Positions 1 through 45,701 of a stretch of DNA of 45,701 nucleotides are shown in pieces. The notes under the pieces are model-generated. The model was not told the origin of the DNA, did no database searches, and was given only the letters and a program-made list of their open reading frames with translations. Source of the stretch: Akkermansiaceae bacterium (GTDB lineage: Bacteria > Verrucomicrobiota > Verrucomicrobiia > Verrucomicrobiales > Akkermansiaceae); the NCBI GenBank assembly GCA_028822695.1, contig JAPKDA010000007.1, positions 1 to 45,701 of the forward strand, given 5' to 3'. A program made the position numbers and the translations under genes. Numbering within the stretch: the stretch's first letter is position 1; each line of letters starts with the position of its first letter.

Positions 1-13
1 CTCTCCAAGGCAG

Positions 14-34
14 GGACGGACCTCCGGGCCGTCC
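14..34. repeat. Short stem-loop upstream of the RAYT relic (possible REP-like element)
   Basis: The arms GGACGG (14-19) and CCGTCC (29-34) are perfectly complementary around a 9-nt loop. The hairpin lies 17 bp before a relic of a REP-associated tyrosine transposase, a family known to act on REP palindromes. Only one copy is visible and the window begins just upstream, so the REP assignment is a guess. Confidence 0.25.
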
Positions 35-50
35 GGCCGTTCAGTCCAGA

Positions 51-346
51 ATGGCCCGACCAGTTCTCTACGAAACTCCAGGAGCGCGCTACCACATCAT
101 TGCCCGCGGCAACGGCGGAAAGATGGCCTACGACACGGATGCAGATCGACACGATGACTGCAAGAGAAGGCCCTCACCGCGAGTCTAGTGAAGCAGCACA
201 CCGGCGCGAGTAAGGCATGGGTAGCGGAGCGACTCGGCATGGGGCACGAATCGAGTGTGAGCCGAGCAATGCGTCGCGTCCGGGAGGACCCAAAGCTGGC
301 CAACAGGGCGAAGAGCCTAGCTCGAACGCTCGGTTTCAAGGAATGA
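51..346 (+). pseudogene. RAYT (REP-associated tyrosine transposase, Y1_Tnp) relic, internally deleted
   Basis: The frame opening at 51 reads MARPVLYETPGARYHIIARG and runs to a DTDADR stretch, matching the N-terminus of RAYT/IS200-like transposases (MARPxRxxxPGAxYHVxxRG, then an xDDxDR stretch). It ends at TAG 186-188. A second frame, open from about 155 to TGA 344-346, reads LQEKALTASLVKQHTGASKA then WVAERLGMGHESSVSRAMRR. That matches the C-terminal helical region of the same family, with its WIAxRLxMGxxxxVS motif. The central catalytic part (HUH histidines, active-site Tyr), roughly 150-200 residues in intact members, is missing and the two ends are out of frame. It is therefore a dead remnant. 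The match rests on family motifs recognised by eye. Confidence 0.8.
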
Positions 347-411
347 CCCCTATCTACTCCCTTTTTGAAAAAAGCGATTCTCTTGCCGTTGAGACGGTTT
401 AGAATCCCTCC

Positions 412-1905
412 GTGCGGATTCTCACCCTGATTCTTTGCCTCGCCGTTTCGGCCTTCGCTGCGGACCAGCGCCCCAACGTGATCCTGATCATGTGCGACGA
501 CATGGGTTTCAGCGATATCGCCAGCTATGGCGGGGAGGTCGAAACGCCCCACCTCGACAAGCTCGCGGAAAGCGGGATCCGCTTCCGCCAATTCTACAAC
601 AATGCCAAGTGCGAGCACACGCGCGCCTCGCTGATCACCGGGCAGTGGTGGCACCATGTCGGCGCGTCCGCGTCGATCACCTACAAAGGGAAGTCCTTCG
701 GCACACGCATGCGCGATGCAGGTTACCGCACGCTGATGGTCGGCAAGTGGCATGCGGGGCAGACGCCTTACCAGCGGGGCTTCGACCGCTACTACGGACT
801 GACCGATGGTTGCTGCAACTTCTGGAATCCGGGCCACGCCCGACCCGGTGAACCCGAACCGGCGAAGAAGAAGGTGAGACGCTGGGCGATCGACGATGAG
901 GAATTCAAGCCCTACACCCCAAAGGACAAGGACTTCTACACGACCGATGCATTCACCGACCATGCCTTGGACTATCTCGAGGAATACCGAGAAGAAGATA
1001 AGCCGTTCTTCCTCTACGTCGCATACACCGCCCCACACTACCCGCTGCACGTGTCGAAGGAGGACGTCGCCAAGTACCGCGGCCGCTACGAAAAAATCGG
1101 CTGGGACAAGCTGAGGGAACAACGGTTCGCCAAGCAGAAGGAACTCGGCGTTCACATGCCCAATACGAAGCTGAGTCCGCGGGATCCGGGGCTGCCGGCA
1201 TGGACGGACATCAAGGAAGCCGATCGCGACGGGTGGGACCTGCGCATGGCGGCCTACGTCGCGATGATCGACCGCATGGACCGCAACATCGGCCGCTTGC
1301 TGGCCAAGCTCGAAGAAACCGGCGAGGCGGACAACACGGTGATCTTCTTTCTTTCCGACAACGGCGCTAGCCCGGACTCGGCCGACCGATCGACGGTGAA
1401 GGGTTCGATGCCGTGGGAGGTGACCAGCTACCTGACGCAGGGGCGCGTGTGGGCAAACGCGAGCAACACGCCGTTCCGTAAATACAAGACGACCGATTAC
1501 GAAGGCGGCACCCACACCCCGATGATCGCCTACTGGCCAGGCAAGACCGCCGGCAACGGATGGACGAACCACGTCGGGCACCTGATCGACTTCACACCGA
1601 CGCTGCTGGAGCTCGCTGGTGTGGAAATCCCGGAGGCATTGCCGGGCCGTTCGCTGGTCCCGGCAATCAAAGGGGAGGAGATCGATCGGCCTTGGCCCAT
1701 TTACTGGCAGTTCGGAGGATCCTCCGCGATGCGCGATCACGACTGGAAGATCGTTCGCAACGGCAAGAAGGCGTCATGGGAACTCTACGACCTGTCACAG
1801 GACCCCACGGAGATGAACGATCTCGCATCGGCCGATTCTGACCGCACCGCAAAGATGGCCACGCAGTGGGAGACCTGGTGGGCGGACAAGGGAAAGGTGG
1901 AATAG
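412..1905 (+). CDS. Secreted arylsulfatase (sulfatase family S1)
   Basis: This sulfate ester hydrolase is probably periplasmic or secreted and acts on an unknown sulfated substrate. The GTG at 412 opens a typical signal peptide (MRILTLILCLAVSAFA, then ADQ). Mature-domain motifs follow: metal-binding CDDMG (Asp29/Asp30), ETPHLDKLAESG, the formylglycine region around Cys67, GKWHAG, and the LSDNGAS metal site. The C-terminal WELYDLSQDPTEMNDLA stretch is typical of Planctomycetes/Verrucomicrobia sulfatases. Oddly, the modification site reads C-E-H-T-R (67-71), where the canonical formylglycine motif is CxPxR, so His replaces Pro. Length (497 aa) is normal. No sulfatase-maturase gene is nearby. 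The gene stands alone between the RAYT relic and carA, and I see no strong Shine-Dalgarno sequence. Family is certain; substrate is unknown. Confidence 0.92.
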   Translation: MRILTLILCLAVSAFAADQRPNVILIMCDDMGFSDIASYGGEVETPHLDKLAESGIRFRQFYNNAKCEHTRASLITGQWWHHVGASASITYKGKSFGTRMRDAGYRTLMVGKWHAGQTPYQRGFDRYYGLTDGCCNFWNPGHARPGEPEPAKKKVRRWAIDDEEFKPYTPKDKDFYTTDAFTDHALDYLEEYREEDKPFFLYVAYTAPHYPLHVSKEDVAKYRGRYEKIGWDKLREQRFAKQKELGVHMPNTKLSPRDPGLPAWTDIKEADRDGWDLRMAAYVAMIDRMDRNIGRLLAKLEETGEADNTVIFFLSDNGASPDSADRSTVKGSMPWEVTSYLTQGRVWANASNTPFRKYKTTDYEGGTHTPMIAYWPGKTAGNGWTNHVGHLIDFTPTLLELAGVEIPEALPGRSLVPAIKGEEIDRPWPIYWQFGGSSAMRDHDWKIVRNGKKASWELYDLSQDPTEMNDLASADSDRTAKMATQWETWWADKGKVE

Positions 1906-2026
1906 CCGGCCGCCGCGTCATCCAAGAGTTCGGACCGAGGCTAATGTGAATAAGTGGCAAATCCCCTGAGGAGAACCAATTAATCCTTGCCATCAGCCCC
2001 CTTTCACCGACGATCCCGCCCGCCGA

Positions 2027-3166
2027 ATGGACGCAATTTTAGCTCTAGAAGACGGCCGCGTATTCCGCGGGGAGGCATTCGGGCATTCCGGAACTAGCAC
2101 GGGCGAGATTTGCTTCAATACGTCCATGACGGGCTACCAGGAGGTCCTCACCGATCCCTCCTACCGGGGCCAGATCGTCGCGATGACCTACCCACTCATC
2201 GGAAACTACGGGGTCAACCCTGAGGACGCCGAGTCCGCTTGCCCACACGTTCGCGGATTTGTCATCGGCGAACTCTCCCCCATCGCCTCCAACTGGCGCT
2301 CCAACCAGACCCTCCCCGACTATTTCAAGGAGCACAAGATCATCGGCATCCAGGGCGTCGATACCCGCGCCCTCACCAAGCACCTCCGCTCACTCGGAGC
2401 GATGCGCTCCTGCCTCACTACCCAGCTTTCCGAAGCCGAGGCCATCGCCGCCGCCAAGAATTCCCCGCCCATGGCTGGCTCCGACTTCGTCCAGGAAGTC
2501 ACCACAGCAAAGGCCTACCCTTGGGAAGCCGAGTCCCGCGAATGGACCGTTCCCAATGCCTCCACCGGACAAGAGGGCTGCTACATTGATCTCGCCCCAG
2601 CCAAATACAAAATCGTCGCCTACGATTTCGGCATCAAATTCAACATCCTCCGTCGCCTCCGTCAGGCTGGCTTCGAAGTCGATGTGGTCAGCGCCGGCAC
2701 CTCCGCCAAGGACGTCCTCGCCCGAGACCCCGATGGCATCTTCCTTTCCAACGGCCCCGGTGACCCGGGCGCCCTCGGCGACATTCACAAGGAGATCAAA
2801 GACCTCATCGGTCGCAAGCCAATCTTCGGCATCTGCCTTGGCAACCAGATCCTCAGCCACGCCTTCGGAGGCAAAACCTTCAAGCTGAAGTTCGGCCACC
2901 GCGGCGGCAATCAGCCAGTGAAAGACCTCCGCACCGGACGAATATTCATCACCTCCCAAAACCACGGTTTCGCCACCGACCCCGACTCACTTCCCCCCGA
3001 GATCGAAGTCACCCACGTTAATCTCAACGACCAAACCGTGGAGGGCATTCGCTCGACCAAGGACCCGGTCTTCTCGGTTCAATACCACCCCGAAGCGGCC
3101 CCAGGACCCAACGACGCCTCTTACTTCTTCCAAGAGTTCGCCGACCTCATCGAGAAGAGTAAGTAA
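2027..3166 (+). CDS. carA: Carbamoyl-phosphate synthase small subunit
   Basis: This is the glutaminase subunit that releases ammonia from glutamine for carbamoyl phosphate synthesis, feeding pyrimidine and arginine pathways with CarB. The N-terminal CPSase_sm domain is clear (ALEDGRVFRGEAFG, FNTSMTGYQEVLTDPSY). The C-terminal class I glutamine amidotransferase carries nucleophile Cys270 in GICLGNQ and the His354/Glu356 pair in QYHPEAAPGP. At 379 residues it has normal length. carB is not in the window, so the subunits are encoded apart. purA follows after only 12 bp, suggesting co-transcription of two nucleotide-biosynthesis genes. The ATG at 2027 fits the conserved start; the 121-bp upstream gap may hold its promoter, but I cannot pick a convincing one. 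Confidence 0.97.
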   Translation: MDAILALEDGRVFRGEAFGHSGTSTGEICFNTSMTGYQEVLTDPSYRGQIVAMTYPLIGNYGVNPEDAESACPHVRGFVIGELSPIASNWRSNQTLPDYFKEHKIIGIQGVDTRALTKHLRSLGAMRSCLTTQLSEAEAIAAAKNSPPMAGSDFVQEVTTAKAYPWEAESREWTVPNASTGQEGCYIDLAPAKYKIVAYDFGIKFNILRRLRQAGFEVDVVSAGTSAKDVLARDPDGIFLSNGPGDPGALGDIHKEIKDLIGRKPIFGICLGNQILSHAFGGKTFKLKFGHRGGNQPVKDLRTGRIFITSQNHGFATDPDSLPPEIEVTHVNLNDQTVEGIRSTKDPVFSVQYHPEAAPGPNDASYFFQEFADLIEKSK

Positions 3167-3178
3167 ACATCCACTTTC

Positions 3179-4447
3179 ATGAATAGCGTAGTCACCGGCC
3201 TCCAATGGGGCGACGAAGGTAAAGGTAAGATTGTCGATTTCCTCACCGAATCCGCCGACTTTGTCGTCCGCGGCCAAGGCGGAAACAATGCGGGACACAC
3301 CGTCATCGCCAAAGGCGTCAAGTATGTCCTCCACCTCCTGCCCTCCGGCATCCTCTGGGAAGGCAAAATCTGCGTCATCGGCAACGGTGTCGTCATGGAT
3401 CCCGTCGGCCTCGTTAAAGAAATCGACGACCTCCAGGAAAAGGGCATCTCTGTTCCTCCCGAACGCCTCCTCATTTCCGACCGCGCCCACGTCGTCCTTC
3501 CCTACCACCGCGAACTCGACGCTGCTCGCGAAGCCTCCCTCGGCGACCGCAAGATCGGCACCACCAAGCGCGGCATCGGCCCCGCCTACGCAGACAAAGC
3601 CAACCGCTGCGGCCTCCGCCTCGCCGATCTCCTCAACAAGGAACTCGCCGCCGAACTGATCGAACTCCGCCTCGCAGAAGCCAATCCGATCCTCGCGTCC
3701 TACGATCTCCCGCAGTTCAACACCGCCGACGTTCTCGCCTCGGTCAAAGAAGCCCTCGAGCGTCTCCGCCCACACATCACGAACACTATCCCCATCCTCA
3801 GCGAGGCTTATAAAGCCGGGAAGGAGATCCTCTTCGAAGGAGCGCAAGGCGCCTACCTCGACGTCGACTTTGGAACCTATCCCTTCGTCACCTCTTCCAA
3901 CACAACGGCAGGCGGCGCCTCCACCGGATCCGGCCTTCCCCCACACGCCATCAATCGCGTCATCGGAGTCTGCAAAGCCTACACCACCCGAGTCGGCGAA
4001 GGCCCCTTCGTCACTCAGAACGAAGACATCTCCAACTACCTCCATGGCCTCGGCCGGGAGTTCGGGGCCACGACCGGCCGCGCCCGACGCTGCGGCTGGC
4101 TCGACACCGTCCTCCTCCGCTTTGCCTGCATGGTCAACGGCGTCACCGACCTCGCCGTCACTAATCTCGACGGCCTCGACGAACGCACCTCAATTGACAT
4201 CTGCACCGCCTACCGCATCGACGGAGAAGATCACACCTACCCCCCCGCCGATCGCGAGGCATGGAACCGCGCCGAGCCGATCTACGAAACCCTCCCCGGC
4301 TGGCAAGAGGACACCACCGCCTGCCGAACCTGGGAAAGCCTCCCCGAGAACGCCCGGAACTACCTCACACGCCTCGCCGAGCTCTCCGGTGCCCCCATTA
4401 AATACGTAGGAATCGGCCCCGATCGCGACCAGACGATTTTGCTGTAG
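3179..4447 (+). CDS. purA: Adenylosuccinate synthetase
   Basis: The enzyme joins IMP and aspartate using GTP to make adenylosuccinate, the first committed step to AMP. The N-terminus has the hallmark GDEGKGK loop at residues 11-17 with catalytic Asp12, and the second catalytic residue His40 in GGNNAGHTV. Further family motifs include GTTKRGIGPAY, FEGAQGAYLDVDFGTYPFVT and GATTGRARRCGWLD. At 422 residues it is full length. It starts 12 bp after carA, apparently in the same transcription unit, and uppS follows after 46 bp. Assignment is certain. Confidence 0.98.
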   Translation: MNSVVTGLQWGDEGKGKIVDFLTESADFVVRGQGGNNAGHTVIAKGVKYVLHLLPSGILWEGKICVIGNGVVMDPVGLVKEIDDLQEKGISVPPERLLISDRAHVVLPYHRELDAAREASLGDRKIGTTKRGIGPAYADKANRCGLRLADLLNKELAAELIELRLAEANPILASYDLPQFNTADVLASVKEALERLRPHITNTIPILSEAYKAGKEILFEGAQGAYLDVDFGTYPFVTSSNTTAGGASTGSGLPPHAINRVIGVCKAYTTRVGEGPFVTQNEDISNYLHGLGREFGATTGRARRCGWLDTVLLRFACMVNGVTDLAVTNLDGLDERTSIDICTAYRIDGEDHTYPPADREAWNRAEPIYETLPGWQEDTTACRTWESLPENARNYLTRLAELSGAPIKYVGIGPDRDQTILL

Positions 4448-4493
4448 CGAAGGCCGAAAAAGGCGATTAGCCTGCCGACCACCCAATCGATTG

Positions 4494-5207
4494 ATGTCGG
4501 ATACCGCACCAGATATTCCCCGTCACGTCGCCATCATCATGGATGGCAACGGCCGCTGGGCTGCGGATAGAGGAATGCCGCGACGCGACGGACACCGCGC
4601 CGGTGCCGAATCGGTCCGCGAAGTCGTCGAAGGCTGTAAGGAACTCGGTATCGACTACCTCACCCTCTACGCCTTCTCCTCCGAAAACTGGAACCGACCG
4701 AAGAAGGAAATCGATGCCCTCATGAATCTCCTCAAACGCTTCCTCAAGGAGAAGACCAAGGAGATGCACAAACAAAACGTCCGCCTGCACGCCATCGGCC
4801 GACTCCACCTCCTCCCCGACGATTGCCGTGCGGCCCTCGACAATGCCATCGCGAGCACCGCAAACAACACTGGCCTCAGCCTCATCCTCGCCCTCTCCTA
4901 CGGATCCCGCGAAGAGATTATCGATGCCGCCTCCTCCATCGCCAAGGCCGCCGTCGCCGGAACCCTCGACCCCGATGCCCTCGACAGCGAAACCTTCGCC
5001 GCCCACCTCGCCACCGCTCCCTTCCCCGACCCCGACCTCCTCATCCGCACCTCCGGTGAACTCCGACTCTCCAACTTCCTTCTCTGGCAAATCAGCTACG
5101 CCGAAATCGTGATCACCCCGAAATTTTGGCCGGAATTCAAGAAGGCCGACCTCCGTGCCGCCATCGAGGAATATTCTCGCCGCCACCGTCGATTTGGCGC
5201 AGTTTGA
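4494..5207 (+). CDS. uppS: Di-trans,poly-cis-undecaprenyl-diphosphate synthase (UPP synthase)
   Basis: This cis-prenyltransferase condenses isopentenyl diphosphate with farnesyl diphosphate to make the undecaprenyl carrier lipid for peptidoglycan and other glycans. The motif HVAIIMDGNGRWA (catalytic Asp17) is diagnostic, followed by GHRAGAESV, YAFSSENWNRP and, near the C-terminus, DLLIRTSGELRLSNFLLWQ. The ATG at 4494 is preferred over the adjoining TTG at 4491. At 237 residues the length is normal. The usual partners (dxr, cdsA) are not adjacent; a sigma-54 regulator gene follows. Confidence 0.96.
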   Translation: MSDTAPDIPRHVAIIMDGNGRWAADRGMPRRDGHRAGAESVREVVEGCKELGIDYLTLYAFSSENWNRPKKEIDALMNLLKRFLKEKTKEMHKQNVRLHAIGRLHLLPDDCRAALDNAIASTANNTGLSLILALSYGSREEIIDAASSIAKAAVAGTLDPDALDSETFAAHLATAPFPDPDLLIRTSGELRLSNFLLWQISYAEIVITPKFWPEFKKADLRAAIEEYSRRHRRFGAV

Positions 5208-5241
5208 CGCAACTTCCCCGAGCCCGACCGGCTCTTCAACC

Positions 5242-6648
5242 ATGGCCCCGTCCCGACTCGAACAGACGATCCTCCTCGTCGATCAGGATCACGACTTCCT
5301 CGCTTGGGCGACCAAACGACTCGAAGCAAAGGGCGTCCGCGTCCTCCGCTGTGACGATGCGGAGAAAGCCATCAAGGTCGTCGAAAAGTCGCAGGTCGAT
5401 CTTGTCATCACCGACATTCAAATCGGCGCCTTCGACGGACTGGAACTGATCTCCCGGATCCGTGGCATCAACGCCAACGCCCTCGTCGTTCTCACTGCCG
5501 GTGCCCCCACCACAACGCAAATCATCGAGGCCACCCGCCGCGGTGCCCGCGACGTCCTCCGCAAGGAATCTCTCCCCTTCGAACTTCGCCCGGTCGTCGA
5601 GTCGGCGCTCCAACTCGCCGAACAACGCCGCAGCGCTGACGACACCGTCCCCAACGTTCCCACCGTTGATGGGCGGATTAAAATGATCGGCATTTCCCGC
5701 CCTCTTCAGGATGTCTTCAAACTTGTCGGCCGTGTCGCCCAGACCGACGCTCCTGTCCTCATCACCGGCGAGAGCGGGACCGGAAAAGAGCTCATCGCCA
5801 GCGCCGTTCACGAATACAGCCCGCGGCGCAAAAACGAGATGGTCGCCATCAACTGCGGCGCCATTCCCGAGAACCTTCTGGAAAGCGAACTCTTCGGTCA
5901 TGAAAAGGGCGCCTTCACCGGCGCCGTGGCCAAGCGCGCCGGCCGCTTTGAGCACTGCGATGGCGGCACCCTCTTTCTCGATGAGATCGGCGACATGCCG
6001 CTCTCTGTTCAAGTCAAACTCCTCCGCGTCCTCCAAGAGGGAACCTTCTCCCGCGTCGGCAGCAACGAAACGCTAAAGAGCGACGTGCGCATCCTCGCCG
6101 CGACCAACAAGGATCTCGCAAACGAGGTCGCCGAAGGCAACTTCCGCGAAGACCTCTACTACCGGCTCAACGTCGTCGAAATCAACCTTCCACCGCTACG
6201 CAAGCGCCCCGAAGACATCCCCCTTCTCGCCGAGTTTTTCCTCCAGCGCCTTGCCCGGAAATATGGACTGGCCCGCATTCGCCTTTCCGGAGAAGCGGTG
6301 GAATCCCTCCAGAAACACCCCTGGCCGGGCAACGTTCGGGAACTCGAAAACACCATGGCCCGCTCCTGTGCCCTGGCTTCCACCGACCTCCTCCTCCCCG
6401 AAGACATTCCCTTCGCCCGAAGCCCCTTCTCGCAACAACAGAAGCTGAAATCCCATTTCATCGGTCTCCTCGACGCCGCCCCGCCGTCTGGCAACGCCCT
6501 TGAGTGGATCCAATCCGAAATCGCCGCACACGTCTTGGAAAACTGCAGCGGCGACTTCAAGGAATCCGCCCGTCAACTTGGCGCCACACCTGCCGCTGTC
6601 CGCAAAGTCCTCAGCTCACGCAACTCAGTAGATGACACGTCTGCTTGA
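5242..6648 (+). CDS. NtrC-family sigma-54-dependent response regulator
   Basis: This transcriptional activator for RpoN promoters is switched on by phosphorylation. It has three parts. A receiver domain (about residues 8-120) has the DQDHD acidic pocket, a phosphoacceptor Asp in VITDIQIG and the switch residues LTAG and RKE. A central AAA+ domain has Walker A GESGTGKE, the sigma-54 contact loop GAFTGA and a Walker B LFLDEIGD. A short C-terminal helix-turn-helix follows (CSGDFKESARQLGATPAAVR). The frame stays open upstream to a GTG at 5155 inside uppS, but the ATG at 5242 starts exactly at the receiver fold and is preferred. Its stop overlaps the upp start by 17 bp. No histidine kinase gene is adjacent, so it is an orphan here and its regulon is unknown. 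Confidence 0.93.
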   Translation: MAPSRLEQTILLVDQDHDFLAWATKRLEAKGVRVLRCDDAEKAIKVVEKSQVDLVITDIQIGAFDGLELISRIRGINANALVVLTAGAPTTTQIIEATRRGARDVLRKESLPFELRPVVESALQLAEQRRSADDTVPNVPTVDGRIKMIGISRPLQDVFKLVGRVAQTDAPVLITGESGTGKELIASAVHEYSPRRKNEMVAINCGAIPENLLESELFGHEKGAFTGAVAKRAGRFEHCDGGTLFLDEIGDMPLSVQVKLLRVLQEGTFSRVGSNETLKSDVRILAATNKDLANEVAEGNFREDLYYRLNVVEINLPPLRKRPEDIPLLAEFFLQRLARKYGLARIRLSGEAVESLQKHPWPGNVRELENTMARSCALASTDLLLPEDIPFARSPFSQQQKLKSHFIGLLDAAPPSGNALEWIQSEIAAHVLENCSGDFKESARQLGATPAAVRKVLSSRNSVDDTSA

Positions 6649-7252
6649 CCACCCCCTGATCCAGGATCGCCTCGCCCAACTCCGGGCCTGTGAATGCTCA
6701 CCCGGGGAATTCCGTCAGCATGTCGGTCAAATCGCCCGACTCATGGTGCCCGGCACCACCTCCGACCTCCCCCTCAAACCCGTCCCCGTGGAAACTCCTC
6801 TCGAGACGATGGAAGGCCACCGCTTGGCCCGCCCTCTGGTGCTCGTCCCCATCCTCCGCGCAGGACTCGGGCTTTGTGACGGATTCCTATCCCTCCTCCC
6901 CGACGCCTTGGTTGCACACATCGGTCTCGCCCGAAACGAGGAGACGCTCGACCCGGACACCTACTACTACAAGGCGCCGACACAACTCGCCGAAGCAGAC
7001 GTCCTCATTCTGGACCCCATGCTCGCCACCGGTGGATCTGCCGTGGAAACGATTAACCGGCTCAAAGAGCAAGGAGCCAAACATCTCCGCTTTATTTGCC
7101 TCGTCGCATGTCCCGAAGGAGTAAAACGCATCGAAGATGCCCACCCTGACGTCCCCGTCTACACTGCGGCGATGGACCGCCAACTGGATGAGAACGGCTA
7201 CATTCGCCCCGGCCTCGGCGACGCCGGAGACCGCATTTTCGGCACCCTCTAA
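6632..7252 (+). CDS. upp: Uracil phosphoribosyltransferase
   Basis: This salvage enzyme converts uracil and PRPP to UMP. Recognisable family blocks are PLVLVPILRAGLGL, the substrate-loop region around YYYKAP, the PRPP-binding loop in LDPMLATGGSA, and the uracil-binding end ENGYIRPGLGDAGDR with the terminal FGT. At 206 residues it matches the family length. It overlaps the end of the upstream regulator gene by 17 bp, which suggests translational coupling. With carA and purA nearby, this arm of the chromosome is rich in nucleotide metabolism. Confidence 0.96.
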   Translation: MTRLLDHPLIQDRLAQLRACECSPGEFRQHVGQIARLMVPGTTSDLPLKPVPVETPLETMEGHRLARPLVLVPILRAGLGLCDGFLSLLPDALVAHIGLARNEETLDPDTYYYKAPTQLAEADVLILDPMLATGGSAVETINRLKEQGAKHLRFICLVACPEGVKRIEDAHPDVPVYTAAMDRQLDENGYIRPGLGDAGDRIFGTL

Positions 7253-7296
7253 CCGACGCTGGTATTCCAAGGCCATTCCCGTATAGTTCGCCAGTC

Positions 7297-9864
7297 GTGC
7301 TGCTCCGCTCCGCATTCTCCGCCGTTATCCTCATTCTGTCCCTCGGACAACCCGCGGTTGCGCAGGCTGCCGTCAATCTGGAGACCAGCAAGTTATACCA
7401 GGAAGCCCTGCGTGCCCTCAAAGGAGAGCAAACCGATCTCGCCGCCCAACGCTTCAACGAGTTCCTCTCCACCCTCAAGGAAGACGATCCCAACCGACCC
7501 ACCGTCCTCCTCCGAATCGGGGAAGCCATGGTTCGCTCCGGAGATGTGGAGGAAGCACTCAAGCGCCTTGCTGACCCCTCACTTGCCAAACTCGAGGAAG
7601 CAACATTCTGGTCTGCCAGTGCTCAGGCCGGTCTCGGACGACTCAAGGACGCCGCCGACACTTTGGGAAAACTCGCCGATTCAAAAGACCCCCGCCTCAA
7701 ACGAGTCGCCACCCTCGGCCGAGCCCGTCTGCTCGCCAGCTTGGGAAACCTCCGCGAGGCCGACGAGATCCTCAAAACGGTCGATCCGGGCCCCGGCAAA
7801 AAATCGGACCAGGAAGCCCTCCTCCTCCGTGCTTCCGTTCTCATGGAAGAATCGAAATTCAAGGAAGCCGCCACACTCCTCGACTCGGTCGACACGGTCG
7901 TCCCCAGCCTCAAAAAACGAAAGACCTACAACCTCGCCCTCATCGCCCTCGCTACTGAGGAATACGAGAACGCGCACGGCCATTTCACCGAACTCACGAA
8001 GTCACCTTCCCACTTCAGCACCCCCATCTACCGGAGCGTCATTCTCGGCAGCAGCGACGCCCTTCACAAACTCGATCGTGACGCCGAAGCCATCGACCAA
8101 CTCTTGGGCTACCTCAACACCCAACCCCACAGCCAATTCATCGAACCCTTCTTCCGTCGCCTGATGTCCTTGAGCGCTGGCAACGATGCCCTTCGTAGTA
8201 AAGTTGAAGCCCGCATCATCGCATGGACAGGCATCGATCCAGAAAACAAAGGAAGCCTTCTCCGCCCTACCGACAACCCCTTCCCAGGGACCCTTCCCCA
8301 AAACGCGCCACTCACCCGCACCAACCTCACCGCCTACGCGCTATACCATCGGGCCCTCCTCCTCACCGAAAAGAACAACCTCGAATCAGTCGTAGAAGCC
8401 CGCTCCGTCTTGAATCAACTGCGCCTTAATCACCCAAACCACCCCCTCTCGGTGCAATCTCTCTTGGAAACCGGCCGCATGTTCCTCGCCGAGAAGAAGC
8501 CCGACCAAGCGCTCACCGCCCTCGCCGCGCTATCCGCCGTCGCCAAGTCACCCGCCTTGAAATCCCTCGCCGCCGAACTCACCGCTCGGGTCCAATTTGC
8601 GCAAGGCGACTTCGACGAGGCCTCTGGAGCATTCGCCCAGGCCCGGGCCACGTTGCAAACCGACGACAAGAGCTTCACGGCCATCAACCAAGGCCTCGCC
8701 CTCCTCCAAGCCGAAGATGGATCCGCATTCGAGGAACTCATGGTCTCCCTGAAGGACTCCGATGCCGCCCCCACCCTGGCCTTGGAACAGGCCCTTCACC
8801 TCGCCGCCAATCGAGACACGAAAGCCGGCCCCCTTCTCGACAGCTTTATTCGGAAGAATCCGACCTCCCCTCGGATCATCGAAGCGAGACTCAGCTTCGC
8901 TGAAATTTCGGTCTTCGTTGATCCCCACAATCCCGAGATGGCGGGAGCACAACTTGACTCTATCGACTATGGCAAGCTCTCCCAGACATTCTCCCTCCGC
9001 CACCTTCTCGCCCGTCTGCGCCATGCCGAGCTCTCTGGAAACTGGGATCCCGCCATCGCCGAAGCAAATTCCTACCTCGACATCCACGACAAGGAAACCG
9101 ACCCCGGAATTCGCCTGAAACTCGCCGAAGCCTACTACCGGAACGGCGACTTCAACCGAGCCCGCATTCAGTTCGTTCAAGCCGCTAAAAACGAACAAGC
9201 TCCCGCACAACGGGAAGTCGCTCGCTTTTACGCCGCCAAAGCCGGCATGCGGGAAGGCACTGATCAGGCCCGCAGCAGTGCCATCGAACTCTTCGAGGAG
9301 GTCGCCAAGTCAGACTCTCTCCTCGCCACCGACGCCCGGCTCCAACTCGCCCGGGCCCACCTTGATGCCTCCAACCCGGAGAAATCCATCGAGGCCCTCG
9401 AGCCGCTCGTCAAGAACACCAACGCAGGACAACCCCACATCGACGCCCTCATTCTGACCACCGAGGCCTACCGTGCCCGGGGCAACACGGAAGACCTCGA
9501 GAACTGCCTCAAGGTCTACGACGCGATCCTCGATCAGGAAGACCTCGCCTACCCCCTGAACAACCGTATCCACTTTCTCAAGGGCCTCACCTTGGAACAA
9601 CTCCACCAACCCGCAAAAGCCCTCGATTCCTACTACAGAGTCATCAATGGCGAGAACCTCAAGGAAGGAGAGGCGATCAGCGAGTGGAAATGGTACTACG
9701 ACTGCGGGTTCAGCGCTCTGAAATTGCTCAAGGATGGCAAGCGCTGGCGTGCCGCCTTCGGCGTCGGACGCACCCTCCAGTTGTCCGGCGGCCCCCGGGC
9801 CAAGGAGGCTAAAGAGCAAGCCGAGGACATCCAGCTCAGACACATGATCTGGGACAAGGAATAG
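7297..9864 (+). CDS. Large secreted tetratricopeptide-repeat protein
   Basis: An 855-residue protein begins with a signal peptide (from MLLRSAFSAVILILSLG to about AQAAV). The rest is almost all paired helices with TPR-like spacing: repeated A-x-x-x-F/Y and G/A-pattern helices such as ALRALKGEQTDLAAQRFNEF, EATFWSASAQAGLGRLKDAA, ALTALAALSAVAKSPALKSL and KLAEAYYRNGDFNRARIQF. I see no catalytic domain. TPR solenoids bind proteins, so a periplasmic scaffold role is plausible, but this is inference. The start is a GTG at 7297; no better upstream start exists. It lies 44 bp after upp and 48 bp before the aminotransferase gene, on the same strand. Confidence 0.8.
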   Translation: MLLRSAFSAVILILSLGQPAVAQAAVNLETSKLYQEALRALKGEQTDLAAQRFNEFLSTLKEDDPNRPTVLLRIGEAMVRSGDVEEALKRLADPSLAKLEEATFWSASAQAGLGRLKDAADTLGKLADSKDPRLKRVATLGRARLLASLGNLREADEILKTVDPGPGKKSDQEALLLRASVLMEESKFKEAATLLDSVDTVVPSLKKRKTYNLALIALATEEYENAHGHFTELTKSPSHFSTPIYRSVILGSSDALHKLDRDAEAIDQLLGYLNTQPHSQFIEPFFRRLMSLSAGNDALRSKVEARIIAWTGIDPENKGSLLRPTDNPFPGTLPQNAPLTRTNLTAYALYHRALLLTEKNNLESVVEARSVLNQLRLNHPNHPLSVQSLLETGRMFLAEKKPDQALTALAALSAVAKSPALKSLAAELTARVQFAQGDFDEASGAFAQARATLQTDDKSFTAINQGLALLQAEDGSAFEELMVSLKDSDAAPTLALEQALHLAANRDTKAGPLLDSFIRKNPTSPRIIEARLSFAEISVFVDPHNPEMAGAQLDSIDYGKLSQTFSLRHLLARLRHAELSGNWDPAIAEANSYLDIHDKETDPGIRLKLAEAYYRNGDFNRARIQFVQAAKNEQAPAQREVARFYAAKAGMREGTDQARSSAIELFEEVAKSDSLLATDARLQLARAHLDASNPEKSIEALEPLVKNTNAGQPHIDALILTTEAYRARGNTEDLENCLKVYDAILDQEDLAYPLNNRIHFLKGLTLEQLHQPAKALDSYYRVINGENLKEGEAISEWKWYYDCGFSALKLLKDGKRWRAAFGVGRTLQLSGGPRAKEAKEQAEDIQLRHMIWDKE

Positions 9865-9912
9865 AGCAATCCGCGCTCGACAGGACGGCAGGTCTTGGCA
9901 TGTTTTACCACG

Positions 9913-10995
9913 ATGCCACTGCCCAAACTTTTCATCCCCGGCCCTGTCGACATCTCCCCGGAAACCTTCCAAGCCATGTGCCAGCCGATGATCGGCCACC
10001 GTGGCGCCGACTTTGAGGCTCTCTACGCATCCATCCAGCCCGGCCTCCAGCAGATCCTCGGCACCAGTAAACCGGTCTACATCTCCACCTCCTCCGCTTG
10101 GGGTGTCATGGAAGGCGCCATCCGCAACCTCGTCCAAACCAAGGTTCTCAACCTTTGCTGCGGAGCTTTTTCAGACAAGTGGTACGGCGTCGCCAGAAGC
10201 TGCGGCAAACAAGCCGAAAAAATCCAAGTCGAGTGGGGCCAGGCCATCGACCCCGCCGCAGTAAAATCGAAGCTTGAAGAAGGCGCTTTCGACACGGTGA
10301 CCCTCGTGCACAACGAAACGTCCACCGGCGTCATGAACCCGCTGAAGGAGATCTCCGAAGTCGTGAAGAGCTTCCCCGGTGTCCTTCTCGTGGTTGATAC
10401 AGTCTCCTCACTCTCCGCCGTCCCCACTCCCGTCGACGAACTCAATGTCGACGTCCTCCTCGCGGGCGTTCAGAAGGCTCTCGCCCTCCCTCCCGGTCTC
10501 GCCGTCTTCACCGCATCGGAAGCCGCCTTGGAACGCGCTGCCACCACCGAAGGCCGCGGCTACTACTTCGACTTTCTCGAGTTCGCCAAGAACGGTGAGA
10601 AAAACAACACGCCTTCCACACCAGCCATCAGCCTCCTCTACGCCCTCAAACAAAAGGTCGACGAGATCCTCGCCGAAGGACTGCAGGCCCGCTACGACCG
10701 CCACGCCCAACTCAATAATCAGGTCCACGCCTGGGCCGATCAATACGGCATCAAAAATTTCGCCCCCGAAGGATTCGAATCAAAATCCCTCTCCTGCTTC
10801 ACCACTCCGGAGAACCTCGACCTCTCCGGGTTCATCAAGGCCGTGCGTCAAAAGCACAACATCCTCATCAACGGCGGCTACGGAAAGATCAAGGGAACGA
10901 CCTTCCGAATCAGCAACATGGGCAACGAGACCGAGGCCAGCATCAATGAAATGCTTGCCGCCCTCGACGACGTGATCCCCGAGTTCCTCAGCTAG
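9913..10995 (+). CDS. Class V aminotransferase (alanine/serine-glyoxylate type)
   Basis: This PLP-dependent transaminase resembles the alanine-glyoxylate/serine-pyruvate group, with its N-terminal motif FIPGPVDISPE. The PLP pocket is seen in SSAWGVMEGAIRN, LVHNETSTGVMNP (substrate and pyridine contacts) and VVDTVSSLSA. The Schiff-base Lys188 lies in AGVQKALALPPG. I prefer the ATG at 9913 over a TTG at 9895 because family members start right at the PGP motif. At 360 residues it is full length. The amino donor and acceptor cannot be fixed from sequence; serine or phosphoserine metabolism is also possible. It is the last gene of the leading + strand block. Confidence 0.9.
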   Translation: MPLPKLFIPGPVDISPETFQAMCQPMIGHRGADFEALYASIQPGLQQILGTSKPVYISTSSAWGVMEGAIRNLVQTKVLNLCCGAFSDKWYGVARSCGKQAEKIQVEWGQAIDPAAVKSKLEEGAFDTVTLVHNETSTGVMNPLKEISEVVKSFPGVLLVVDTVSSLSAVPTPVDELNVDVLLAGVQKALALPPGLAVFTASEAALERAATTEGRGYYFDFLEFAKNGEKNNTPSTPAISLLYALKQKVDEILAEGLQARYDRHAQLNNQVHAWADQYGIKNFAPEGFESKSLSCFTTPENLDLSGFIKAVRQKHNILINGGYGKIKGTTFRISNMGNETEASINEMLAALDDVIPEFLS

Positions 10996-11025
10996 GAACT
11001 AGTCTTTCATCACCTTGCTCTGCCA

Positions 11026-11415
11026 CTAGTCCCCGCTCGGCTTCCCGTCGGGCTTGAGCCACGCCACGCTTTGCTTCTCCAGCTTGATCAGGACCCCTTC
11101 CCTCCGAGATGCCACTTGCCGGCAAAGAAGGTCTTATCGCCAGCCTCCTTAAAGGCCTCCACCAAGGTGACCTCTCCCGCCGGGAGTGACCTCACATACT
11201 GAGGCGGCATTAACGACCGCTTCTCCGTCTTTACCTGCGCGGCACCCACGGACGCCCCGATCCAGTCCGTAATTCCATGCCGCGTCGGATAGATCCCCAG
11301 AAAGATACTCGCCCGAGACGGACTACAGACCTGGCACTTGGCATGGCCCTGCCTGAAGCGCATTCCACTCCCTGCCAAGCCATCGATGTGAGGAGTCTCA
11401 TAACAGGGTTCCTCA
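11026..11415 (-). pseudogene. Sulfatase relic, internally deleted
   Basis: On the minus strand a frame from about 11415 reads CYETPHIDGLAGSGMRFRQG, then CSPSRA (a perfect formylglycine motif), IYPTRHGITDW, LVEAFKEAGDKTFFAGKWHL and a TGA. These are consecutive blocks of the N-terminal third of a sulfatase. In another frame a short tail follows directly (VLIKLEKQSVAWLKPDGKPS to TAG at 11026-11028) that resembles a sulfatase C-terminal end. No start codon or signal peptide precedes it: a TGA lies three codons upstream of the fragment at about 11430. Metal ligands of the C-terminal half are missing. It is a decayed paralogue, not a copy of the intact sulfatase at 412. Confidence 0.8.
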
Positions 11416-11476
11416 ACCCACCCTCACCATCGCCGGGGGCGTCAACAATCTAATGACCGCAGAACACCAGCCAACC

Positions 11477-11644
11477 TTACAGATCGAGACACCCTTTCGC
11501 ACACATCATTCCGCCCACCATCATGAGTGGAAGCCCCAGAAGCAACGCGATCAGCAGGAAGGGCCCGAAAAACAAACCCAAGCCGCAAATCCCCATCCCC
11601 AAAAAGAACAAGAATGCCCCAAGCCCCTTTCGCGCCGGAAGCAT
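11477..11644 (-). CDS. 55-residue hydrophobic membrane protein
   Basis: A short frame starts at an ATG two bases past the stop of the pepP gene and ends at TAA 11477-11479. The product begins MLPARKGLGAFLFFLGMGIC and continues with a Leu/Gly/Phe-rich stretch, a Pro-kinked second hydrophobic segment (LLIALLLGLPLMMVGGMM) and a short tail CAKGCLDL with two cysteines. It therefore looks like a hairpin of two membrane helices with a positive N-terminus. Tight spacing to pepP suggests translational coupling in a nadK-pepP-small protein unit. I do not recognise a family. The composition is too hydrophobic and orderly to be a random shadow frame, but homologues would be needed to be sure. Confidence 0.55.
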   Translation of the reverse strand: MLPARKGLGAFLFFLGMGICGLGLFFGPFLLIALLLGLPLMMVGGMMCAKGCLDL

Positions 11645-11646
11645 CA

Positions 11647-12942
11647 CTACGGATTCATCAACTCCTCGATCTCCTCTGCCTCCACTGGAATATTCTTAAA
11701 GAGGTCAATGTTCGCATCCTTGCCGATCAAAATGTCGTTCTCAATCCGAACCCCCATACCTTCCTCGCGGATGTAGATCCCTGGCTCCACAGTAAAGACC
11801 ATCCCTTCCCGCACCGGCTCATGCGGCGGACAAACATCGTGCACATCGAGCCCAAGATGGTGACCGATCCCGTGCATGTAGTACTTTTTCACCAAAGGCT
11901 TGGTCAGTGGATCCTGCTCCTTCGCTTCCTTCACATCGATCAAGCCGATCCCAATGAGAGCGACCTCCATCATTTCGATCGTCTGATCAGCCCACTCCTT
12001 TGGCGTAATGCCGGGACGCAGGATGTCGCAGGAACCTTTAAAGACACTCAGACAGGCATCGTAGACATCCCTCTGCCTCGGCGAGAAGCGTCCGTTCACC
12101 GGCACAGTTCGCGTCATGTCCGCATTCCAGTTCGCCCACTCTGCCCCAACATCCATCAGCAACATGTCGCCATCCGCACAGACACAACTGTTTTCCACGT
12201 AGTGAAGCACGCAGGCGTTCTTGCCCGACCCGATGATTGGCGGGTAGGCGAACCCGCGGGACCGGCTTCGCAGAAATTCATGCATATATTCCGCTTCGAT
12301 CTCCCACTCCCCGACGCCCGGCTTGATGAAACCAAGAGCGCGCCTGAAACCCGCCTCGGTAATATCGGTCGCCTTCTGCAACTGCTGCACCTCGATCTCA
12401 TCCTTGATGATCCGCAACTCGTGCATGAATGGCGAAAGACGATCATAGCGGTGCAAGGGATAGCGGGCCTGGCAGGATTTAATGAAGCGATCATTCCTCG
12501 TCTCCACCACCGCCGCGGCACGAAGGTGCTCATTGGTGGAGAGAACAATTGAAGACGCCTGCGGCACCAATCGGTGCATGTGAGCCTCAAAGCCGTCGAC
12601 CCACTCCACCCGGGAAACTCCAGACACCTCCGTCGCCCCTTCCTTCGTCAATTTGTCCCCTTCCCAAATCGCAATCAGTTCACTGGTCTCCTTCACTAGC
12701 AAGATCTCCCGATCCCGCTCATCCTTGGCATCCGGAAACAGGATCAACACCGTTTCCTCCTGATCCACCCCACTCAGATAGAATAAATCGCGATTCTGGT
12801 GAAATGGCAGAACACCGTCCGCATTGGAGGGAAGAATGTCGTTCGCATGAAGAATCACTAAGGCACCCGGAGGCAGCAGCCTCCGCAACCGCTCTCGGTT
12901 CCCTACAAATAGTCCTGTATCAATTTGATCGTATCTCATCAT
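11647..12942 (-). CDS. pepP: Xaa-Pro aminopeptidase (aminopeptidase P, M24B)
   Basis: This dinuclear metal peptidase removes N-terminal residues that precede proline. The N-terminal half is the aminopeptidase P creatinase-like domain (HQNRDLFYLSGVDQEETVLIL). The C-terminal pita-bread fold carries the metal ligands: Asp in LLMDVGAEWANWNADMTRT (two Asp), His in YMHGIGHHLGLDVHD, Glu in FTVEPGIY and Glu in GVRIENDILI. At 431 residues it is normal for the long bacterial form. The start is the first of two ATG codons at 12942. It lies 14 bp downstream of the nadK stop, and a 55-residue membrane protein gene follows it two bases after its own stop. Confidence 0.94.
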   Translation of the reverse strand: MMRYDQIDTGLFVGNRERLRRLLPPGALVILHANDILPSNADGVLPFHQNRDLFYLSGVDQEETVLILFPDAKDERDREILLVKETSELIAIWEGDKLTKEGATEVSGVSRVEWVDGFEAHMHRLVPQASSIVLSTNEHLRAAAVVETRNDRFIKSCQARYPLHRYDRLSPFMHELRIIKDEIEVQQLQKATDITEAGFRRALGFIKPGVGEWEIEAEYMHEFLRSRSRGFAYPPIIGSGKNACVLHYVENSCVCADGDMLLMDVGAEWANWNADMTRTVPVNGRFSPRQRDVYDACLSVFKGSCDILRPGITPKEWADQTIEMMEVALIGIGLIDVKEAKEQDPLTKPLVKKYYMHGIGHHLGLDVHDVCPPHEPVREGMVFTVEPGIYIREEGMGVRIENDILIGKDANIDLFKNIPVEAEEIEELMNP

Positions 12943-12956
12943 AAAAGTAAGTCCTC

Positions 12957-13805
12957 TTAAACTCGGCCGTGCCAGCGAAGCTTACGGCGCAATGTATCGT
13001 AGAACGAATGCCCCGGCATTCGCACCAGTAACAACGGATCCGTTGCTTTCTCAACCCTAACCACACAGCCCTGCGCCAAGCGCAACACCTTCCGACCATC
13101 CACGGTGAACAGGATCGGCTCGTTGTTCTCTCCGGCTGATTGAATCTCCACCACCGAGTCGTCCCCCACGATCAGCGATCGATTGCTCAAACTGTGCGGA
13201 CAAATCGGACTCAACACGAACACCCCGGCCCGCGGACTGATCAGCGGACCACCCGCCGCAAGTGAGTAAGCAGTCGAACCAGTCGGAGTTGCGACAATCA
13301 ATCCGTCTGCCCGGTAGTGATTCAACAAGTCCCCATCGATCCGAGCCTCCAACGAAACCAGACGTCCCGTCTCACCCCGCATGAGCACGACCTCGTTCAT
13401 CGCCAAAAATTCCCGAACCCCTTTGCCCTCCTCCTCCATCCTCACTTTCAGCATCGATCGCTCCACGATTTCCTGGGTTCCAGCCTCCAAGACAGCCGCA
13501 AATTCGTCGATTTCCTCGTCCTGACAGGCTGTCAGGAAGCCGAGAGTCCCAATGTTGATTCCTGCCACCGGAGCCGGGCAGCCTCCCATCGTGTGTAGGG
13601 TATTGAGCAAAGTGCCGTCACCACCGAGCGAAATCACCAAGTCCACCCCCTCCCAAAACCTTTCCAACCCCTTTTCTCCCAACAGCTTAGCGGTCTCCAC
13701 CTCCAGCTGAAGCTGAAACCCCCGCCCCTCCAGAGCCTTCCGAACCGCCCGGAGCGCCCCAAGGGCCTCCGGCTTCCGAGGGTGCGCCACGATGCCAATG
13801 TTCAC
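12957..13805 (-). CDS. nadK: NAD kinase
   Basis: The enzyme phosphorylates NAD to NADP using ATP or polyphosphate. The signature GGDGT lies at residues 61-65 (VISLGGDGTLLNT), followed by GINIGTLGFLT, the NE motif in FLAMNEVVL, and the conserved YRADGLIVATPTGSTAYSLAAGGP block with the SPICPHSLSNR stretch. The length, 282 residues, is typical. It is transcribed divergently from rpmI, so the 178-bp gap 13806-13983 should hold promoters for both directions. It heads the minus-strand unit nadK-pepP-small membrane protein. Confidence 0.96.
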   Translation of the reverse strand: MNIGIVAHPRKPEALGALRAVRKALEGRGFQLQLEVETAKLLGEKGLERFWEGVDLVISLGGDGTLLNTLHTMGGCPAPVAGINIGTLGFLTACQDEEIDEFAAVLEAGTQEIVERSMLKVRMEEEGKGVREFLAMNEVVLMRGETGRLVSLEARIDGDLLNHYRADGLIVATPTGSTAYSLAAGGPLISPRAGVFVLSPICPHSLSNRSLIVGDDSVVEIQSAGENNEPILFTVDGRKVLRLAQGCVVRVEKATDPLLLVRMPGHSFYDTLRRKLRWHGRV

Positions 13806-13983
13806 GCCCCTCCTCTAACGGCCCTCCCGCGCCGCGTCGAAGCCATTTTTCACCAAGTATCAGCTTCGGGTCACGCCCGCCCCCTTCCAGCCGCCTTCAC
13901 CCTCTCAGCGACCCACAAAAGATTCCTCAAATTGACGAAAAAGCCCTTGAATTCCCAACGACTGCGGATAGCCTCCGCGCCCC

Positions 13984-14193
13984 ATGGCCCGAGCCGCAGG
14001 AAAAGCAAAAACTCGTAAAGCAGTCGCCAAACGCTTCAAGGTGACTGGTACCGGGAAGATATTGCGTCGTAAACAAGGAAAGCGGCACCTTCTTCAGAAG
14101 AAGAGCCGCAAGCGCAAGCGTGCGCTTGGTAAAGCCGCCCTTGTCTCCGCCGCAGATTTGAAAAACGTGAGAGCATCTTTGCCCTTCGCATAA
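13984..14193 (+). CDS. rpmI: 50S ribosomal protein L35
   Basis: This is a small basic protein of the large ribosomal subunit. The sequence ([20 protein letters not shown], then [19 protein letters not shown] and a C-terminal LPFA) is a clear L35 of 69 residues, with the typical KRF and GKRH motifs. It precedes rplT by 123 bp. The usual upstream infC gene (IF-3) is absent; instead the neighbour is divergently oriented nadK. Confidence 0.96.
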
Positions 14194-14316
14194 TTCTTCC
14201 CAAGGTTCAATTCTGGACCAACCTTCAAGCAGCCTGCCCGCCCCCCGCGGGATAAAGAATGGATGAGACTGCTGGAGTTCACTAAATAACAATCCGTTCA
14301 CGAAAGGAAATATAAC

Positions 14317-14685
14317 ATGCCACGTGCAACCAATGGCCCCGCTAGCCGAAAGAGACGCAAACGCGTTCTTCTTCGTGCCAAGGGCTTCCGGGGCTTCCGC
14401 TCCAAACTATATCGCTACGCCAAAGACGCCGTCTACAAGGCGCGTCAATACGAATACCGCGACCGTAAAAAGCGCAAAGGTCAATTCCGTCGTCTCTGGA
14501 TCCAGCGCATCAGCGCTGCCTCCCGTGGCCGCGGACTCACTTACAGCCGCTTCATCGAAGGACTGGTTGCGGCCAACATCGAAGTCGATCGCAAGATCCT
14601 CTCCGATATCGCGATCCACGACGAAGCTGCGTTTGACGCCATCTTTGAGCAGGCCAAGGCCGCGCTTGAACAAAAGGCCGCCTAA
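14317..14685 (+). CDS. rplT: 50S ribosomal protein L20
   Basis: This is an early assembly protein of the large subunit that binds 23S rRNA and, in many bacteria, represses its own operon. The sequence shows the L20 signatures [22 protein letters not shown]-like [20 protein letters not shown] and [12 protein letters not shown], with SRFIEGL downstream. The length is 122 residues. An AGGAAAT-type ribosome site (GAAAGGAAAT) lies just before the ATG. The 123-bp rpmI-rplT gap could hold a regulatory RNA structure, but I cannot define one. A strong terminator follows. Confidence 0.97.
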
Positions 14686-14714
14686 CGCTCCGCTTCGCCA
14701 CAGACCGAAATTTC

Positions 14715-14751
14715 AAACATGGCCGCGGAGTAATCCCGGCCATGTTTTTCT
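14715..14751 (+). terminator. Rho-independent terminator after rplT
   Basis: An 11-bp perfect stem, AAACATGGCCG (14715-14725) with CGGCCATGTTT (14737-14747), encloses an 11-nt loop and runs into a T tract (TTTTTCTTT). It lies 30 bp past the rplT stop and 43 bp before pheS. It separates the ribosomal-protein unit from pheST, or attenuates read-through into it. Confidence 0.88.
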
Positions 14752-14793
14752 TTATACACCAAGACCACCCATCTATCCTATCAACACTCGTTC

Positions 14794-15810
14794 ATGAAGG
14801 AGGAGATCCAACAAATCCAATCCGACGCCCTCGCCGCAATCGAGGCCGCCACCGACGAAGCTACCCTCGAACAGACCAAGGTCGATTTCCTTGGCAAGAA
14901 AGGTCGCCTCACCGGAGCCGCCGGAGCCATGCGCACTCTTTCTAAAGAAGAGAAACCCGCCGCAGGCCAACTCCTCAACGCCGCCCGGGGCGCTATTACC
15001 GAAGCCCTCGACACACGTCGGGCAGGTCTTCAAGACGATGCGGACCGAAAATCCCTCGAGGGACTCGACCTCACCCTCCCCGGTCGCCCCCTTCCCTCTG
15101 GCGGACTCCATCCCCTGAGCCTCCTCAAGGATGAAGCGATCCAAATCCTCCGCCGCCTCGGCTTCGCACTCGCCGAAGGCCCCGAGATCGAAACCGAGTA
15201 TCACTGCTTCGACGCTCTCAACACTCCACCGGAACACCCCGCCCGAAACGAGAAGGACACCTTCTACTTCGACAGCGGAAAACTCCTCCGTACCCACACG
15301 TCCTCCGTGCAGATCCGCACCATGGAAAAGGACGCGCCACCGATCCGCATCATCGCACCCGGATCCGCTTATCGCCGCGATGAAATCGATGCCACTCACC
15401 TCTCCGTCTTCAACCAACTTGAAGGCCTCTGCGTCGATGAAGACATTCAGGTCGGCGATCTAAAAGGCACCCTCGAGTTTTTCTTCCGCGCCCTCTTCGG
15501 TGAAGACACCAACGTCCGCTTCCGCCCCCACTTCTTCCCGTTCACGGAACCCAGTTTCGAAATCGACATCATGCTCCACGTCGAAGGCCATGATCCCAAG
15601 TGGATCGAGGTCGCCGGTTGCGGCATGGTCGACCCTGCGGTCTTCGAGTCCCTCTCATTGAAACGAGGTGACGATGCTTACAGCCCCGACAAAATCACGG
15701 GCTTCGCATTCGGTATGGGCCTGGATCGCCTCGCCATGATCAAGTGGGGCATCCGAGACATCCGCCTCCTCATCGAAAACGACGCACGCTTCCTCTCACA
15801 GTTCTCCTGA
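14794..15810 (+). CDS. pheS: Phenylalanine--tRNA ligase alpha subunit
   Basis: This is the catalytic subunit of the alpha2-beta2 PheRS that charges tRNA-Phe. An N-terminal coiled coil (about residues 1-85, with FLGKKGRLTG) precedes the class II core: motif 1 region HPLSLLKDEA, FDALNTPPEHPARNEKDTFY, LLRTHTSSVQIRTM, motif 2 in GSAYRRDEIDATH with FNQLEGLCVD, and motif 3 in GFAFGMGLDRLAMIKWGI. At 338 residues it is full length. pheT follows after 1 bp, as expected for a stoichiometric complex. Confidence 0.98.
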   Translation: MKEEIQQIQSDALAAIEAATDEATLEQTKVDFLGKKGRLTGAAGAMRTLSKEEKPAAGQLLNAARGAITEALDTRRAGLQDDADRKSLEGLDLTLPGRPLPSGGLHPLSLLKDEAIQILRRLGFALAEGPEIETEYHCFDALNTPPEHPARNEKDTFYFDSGKLLRTHTSSVQIRTMEKDAPPIRIIAPGSAYRRDEIDATHLSVFNQLEGLCVDEDIQVGDLKGTLEFFFRALFGEDTNVRFRPHFFPFTEPSFEIDIMLHVEGHDPKWIEVAGCGMVDPAVFESLSLKRGDDAYSPDKITGFAFGMGLDRLAMIKWGIRDIRLLIENDARFLSQFS

Positions 15811-15811
15811 T

Positions 15812-18196
15812 ATGCTCATCTCACTCAATTGGCTCAAAGACCACGTTGACCTCAGTGGCCTCAGCAACTCAGAACTCTCCGACATCCTCACCTTCGCCGG
15901 CGTGGAGGTCGAGGGCATCGAAGAACAAGGGATCTCCACCGACCTCGTTGTCGTTGCGGAGGTAAAGCAGGCCGAACAGCACCCCAACGCAGACCGCCTC
16001 AAAGTCTGCCAGGTCGACGCAGGTGAAGACCAACTCCGCCAGATCGTCTGTGGTGCCAGCAACTACAAAGTCGGCGACAAAGTCCCCTGTGCCCTGCCTG
16101 GCGCCACCCTCCCGGCCGGCTTCACGATTGGTGAAACCAAAATGCGTGGCGTCGAGTCCCGCGGCATGCTCTGCGCCGCCTCCGAAATCGGCCTTCATGA
16201 CGAAGTCGACGGCTTGATGATCCTCCCCAGCGACTGGACCACCGGCACCCCCGTCGCCAATCATGTCGAGTCCGACACTATTTTCGAAATCGAAGTCACC
16301 CCCAACCGGCCCGATCTCCTCAGCCACTACGGCATGGCCCGAGAAGTCGCCGCCCTCACCGGCCGCGAACTCAAGAATCACGAAACAAGCACTCCCTCCA
16401 CCGCACCCGCCGGAGACGCCGTCTCCATCGACGGTCAGGAGACCTGCAAACTCTACACTGCCCTCCGCATCAACGGCGTGAAGGTCAGCGAGAGTCCTGA
16501 GTGGCTTCGCACCAAGCTCGAAGCCATCGGCCTACGCCCGATCAACAACATTGTCGATATCACCAACTTCATCCTCCACGAGCACGGCCAACCATTGCAC
16601 GCCTTCGACGCGGCAAAGGTCACCGGTGGACTTCACATCCGGAACGCCAGCGACGACGAATCATTCGATGCCCTCGACGGGGAATCCTATCCGCTCCGGA
16701 CCAACGACTGCGTGATCTCCGACGAATCCGGTAATGCCCTCGCCCTCGGCGGCATCATGGGCGGCGAGGACTCCGGTGTCACCGAAACCACCACGGACAT
16801 CATCCTCGAATCCGCCTGGTTCCATCCTCCTTCCATCCGGGCTACTTCCCGGCGCCTCAACCTCATGTCCGACTCCTCTTACCGCTTCGAGCGCGGAGTA
16901 GACCCAGGCAACGTTCTCTCGGCCTCGGCTGCCGCAGCCAAACTGATCCTTGAACTCGCCGGTGGAAGCGCAGCCGGCAACACACTCGCCCAAGGCGCGG
17001 AGCCGGTCCTCACCCAGCCCGTCCAACTCGACGCCGACCGCCTCGCCCAGATGGTGGGTGACTCCATCTCCCTCGAGGATGCTTCCGCAGCCCTCGAACG
17101 CCTCGGCCTCGCCCCCCTCGGAGACAACAAGTGGGACATCCCCAGCTACCGCGCCGATCTCCAGCGTCACGTCGATCTTGCTGAGGAAATCGTTCGTGTT
17201 GCTGGCCTCGATGCAATTCCCTCCCGCCTGCAAGCCCGTCCAGCCGCGCCCAGCACCGCAGACGATCTCTACGATCATGCTCTCGACCTCAAAAAGCAAC
17301 TGGCCGCCCTCGGCTTCTTCGAGGCGCAAACCATCAAACTGATTTCCGACGAGCAAACCAACGACGCCCTTCCCCTCCGCCCCCTTCAAGACGGAGACCT
17401 GATCCGGGTCAGCCTTCCTCTCAGTGAGGATCACACCACCATGCGTCCCAGCATGGCTCCCGGCCTCCTCACTACAGCCTCACGCAACAGCCGCCAGGGT
17501 GCGAAGTCCCTCCGTTTCTTCGAATCCGGACGCTGCTTCCGAAACGCGGGAGGAGGAAAAGCCTCCGATCTCGAAACCGAACAACTTGGCCTCCTCATGA
17601 GCGGAGCTGCCGGAGCCGAGGCATGGAACAGCGGTGAGAACCGCACCTTCGACGCCTTCGACCTCAAGGGTGTTCTCTCCTCCCTTCTCCCCGGTCACAC
17701 CGTCCAACTGGAGAGCACCAAGGCCGGAGCCTTTCTCCTCTCCGCCAAGATCACGGTCAATGGCAAGCCACTCGGCTCCCTGGCCCAACTCTCTCCAACC
17801 CGCGGCCGCCAACTCGACCTCGACGATCCTGTCTATCTCGCCGAACTCGATCTCAGCAAGGTCCTCGCCCTCCGCTCAGCAGATCGCAAGGTCCGCGAAC
17901 TTCCCCAATTTCCCGGATCAACCCGCGACGCAGCCTTGGATGCACCCGCGACACTCAGCAACGCCGAGATCGAAAAAGTCTTGAGCAAACTGAATGAGCC
18001 TATCCTCGTGTCCTCCACCTGCTTCGATGTCTTCAGCGACCCGACCGGTGAAAAACTCGCCGCAGACCGCAAGTCGATCGCCTACTCTTTCTTCTACCGC
18101 CACACCGAGCGCACCCTCACCGGGGAGGAAGTCGATCAAGCCCACGCCAAGGTCCTCGCCCACCTCACCAAGGCCCTTCCGGTCAGCTTCCGGTAA
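15812..18196 (+). CDS. pheT: Phenylalanine--tRNA ligase beta subunit
   Basis: This is the large subunit of PheRS, which provides tRNA binding and editing of misactivated tyrosine. An N-terminal EMAP-type tRNA-binding domain (about residues 40-150, HPNADRLKVCQVDAGE) is followed by the B3/B4 editing domain with HEHGQPLHAFDAAKV, GGIMGGEDSGVT and ESAWFHPPSIRATSRRLNL. Next come the B5 domain, a class II-like core and a C-terminal ferredoxin-fold anticodon-binding domain (QFPGSTRDAALD, SIAYSFFYRHTERTLTGEEV). At 794 residues it is full length. The ATG is immediately downstream of pheS. Confidence 0.97.
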   Translation: MLISLNWLKDHVDLSGLSNSELSDILTFAGVEVEGIEEQGISTDLVVVAEVKQAEQHPNADRLKVCQVDAGEDQLRQIVCGASNYKVGDKVPCALPGATLPAGFTIGETKMRGVESRGMLCAASEIGLHDEVDGLMILPSDWTTGTPVANHVESDTIFEIEVTPNRPDLLSHYGMAREVAALTGRELKNHETSTPSTAPAGDAVSIDGQETCKLYTALRINGVKVSESPEWLRTKLEAIGLRPINNIVDITNFILHEHGQPLHAFDAAKVTGGLHIRNASDDESFDALDGESYPLRTNDCVISDESGNALALGGIMGGEDSGVTETTTDIILESAWFHPPSIRATSRRLNLMSDSSYRFERGVDPGNVLSASAAAAKLILELAGGSAAGNTLAQGAEPVLTQPVQLDADRLAQMVGDSISLEDASAALERLGLAPLGDNKWDIPSYRADLQRHVDLAEEIVRVAGLDAIPSRLQARPAAPSTADDLYDHALDLKKQLAALGFFEAQTIKLISDEQTNDALPLRPLQDGDLIRVSLPLSEDHTTMRPSMAPGLLTTASRNSRQGAKSLRFFESGRCFRNAGGGKASDLETEQLGLLMSGAAGAEAWNSGENRTFDAFDLKGVLSSLLPGHTVQLESTKAGAFLLSAKITVNGKPLGSLAQLSPTRGRQLDLDDPVYLAELDLSKVLALRSADRKVRELPQFPGSTRDAALDAPATLSNAEIEKVLSKLNEPILVSSTCFDVFSDPTGEKLAADRKSIAYSFFYRHTERTLTGEEVDQAHAKVLAHLTKALPVSFR

Positions 18197-18212
18197 GAGC
18201 ACAACTGCTGGT

Positions 18213-18453
18213 CTAGCTCTCCAAAGCAGCCTGGTAGATTTCAAGATCAGCCGGCGAATAACAACAGAATACGATGTCCATTGAGCTCGGCCTGCATGCG
18301 GCAACGGCAATCGCCGCGGCTCGCTCAGGAGGAAATCCGTAAATTGTAAATGGCCCCATCTGCTCCGCCACCACCCGGCAGAGACGAATTCGCAGCATAG
18401 ACGATCGCATCGACTTCAAGGCCAGTAATGTCGGCTCGAACCGCCTTCATCAT
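18213..18453 (-). pseudogene. Macro-domain protein relic, internally deleted
   Basis: Reading the minus strand from ATG 18453, the product starts [20 protein letters not shown] then [15 protein letters not shown], matching the N-terminal half of macro domains (DIT..[24 protein letters not shown]). It then goes out of frame and stops. In a second frame the sequence continues [14 protein letters not shown], then MDIVFCCYSPADLEIYQAAL to TAG 18213-18215, matching the macro-domain C-terminus (STGxYGxPxxxAAxIAV, VxFCCxSxxDxxxY). About 80 residues in between, including the phosphate-binding STG loop, are gone. The gene probably hydrolysed O-acetyl-ADP-ribose or ADP-ribosyl esters before decay. The junction holds two near-adjacent copies of ATTTAC. 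Confidence 0.82.
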
Positions 18454-18505
18454 TCGACCGCTCAAGCTGCTTTAGCGAAACCGGTGAGTCCGACCCGACT
18501 CAAGC

Positions 18506-18739
18506 CTAAGCCAAATCTTCCAACGTCACCGAGCGCTTCTCGCGTGAACCGAGAATCAGTGCCTGATCGACGACGCGGATCGGGTCGTTGTCGAAACGAT
18601 ACCCATGGCAGTTCGGACAAACCACCGTGCCTGCTCCAACGATCGACTCACAACCTTCACAGACCTGGTAGTCCAACGGATTGGACGCAATCATCTGTGC
18701 CTTCTGGATACGGTCGTCGAGTTGTAGTTCAGCAGACAT
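18506..18739 (-). CDS. Small zinc-ribbon protein, unknown function
   Basis: This 77-residue protein has two Cys pairs, C27-x2-C30 and C41-x2-C44 (VCEGCESIVGAGTVVCPNCH), that form a classic zinc ribbon. It is flanked by an acidic N-terminal helix (MSAELQLDDRIQKAQM) and a charged C-terminus. It has no catalytic motif. It lies downstream of rpsT on the same strand after a 65-bp gap with a hairpin. The role is unknown; nucleic-acid or protein binding is the usual use of such ribbons. The regular Cys spacing and clean start argue that it is real. Confidence 0.7.
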   Translation of the reverse strand: MSAELQLDDRIQKAQMIASNPLDYQVCEGCESIVGAGTVVCPNCHGYRFDNDPIRVVDQALILGSREKRSVTLEDLA

Positions 18740-18787
18740 ATCGCGGGCGGTGAGTGTAGCCCAATGGGCTAGTTAGGGCAACTAGAA

Positions 18788-18802
18788 TTCGGGAAACCCG
18801 AA
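18788..18802 (-). terminator. Hairpin just after rpsT (possible terminator)
   Basis: TTCGGG and CCCGAA form a perfect 6-bp stem with a 3-nt loop, beginning 3 nt past the rpsT stop in the minus direction. The sequence after it is T-rich but lacks a solid T run, so termination may be partial and allow expression of the zinc-ribbon gene. Confidence 0.45.
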
Positions 18803-18804
18803 CT

Positions 18805-19068
18805 TCAGGAACTGGCTTTAACAGCCTTGGACGCCTTGCTCTTCAGGTTAGCGGCCTTGTTCTTGTGAAAGACATTCGCCTTCACTGCTTTATCAACAAC
18901 AGAAGCGTATGCCTTCAACTGCTCCTCAACAGCCTTAGCGTCGCCGCTGGCCGCTGCATCGAGCGTCTTTTTCTTCTGTGTTTTGACCTGAGTCTTCACA
19001 GACTTGTTGCGTTCGGTCCGTGTTGCGGTCTGACGGATCCGTTTAAGAGCTGACTTGTTGTTTGCCAT
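18805..19068 (-). CDS. rpsT: 30S ribosomal protein S20
   Basis: This is a primary 16S rRNA-binding protein of the small subunit. The start MANNKSALKRIRQTATRTER, the Lys/Ala-rich middle and KNKAANLKSKASK near the C-terminus are typical of S20, at 87 residues. A GAAAGGAGG-like ribosome site is not obvious, but the upstream region carries purine-rich sequence (GTAGGAAAAT before the ATG). It is transcribed alone or with the downstream zinc-ribbon gene. Confidence 0.96.
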   Translation of the reverse strand: MANNKSALKRIRQTATRTERNKSVKTQVKTQKKKTLDAAASGDAKAVEEQLKAYASVVDKAVKANVFHKNKAANLKSKASKAVKASS

Positions 19069-19141
19069 CGGTATTTTCCTACGAAAGGGGGCGACACCCT
19101 AGTTTTCAGGTCTCAGTTGTCAAGACTTCCAGAGGGAAAGA

Positions 19142-19789
19142 TCAATCATGTTTCGGAAAGGTCAGCGCGACCTGGCCGGTAGTTCGGTGGGTCTTGGCGT
19201 AGTGCTCCCGGCCCTCGTTGGTCCGGACCAGCGAACCCCTCATAATCCGCACCTGGGAGCCCACTCCAACCCGCTTATACAGGTCGATGACGTCCCGTGA
19301 CTTCATTCGAATACAGCCGTAACTGGCTGGCTGGCCAATCCGCCATTCCTCGGGTGTCCCGTGAATGTAGATAAATCTAGCGTATGTGTTGCGATTCTGG
19401 CTCTCCCGGCCGGTGAGCCAGATAATACGGGAAACAATAGGGTCCCGACCTGGTGCATTGGGCCTCAAAACCTCCCCAGTCGGCCGGCGGCTCTTGAAAA
19501 CAGTGCCTGCTCGGGCTCCTCCCCCTATTTTCTTGGCTACCGCCATCTTCCCCAATGGGGTTCGCTTGCTCCCAAATTGGCTCCCTAGGCCAAACTTGGA
19601 GGTCGAAATCGGGTAAGACTTAATCGCCTGCCCGTCACGCACCAGAAGCAGTTTCTGGTCCTTGACGCTCACAAGCATCTGATTCCTCCGATCTTCGACT
19701 GACCCGCAACTCGCAAAAATGAGCGCAAACCCGCCAAAAATCAGACCAAGGGTGAATTGGCGCAGCATTTTGGATGACATGGGGAACAT
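19142..19789 (-). CDS. L,D-transpeptidase (YkuD) lipoprotein
   Basis: This is a peptidoglycan cross-linking or protein-anchoring enzyme of the YkuD fold. The N-terminal hydrophobic stretch ends in a lipobox (LIFASC|GS), so the protein should be a lipoprotein facing the periplasm. The catalytic motif is clear: IHGTPEE followed by SYGCIRMKSRDV with nucleophile Cys. The N-terminal part has the usual strand pattern QMLVSVKDQKLLLVRDGQAI, then STSKFGLGS and TPLGKMAVA. At 215 residues it is a compact single-domain form without LysM. Three ATG codons lie close together at the start; the exact one is uncertain. Confidence 0.92.
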   Translation of the reverse strand: MFPMSSKMLRQFTLGLIFGGFALIFASCGSVEDRRNQMLVSVKDQKLLLVRDGQAIKSYPISTSKFGLGSQFGSKRTPLGKMAVAKKIGGGARAGTVFKSRRPTGEVLRPNAPGRDPIVSRIIWLTGRESQNRNTYARFIYIHGTPEEWRIGQPASYGCIRMKSRDVIDLYKRVGVGSQVRIMRGSLVRTNEGREHYAKTHRTTGQVALTFPKHD

Positions 19790-19814
19790 CTGTCTGTGGT
19801 TGGCCTTTTCGCCC

Positions 19815-21320
19815 TTAATCTACCTCGTTGTGTCGCCTTTCGGCACTACTAGGCAGAGAATTAACGAAAGATGCTACGGAAGTATAAAAGAAGCCCACCG
19901 GAAAAGGAAGCAGGAAAACGAATGATAGCCAATTTCCGCTTAAAAGAGCGTCCAAAACCACGAACAGGAAGAATACCCCAAACAGGAATTCCACAATCGG
20001 AGTGACCGATTTCATGCCCTTATATCGGCTTTTACGCCATCCGGTGGCCTTGGCTGCTTCCGCCTTCTGACCAATTCCGTATTTCGGAGTCCGCACGAAG
20101 CCTGACTGCTTGTTGAAAATTGCCTCCAGCACCGCCTTGGCGTTGTTGACGGACATCCCGATGCCCAAGGCGAGCAGGAAGGGCAAATAAATGACCTCCT
20201 TCCACCAACTCTTAGGCCGTAGAGCCTTCTGGGACATCAGGTAAAACAAAACGACCGATCCCGAGGCAAAAATGAAGATCGGGATGTGAATCACCAGTTT
20301 GATCCATCCACTGAATTCAGGCTGATACTTCTGGCTCGGAAAAATGAGGAAACAAAGGAGGATCAGAAGAAGATACGCGAAATTCGAGGTGAGATGCGCG
20401 GTGGCCTCCATCTTCACATGGAGTGGGAACTTACTCCTCCAGATTCCAGCCAAGCACTTCTTGCAGCACTGAATCGATCCCTTCGTCCAACGGTGTTGCT
20501 GACTCTTGAAGCCGTCGATATCCACGGGAAGCTCGGCTGGCGTCTCGACATCGTTAAGGAAGATGAACTTCCACCCCTTCAACTGAGCTCGGTAACTGAG
20601 ATCCATGTCCTCGGTGAGTGTGTCGTGCTCCCAGCCTCCCGCATCGGCGATACACTCCCGACGCCAAATCCCGCCGGTGCCATTGAACGTGAAAAAGCGT
20701 CCGCTGCGATTCCGCGCAGTCTGCTCCAATTCAAGGTGACCGTCCAGGAACATGGCCTGCACCCGGGTCAACAGGTTGTAAGTGCGATTGAGATGCCCCC
20801 AACGCGTTTGGATCATTCCAATCTTATCGTCGGTGAAATAATGAATCGTCTTCTGCAAAAGATCAGCATTTGGCACGAAGTCAGCATCGAGAATCAGAAC
20901 ATAATCCCCCTTCGCAGTCAAAAGACCGTGCTCCAATGCTCCGGCCTTGTATCCACTCCGGTCGGTGCGGTGGACGTGCTCGATATCGAAACCCTCAGCC
21001 TTGAGCTTGGCGACTTCCTTCCTCGAAATTTCCACCGTCTCGTCTGTGGAATCATCCAGAAGCTGGATCTGCATCTTGTCGATCGGGTAGTCCAGCGCCT
21101 TGACCGAGCTAAGGAGCCGCTCCACGACATGCATCTCATTGAAAATTGGTAGCTGCACCGTTACCAGTGGCAGCTCCTCGAAATTACTCAGAGGCTCAGG
21201 CTTTCGCCAAGAGTGCTTGAAGTATAAATAGACGATAACCAAGCGATGACACCCGTAGCCCGAGAGGCCGATCAAAACGAGAACGTAGCTACAGTACCAG
21301 AACCAAGAAAGAGCATCCAT
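19815..21320 (-). CDS. Processive family 2 glycosyltransferase, membrane-bound
   Basis: This is an inner-membrane beta-glycan or glycolipid synthase of the cellulose synthase/CslA-like group. An N-terminal membrane helix is followed by a GT-A domain with VTVQLPIFNE, LLDDSTDET, the metal-binding DAD (145-147) and the catalytic TED at 236-238 (DTLTEDMDLSYR). The QQHRW motif (274-278) that marks processive enzymes comes next, then four or more C-terminal membrane helices. At 501 residues it resembles bacterial homologues of glucomannan synthase. The sugar and product cannot be told. It starts 237 bp from a divergent dehydrogenase gene, and the L,D-transpeptidase gene lies 25 bp downstream, so an envelope role is likely. 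Confidence 0.9.
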   Translation of the reverse strand: MDALSWFWYCSYVLVLIGLSGYGCHRLVIVYLYFKHSWRKPEPLSNFEELPLVTVQLPIFNEMHVVERLLSSVKALDYPIDKMQIQLLDDSTDETVEISRKEVAKLKAEGFDIEHVHRTDRSGYKAGALEHGLLTAKGDYVLILDADFVPNADLLQKTIHYFTDDKIGMIQTRWGHLNRTYNLLTRVQAMFLDGHLELEQTARNRSGRFFTFNGTGGIWRRECIADAGGWEHDTLTEDMDLSYRAQLKGWKFIFLNDVETPAELPVDIDGFKSQQHRWTKGSIQCCKKCLAGIWRSKFPLHVKMEATAHLTSNFAYLLLILLCFLIFPSQKYQPEFSGWIKLVIHIPIFIFASGSVVLFYLMSQKALRPKSWWKEVIYLPFLLALGIGMSVNNAKAVLEAIFNKQSGFVRTPKYGIGQKAEAAKATGWRKSRYKGMKSVTPIVEFLFGVFFLFVVLDALLSGNWLSFVFLLPFPVGFFYTSVASFVNSLPSSAERRHNEVD

Positions 21321-21557
21321 AAGTGTTGCGGTGCGAAAATTAAGTGCCCGGAGACCCCCTCCAGAGAATTCCTCGTCGCCTATACCCCCAGCAAAGTCAA
21401 GGCATTCCAGCTCCCCGACAACCCCGCTGCCCCAACTTAAAGAACTTACCTACAATTGCTTACATTCCCGGAAGCTCGAACTCTCCCCCGCTCCCCTGCC
21501 CATACCCCTCTCAAGTCCTCCTTGATGCCCTCATCCATCCCCGATAGTCCACCCCAC

Positions 21558-22421
21558 ATGACTCTCCCCACAAAAACGCCCTCTCTCGCCGTATACGGGC
21601 TCGGGATCATCGGATCACGAGTCGCTGACCTTCTCTCGGCGGCTTCTTACCCTCTCGGGACATGGAGCCGTTCAAGCCGAAGCAGACCCGATTTTGACGA
21701 CGATGCAGCCGCCCTCGCGGATCGCTCAGAGGTAATCCTCTTCTTCCTCAAGGACGCTCCCGCTGTTCGGGAAACCTTCGAGGCCATCCGCCCCACCCTC
21801 CGCTCCGGAAAATCCCTCATCAATCACGCCACCATCGATCTCGAAACGACCCTCTTCCTCGAGAGCGAATGTCGGGCCGCCGGATGTGGATTTCTGAATG
21901 CCCCCTTCACAGGCAGCAAGGTAGCCGCTGGAAACGGGAAGCTTGTTTACTACTGCGGCGGCGACTCCTCCGTTCTCGAAGATTTGCGACCGATCCTTGA
22001 CGTGAGCTCACCGCAAATCATCCCGATGGATTCGGCCTCTCAGGCGACCGTCGTCAAACTGACCACGAACTTGATCTCGGCCTGCACAGTACAGGCCTTG
22101 GCCGAGTCACTTCGTATTTCGCGGGCCCACGGTGTTCCAGCAGAGACTCTCCTTGATGCCATTCAGGGCAATGCCTGCGGCTCAGCCTTAGCGGCCATGA
22201 AGGTCCCAACCATGGAAGCAGAAGACTACGATCCTCACTTTTCGCTCTCCAACATGCTCAAAGACTCCCGCTACGCCATCGACCTCGCCGAGAAAGCGGG
22301 ACTGAATACCCCGGCCATTCGCTGTGTCTCCAAGGAAATGGATACTCTCAACCGCAAGGGTTTGGGCGAACAAGATTTCTCCATCCTCAACTCCCAATTC
22401 AAAAGTGACAACTCCCACTGA
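21558..22421 (+). CDS. NAD(P)-dependent beta-hydroxyacid dehydrogenase (3-hydroxyisobutyrate dehydrogenase family)
   Basis: This is an oxidoreductase of the 6-phosphogluconate/3-hydroxyisobutyrate dehydrogenase superfamily. The Rossmann fold starts at once after the ATG at 21558 (LAVYGLGIIGSRVADLL). The family then shows HATIDLETT, a substrate-binding stretch FLNAPFTGSKVAAGNGKLVY, and the catalytic-Lys helix VVKLTTNLISACTVQALAE. The frame stays open upstream to 21456, but that part is Pro/Ser-rich and lacks family similarity. The length is 287 residues, normal. Its substrate (glyoxylate, succinic semialdehyde or a hydroxyacid) cannot be fixed. The stop overlaps the next gene by 17 bp. Confidence 0.88.
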   Translation: MTLPTKTPSLAVYGLGIIGSRVADLLSAASYPLGTWSRSSRSRPDFDDDAAALADRSEVILFFLKDAPAVRETFEAIRPTLRSGKSLINHATIDLETTLFLESECRAAGCGFLNAPFTGSKVAAGNGKLVYYCGGDSSVLEDLRPILDVSSPQIIPMDSASQATVVKLTTNLISACTVQALAESLRISRAHGVPAETLLDAIQGNACGSALAAMKVPTMEAEDYDPHFSLSNMLKDSRYAIDLAEKAGLNTPAIRCVSKEMDTLNRKGLGEQDFSILNSQFKSDNSH

Positions 22422-23271
22422 TTCCAGCCCCGTCGGCGGCATCCCCCTCTCGCCTCGCGTCATCCTTCACGTGACAGGGGAAGATCGTGTTCGCTTTCTT
22501 AACGGCCAGGTCACCAACGATGTGCGGAACATTCCCGAAGGAGCGTGTCTCTACGCGGCGGTCCTGAACGCCAAAGGAAAACTCGACTCCGTCTGTCACA
22601 TCCGTGCGACTGTGGATGGTTTTCTGATCGATGCCCACCCTTCCCGTCAAGACTCCCTCCTCGCCCGCCTTGATCGCTACCTGATCGCCGATGAAGTGAC
22701 GCTAAGCGACGTTTCCGATCAGTGGCACCTCACTCATCTGCTTGGCATTCCAGCAGACGATCCTCGCCTCTGCCTCCCAAGCGGAACGCTCGTCCACGAG
22801 AACGATCGCTATGGCTGCCCGGGCTTGGACCTCCTGTCCCCTTCTGCGTTGGATATCCCGGAAGATCTCCTCATTGGAGATGACGCCCTCGAGTCATTTC
22901 GAATCTCTCAAGGAGTGCCAGCTTGGCCATCGGAACTCACACCCGGACTCCTCGCACCGGAAGCCGGCTTGGACCAAAATGCGATTTCCTATGAAAAGGG
23001 CTGCTATCTCGGACAGGAAGTCATCTCGCGGGTGAAGCGGGCGGGCAAAACGAACCGGCACTTGGTTCTCCTGGAGGTCCCCGCTCACTCCGCACTCACA
23101 CCGTTCCTAAACGACGACCAACCCGCAGGTGAAATCACCAGCGTTTCGACCGCGAGCATCGGCAACACCGCTCTCGCGCTGGGCTTCCGAAGCCGCAAAT
23201 TTGAAACGAATGCGGAGTTCCAACTTCCCGATGGGAAGGGCTCAGTCAAGGTCCTCCGGCGTCTCGCCTGA
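22405..23271 (+). CDS. ygfZ: YgfZ/GcvT-like folate-binding protein (Fe-S cluster maintenance)
   Basis: This tetrahydrofolate-binding protein is related to GcvT and in known cases helps maturation or repair of Fe-S enzymes. The diagnostic motif KGCYLGQE is present (ISYEKGCYLGQEVISRVK), preceded by the N-terminal HVTGEDRVRFLNGQVTNDV and NAKGKLDSVCHI. The best start is GTG 22405, which gives 288 residues and a 17-bp overlap with the dehydrogenase gene; the longer frame from 22324 lacks family similarity in its extra residues. It ends 11 bp before the convergent bamA stop. Confidence 0.9.
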   Translation: MTTPTDSSPVGGIPLSPRVILHVTGEDRVRFLNGQVTNDVRNIPEGACLYAAVLNAKGKLDSVCHIRATVDGFLIDAHPSRQDSLLARLDRYLIADEVTLSDVSDQWHLTHLLGIPADDPRLCLPSGTLVHENDRYGCPGLDLLSPSALDIPEDLLIGDDALESFRISQGVPAWPSELTPGLLAPEAGLDQNAISYEKGCYLGQEVISRVKRAGKTNRHLVLLEVPAHSALTPFLNDDQPAGEITSVSTASIGNTALALGFRSRKFETNAEFQLPDGKGSVKVLRRLA

Positions 23272-23282
23272 GGAGCCCCGGA

Positions 23283-25637
23283 CTAGTATTGGTAGTTCAA
23301 GTAGAAGTTGAACTGCCCACCTTTGTCCGACGCTGAATCGTCATCTTGCAAGGGAAGCGCATAATCCAAGGCTAGTGGGCCGAACGGCAGATTGAGGCGG
23401 AGCCCAAGACCAGCATCACTGTGCAGCCCGCCAACGTCGAACGACCATGAATCAGCACTGACAAAGCCCATGTCGTAGAACGCCGCACCGCGGATGTTCT
23501 CGATAATCGGGAAAGTCATTTCGGTAGAAACGAAGGCTGCAGTCTGACCACCAAGAACGTCTTCGGTCACCGGATCACGCGGACCAATGTCCCGGTATTC
23601 GAAACCACGAAGATTTCTGGAGCCACCAAGGAATTTCCGCTCAAAGATCGGCACTGTGCCGCCTCCGTGTGAATCGACCGTTTCATAAGATCCGTTCACA
23701 TTCACAATCATGTCCCACGGCAAACTCCAATGCTTCGATCCGCTGGCAGCGATCGAGTAGGTGTCCACATCGCCTCCCAGTGCGCCACCGGCCAACGTAA
23801 TCCCAACGTTCGCACGACCACCCTTGCGCGGTATGATGTTGCTGTCACGACTGTCGTAGGTGTAGGTCAGAGAGAGCGCACTCCGTAGATAGCTGCCGTC
23901 TTCCTTCGTGAAGAGTGAATCCGTAGCCAGACCATCCAAATCAACCGGGGGGATCGTATCAACATCCACATCGATATCTTCGATTCGGTATTCAGCCTTA
24001 ACGTATCCACGTCGGCCAAGCGGCTTACGAACAAAGAGGGCGGCCCCCGCAGAACCCTGAGTATAATTGTCACTCAGGAAGGAAAGGTCCCGGTAAAAAA
24101 GCTCACCACCCAGTGCCAGTCGGCGCCCCATGAACCACGGCTCGACCAACGATACTTTGAAATCCTTCCGCTTAGCACCCAACCGCAGCTGCGCGGCCAT
24201 CCTCTGACCTGCGCCCCTCATCCCCTTCCCCCATCCTTTGATGTCAAAGTTGGATTCCTCGACGTTGATGTAACCGACAATGTTGTCGATCGAACTGAAG
24301 CCCGCTCCAAAACTCAATTGGCCGGTCTTCTTCTCCCGCACGAGAATGTTGACGTCCCGGTAGCCGCTCTGGGCACTCGGGCTGGAAGTGACCTGCGTCT
24401 GATCAAAGTAGTTCAAGTTCTTCAGTCGGCGATCCGTGGTGTCCATTTCCACCGAGTTGAAGGGCTCGCCGGGCTTCATGGGAAGTTCCCGGCGGATGAC
24501 CCGGTCCTGGGTCTTCACGTTGCCCTCGATGTTCACCCGGCCCACCTTGGAGCGGCCTCCCTCGGTGACCTTGTAGAGAACGGAAATCAACCCCGGGCCC
24601 ACGTCACGAATGACAGGGCTGACAGTCGCATCGGCATGTCCTCGTGAACCATAGTAGCTCCGAATCATCCTCATGTCGTCCCGCACCTTCTTCGCCGAGT
24701 AGGCTTCGCCCGGATTCAGGCTCAACGCAGGATCCAGGTCAGCAGGAGTAAAGACGCTCATTTTTCCAAAACCCACGCTCTGCACAACATACTTCGTGCC
24801 CTCCTCAATGGTAATGACCAGGTCAACTCTTCCGTTGCTCACCGGCTGACGCTCAACGTTCGTAATCTTCGCACGGAGGTATCCGCTGTTGCGGTAGAAA
24901 TCCAGAACGCGGTCAAAGTCCGCCTCAAGTTCCGCAGGATCGATACGACCCGACTTGTTGATCCAAGACAACCAGTTCTTCTGCTTCGTCTCCATCTCAC
25001 GGCGGAGCTCCACATTCTTGAACACCGTGTTCCCAACAAAAGTGATTTTGCGAACCTCCCTCTTCGTGCCTTCGTCGATGACAAAAATCAAATCCGACAC
25101 GTCGGGACGGGCGGTCTCCTGCAATCGGTGCGTCACCAAAACATCCGGGTAACCGAAACCCCGATAATGCTCTTCGATATTCCGACGCGCGGCGAGGATC
25201 TCCACGTCACTCAAGGTGCCTCCAGCCTTCAGCTCACTCACACTCGCCAGCTTCTTCTCACTGAACACGCTCTGCCCGACAAAACCAACACCACCCAACA
25301 AGGGCCGCGTCACCACCTCCGCGATGAGCTTCAGCTTGTCGCCTACCGGCTCCGCCAAAAATCGAACGTCATCCACCAAGCCTGTCTCGTAGAGACGCTT
25401 GATGTCGTTATCCAAGAGCTCAGGGTCGTATTTCGAACCAACCTTAATACTCATGAAGTTCCGAAGACGTGCTTCATCAACTGTTTTAGGCCCTCGATAC
25501 TTAAAGACAATTGACGATACCGTCTTACCAGTGAAATCACCTTGCGCCTGCGCCTCGGATGGCCAAAGGACTACCCCTAAGACACAAAGGACCAAAAATA
25601 CTCGAACCAATCCTCCCCGGAAAAACTTTATTAACAT
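23283..25637 (-). CDS. bamA: Outer-membrane protein assembly factor BamA
   Basis: BamA is the core of the BAM machine, which folds beta-barrel proteins into the outer membrane. A signal peptide ends near SEAQAQ, followed by about five POTRA domains in the first half (for example VDEARLRNFMSIKVGSKYD, YRGFGYPDVLVTHRL, VFKNVELRREMETK, YYGSRGHADATVSPV, GNVKTQDRVIRRELPMKPGE). The C-terminal half is a Bac_surface_Ag barrel with the lid-loop motif LRGFEYRDIGPRDP and an aromatic last residue (Tyr). I prefer ATG 25637 because it gives a standard signal peptide; an ATG at 25673 would add 12 residues. It is convergent with ygfZ and divergent from tig. No ompH/skp, lpxD or fabZ is adjacent. Confidence 0.95.
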   Translation of the reverse strand: MLIKFFRGGLVRVFLVLCVLGVVLWPSEAQAQGDFTGKTVSSIVFKYRGPKTVDEARLRNFMSIKVGSKYDPELLDNDIKRLYETGLVDDVRFLAEPVGDKLKLIAEVVTRPLLGGVGFVGQSVFSEKKLASVSELKAGGTLSDVEILAARRNIEEHYRGFGYPDVLVTHRLQETARPDVSDLIFVIDEGTKREVRKITFVGNTVFKNVELRREMETKQKNWLSWINKSGRIDPAELEADFDRVLDFYRNSGYLRAKITNVERQPVSNGRVDLVITIEEGTKYVVQSVGFGKMSVFTPADLDPALSLNPGEAYSAKKVRDDMRMIRSYYGSRGHADATVSPVIRDVGPGLISVLYKVTEGGRSKVGRVNIEGNVKTQDRVIRRELPMKPGEPFNSVEMDTTDRRLKNLNYFDQTQVTSSPSAQSGYRDVNILVREKKTGQLSFGAGFSSIDNIVGYINVEESNFDIKGWGKGMRGAGQRMAAQLRLGAKRKDFKVSLVEPWFMGRRLALGGELFYRDLSFLSDNYTQGSAGAALFVRKPLGRRGYVKAEYRIEDIDVDVDTIPPVDLDGLATDSLFTKEDGSYLRSALSLTYTYDSRDSNIIPRKGGRANVGITLAGGALGGDVDTYSIAASGSKHWSLPWDMIVNVNGSYETVDSHGGGTVPIFERKFLGGSRNLRGFEYRDIGPRDPVTEDVLGGQTAAFVSTEMTFPIIENIRGAAFYDMGFVSADSWSFDVGGLHSDAGLGLRLNLPFGPLALDYALPLQDDDSASDKGGQFNFYLNYQY

Positions 25638-25756
25638 GAGCGTGACGTAAGCTGCTGAACTCTGCCCCATCACACTCTCCAGCCCCTGTTCTCGTCAAGG
25701 TCAATACCTACAAAATATCATGGTTTCTTTTAAAAAACACCTCGCGGTCCTCTCCC

Positions 25757-25785
25757 TTGACCAGCCCCCAACTCCCAACTAGCGT
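25757..25785 (+). promoter_or_regulatory. Possible sigma-70 promoter for tig-clpP-clpX
   Basis: TTGACC (25757-25762) and TAGCGT (25780-25785) are spaced by 17 bp and lie 45 bp upstream of the tig ATG. The -10 match is weak. It is a pattern guess in the divergent bamA-tig region and has not been tested. Confidence 0.25.
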
Positions 25786-25830
25786 TCCGCCCCCCGAGCC
25801 CCACATAATAGCACTTAACAAATTTCCACT

Positions 25831-27162
25831 ATGAATATCACGGTCGAGAAACAACCAAACTGCCTGGCCCGAATCCAGGTCGAAGTCCCCGCCGACGCGG
25901 TCACCGGTGAACGCCAGCAAATCGTTCAATCCTTCAGTAAACAGGCTAAGATCCCCGGCTTCCGCCCCGGCAAGATCCCCACCAAGGTCATCGAGAAGCG
26001 CTACGCCGCCGAAATTAAGGAGGAATTGGAGGCCCGCCTCGTCAAACAAGGCTACGATGAAGCCATCCGTAAGGAGGAACTCAGAGTCCTCGACGCCAAA
26101 GAGCCCGAAAAGACGGATCACCTCCCCGACGGCGGATTCAATTTCACCTCCAGCCTCGTCCTCGCTCCGGAGTTCGAACTCCCAGACTACAAGTCGATTA
26201 CAATTGAAATTCCAGATCGCGCGATCGGTGACGAAGATGTCGATCGCGAACTGGAGCAAGTCAGAACCCGCTTCGCCGACTTCAGCGACATCACCGATCG
26301 CGGCCTCGCTGAGGGCGATTTCGGCATCATCGATTACCAAGGCTCCTCCGAGGGCACCCCGCTCGAGGAACTCCTTGGCGAAAAAGCCGGCTATCTCGGC
26401 AAAGGAGAGAGCTTTTGGCTGAAAATGGACGAGGAGTCCTTCCTCCCAGGTTTTTCAAAAGAATTGGAAGGTGCAACAACCGACGATGAGCGTGAATTTA
26501 AAGTCACCGTCCCGGACGACTTCCCCCTTGAAGATATCCGCGGCAAGGAAATCGACTATTCCGTGAAGGTCACCGCTATCAAGGAACAGATCCTGCCCGA
26601 ACTCACCGACGAACTCGCCGCCCAAATCATCCCCGGCAAAACGGTGGATGAACTGCGCGACATCATCAAAGAGCAGCTCGACTCCCAATTCGACCGTCAA
26701 CTGCAAGAACTCAAGGTCAACCAACTCGTCGAGAAACTCTCCCAGTCCGTCGAGTTCGATCTCCCCGAAGACATCCTCACCTCCGAGACTCAAGTCCAAG
26801 CCGATGAAATGGTCGAGCGGGGCGTGCAACAAGGTATGAGCGAAGAGCAAATCAACGCCCAACAAGCAGAGCTCTTCGCCGCAGCGGGTCAGAGAGCCAG
26901 GCTCAACCTCAAAACCGACTTCATCCTCCAGGAAATATCCACCAAGGAGGAGATCAAGGTCACCGAGGGAGAGCTCACCGAACGCATTCAGGCCATGGCC
27001 CAACAGTCGAAGAAGCCGTTCAAGAGCGTTGTCAAGGAGCTACAAAAATCCGGACGCCTCCGTAGCCTCCAACACTCCATGCTCCTCAGTAAGACCATTG
27101 ACTTCCTGCTCGAAGGCGCGAATGTCCAAACCATCTCCGCAGACAAACAAGAAAATGAGTAA
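25831..27162 (+). CDS. tig: Trigger factor
   Basis: This ribosome-associated chaperone has peptidyl-prolyl isomerase activity and meets nascent chains at the exit tunnel. The N-terminal ribosome-binding domain has the GFRPGKIP signature (residues 43-50). The FKBP-like middle domain spans about 155-245 ([29 protein letters not shown]) and the long C-terminal helical arm follows (for example [20 protein letters not shown]). At 443 residues it has normal length. Its stop overlaps the clpP start by 8 bp, giving the conserved tig-clpP-clpX order. Confidence 0.97.
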
Positions 27163-27826
27163 TTCCTCCCAAATTCCCGCCCCGCAGAACAACCATTTCG
27201 TCCCCACTGTCATCGAACAGGACGGACGAGGGGAGCGGGCCTTCGACATCTACTCGCGTCTCCTCAAGGACCGCATCGTCTTCATCGGAACTCCGATCGA
27301 TGACTTCGTGGCAAACTCCGTCATTGCGCAACTGCTCTTCCTGCAAATGTCGGACCCCAAGAAGGACATCCACATCTACATCAACTCCCCCGGTGGCTCG
27401 GTCACCGCGGGACTGGCGATCTACGACACCATGCAGTTCGTCACCTGCGACGTGAACACCTACTGCATTGGCATCGCCGCCTCCATGGGCGCCGTGCTTC
27501 TGACCGCCGGCACAAAGGGCAAGCGCTTCTGCCTTCCCAACTCGCATGTCATGATCCACCAGGTCTCCGGTGGAGCGCAGGGCACCGCTTCCGACGTCGA
27601 ACGAACCATCGAGTTCATGTTCAACCTCAAGAAGAAGCTCAACCTCATCCTCTCCGAGCACACCGGCAAAACCACCGAACAGGTCGAAATCGACGCCGAC
27701 CGCGACAACTACATGTCCGCGGAAGAGGCCACGGAATACGGGCTCGTGGACAAAGTTCTCGAAAACCGCAAGGAACTCGCGGACGACGACAGCGACAAAG
27801 AATCCGAGAATAATGCGGGCGAATAG
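27155..27826 (+). CDS. clpP: ATP-dependent Clp protease proteolytic subunit
   Basis: This serine peptidase forms the tetradecameric barrel that degrades substrates unfolded by ClpX. The catalytic triad is seen as Ser110 in [11 protein letters not shown], His135 in [13 protein letters not shown] and Asp184 in [18 protein letters not shown]. Further markers are the [17 protein letters not shown] oxyanion region and the Ile/Leu-rich handle helix. The ATG at 27155 lies within the end of tig and gives 223 residues; the longer frame from 27029 is in the tig coding region and has no ClpP similarity. The acidic C-terminal tail ([15 protein letters not shown]) is longer than in E. coli. Confidence 0.97.
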
Positions 27827-27876
27827 CGGCATTCCCTGTTAAATTCATCCATTCCCCAACAATCTGACTCTTTCCT

Positions 27877-29151
27877 ATGGCTCGTGCTTCCAACCTAACG
27901 ATGTGTTCATTCTGTGGCAAAAGCCACTCCGAGGTCAAAAAGCTCATCGCTGGCCCGGGCGTCTACATCTGCAATGAATGCATCGAGGTCTGCTCCACGA
28001 TCCTCGAAAAGGAACTGACCGACGATGGCACTTCGGAATTGAGCCGTAGCGCAATTCCCACGCGGGACATCCCCACACCTGCTGAAATTCGCAGCCGCCT
28101 CGACGAATACGTCATCGGCCAGGAACACGCCAAGAAGGTCCTCTCGGTCGCAGTCTATAATCACTACCAGCGCCTCCACCAGGATCACTCCAATGCTCCC
28201 GAGGAACTGGCCGACGTGGAAATCGAAAAATCGAACATCCTCCTCCTCGGCCCCACCGGGTCCGGAAAAACACTACTGGCTCGCACCCTCGCGCGGGTCC
28301 TCGACGTTCCCTTCTGCATCGTCGACGCCACCACCCTGACCGAAGCCGGCTACGTTGGTGAGGACGTCGAGAATATCATTCTGAGATTGCTCCAGGCATC
28401 CGACTTCGATGTCGAGCGTGCCGAACAAGGAATCATCTACGTCGACGAGATCGATAAGATCGGTCGCAAGACCGAGAACGTCTCCATCACTCGCGACGTC
28501 TCCGGTGAAGGCGTGCAGCAAGCCCTCCTCAAAATCCTCGAGGGAACCGTCTGCAACGTCCCACCTCAAGGCGGGCGCAAGCACCCCCAGCAGGAATACA
28601 TTCAGGTCAACACCGAGCGCATCCTCTTCGTCTGTGGCGGCGCCTTCATCGGCCTGGAAGACGTCGTCCGCCGCCGTCTCGGCCGCAACGTCCTCGGCTT
28701 CCAATCTACCAAGCAGCAAACCGAAGACGCCAAGACACCGGCCAACCTCCTCGAAAAAGCTCAACCGGAAGACCTCCTCCACTTCGGTCTCATCCCCGAG
28801 TTCATCGGTCGTCTCCCCGTCCACTCCGCCCTGCGGAAACTGGCCGAAGACGAATTGATCCAAATTCTCACCGAGCCAAAGAACGCACTCGTCAAACAGT
28901 ATCAGAAGCAACTCGCCCTGAACGGCGTGAAGCTCAAAATCACCCGTGACGCCCTCCGAGCCCTCGCCGAGGAAGCGGTCAAACGCGGCACCGGCGCTCG
29001 CGCCCTCCGCTCGATCTTCGAGCACATCATGCTCGATATCATGTATGAAATCCCCTCCCGCGATGACGTCGAGTCCGTCACCATCAATCGCGGCGTGGTG
29101 GAAGGCACCAAGCCCCCCACCATCAAGAAGAAGCGAGCCGACGCAGCATGA
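27877..29151 (+). CDS. clpX: ATP-dependent Clp protease ATP-binding subunit ClpX
   Basis: This AAA+ unfoldase feeds substrates to ClpP. The N-terminal zinc-binding domain has four Cys (C10, C13, C32, C35). The AAA+ core shows Walker A GPTGSGKT (125-132), the pore loop GYVG (158-161), Walker B IIYVDEID, a sensor-2 style GARALRSI, and an LGF tripeptide in GRNVLGFQ, the place of the ClpP-docking IGF loop. At 424 residues it is normal. It begins 50 bp after clpP. Confidence 0.97.
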
Positions 29152-29251
29152 GTGGGGGGAGCACAGCCGTCTCGCCTGTGAATTCTGTTTCCCAAACATC
29201 CTCCCTCATTTCCACATTCCCCATCGGCCCGTCCCATGCTTGATTCCCTGC

Positions 29252-30475
29252 ATGCGACGTCTGCTTCCTCTCCTCCTCGGCCCAAGCCTCTGCCTCGGCC
29301 AGGAACCCGCGCTTCTGCCTGACGATGGTCAGGGCTACCAACACGTCGAGCGCTTCATCCAAATCCTCGAGAAGGTCCGCGAGAACCATCCCGATCCGGA
29401 CAGCGTCAGCTACGAGCGCCTCGTCAACCACGCCCTCGAAGGAATGCTCGGATCACTCGACAAGTTCTCCGCATTCTATCACCCCGAGACCTACGCCTAC
29501 ATCTCCGAGGAGAAAGGACAACCCGAGATCCCCGGCCTCGGTCTGACTCTCACCAAGAGCGACAAATTCCTCTCCGTCGCCGCGGTCCGTACCGGATCAC
29601 CCGCTTCCCGAGCCAAGATTGTCCCCGGTGATCGCATCCTCAAAATTCGCGAGGAAGAGGTGGGAGAACTCAGCCTCCGCGACGCTCTCCTCAAAATGGG
29701 CGGCCAACCCGGCGAAGCGGTCAAGCTCACGCTGCGACACAAAGGCGATCATCGAGACAACGAAGTCACCCTCCTCCGGACCGTCGTCAAACAGGAGGCC
29801 ATCACCGACGCCCTCATTCTCGAACGCAGTAGTGAGAAAAAAGTCGGCTACATCCACCTCGCCGAGTTCACCGCCCCCTCCCACCGTGAATTGGAAGCCG
29901 CCCTCGACGACTTGGAAGACAAAGGCATGAAATCCCTCATCTTCGACCTTCGCGGCAACCCCGGAGGCCTGCTCAACATCTCCGTCGAAATCCTCGGCGA
30001 GTTCCTCCCTCCCTCCACCGAAGTCGTCTTCACCCGAGGCCGCAATCCCGCGCACAGCTCCGACCCACTCAAGACCCCCGACCGCCAACGCAAAAAACGC
30101 GACTACCCCATCGCGGTCCTGATCGACAACGGCTCCGCCAGCGCCTCCGAGCTGGTCTCCGGCGCCCTCCAAGACCTGAAGCGCGCCACGATCGTCGGCG
30201 AAACCAGCTACGGCAAAGGCTCCGTGCAACAGATCATGCCCATGGGCAACGGCACCGCCCTCCGCCTCACCATCGCGAAATACCACACCCCCTCCGGCTC
30301 CACACCACATGAAGTCGGCATCACCCCCGACGTCGCCATCGAAATCTCCCAAGACGATCGCGATCTCCTCAACCTCTGGCGCCGCCGCGATTCACTCACT
30401 CCCGAAGAGGCCGGCAAACTCGGAACATGGAAAGACCCCGTCCTTTCCGCCGCCCTCGCGGAACTCGCCAAGTAG
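29252..30475 (+). CDS. S41-family C-terminal processing peptidase
   Basis: This is a periplasmic tail-specific protease of the CtpA/Prc type. A signal peptide (MRRLLPLLLGPSLCLG) is followed by an N-terminal helical part, a PDZ domain (about residues 92-170, GLGLTL to LRHKG) and the peptidase core. The catalytic dyad is Ser297 in NGSASASELVSGAL and Lys322 in ETSYGKGSVQ, 25 residues apart as in CtpA enzymes. The frame extends upstream into clpX, but ATG 29252 gives the signal peptide. Length is 407 residues. Substrates are unknown; lipoprotein and cell-wall-enzyme processing are typical roles. Confidence 0.94.
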   Translation: MRRLLPLLLGPSLCLGQEPALLPDDGQGYQHVERFIQILEKVRENHPDPDSVSYERLVNHALEGMLGSLDKFSAFYHPETYAYISEEKGQPEIPGLGLTLTKSDKFLSVAAVRTGSPASRAKIVPGDRILKIREEEVGELSLRDALLKMGGQPGEAVKLTLRHKGDHRDNEVTLLRTVVKQEAITDALILERSSEKKVGYIHLAEFTAPSHRELEAALDDLEDKGMKSLIFDLRGNPGGLLNISVEILGEFLPPSTEVVFTRGRNPAHSSDPLKTPDRQRKKRDYPIAVLIDNGSASASELVSGALQDLKRATIVGETSYGKGSVQQIMPMGNGTALRLTIAKYHTPSGSTPHEVGITPDVAIEISQDDRDLLNLWRRRDSLTPEEAGKLGTWKDPVLSAALAELAK

Positions 30476-30500
30476 CACCTGCCCTCAACGACTTCACCCC

Positions 30501-31511
30501 GTGACAATACTCGCCCTCGAAACCTCCTGCGACGAATCCGCTGCAGCAATCCTGCAAGGCGACACCCATCCACCCGCCCTGCTCGCCTCTCTGATCTCTT
30601 CGCAAATCGACCTCCACCGCGCCTACGGCGGAGTCGTTCCCGAACTCGCCTCTCGCAACCACGCTCTCCGCCTCCACCCCCTCGTCGCCCAAACCCTCGA
30701 CGCTGCCGGCCTCTCCATTCACGACATCGATGCCTTCGCTGCCACCCGCGGTCCCGGCCTCGCCTCCTCTCTCCTTGTCGGCCACTCCATGGCCAAAGCC
30801 CTCGCCCTCGCCTCCGGCAAACCCTTCCTCTCCGTCAACCACATGGAAGGCCATCTCCTCTCACCGTTCATCGAATCCGACGCAGCACCTCCCCCACACC
30901 TGGCCCTCGTCGTTTCCGGCGGACACACCCTCCTCATCCACGTCGAGGGCACCGGCCAATACAAACGCCTCGGCACGACCATCGATGACGCTGCCGGTGA
31001 AGCCTTTGACAAAGTCGGCCGCCTCCTCGGCCTTCCCTACCCCGGCGGCCCCGAGATCGAACGCCTCGCGAAAGACGGCGACCCAGCCGCCTACGCCTTT
31101 CCACGCTCTACCCCCGGAGACCTCGACTTCTCTTTCTCCGGACTGAAAACAGCGGTGCTCTACACCACTCAAAAGCTCGACGACCCCTCCCAACACACCG
31201 CCGATCTCGCCGCCTCCTTTCAAGCTGCCGTCCTCGATGTCCTCGTCTCCCGAACCATTGCCGCCGCCCGCAGAGCCGGCGTGAAACTCGTCAGCCTCTC
31301 CGGCGGCGTCAGCTGCAACAAGGCCCTCCGCCACGCACTCGCCCAAGCCTGCGCCGCAGCAGGCCTCGACTTCCATCCCTGCTCCTCCTCCCTCTCCACG
31401 GACAACGCCGCCATGATCGGCTACGCGGCCTGGCTTCATCTTCGCCAAGGCGACTCCAGCTCACTCTCCGAAGACATCGACCCGAACCTGCCCCTGGTCG
31501 CCACTTCCTGA
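30501..31511 (+). CDS. tsaD: tRNA N6-adenosine threonylcarbamoyltransferase
   Basis: TsaD transfers the threonylcarbamoyl group onto A37 of ANN-decoding tRNAs, with TsaB and TsaE. The N-terminus LALETSCDESAAAIL is diagnostic. The ASKHA fold shows the metal site HMEGH, GGVVPELASRNH, LVVSGGHTLL, GEAFDKVGRLLGLPYPGGP, FSFSGLKTAV, GGVSCNKALR and STDNAAMIGYA. The start is GTG 30501, right at the conserved N-terminus, giving 336 residues. It follows the S41 protease by 25 bp and precedes the HAD gene by 3 bp. tsaB and tsaE are not in the window. Confidence 0.97.
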   Translation: MTILALETSCDESAAAILQGDTHPPALLASLISSQIDLHRAYGGVVPELASRNHALRLHPLVAQTLDAAGLSIHDIDAFAATRGPGLASSLLVGHSMAKALALASGKPFLSVNHMEGHLLSPFIESDAAPPPHLALVVSGGHTLLIHVEGTGQYKRLGTTIDDAAGEAFDKVGRLLGLPYPGGPEIERLAKDGDPAAYAFPRSTPGDLDFSFSGLKTAVLYTTQKLDDPSQHTADLAASFQAAVLDVLVSRTIAAARRAGVKLVSLSGGVSCNKALRHALAQACAAAGLDFHPCSSSLSTDNAAMIGYAAWLHLRQGDSSSLSEDIDPNLPLVATS

Positions 31512-31514
31512 GTC

Positions 31515-32159
31515 ATGCGCTACCAGGCCCTCATCTTCGACTTCGATGGCACCATCGCCGACACCCTCCAAGCAGGAATCTCCATCTACAACAACATCGC
31601 CGCCGAGAACGGCTTTCGACAACTCGCTGGAGATGAGATCAACACGATCCGGAACATGGACATCCGCAGCGCCCTCACCCGCCTCAACATCCCAAAACTC
31701 CGCGTCCCTCTCCTCCTCGCTAAGGCTCGCCGCATGCTCAAGAGCGACATCACCAACATCCCGCTCATCGACGGCATCACCGAAACCCTGATGGAACTCC
31801 GCTCCAACGTGGACCGATTCGGCATCCTCACCTCCAACGCCACCGAGAACGTCGAAGCTTTCCTCGAGCTCCACGGACTCCGCGACCTCTTCACCTTCAT
31901 CAGCTCCACCTCCTCCCTCTCCGGAAAGTCCAAACACCTCCGCTCCATCGCCCGGACCTTTTCCATGAACCCCTCCCGCATGCTCTACGTCGGAGACGAG
32001 ATCCGCGACATTCACGCCGCAAAAAAAGCAGGCATCGACATCGTTGCCGTCACTTGGGGATTCAACTCCCGCGACGCCCTCGCCGCCGAACAACCCCACT
32101 ATCTCGTCAATACTCCCGCCGAACTCCTCGCCGTCGCCGGCGCCTCGGCATCCTCCTGA
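31515..32159 (+). CDS. HAD-family phosphatase (phosphoglycolate phosphatase-like)
   Basis: This is a haloacid dehalogenase-type phosphohydrolase. Motif I is FDFDGTIADT (nucleophile and acid Asp), motif II is LTSNATENV, motif III Lys is in SGKSKHL, and motif IV is VGDEIRDIHAAKKAG. The helical cap between motifs I and II fits the C1-cap group with Gph. At 214 residues it is normal. The substrate is not determined by sequence; phosphoglycolate or a small sugar phosphate is likely. It lies 3 bp after tsaD and is probably co-transcribed. Confidence 0.88.
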   Translation: MRYQALIFDFDGTIADTLQAGISIYNNIAAENGFRQLAGDEINTIRNMDIRSALTRLNIPKLRVPLLLAKARRMLKSDITNIPLIDGITETLMELRSNVDRFGILTSNATENVEAFLELHGLRDLFTFISSTSSLSGKSKHLRSIARTFSMNPSRMLYVGDEIRDIHAAKKAGIDIVAVTWGFNSRDALAAEQPHYLVNTPAELLAVAGASASS

Positions 32160-32275
32160 TATCTCCCCCTATTGGCCCGGGAATCCTGATGATTCAGAAT
32201 CTTCCTATCCTTGAACTTACTCACAGAATCCGCTAAACCCGTCCTGACCGACGACAATCCCAACCCGCATTGCAT

Positions 32276-33454
32276 ATGAGCGACGACACCCCTCCACCAA
32301 CATCAGCCCCCACTCCCGCCGGAAACCAGAATCTCATCATCGGACTCGTTCTCGGCGCCGCCGTCCTCCTCCTCTTCATCCTCGCCCTCAATATGAGGGA
32401 CAAGGGCATCGGCGTCACCGGCGGAGCGCCTTCCGAAGTCGAGACTCTCCGCAAGGAACTCAAGAACCGCAGAAGCTTCATCAACGAAGAGCGCCGCCGC
32501 ATGGGCCTCCCCCCTCTCGGTGACGAAGTCGCCGGTCAGTCAGTCGAAGCACTAGCCGCCCGCATCAACAACGACTCCACCGACCTCGTCACCATGGTGC
32601 GCCAAATGCAGATCCTCCTCGCCGAGAAGGAGCAGCGCCTCGCCGGGGCCGACACCACCTTTGCCGCGCTCACCAGACAAAACACCGACCTCCTCACTCA
32701 GGTTGCCCAACTGCAGGGATCCGCCCAAGACGCCGAATCCCTCCGCATCCGCCTTGCCAAGGCCCAGTCGCTCTACGAGACCGCACAAGAACGCATTGCT
32801 GACCTCCAGGAACAAATCGCCGGCACACCCATAAAATCCGAAATGGACAAGCTGCGCCAACAACTCGAAAACACTCTCGCCAACCGCGACAAACTGCAAA
32901 CGGAAGTCGTCGTTCTTCGCGACGAATCGAAGACCCTCCGCGCCGAGAACAACGAGCTCCGCTACGAACTTCAGAAGACCCGCGCCGAACTCAGCCGCAC
33001 CCGACTCTTCGTCGACTCCGCGGACAAACTCCCCGCAGCGGCCAAGGCCCTCTTCGTTCGCCTCGCCGAGCTCGAAACACTCAATGGCCCTGAACTTGCT
33101 GCCGAATACGCGAAAATCGGAACCCAACTCAAGGCTCGCGTCCTCGATACCATCGACTTCCAATCCGGATCCTCCCGCATCAACCTCGACAAGGCTCAGG
33201 AAACCCGGCTCACGGTGCAGGCTTCAGGAGAGAAGTCCTTCTTCCTCATCGTCGGCTACGCCTCCAAAACCGGCGACTTCCAAACCAACCAGAAACTCTC
33301 TGCAGAACGCGCCACCACCATCGCTTCCGTGGTCGACTTCAATAAAAAGTCCACCCAGAACGTCCAAGCCGTCTTCCTCAGCCAAACCGATCGCTTCTCA
33401 CCGACCGACGTCCAGAAGAACCACATCTGCGAGATCTGGGAAATCCAGGAGTAA
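32276..33454 (+). CDS. Membrane-anchored coiled-coil protein with OmpA-like C-terminal domain
   Basis: This 392-residue protein has a short Pro/Thr-rich cytoplasmic N-terminus, one transmembrane helix (about 19-41, NLIIGLVLGAAVLLLFIL), a long periplasmic coiled coil (about 50-245, many EKEQRL, ESLRIRL and ELRYELQKTR heptads) and a C-terminal domain of about 110 residues. That domain resembles OmpA-like/MotB folds: DTIDFQSGSSRINLDKAQ, then FFLIVGYASKTGDFQTNQKL and SAERATTIASVV. This resembles peptidoglycan-binding proteins tethered to the inner membrane rather than an outer-membrane porin. The classical Asp and Arg of the DAP-binding site are not clearly conserved, so cell-wall binding is uncertain. 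ATG 32276 is chosen over a TTG two codons upstream. Confidence 0.75.
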   Translation: MSDDTPPPTSAPTPAGNQNLIIGLVLGAAVLLLFILALNMRDKGIGVTGGAPSEVETLRKELKNRRSFINEERRRMGLPPLGDEVAGQSVEALAARINNDSTDLVTMVRQMQILLAEKEQRLAGADTTFAALTRQNTDLLTQVAQLQGSAQDAESLRIRLAKAQSLYETAQERIADLQEQIAGTPIKSEMDKLRQQLENTLANRDKLQTEVVVLRDESKTLRAENNELRYELQKTRAELSRTRLFVDSADKLPAAAKALFVRLAELETLNGPELAAEYAKIGTQLKARVLDTIDFQSGSSRINLDKAQETRLTVQASGEKSFFLIVGYASKTGDFQTNQKLSAERATTIASVVDFNKKSTQNVQAVFLSQTDRFSPTDVQKNHICEIWEIQE

Positions 33455-33505
33455 TAACCCTCGAGCTGGTTTTAACATCTGAAGGTAAGGGAGACATTGC
33501 CCCCC

Positions 33506-34450
33506 TCACTCCACTATCCGCGACCCGGGATAAAACACCTCCCACGCCCGGCGATACGAAATCATTCCGTTCCGCGGCACCAACCTCTCCCCCTTCTTCT
33601 CCCCAAATAAACACTCTCCAGTCACCACATCCCACTCCGACCCCGTCGCCGCATCCCTCATGCGCCCTGACTTCATCGCGGCAAACTCCACAACCGCTCC
33701 ATCCACCCGCACATCGAAAACCTGCACCCGCTTGCTGACCTTCCCAAGCGTCACCAACAACGCCTCCTCCCCGCTGCGCACCGAGACAACGGGCGTCTTC
33801 ACCAACTTCGCAAACGACACCGCTGGCGCCTTCTTTCCAACTCCCAGCGGCACGCCATACACAAACCGCGAGGGCGACTCCCACACCTCCAGATCAAACT
33901 TCTTCGCCGTCCGACTCATCGCCAGCACCGTCGTCTTCGGGTGCCGCTTCTTCCAATCCGCCCACGAGGTGATCACCCCCGGCAACATCTCAAAACTCTT
34001 CCCCTTCAATTCCCCCCGCATGCATTCTCCCAGCAAATGACTCCATAGAGACCCCGTCTCCAAATCACGAATCACCAAACTCCTCTGCCAAAGCATCCCC
34101 GACACCTGCAAGGTCAACTCCCGCTCTCCAACCGTTCTGGCATACACGATGCCATTAAAACACAGATGTCACCACGTTGCCGCAATGGCCTGCCCTCCCA
34201 GCTTGTCATTGATGATCTCCCGCCTCGGACTGGTGAGCATGTTGATCGGATAAGCCCGCGCCTCACCCTTCACCACCACCCCCAGGACCAGCTCCTCATC
34301 CTTCACAAAGCGTCCCGCCTCATCCACCCCGACCGTCTTCGGGTCCCGAATCTCCTCAAACGGCTCCACCACCTGCCGTGGCCTGAACTCCCGCTCCTCG
34401 GCCCACACAAACCCAGTCAACACCAGCATCAACATCAGAACTCTCTTCAT
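33506..34450 (-). CDS. DUF3179 secreted protein, candidate selenoprotein (in-frame TGA at codon 94)
   Basis: ATG 34450 opens a signal peptide (MKRVLMLMLVLTGFVWA) and a DUF3179 N-terminal block (LVLGVVVKGEARAYPINMLT, EIINDKLGGQAIAATW). The frame then meets TGA at 34169-34171 and continues with no shift for 220 codons as the rest of DUF3179: HLCFNGIVYART, LETGSLWSHLLGECMRGEL, then a second repeat ending ATGSEWDVVTGECLF and WEVFYPGS. In DUF3179 proteins this point is a conserved Y/F-C-P-L-C motif. Here the TGA takes the place of the first Cys, giving U-H-L-C. A 6-bp hairpin with a CGUGU loop starts 14 nt after the TGA. The reading is therefore a 314-residue selenoprotein. A nonsense mutation or sequence error of a Cys codon is the alternative. 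DUF3179 function is unknown; a thiol or selenol redox or metal role is inference. It is the last gene of a three-gene minus-strand unit. Confidence 0.7.
34138..34154 (-). promoter_or_regulatory. SECIS-like hairpin downstream of the in-frame TGA
   Basis: On the minus strand TGGCAT and ATGCCA form a perfect 6-bp stem with loop CGTGT. Fourteen nucleotides lie between the TGA and the stem, and 20 between the TGA and the loop. Bacterial SECIS elements sit immediately 3' of UGA with the apical loop about 16-37 nt away and a G among its first two loop bases. This hairpin meets those points and has a GU in the loop. Three more pairs (GTT with AAC) can extend the stem across an asymmetric internal loop. 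The fit is by eye; there is no direct evidence of SelB binding. Confidence 0.5.
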
Positions 34451-34509
34451 CACCGCAGATGTGAGTTCCATCAGGAGCATTTATTCCAATTGCCGCTCTT
34501 AGGCATCTC

Positions 34510-35664
34510 TTAGTCGTCCAGGCCCAACTGTTCCTGCAGGAGCCTCAACTCCTCCATGTGCCGCTCCAACTCACTTCCCCGGCCCCTCCTCGTAGCCTTG
34601 ATCCGTCGCAAATCCTCCTCATCCACCTCATCCCACCGCAGAGCCGCGCCCTTGTCATCAGCCTCTTCCTCATGGTCAGCCATCAAGGTCTTGATGCTGT
34701 CCGCCGGGAGAATGAACGACTTGATCCGACCTGCCCGCGCCAAGGCAATCCCGATCACCCGACCATCGAGATCAACAACCGGCGCACCACAGTCTTCCGG
34801 CTGAATCTGCATGTCCGTCTGGATCACCTTCGCAAAATTATCCACTACCAGACTGTAACGGTGCCCGCCCATCTTGTTCATGGTATCCATCCGACCCATC
34901 GGAATCCTGCCATCAGGCATCCCACCCAGCACAACCTCTGCTGACTTCTCCGCATCCTTCCGCCGATACCGCACTCGCACGGTCTCTCCCGGACTCATCC
35001 GCTGCAACGCCGTGCTCAACTCAAAATTTCCATTGGTATCAACATCGTTGATCCCGATCACCACATCACCACGTCGCAACCCGGCGGACTCCGCTCCGGT
35101 GCCAGCCTGCACCCTGTCGATCTGCACTCCTGGCCCGGCAAACTTGAGATCCATTTCCACCCCGAGAAAAGCCCGGTCGCCCGGTCGCAAACTCCGCGGC
35201 AGCACACTCACCACCCCAACGCCTCCGGCCTCTCCATCAGGACGGGCCAAGACGATGAAACTCCCCAAGGTCAAGTCACCACCGTCCGCGAACACGACTG
35301 GCGGAGCTTTTAATTCCTTCACCTCCAACAAGGCCAGGTCGTCCTCCGCATAAATCCCCACCACCTTTGCCGCCAGCAATCGGCCATCCTTTCCCCGACA
35401 GGACAGACTCTCCGCAGCCCGACTCACATCGCTCCACTTACAAATCACCTGCTCCGGCCCGACCACCGTTCCAAACCCAACCCGCTTCTGCCAAACACGC
35501 ACCTCCACGGCACTCGCCGAGGTCTTCTCCAGAACCGGCGCCACAGCGTCAAACACCCTCAACGCCTGTGCATCCAACTTCGCTCGGTCCTCCGGACGAA
35601 TGTCCTCGAACTGACCCATCACGACTCCCGTCGCAACAAAGGAAATCATCAATACCCGCTTCAT
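34510..35664 (-). CDS. Degenerate trypsin-like protein with nested PDZ domain (pseudoprotease)
   Basis: A secreted 384-residue protein starts at ATG 35664, 6 nt after GGAG, with a signal peptide (MKRVLMISFVATGVVMG) that closely resembles that of the DUF3179 gene. It has a DegP/HtrA-like fold but altered catalytic residues. The His site (TAGHVV in the upstream paralogue) reads CKWSDV with Ser78. Asp109 is kept (EDDLALLEV). The nucleophile site reads PEDCGAPVVDLDGRVIGI with Cys292 for Ser. A PDZ domain (about 165-248, FLGVEM to VLGG) sits between the two halves of the protease fold, before the QTDMQIQP strand, instead of after it. A charged C-terminal helix (about 340-384) follows. Hydrolysis is unlikely without the His, so a binding, chaperone or sensor role is inferred. 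It starts 22 bp after the upstream protease gene's stop. Confidence 0.85.
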   Translation of the reverse strand: MKRVLMISFVATGVVMGQFEDIRPEDRAKLDAQALRVFDAVAPVLEKTSASAVEVRVWQKRVGFGTVVGPEQVICKWSDVSRAAESLSCRGKDGRLLAAKVVGIYAEDDLALLEVKELKAPPVVFADGGDLTLGSFIVLARPDGEAGGVGVVSVLPRSLRPGDRAFLGVEMDLKFAGPGVQIDRVQAGTGAESAGLRRGDVVIGINDVDTNGNFELSTALQRMSPGETVRVRYRRKDAEKSAEVVLGGMPDGRIPMGRMDTMNKMGGHRYSLVVDNFAKVIQTDMQIQPEDCGAPVVDLDGRVIGIALARAGRIKSFILPADSIKTLMADHEEEADDKGAALRWDEVDEEDLRRIKATRRGRGSELERHMEELRLLQEQLGLDD

Positions 35665-35686
35665 CGTCATCTCCGTCTTGGATCGA

Positions 35687-36697
35687 TTATTGATCATCAT
35701 GCACATCACCCAAGCGGGCCAATTTCAACTTCCGACTCATCTCCTTGTTGCCACGCACGAACGTCACCGTCACCTCGTCGCCCGGTTGATGGGTATTCAG
35801 GATCCCTAGTAGACCTTTAAAACTCCGCACCCGCCTGCCGTCCAACTTCCTCACCACATCTCCAATCCGAATTCCCACCATCGCCGCCGGGGAGTTTTCC
35901 CGCACCTCACCCACCAACACGCCACCGCGAACCTCTCCCTCAACATTGAAACCAATCACCGGACGATCCGGATTCATGAGCGGGTTCAACGTCAACCGCC
36001 CCCAAGTCTCCCCGTCCTTCAATCGGTCCCAATCGCGCACAAAGTCACTCACCCCACGATGGTTGTTGCTCGAAAGCTCCGGTCCGATCGAGGAATGAAT
36101 CCCTACCACTTCACCCGACAGATTGAACAACGGCCCACCGGAATCACCGCCGATCAAGGCGCAATCGGTCACCAAATAACCCAGCGCGTTTCTCCCCAAA
36201 ATCCTCCCGAATCGCACCGGTGGAGTCCGCAAGGGATCGTAACCCCCGGCATGCCCCAACGACACCACCCAGTGACCAACCTTCACTTCATCAGAATCAC
36301 CCATCTTCACGAATGGCCAAGGCCCGTCGCCCTCCAACTTCACCATCGCTTCATCACGATTACGATTCGCACCCAGCACCGTTGCCCCGACCTGCTTCCC
36401 ACTCGGAAACACCACCATCACCTCCGCAAACCCATCCACCACATGCCCCGCGGTCAGGACGAGACCGTCTGCCGACACGATCACCCCGCTTCCACTCCCC
36501 GATTGGCCATTTTCCATGGTCGAAAACAATGAGACAGTTGCTGGCATCACCCTCGCCACCACCCCACGAACCTGTCCTTGAAGGTTCTTGAGGTCTCCCA
36601 GGGTCTGCACAGAGTCCTCTGCCCGGCCCAGACCGGAAAATACCAGCCCCCAGGCAAGAATTCCCGCTATGGTCGGTCGCGCACTTGTCACTTTCAT
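35687..36697 (-). CDS. Secreted trypsin-like serine protease with C-terminal PDZ domain (HtrA/DegP-like)
   Basis: This periplasmic protease or chaperone of the S1C type has 336 residues. A signal peptide ends near GLGRAED. The protease domain holds the full triad: His85 in LTAGHVVDGF, Asp115 in NRNRDEAMVKL and Ser186 in LIGGDSGGPLFNLSG. One PDZ domain lies at about 248-330 (IGFNVEGEV to LKLARLG). I choose ATG 36697, preceded by GAAGAG, over an upstream ATG at 36772 because it gives a signal peptide. It is the first gene of the protease, pseudoprotease and DUF3179 unit and is divergent from the PBP gene at 36837. Its substrates are unknown. Confidence 0.92.
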   Translation of the reverse strand: MKVTSARPTIAGILAWGLVFSGLGRAEDSVQTLGDLKNLQGQVRGVVARVMPATVSLFSTMENGQSGSGSGVIVSADGLVLTAGHVVDGFAEVMVVFPSGKQVGATVLGANRNRDEAMVKLEGDGPWPFVKMGDSDEVKVGHWVVSLGHAGGYDPLRTPPVRFGRILGRNALGYLVTDCALIGGDSGGPLFNLSGEVVGIHSSIGPELSSNNHRGVSDFVRDWDRLKDGETWGRLTLNPLMNPDRPVIGFNVEGEVRGGVLVGEVRENSPAAMVGIRIGDVVRKLDGRRVRSFKGLLGILNTHQPGDEVTVTFVRGNKEMSRKLKLARLGDVHDDQ

Positions 36698-36836
36698 CTC
36701 TTCGAAATAAACTCTCCCCAGACAAAGCGCCATTCTGAGGCGCTCTCGTCTCACGAAGAACTTCCTGACCATCCCCTACTTTCCCACCCCCGACAACCCA
36801 CAGTACTTCATTTCGCCTCTCCAGCATCACCAATAG

Positions 36837-39224
36837 ATGGCCCGCCAACCACCAAAGCGCCCCACCCCGCGCAAACGAACCAGCACGGCACGCAAGCGTC
36901 CCACCAGAAAACGAGCGGCACGAAAGAGCACTCGCCGCAAAGGAGCCAAACGGAGAACGAAGGCCCCGAGAACACGCAGCCCCCTGTTCTATCTCTGCTT
37001 CTGGCCATTTCTACTCGTCGGGCGTATCACTGAATCTTGGCCCAAGCTCATTCGCTGGCCAGCCCGCCTCTGCGGTGGCATGGCCGTCATCGGCTTCATC
37101 ATTTTCCTCATCGGCGCGACCACCTACTACGTCCGCTCCCTCCGCTTCGACATGGCCCGGGTTGCCGAAATGCCGGCCCGCTCCATGATCCTCGACCGCC
37201 ACGGTAACGAAATCGGCCGCCTCCATGGCGAGAACCGCTACATCGTTTCCCTCGATGAGGTCTCCCCGAACTTCCGCAACGCCCTCCTCGCCCGGGAAGA
37301 CAGGTCCTTCTACAAGCACTTCGGTGTCGATCCCCGCGGCCTCGCCCGTGCCGTCGTCCAGAACATCCAGCGCAGACGATTCGCCCAGGGAGCCTCCACC
37401 ATCACCATGCAGCTTTCGCGCAACGCCTTCCACCTGCCAACCCGCGGCAAGTGGTGGGAGGAACTCGACCGAAAATTCCTCGAACTCGCCCTCACTTTCC
37501 GCATCGAGGTGCATTACGAAAAAGACGAGATCCTCCAACACTACATGAACCTTATCTTCTGGGGAGGATCCATCCACGGCATCGAAGCCGCCTCACGCAC
37601 CTACCTCGAAAAACCAGCCCGTGACCTCACCCTCTCCGAAGGCGCCATGCTTGCCGGCATCATCCGCGCCCCCAATTCCTTCTCCCCCTTCCAGGACCTC
37701 AAGAAAACAAAACGCGAACGCAACTCCACCCTCGACTCAATGGTGCGCTTCGAATTCATCACTCAGGACGACTCCGACAAGGCAAAGAAAGAACCGCTCC
37801 ACATTCGCCCCCCCGACCGACGCATCATCCACGACAGCTACGCCATGGATGCCATCCGCCGCGACCTAGAGCGTACCCTCGAGGAACAGAATATCAAACT
37901 TGGCGGACTCATCATCACCACCACCATCGACCAGAGCCTCCAGGAAGGCGCCGAACGCGCCCTCGACAAACACCTCCGCAGCGTCGAGCGCACCCTCGGC
38001 TACAAACACCAGACCCGCCACCAATGGCAAAACCTCAACCCCTCCTCCCGCGGCAACCCTGCCTACATGCAAGGCTCGGTCGTCATGGTCGAAAACAAAA
38101 CTGGAGCCATCCTCGCCGTGGTCGGTGGACGTGACGCCGACGAATCAAAATTCAACCGTGCCCTCCACGCCCGACGTCAAATTGGCTCGGTCTTCAAACC
38201 CTTCGTCTACCTCACTGCCTTCAACGCCGGACTGAAACCCGACACCCTCATCAGCGACAACCGCATCCGCCCCGGCGAGATCAAAGGCGCCCCCAGCAGC
38301 TGGTCCCCAGACAACTCCGACGGCAAATACCTCGCCACCGTTAAAGTCCGCGAAGCGCTCATCAAATCCCGCAACACCTCCTCCGTCCGCGTCGGAAATT
38401 TCGCCGGCATGAAACCTGTCCGCGAGGTCGCCCGGATGTGCGGCTTCAACGAGAACAGCATCCCTCCCGTCCCCTCCTCCTACCTCGGTTCCTGGGAAGC
38501 CACACCCTGGCAAGTCGCCAGCGCCTACACCGTCTTCCCCAATGGTGGAAAGCGATTCCGGCCCTACCTCATTCAAGAAATCCGCGACCGCGATGACAAC
38601 GTCCTCTACCGCACCGATCCACTCGGCTACCCCGCCACTCGCTCCGGCGCAGCATGGGAGGTATCCAACATCCTCCAGGAGGTCACCGACCGCGGCACGG
38701 CCTCCGCGATGCGCAGCAAATTCGACTTCCGCCACCCTGCCGCTGGAAAAACCGGCACCACCGACAACTACGTCGACGCCTGGTTCGTCGGCTACACTTC
38801 CTCCATCACCACCGCCGTCTGGGTCGGCATGGACAAACCAAAGCAAACCATCTCCGGCGGCTACGGCTCCAAACTCGCCCTCCCGATCTGGGTCGAAACA
38901 ATGAAAACAGCCGACCGTCTGCGTCGCTATAACTTTGGAAGCCTCAACGCAAACACCCCCACCATCACTTGCAACCTCTGCCGCCACTCCGGACGCCGCG
39001 CCACCAATGGTTGCTCAGCCGCAGGAACCGCCTACTCCACCAGAACTCCCGCCGACCTCGCCCCCGCCGACAATGACTACTGCACCAAGCACCCCCTCCG
39101 CGCCGCCCCCGTCAACAGCAACCCCCACCCTCCGGTTCGTGCCATCCCCGTCGAAGAAGGCACCATCCGCGCCCGCCCCGTCCCCGAACGCCGCCCCATC
39201 CGCGCCATTCCGGTCGAGGAGTAG
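36837..39224 (+). CDS. Class A penicillin-binding protein (bifunctional, PBP1A/1B-like)
   Basis: This inner-membrane peptidoglycan synthase has glycosyltransferase and transpeptidase domains. A very basic cytoplasmic tail (residues 1-46, Lys/Arg/Pro/Thr-rich) precedes a membrane helix (about 80-98). GT51 motifs: AREDRSFYKHFGVD with catalytic Glu154, QGASTITMQLSRN, and RKFLELALTFRIE. Transpeptidase motifs: Ser451-x-x-Lys454 in GSVFKPF, SRN at 511-513, and KTGT at 638-641 in GKTGTTDNYVDAWFVG. After the catalytic domain come a Cys-bearing linker (CNLCRHSGRR, NGC, DNDYC) and a Pro-rich tail with two RAIPVEE repeats and a related RARPVPE unit. Length is 795 residues. A degenerate paralogue follows after one small ORF. 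Confidence 0.94.
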   Translation: MARQPPKRPTPRKRTSTARKRPTRKRAARKSTRRKGAKRRTKAPRTRSPLFYLCFWPFLLVGRITESWPKLIRWPARLCGGMAVIGFIIFLIGATTYYVRSLRFDMARVAEMPARSMILDRHGNEIGRLHGENRYIVSLDEVSPNFRNALLAREDRSFYKHFGVDPRGLARAVVQNIQRRRFAQGASTITMQLSRNAFHLPTRGKWWEELDRKFLELALTFRIEVHYEKDEILQHYMNLIFWGGSIHGIEAASRTYLEKPARDLTLSEGAMLAGIIRAPNSFSPFQDLKKTKRERNSTLDSMVRFEFITQDDSDKAKKEPLHIRPPDRRIIHDSYAMDAIRRDLERTLEEQNIKLGGLIITTTIDQSLQEGAERALDKHLRSVERTLGYKHQTRHQWQNLNPSSRGNPAYMQGSVVMVENKTGAILAVVGGRDADESKFNRALHARRQIGSVFKPFVYLTAFNAGLKPDTLISDNRIRPGEIKGAPSSWSPDNSDGKYLATVKVREALIKSRNTSSVRVGNFAGMKPVREVARMCGFNENSIPPVPSSYLGSWEATPWQVASAYTVFPNGGKRFRPYLIQEIRDRDDNVLYRTDPLGYPATRSGAAWEVSNILQEVTDRGTASAMRSKFDFRHPAAGKTGTTDNYVDAWFVGYTSSITTAVWVGMDKPKQTISGGYGSKLALPIWVETMKTADRLRRYNFGSLNANTPTITCNLCRHSGRRATNGCSAAGTAYSTRTPADLAPADNDYCTKHPLRAAPVNSNPHPPVRAIPVEEGTIRARPVPERRPIRAIPVEE

Positions 39225-39273
39225 TATTCTTCTGCCTCACATCACACCGACCACGAACTCTCGAATCACGAAG

Positions 39274-39585
39274 ATGCCAATAGGAGAGCTCATCGCAGAA
39301 ACGGGAATTCGAATTCTCTTCGAAATCATCCTCTCCGGCTTCCTCTATTGGACCGGTTACATCCTCCTGTCCGCACTCACCTTTGGCCGCCTACCACTGG
39401 CTCCGTTCAGCACCATCGATGACCGAAACCGAAAAAAGGAACGAAGTGGTCCCTCGATTGGAGCATCTGGCCCCATCGCTCACAAAAGAACAACGCATAG
39501 AAGGCAGAGCCTACGGCTTGCGTCGACCTCCTCGTCTGGGAAAGCCATCGGGCTGACGATCTTCCTGACAACTCCTCACCGATAA
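39274..39585 (+). CDS. Small membrane protein, hypothetical
   Basis: A 103-residue ORF begins MPIGELIAETGIRILFEIIL and has one hydrophobic segment (about 12-36, with FLYWTGYILLSALTFG). Then comes LPLAPFSTIDDRNRKKERSG and a Ser/Thr/Arg-rich tail that looks less like protein. An overlapping frame opens at an ATG just after the membrane segment and reads MTETEKRNEVVPRLEHLAPS. The first 60 residues are the more convincing part, and the true end may be different if a frameshift has occurred. It lies between the two tandem PBP genes. I do not recognise a family. Confidence 0.4.
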   Translation: MPIGELIAETGIRILFEIILSGFLYWTGYILLSALTFGRLPLAPFSTIDDRNRKKERSGPSIGASGPIAHKRTTHRRQSLRLASTSSSGKAIGLTIFLTTPHR

Positions 39586-39596
39586 CTCCTCTCACC

Positions 39597-41315
39597 TTGT
39601 CCCGCTACACCCCAACCCGCTGGTCCCGCCAGCAATGCGCTCTTGAGAATGCTCCGGACTCCGATTCGTGGCGCCCTTCGAAAAGGCCCTCCCGTATCCC
39701 CAACTGGATCCCACGCCCCCTCCGCGGCCCACTGCGTTTCGTCCTGAAGGCCGGCGTCCTCCTCCCCCTCCTCTGTCTCGCCATCGCCCTCTTCTATTCC
39801 TGCCTCGCCTTCCGCTACGACCTCAAGGAAGTCGCCTCCATGCCCGAACGCTCCGTCGTCCTCGACATCCAGGACCGCGAAATCGCCACCCTCCACGGCG
39901 AAAACCGACGACTCCTCACTCGTGAGGAAATTCCTCCCTTCTTCGTCCAAGCCCTCCAAGCCCGCGAAGACAAACGCTTCTTCGAACACCACGGCGTCGA
40001 TGTGATGGGACTCCTCCGCGCCACTCAGCGCAACCTCCGCGACCGATCCTTCACCCAGGGCGCCTCCACGCTCTCCATGCAACTCGCCCGAAACAGCTAC
40101 AGCATGCACCAACGCAGCCTCCACCGAAAGCTGCTCGAAATCGCCATCACTCTCCGCATCGAATCCCACTACTCCAAAGACGAAATCCTCACCAGCTACC
40201 TCAACCGCATCTACTTCGGCTCCGGCTGCCATGGACTCGACGAAGCAGCCCGCACCTACTTCGGCATCCCCGCGTCCGAACTCACCCCGAACCAATGCGC
40301 CCTCCTCGCCGGCATCATCCGCGCTCCCCACGCCTGCTCTCCCCTCCGAAATCTGAAAGGTGCCCTCAAGCAACGCGACGAAGTCCTCGATCGCATGGTC
40401 GATGAGGAATACATCACCCAGGAAAACGCCGACAGCATCCGCATGGGCAAACTCGGGCTCCTCAGCGAACCGAACCACGGCACCGGCGGCATCATCGCTC
40501 CACTCATCCGCCGCCACTTCGAAGAACTCCTCAAAGACAGCGACATCAATGACGGCGGACTCGTCCTGAAATCCACCATCAGCGCCGGGATCCAATTCAT
40601 CCTCGAAGAGGAACTCGCCCGCTTCATCGACACCCTCCCCGACGGCGTCGAGATCGCCGCAGTCATTCTCAACCCCCAAACCGGCGGCATCGAAGCCGCC
40701 CGTGGCGGCCGCACCCCTCGCCCCACCCGATTCCACCGTGCCCTCGATGCCCGCCGCGACCTAGGATCGATCTTCACCCCCTTCGTCCTCACCGCCGCCG
40801 CCGAACGCGGCCATCCCATCCGTGAGTCCGCCGTCACCACCGGAACCCGAATTGGCAATCCGGAGATGGAACGCCTCGCAAAACGCTTCGGCTTCACCGG
40901 CCCCTTCGGCAAAGGTCGCGATCTTTACCGCGGCACCCTCAGCACCACCCCCCTCGAACTCGCCGCCGCCGCCGCAGTCCTCTCCAACGGCGGTCAACGA
41001 CCCCGCACCCACCTCATTCAAGAGCTCCGCAACGCCGACGGTGCCGTCGTCTTCAAAAACGCCCCCAGCCTGACTCCCGCATTCTCCGCCGCCGCTATTC
41101 GAGAATCCCTTAGCGCCGTTTTTCCCGCAAAGACCACCCGCATCCTGACCGGGTCCAGCCCCGCAGATACTGACGCCTGGGGCCTTTCCCTCAGTCCCAG
41201 TCACGTCATCTGCATCTGGGCCGGCCATGACCGGCCCCGGGCCCTCCCCGAGACCTTGATTCTCAAGGATCTGACGGCCCTCCTCGACCGCCTGACCACT
41301 CGGCTACACCGATGA
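39597..41315 (+). CDS. Class A PBP paralogue with intact GT51 domain and degenerate transpeptidase domain
   Basis: This 572-residue protein lies downstream of the complete PBP gene and shares its plan. The glycosyltransferase is intact: AREDKRFFEHHGVD with Glu124, QGASTLSMQLARN and RKLLEIAITLRIE with Glu181. The transpeptidase half is crippled. The SxxK site reads Ser391-Ile-Phe-Thr394 (GSIFTPFV), the KTGT site reads LTGS (517-520), and the segment holding the SxN motif is shortened by roughly 50 residues compared with the first PBP. The start is a TTG at 39597; no better start exists in the open frame. A membrane helix lies at about 50-68. The likely role is peptidoglycan strand polymerisation without cross-linking, or a regulatory scaffold (inference). 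Confidence 0.88.
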   Translation: MSRYTPTRWSRQQCALENAPDSDSWRPSKRPSRIPNWIPRPLRGPLRFVLKAGVLLPLLCLAIALFYSCLAFRYDLKEVASMPERSVVLDIQDREIATLHGENRRLLTREEIPPFFVQALQAREDKRFFEHHGVDVMGLLRATQRNLRDRSFTQGASTLSMQLARNSYSMHQRSLHRKLLEIAITLRIESHYSKDEILTSYLNRIYFGSGCHGLDEAARTYFGIPASELTPNQCALLAGIIRAPHACSPLRNLKGALKQRDEVLDRMVDEEYITQENADSIRMGKLGLLSEPNHGTGGIIAPLIRRHFEELLKDSDINDGGLVLKSTISAGIQFILEEELARFIDTLPDGVEIAAVILNPQTGGIEAARGGRTPRPTRFHRALDARRDLGSIFTPFVLTAAAERGHPIRESAVTTGTRIGNPEMERLAKRFGFTGPFGKGRDLYRGTLSTTPLELAAAAAVLSNGGQRPRTHLIQELRNADGAVVFKNAPSLTPAFSAAAIRESLSAVFPAKTTRILTGSSPADTDAWGLSLSPSHVICIWAGHDRPRALPETLILKDLTALLDRLTTRLHR

Positions 41316-41397
41316 ACAGAATGAACTGGTATTCGCCGCGGGGATCTTGAGCTTTTCGCCCTTGCAATCAGCCCGTATTCCGTAGATTTCTAATCGC

Positions 41398-41826
41398 ATG
41401 CAGGCTCTCAGATTCGACGCCGCCGTCGACGCGATCGTTCAACGCGACAAGCGTTACGATGCCGGGGCCTACTTCTTCCTCAAGGACGCCCTCGACTTCA
41501 CCATCAAGCGCAGCAAGAGCGAGAACGACGGCGAAGAGCGCCACGTCAGTGGCCAGGAACTCCTCTGTGGAGTCCGCGACTTCGCCATGCAGGAGTTCGG
41601 CCCCATGGCTGCCACCCTTCTCCGCGAGTGGGGCGTCCGCGCCTGCAACGACGTCGGCGAAATGGTATTCGTCCTCATCGAAGAAGGCATGTTCGGCCGT
41701 CAGGACTCCGACACCAAAGACGACTTCCGCGAAATCTTCGACTTCGACGAAGCCCTCACCGAACCCTTCCTCCCCAAGAACCGCCCCGCCGTCCCCGCGG
41801 AACCCCAGGCCGCTCCCACCGAGTAG
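41398..41826 (+). CDS. Minf_1886 family protein (conserved in Verrucomicrobiota)
   Basis: This cytoplasmic protein of 142 residues matches the conserved verrucomicrobial family named after Minf_1886, whose function is unknown. Typical features are RDKRYDAGAYFFLKDALDFT near the N-terminus, RHVSGQELLCGVRDFAMQEF, GPMAATLLREWGVRACNDVG and FDFDEALTEPFLP. The C-terminal tail is a Pro/Ala-rich extension. Its presence supports the taxonomic inference. It lies 82 bp after the degenerate PBP gene on the same strand, and a hairpin follows. Confidence 0.85.
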   Translation: MQALRFDAAVDAIVQRDKRYDAGAYFFLKDALDFTIKRSKSENDGEERHVSGQELLCGVRDFAMQEFGPMAATLLREWGVRACNDVGEMVFVLIEEGMFGRQDSDTKDDFREIFDFDEALTEPFLPKNRPAVPAEPQAAPTE

Positions 41827-41831
41827 CCACA

Positions 41832-41855
41832 GGAGCGCGGGTTCCAACCCGCTCT
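41832..41855. repeat. Stem-loop in the convergent gap (terminator or REP-like)
   Basis: CGGGTT (41838-41843) pairs with AACCCG (41846-41851), extended by GAG with CTC across a 2-nt bulge. It lies between two convergent genes 5 bp past the Minf_1886 stop. There is no T run, so a bidirectional terminator or a dispersed palindrome are both possible. Confidence 0.4.
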
Positions 41856-41924
41856 AAACACCTCCTCGCCCCAGCGAGCACTTACTTACCCTCTTTCCCA
41901 ACTTCCCACTGACCACTTCCCCAA

Positions 41925-42842
41925 CTACCTCCCATCCACCTTCTCCCGAATCTCCCCCAACAACCTCTCCCACGCCGGTAACTCCGCACCCGCTTCCTTC
42001 GCGCGACGCAACGGCTCTTCCCAAATCGCGTTCACCTCAACCTCGCTACCTTCCACGTAATCAATCATGCTCGACGGCCGATACGGTCCCATCGGGTAAG
42101 TCCGCGTCAACTGCTCCACCGCCACCGAGTCGGGAATCACGTGCCCCAATGCCGCCGCCGCCACCAAGACCTCCCGCATCATCTCCCGCACCTTCTCTTC
42201 CCCACCCTCCATCTTCAACAGCGCTTCCGTATCGATCCCCCCCTCCGAAATACAAAGCCCGTTGAACGGCACATTCCACACCAACTTCACCCACTGCGCG
42301 TGTGCCAAATCAGGGACACCCCTTACCGTCGCCCCGGCCCGCGTAAACGTAGCCACGAGTTCCTCCAGGAATTCACCATTCCGAGTTCCATAATCCCCCA
42401 GGCTCACCATCCCACCCCCCGTGTGACTCACCATCCCAGGCTCCATCCGGTTAATGCACACAAAACACAAACCCCCGAGAATCCGCTGGGCCCCAAATAA
42501 GTCCGCTAACAACTCCGTATTCCCCAGCCCGTTCTGCAAAGTCACAATTCGCGTTCCCTCGTGCAACAAAGGCCGCACCACCTCTTCCAAGGCCGCATTC
42601 GCCGTCACCTTCCAGGTCAGCACCACAACGTCCACCGGACCGACCTCCTTCGAGTCCCGAAAAACCTTCGGCTCCTCGACCCTGAAATCCCCTTCAATAC
42701 TCGTCACTGTCAACCCCTTCTCCCGAAGCCCCTCATAATCCGACCGCACCAGAAAACTCACATCCTCTCCCGCCGCAGCCAACCGCCCACCGTAGTAAAG
42801 TCCCACCGCTCCCGCTCCGACAATGGCATACAACATCCCCAT
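41925..42842 (-). CDS. panE: 2-Dehydropantoate 2-reductase (ketopantoate reductase)
   Basis: This NADPH-dependent enzyme reduces ketopantoate to pantoate for coenzyme A synthesis. The Rossmann motif is GAGAVGLYYGGRLA at the N-terminus. The family then shows VVVLTWKVTAN with the catalytic Lys region, TLQNGLGN, a stretch ILGGLCFVCINRMEPG, and WVKLVWNVPFNGLC with the conserved Lys and Asn. The C-terminal helical domain ends in PSSMIDYVEGSEVEVNAIW. At 305 residues it is normal. It lies 9 bp downstream of the histone-deacetylase-like gene on the same strand. Related reductases with other substrates exist, so the exact reaction is probable, not certain. Confidence 0.88.
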   Translation of the reverse strand: MGMLYAIVGAGAVGLYYGGRLAAAGEDVSFLVRSDYEGLREKGLTVTSIEGDFRVEEPKVFRDSKEVGPVDVVVLTWKVTANAALEEVVRPLLHEGTRIVTLQNGLGNTELLADLFGAQRILGGLCFVCINRMEPGMVSHTGGGMVSLGDYGTRNGEFLEELVATFTRAGATVRGVPDLAHAQWVKLVWNVPFNGLCISEGGIDTEALLKMEGGEEKVREMMREVLVAAAALGHVIPDSVAVEQLTRTYPMGPYRPSSMIDYVEGSEVEVNAIWEEPLRRAKEAGAELPAWERLLGEIREKVDGR

Positions 42843-42851
42843 GACTCAGTT

Positions 42852-43766
42852 CTAGAATCCCCGCAGCTCACGCGAAATCTTCTTCGCCGTCGCCACGGTA
42901 TTGCGGTGAATCTTCGCCGTATACTCCGGCTCACGGTTGTAACCTCCACCATAAAGAATCGCCACCGGAATCCTGTTCCGCACAAACGCCCCCAACAACA
43001 CCTCGTCCCGCCGCTGCAGATCCTTCAACGACAACATCATTTGTCCGTAGCGGTCGTTCTTGTGATTATCCGCACCCGCCACCCAGATCACCAGGTCCGG
43101 ACTAAACGTGTCCAACGCTGCCGCAAGCGTCGTGAAGAGCTGCTTCAAATACATCTCTCCCTCCACGTAACGCACCGTCTCCACATCCATCGATCCGTTC
43201 ACCTTGCTGCTTGGCGACTTCGCACCGACGTGAATCGAATAAGTAAACACCCGTGGATCGTTATCCAACAAGCTGTTCGTCCCGTTCCCCTGATGCGCGT
43301 CGGTGTCCACCACCATGATCTTGATCCCCGGCCGCTTCACCTGCAGATCCCGAATCGCAATCGCCACATCATTGAAGACGCAAAAACCCTCGCCGTGTTC
43401 CCGAAACGCGTGGTGCATCCCGCCCGCCAAACAAACCGCGACCCCCTCCATCAAGGCCGCCTCACAAGTCCGGCGTGTCGCCTCCACCTCCGTCGCACTC
43501 TTCGTATAGAGATGCGGAGTCACCGGCAGTCCCAGCAGGATCTGCTCCTTCCGATCCAGCTTCCCGTAGTAGATTTTCGATAAATACTCCGGATCATGCA
43601 CCCGCTTCAACACGTGCGTATCCGCCACCCCAACCTCCACGATCTCCTCTGCCGTCACGATCCGCGAATCCAGCAGCATGTCCTTGGAAATCCGATACTT
43701 GCCCATCGGGAAAGGATGGTCTGCAGGGACATCGAGAGTGAAATTTTGGGAGTAAAAACAACGCAT
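42852..43766 (-). CDS. Histone deacetylase-fold amidohydrolase (AcuC/HDAC superfamily)
   Basis: This zinc-dependent deacetylase has the arginase/HDAC fold. Motifs are GGMHHAFREHGEGFCVFND (two catalytic His), VDTDAHQGNGTNSL (metal-binding Asp and His), YSIHVGAKSPSSK, AGADNHKNDRYG (metal-binding Asp) and YGGGYNREPEY with the catalytic Tyr. The size, 304 residues, is that of compact bacterial members. I choose ATG 43766 over 43805 because the upstream extension is low-complexity. In bacteria such enzymes deacetylate small molecules (polyamines, acetoin-related) or proteins; the substrate here is unknown. panE follows closely. Confidence 0.9.
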   Translation of the reverse strand: MRCFYSQNFTLDVPADHPFPMGKYRISKDMLLDSRIVTAEEIVEVGVADTHVLKRVHDPEYLSKIYYGKLDRKEQILLGLPVTPHLYTKSATEVEATRRTCEAALMEGVAVCLAGGMHHAFREHGEGFCVFNDVAIAIRDLQVKRPGIKIMVVDTDAHQGNGTNSLLDNDPRVFTYSIHVGAKSPSSKVNGSMDVETVRYVEGEMYLKQLFTTLAAALDTFSPDLVIWVAGADNHKNDRYGQMMLSLKDLQRRDEVLLGAFVRNRIPVAILYGGGYNREPEYTAKIHRNTVATAKKISRELRGF

Positions 43767-43905
43767 ATGGTCTCGGCGGCCAACCCGCCCGGCACCTTGT
43801 GCCAAATCCCTCCCCCCAACGCAACCCCCTCGCGATGCAACTCCCTCCTGGCCGTGGCGTAACCGTCTCAGTCATGATCAAAACCCCTCCGGCACAGCCG
43901 CACTT

Positions 43906-43926
43906 CCCTCCGCCCTCCGCCCTCCG
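43906..43926. repeat. Three perfect tandem copies of CCCTCCG
   Basis: CCCTCCG is repeated three times in a row in the gap between the HDAC-like gene and the DUF2007 gene. The gap 43767-43945 (179 bp) has no supported gene. The tandem 7-mer is a minor low-complexity repeat. Confidence 0.8.
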
Positions 43927-43945
43927 CGTCCAGCTTCCGGGTCCC

Positions 43946-44269
43946 TCAATCACCCCGCAACTCCTCCCGACACGAAAAACAAAAATCAAAATTCCCAGGA
44001 TTCTTCTCCCCACAGCCTCCACACTCCACCTCCCGATCGGATCCTACCGCATTCTCATGCATCGCCCGTCGCAGCACCTCCCAGGCACTCAAAAAATCCT
44101 CATCACGCATCACACAAATGTTCGGGTAAAACTCCGCGATCGGAATCTCCGACAAACCGCTCATCGCCAGATGCAAATTCCGAAACATCACCGGAATCCC
44201 CTCAGCCTCCAACATCTCCCCGTAGAACGAAACAATCGTATGATCGCGATGACGAAAAATCTCTCTCAT
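43946..44269 (-). CDS. DUF2007-type protein with C-terminal zinc ribbon
   Basis: This 107-residue protein has two parts. The N-terminal part (about 1-70) reads IFRHRDHTIVSFYGEMLEAE, GIPVMFRNLHLAMS, FYPNICVMRDEDFLSAWEVL, resembling DUF2007 (putative signal-transducing) domains. The C-terminal part is a zinc ribbon: CGGCGEKNPGNFDFCFSC. The start ATG overlaps the last 4 bases of the upstream membrane-protein gene (ATGA junction), so the two are co-translated. No reaction is known for DUF2007; binding of a ligand or of a partner protein is a guess. Confidence 0.8.
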   Translation of the reverse strand: MREIFRHRDHTIVSFYGEMLEAEGIPVMFRNLHLAMSGLSEIPIAEFYPNICVMRDEDFLSAWEVLRRAMHENAVGSDREVECGGCGEKNPGNFDFCFSCREELRGD

Positions 44270-44841
44270 GATGACCTCTCCCCCTCGTTTGCCACTTCGA
44301 CTTCCACCCCCCCTTTCGGATCACGACGCCCAACCACAAAGCTAACAAAGGCCACCACCGACCCAAGAAAAACCAACGCCACTCCAACCCCTAGCCCACC
44401 AAGCCTGCTCCAAAGCTCTCTCCGGACAGTCCTGTTCGACACCGAAAAAATTCGTTCCTGCCCCACCCCATCAACCACGAACTCCAATTCCGTCGCCCCG
44501 GACACCTCCACATACCCAACACTCTTCCTCCCATTGTTCCCAACACTCCAACCCTGCGACGAATCCGGAGTAAATGCCACCTCCACCCCCGACCCATCGC
44601 GGACAACAACCCGCCCATCAGAGGGACAATCCGCATCATACTTCAAATGCTCCCCCTCGAACCTCGTCCAATGATTGTCCCAAACATAGTGCCGTCCTGC
44701 CTCTTCGACGCTCACCACGAAGGTCCCCGGCACCTTCGCCTGCTCATCAAGCGCCGCACCCTCAACCAAATGCATCAACGTATACCCAAACACCGCGACC
44801 CCCATGATCACCAGGCCAAATCCTATTGTTGCTCCTTTCAT
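44266..44841 (-). CDS. Two-helix membrane protein with periplasmic domain, unknown function
   Basis: This 191-residue protein has a hydrophobic helix at each end (about 6-26, FGLVIMGVAVFGYTLMH; about 147-169, GLGVGVALVFLGSVVAFVSF). Between them is a soluble domain rich in strands (GTFVVSVEEAGRHYVWDNHW, VVRDGSGVEVAFTPDS, SVGYVEVSGATELEFVV) that likely faces the periplasm. The pattern resembles a beta-sandwich, but I do not recognise a family. It is translationally coupled to the DUF2007 gene by a 4-bp ATGA overlap, suggesting a two-gene functional unit. Confidence 0.7.
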   Translation of the reverse strand: MKGATIGFGLVIMGVAVFGYTLMHLVEGAALDEQAKVPGTFVVSVEEAGRHYVWDNHWTRFEGEHLKYDADCPSDGRVVVRDGSGVEVAFTPDSSQGWSVGNNGRKSVGYVEVSGATELEFVVDGVGQERIFSVSNRTVRRELWSRLGGLGVGVALVFLGSVVAFVSFVVGRRDPKGGVEVEVANEGERSS

Positions 44842-44996
44842 ACCCGGCCCTTCACGCCTCGTCCTGACTCAATCCCATTCGCCAAAAAATTACCAGCTCA
44901 CACTGCCCCCTCTTCCCCTTCTTTGTCCCTGCGCTGATGCCGCCTCCCGTGCGTTCATCACACCGGGGAAATCTGCCGGGGATGTCCCACAGATCG

Positions 44997-45665
44997 TTAA
45001 AACGAAGCGGCGGTTGGTTGTGAAGGATTCATCAAGAAGGGATCTCGCTGGCGGATTCGGCTCGGAGCGAAGAGTCTGGAGTGGAGGCCGAATCCGCCAG
45101 CGACCGCGCCATGAACTTGATCCAAGTCGCGAGGCTGCCGTGCGGTTCTGGAAGTCTGCAGTGCTATCCAAACCTCGTAAACGCTGGCAATTCGATGGCT
45201 GGGCCCATGCCCTTTCCCGTCGTCAACCGGATGAAGCTTGTCGATCCACTCCGCCCACTTCATCCAATCTTTTGGAGGAGCTGACATCATTGCGGCGCCA
45301 TTGTCCCAGGTCCATCGTGTCAGTCGATATGGATCTTGCTTTCTCCAAGCCTGCCACCAGACGACAGCCTCCGCCTGTTTTTCCACACCACCCACTTTCA
45401 CTTTCAACTTCATCCTGAAATTCATCCCTGCCACCACCTGCTGTTGGGCACTTAGGAGTTCGACCAGAGTCAGTTTAGAAGGCGTTGAATCTTTCAGGCC
45501 GTTCATGGCCTTTTCCTGAGCAGTGACTGCGAATTCTGCTGCTGCAATTACATCTTTGTTGCTAACCGGCACTGGCGAATATCCACCAGCCGCATCCGCT
45601 GAGAATAGCGATCCAGCAAACCCCAAGGTCATACTCACGATACATAATTTTTTATAGGACTTCAT
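44997..45665 (-). CDS. Secreted cystatin-like protein with abnormal C-terminal tail
   Basis: Residues 1-26 form a signal peptide (MKSYKKLCIVSMTLGFAGSL, cleavage after about DAA). Residues 27-120 match a cystatin fold: GGYSPVPVSNKDVIAAAEFA at the N-terminus, the inhibitor loop QVVAG (76-80) in LLSAQQQVVAGMNFRMKLKV, and AVVWWQAWRKQDPYRLTRW at the end. Cystatins inhibit papain-type cysteine proteases. The domain should end near residue 120. The remaining 102 residues run through an inverted-repeat element and read as low-complexity, Arg/Pro/Ser-rich sequence, so the natural stop may have been lost or moved by an insertion. ATG 45665 follows GAAGAAGAT. No protease target is nearby. Confidence 0.7.
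   Translation of the reverse strand: MKSYKKLCIVSMTLGFAGSLFSADAAGGYSPVPVSNKDVIAAAEFAVTAQEKAMNGLKDSTPSKLTLVELLSAQQQVVAGMNFRMKLKVKVGGVEKQAEAVVWWQAWRKQDPYRLTRWTWDNGAAMMSAPPKDWMKWAEWIDKLHPVDDGKGHGPSHRIASVYEVWIALQTSRTARQPRDLDQVHGAVAGGFGLHSRLFAPSRIRQRDPFLMNPSQPTAASF
45045..45103. repeat. 17-bp perfect inverted repeat (REP- or MITE-like element)
   Basis: The arm TCGCTGGCGGATTCGGC (45045-45061) is an exact inverted match to GCCGAATCCGCCAGCGA (45087-45103), separated by 25 nt. It lies inside the abnormal tail of the cystatin-like ORF. A dispersed repeat is the best guess; no second copy is in the window. The neighbouring region 44842-45300 has no other gene I can support. Confidence 0.7.
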
Positions 45666-45701
45666 ACGATCTTCTTCGTTTTAATTTTTTCGCAGAACGT
45701 T

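Follow-up and report, generated by a model that had tools for sequence, protein, structure and literature searches.

The DUF3179 family (PF11376, UxxC/T) is listed as a predicted selenoprotein family in two reviews, both of which credit work on the Olavius algarvensis Delta 1 symbiont with the DUF3179 selenoprotein (PMC9312934, PMC13188914). Whether a selenocysteine (Sec) form of the family had already been described was left open in the original prediction for the locus analyzed here; the published lists do contain one, and the locus is hence less novel in this respect. The seemingly broken DUF3179 gene on a 45,701-nucleotide stretch from an Akkermansiaceae bacterium (the whole stretch analyzed, hereafter the window) is almost certainly intact and encodes a probably exported selenocysteine protein, which shares with the published DUF3179 selenoprotein the Pfam family, the UxxC motif, and the presence of one Sec. 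We put the probability that residue 94 is selenocysteine, whose insertion we infer from sequence comparisons, at about 95%.

From its ATG at 34450, the reading frame (Table 1) contained a single internal stop, a TGA that forms codon 94 and is flanked as ATW-U-HLCFNG, and ended in TGA at codon 315; it was the one DUF3179 gene found in a search of the genome. The read-through protein matched PF11376 (4.5e-52; 177.7 bits versus a gathering cut-off of 27) in an alignment that spanned the TGA (residues 34 to 183), with a further matching stretch downstream, and alignment with homologues placed the TGA where the CxxC motif of DUF3179 has its first Cys. These results agree with the original prediction, which had described a lone TGA at codon 94, flanked on either side by DUF3179 sequence and located on the conserved first Cys. 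The idea that the locus yields two products, a peptide of 93 residues plus a 213-residue protein initiated at GTG 34147, is next to negligible, since both frames appear in the mechanical ORF list but the split would cut one conserved domain between invariant residues and deprive the second product of U-H-L-C.

Table 1. Features of the DUF3179 locus in the window.
Feature	Coordinates	Strand	Description or basis
Predicted DUF3179 selenoprotein gene	33506..34450	-	314 residues; Sec = residue 94; terminal stop TGA
Predicted Sec-UGA codon, motif U94-H-L-C97	34169..34171	-	Reading frame and relatives
Likely signal peptide (putative), MKRVLMLMLVLTGFVWAEE	34394..34450	-	By inspection
SECIS-like hairpin, GGCAU-CGUGU-AUGCC	34139..34153	-	Covariation and bSECIS geometry

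A scan of 84,980 species (one genome each) with two patterns, one of which (AATWCHLC) finds Cys forms only and biases the scan toward them, yielded 48 loci of the window's type (clade 1) in Verrucomicrobiota, Planctomycetota, and Poribacteria. The codon-94 site was TGA in 46 of them and TGC in the remaining two (L077 and L092), both from Planctomycetaceae. Nineteen of 193 near genomes, the window's included, carried a DUF3179 gene with one TGA, and these genes were of two types, namely ATW-U-HLC (clade 1, including the window gene) and GVY-U-TLC (clade 2), with Cys forms reading GVY-C-TLC found near the latter. The expectation that related genomes would share the in-frame TGA was thus borne out. 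DUF3179 was present in 14 of 388 genomes drawn evenly from the phylum, and the TGA occurred in the window's genome alone, so that Sec forms appear to be concentrated within the phylum in the window's family and order. Two clade-1 Sec-DUF3179 genes (L063 and L089) were observed in one genome.

On either side of the UGA, dN was lower than dS in all pairs, and well below it (for L068/L069, dN 0.035 and dS 0.73 upstream, and dN 0.077 and dS 0.76 downstream), with the window's own pairwise comparisons near saturation at synonymous sites. Where relaxed selection downstream of the TGA had been proposed as a check, purifying selection was seen instead. A pseudogene, arising from a recent nonsense mutation or a sequencing error that turned a TGC or TGT codon for Cys94 into TGA, had been kept as an alternative in the original prediction; this needs one base change, and the other DUF3179 genes of the phylum sample had no internal stop. 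We nevertheless consider it very unlikely, given that the TGA recurs in three phyla, at 46 of 48 loci, and given the purifying selection downstream and the covarying hairpin and sel genes described below. A sequencing error at codon 94 is itself very unlikely because relatives carry the same TGA.

The neighbouring genes (HAD, TsaD, OmpA-like, and PDZ-protease) were common only to close relatives. Two adjoining trypsin/PDZ (Deg-like) protease genes lie upstream of the DUF3179 gene (window 34510-36772), and the DUF3179 neighbours were common to Roseibacillus-like genomes. The shared neighbourhood fits orthology and is uninformative on function.

Evidence not contained in the original prediction came from a hairpin starting 15 nt downstream of the UGA, with the loop reached at 20 nt and G followed by U from loop position 2. 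This geometry lies within the published bSECIS model, which specifies a loop of 3-9 nt, a G within the first two loop positions, and a distance of 16-37 nt from the UGA (PMC13188914). The 15-nt consensus GGCRU-NGUNU-AYGCC was found in 48 distinct Sec sequences (the 46 loci, L040, and the window). The pair R4-Y12 (columns 22-30) was A-U in 35 sequences, G-C in 13, and mismatched in none (Fisher p = 5e-12, uncorrected for phylogeny), a covariation in which Ile goes with TAT and Val with TAC; in one Sec sequence, a C-G pair was swapped for U-A. Helix cells were paired at 98.8% versus 94.4% in shuffles, a level reached by 0 of 500 shuffles, and sliding the helix along the alignment gave at most 57% paired cells. 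A covariance model of the hairpin had a single match within the window, at the hairpin site. In minimum-free-energy folding of the single sequence, the window hairpin had an ordinary energy (z -0.2); folding energy alone does not pick the hairpin out, and the case for a SECIS element rests on the covariation, uncorrected for phylogeny. The two Cys forms read AACACGGTGGTCTATGAC and AATACGGTTGTCTATGAC at the hairpin site, where the helix cannot form, and carry N-T where Sec forms have N-G.

The metagenome-assembled genome of the window (2.69 Mb, 226 contigs, 94.66% complete) encoded selA (481 bits; cut-off 268) and selB (314 bits; cut-off 242), both on contig C56, and tRNA-Sec (63.9 bits; cut-off 47), for which ARAGORN gave the anticodon tca (UCA). 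The tRNA-Sec gene (L023 1-91) sits right at the edge of contig C175, an assembly break. The proposed check for sel genes was thus answered for selA, selB, and tRNA-Sec; selD was not found over the cut-off in this draft assembly. Because selD exceeded the cut-off in 50 of 116 relatives, including G001 of the same genus, its absence is probably an assembly gap. In nearly all relatives that have SelD (e.g., L104 and L105), its gene is itself a one-TGA gene. The selB gene exceeded the cut-off in 17 of the 19 genomes with a TGA-containing DUF3179 gene versus 62 of 174 others (p = 6e-6, uncorrected for phylogeny) and, in the wider set, in 39 of 45 Sec genomes. No selB over the cut-off was found in two near relatives (G079 and G090) or in the other six of those 45 Sec genomes, all of which are drafts. 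For the genomes with Cys forms, selB over the cut-off was absent for L077 and present for the other.

Reading of the UGA without selenium, either as Cys or Trp genome-wide or through near-cognate suppression, would also keep the relatives' frames open beyond the TGA, as observed. It is highly improbable, as the window gene itself ends in TGA, adjacent genes are open under table 11, and the conserved hairpin together with selA, selB, and tRNA-Sec indicates Sec. The terminal stop was TAG or TAA in many relatives, close ones included. Since the same gene ends in TGA, UGA has not been reassigned and keeps its meaning as a stop. Under selenocysteine insertion, UGA 94 would be read by SelB and Sec-tRNA(UCA), with decoding directed by the hairpin 15 nt past the codon (loop at 20 nt), and the product would be a full-length exported DUF3179 protein with Sec at position 94. 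Export is probable from the signal-peptide-like N-terminus.

The AlphaFold model, in which Cys replaced Sec, had a mean pLDDT of 94.3 and a beta-rich fold, with U94-H95-L-C97 lying in the first half and directly following a beta strand. A D-x-x-T-G-S-x-W segment, noted by inspection, occurs again in the second half; this recurrence is suggestive of an internal duplication. There was no NCBIfam model for the protein and no match in a PDB sequence search (best E 0.16). The best Foldseek matches in the PDB were Rieske ferredoxins (probability 1.00, E 0.013 or worse, TM by target 0.5-0.6), a weak match over about 90 residues. H95 and H138 were invariant in 50 of 50 aligned clade-1 sequences and absent outside clade 1. 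These two observations lend some weight to a selenoprotein in which U94, H95, C97, and H138 serve as ligands to a metal or an iron-sulfur centre inside a Rieske-like barrel and carry out no thiol exchange. We regard this reading as unlikely: the Foldseek E-values are poor, both His residues are missing from other DUF3179 forms, the CxH...CxxH Rieske ligands were absent from the sequence and alignment, and the Pfam search of the protein returned no Rieske match. The more specific version, a periplasmic Sec-ligated centre in a degenerate Rieske-like barrel, is more doubtful still. The most likely function, which we hold to be reasonably probable, is a UxxC redox role as a periplasmic thiol/selenol oxidoreductase, in which Sec94 would attack and Cys97 would resolve the reaction through a selenenyl-sulfide.

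In a tree of 59 sequences, three changes between Sec and Cys were required. The two Cys forms of Planctomycetaceae nest within the Sec clade, a placement that we read as a reversal from Sec to Cys with loss of the SECIS. The clade 2 Sec forms group with sister sequences of the Cys type, on a long branch; a separate gain of Sec is likely here, if not certain. Together, the Sec and Cys forms offer a clean natural comparison, in which the covarying SECIS is lost after reversal, and they indicate where the active site of the DUF3179 family probably lies. Because automatic annotation is expected to split or truncate Sec-DUF3179 genes, this selenium-dependent, probably exported protein is probably under-recorded.

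Compared with the entries in the published lists, which are representative accessions, the window's subfamily is distinguished by U-H-L-C and the invariant H95 and H138, and it occurs in Verrucomicrobiota, Planctomycetota, and Poribacteria. The clade 2 Sec-DUF3179 proteins (GVY-U-TLC; L026-L029, from four genomes of the window's family) share the Pfam family and the TGA at the Cys position with clade 1. Unlike clade 1, they have about 450 residues, an N-terminal extension, and U-T-L-C, and they group with the Cys forms L030-L032. They have a possible hairpin of their own about 22 nt past the UGA. With Rieske [2Fe-2S] proteins, the window protein shares the weak likeness of fold and neither the ligands nor the Pfam family. 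In the literature searched, whose coverage was incomplete, only three papers referred to DUF3179, and we found no report of the Sec-DUF3179 subfamily of Verrucomicrobiota and Planctomycetota. Relative to the described selenoprotein family, the apparently new elements are the breadth of the subfamily, the covariation of its SECIS, the Sec-to-Cys reversal accompanied by SECIS loss, and the weakly Rieske-like fold.
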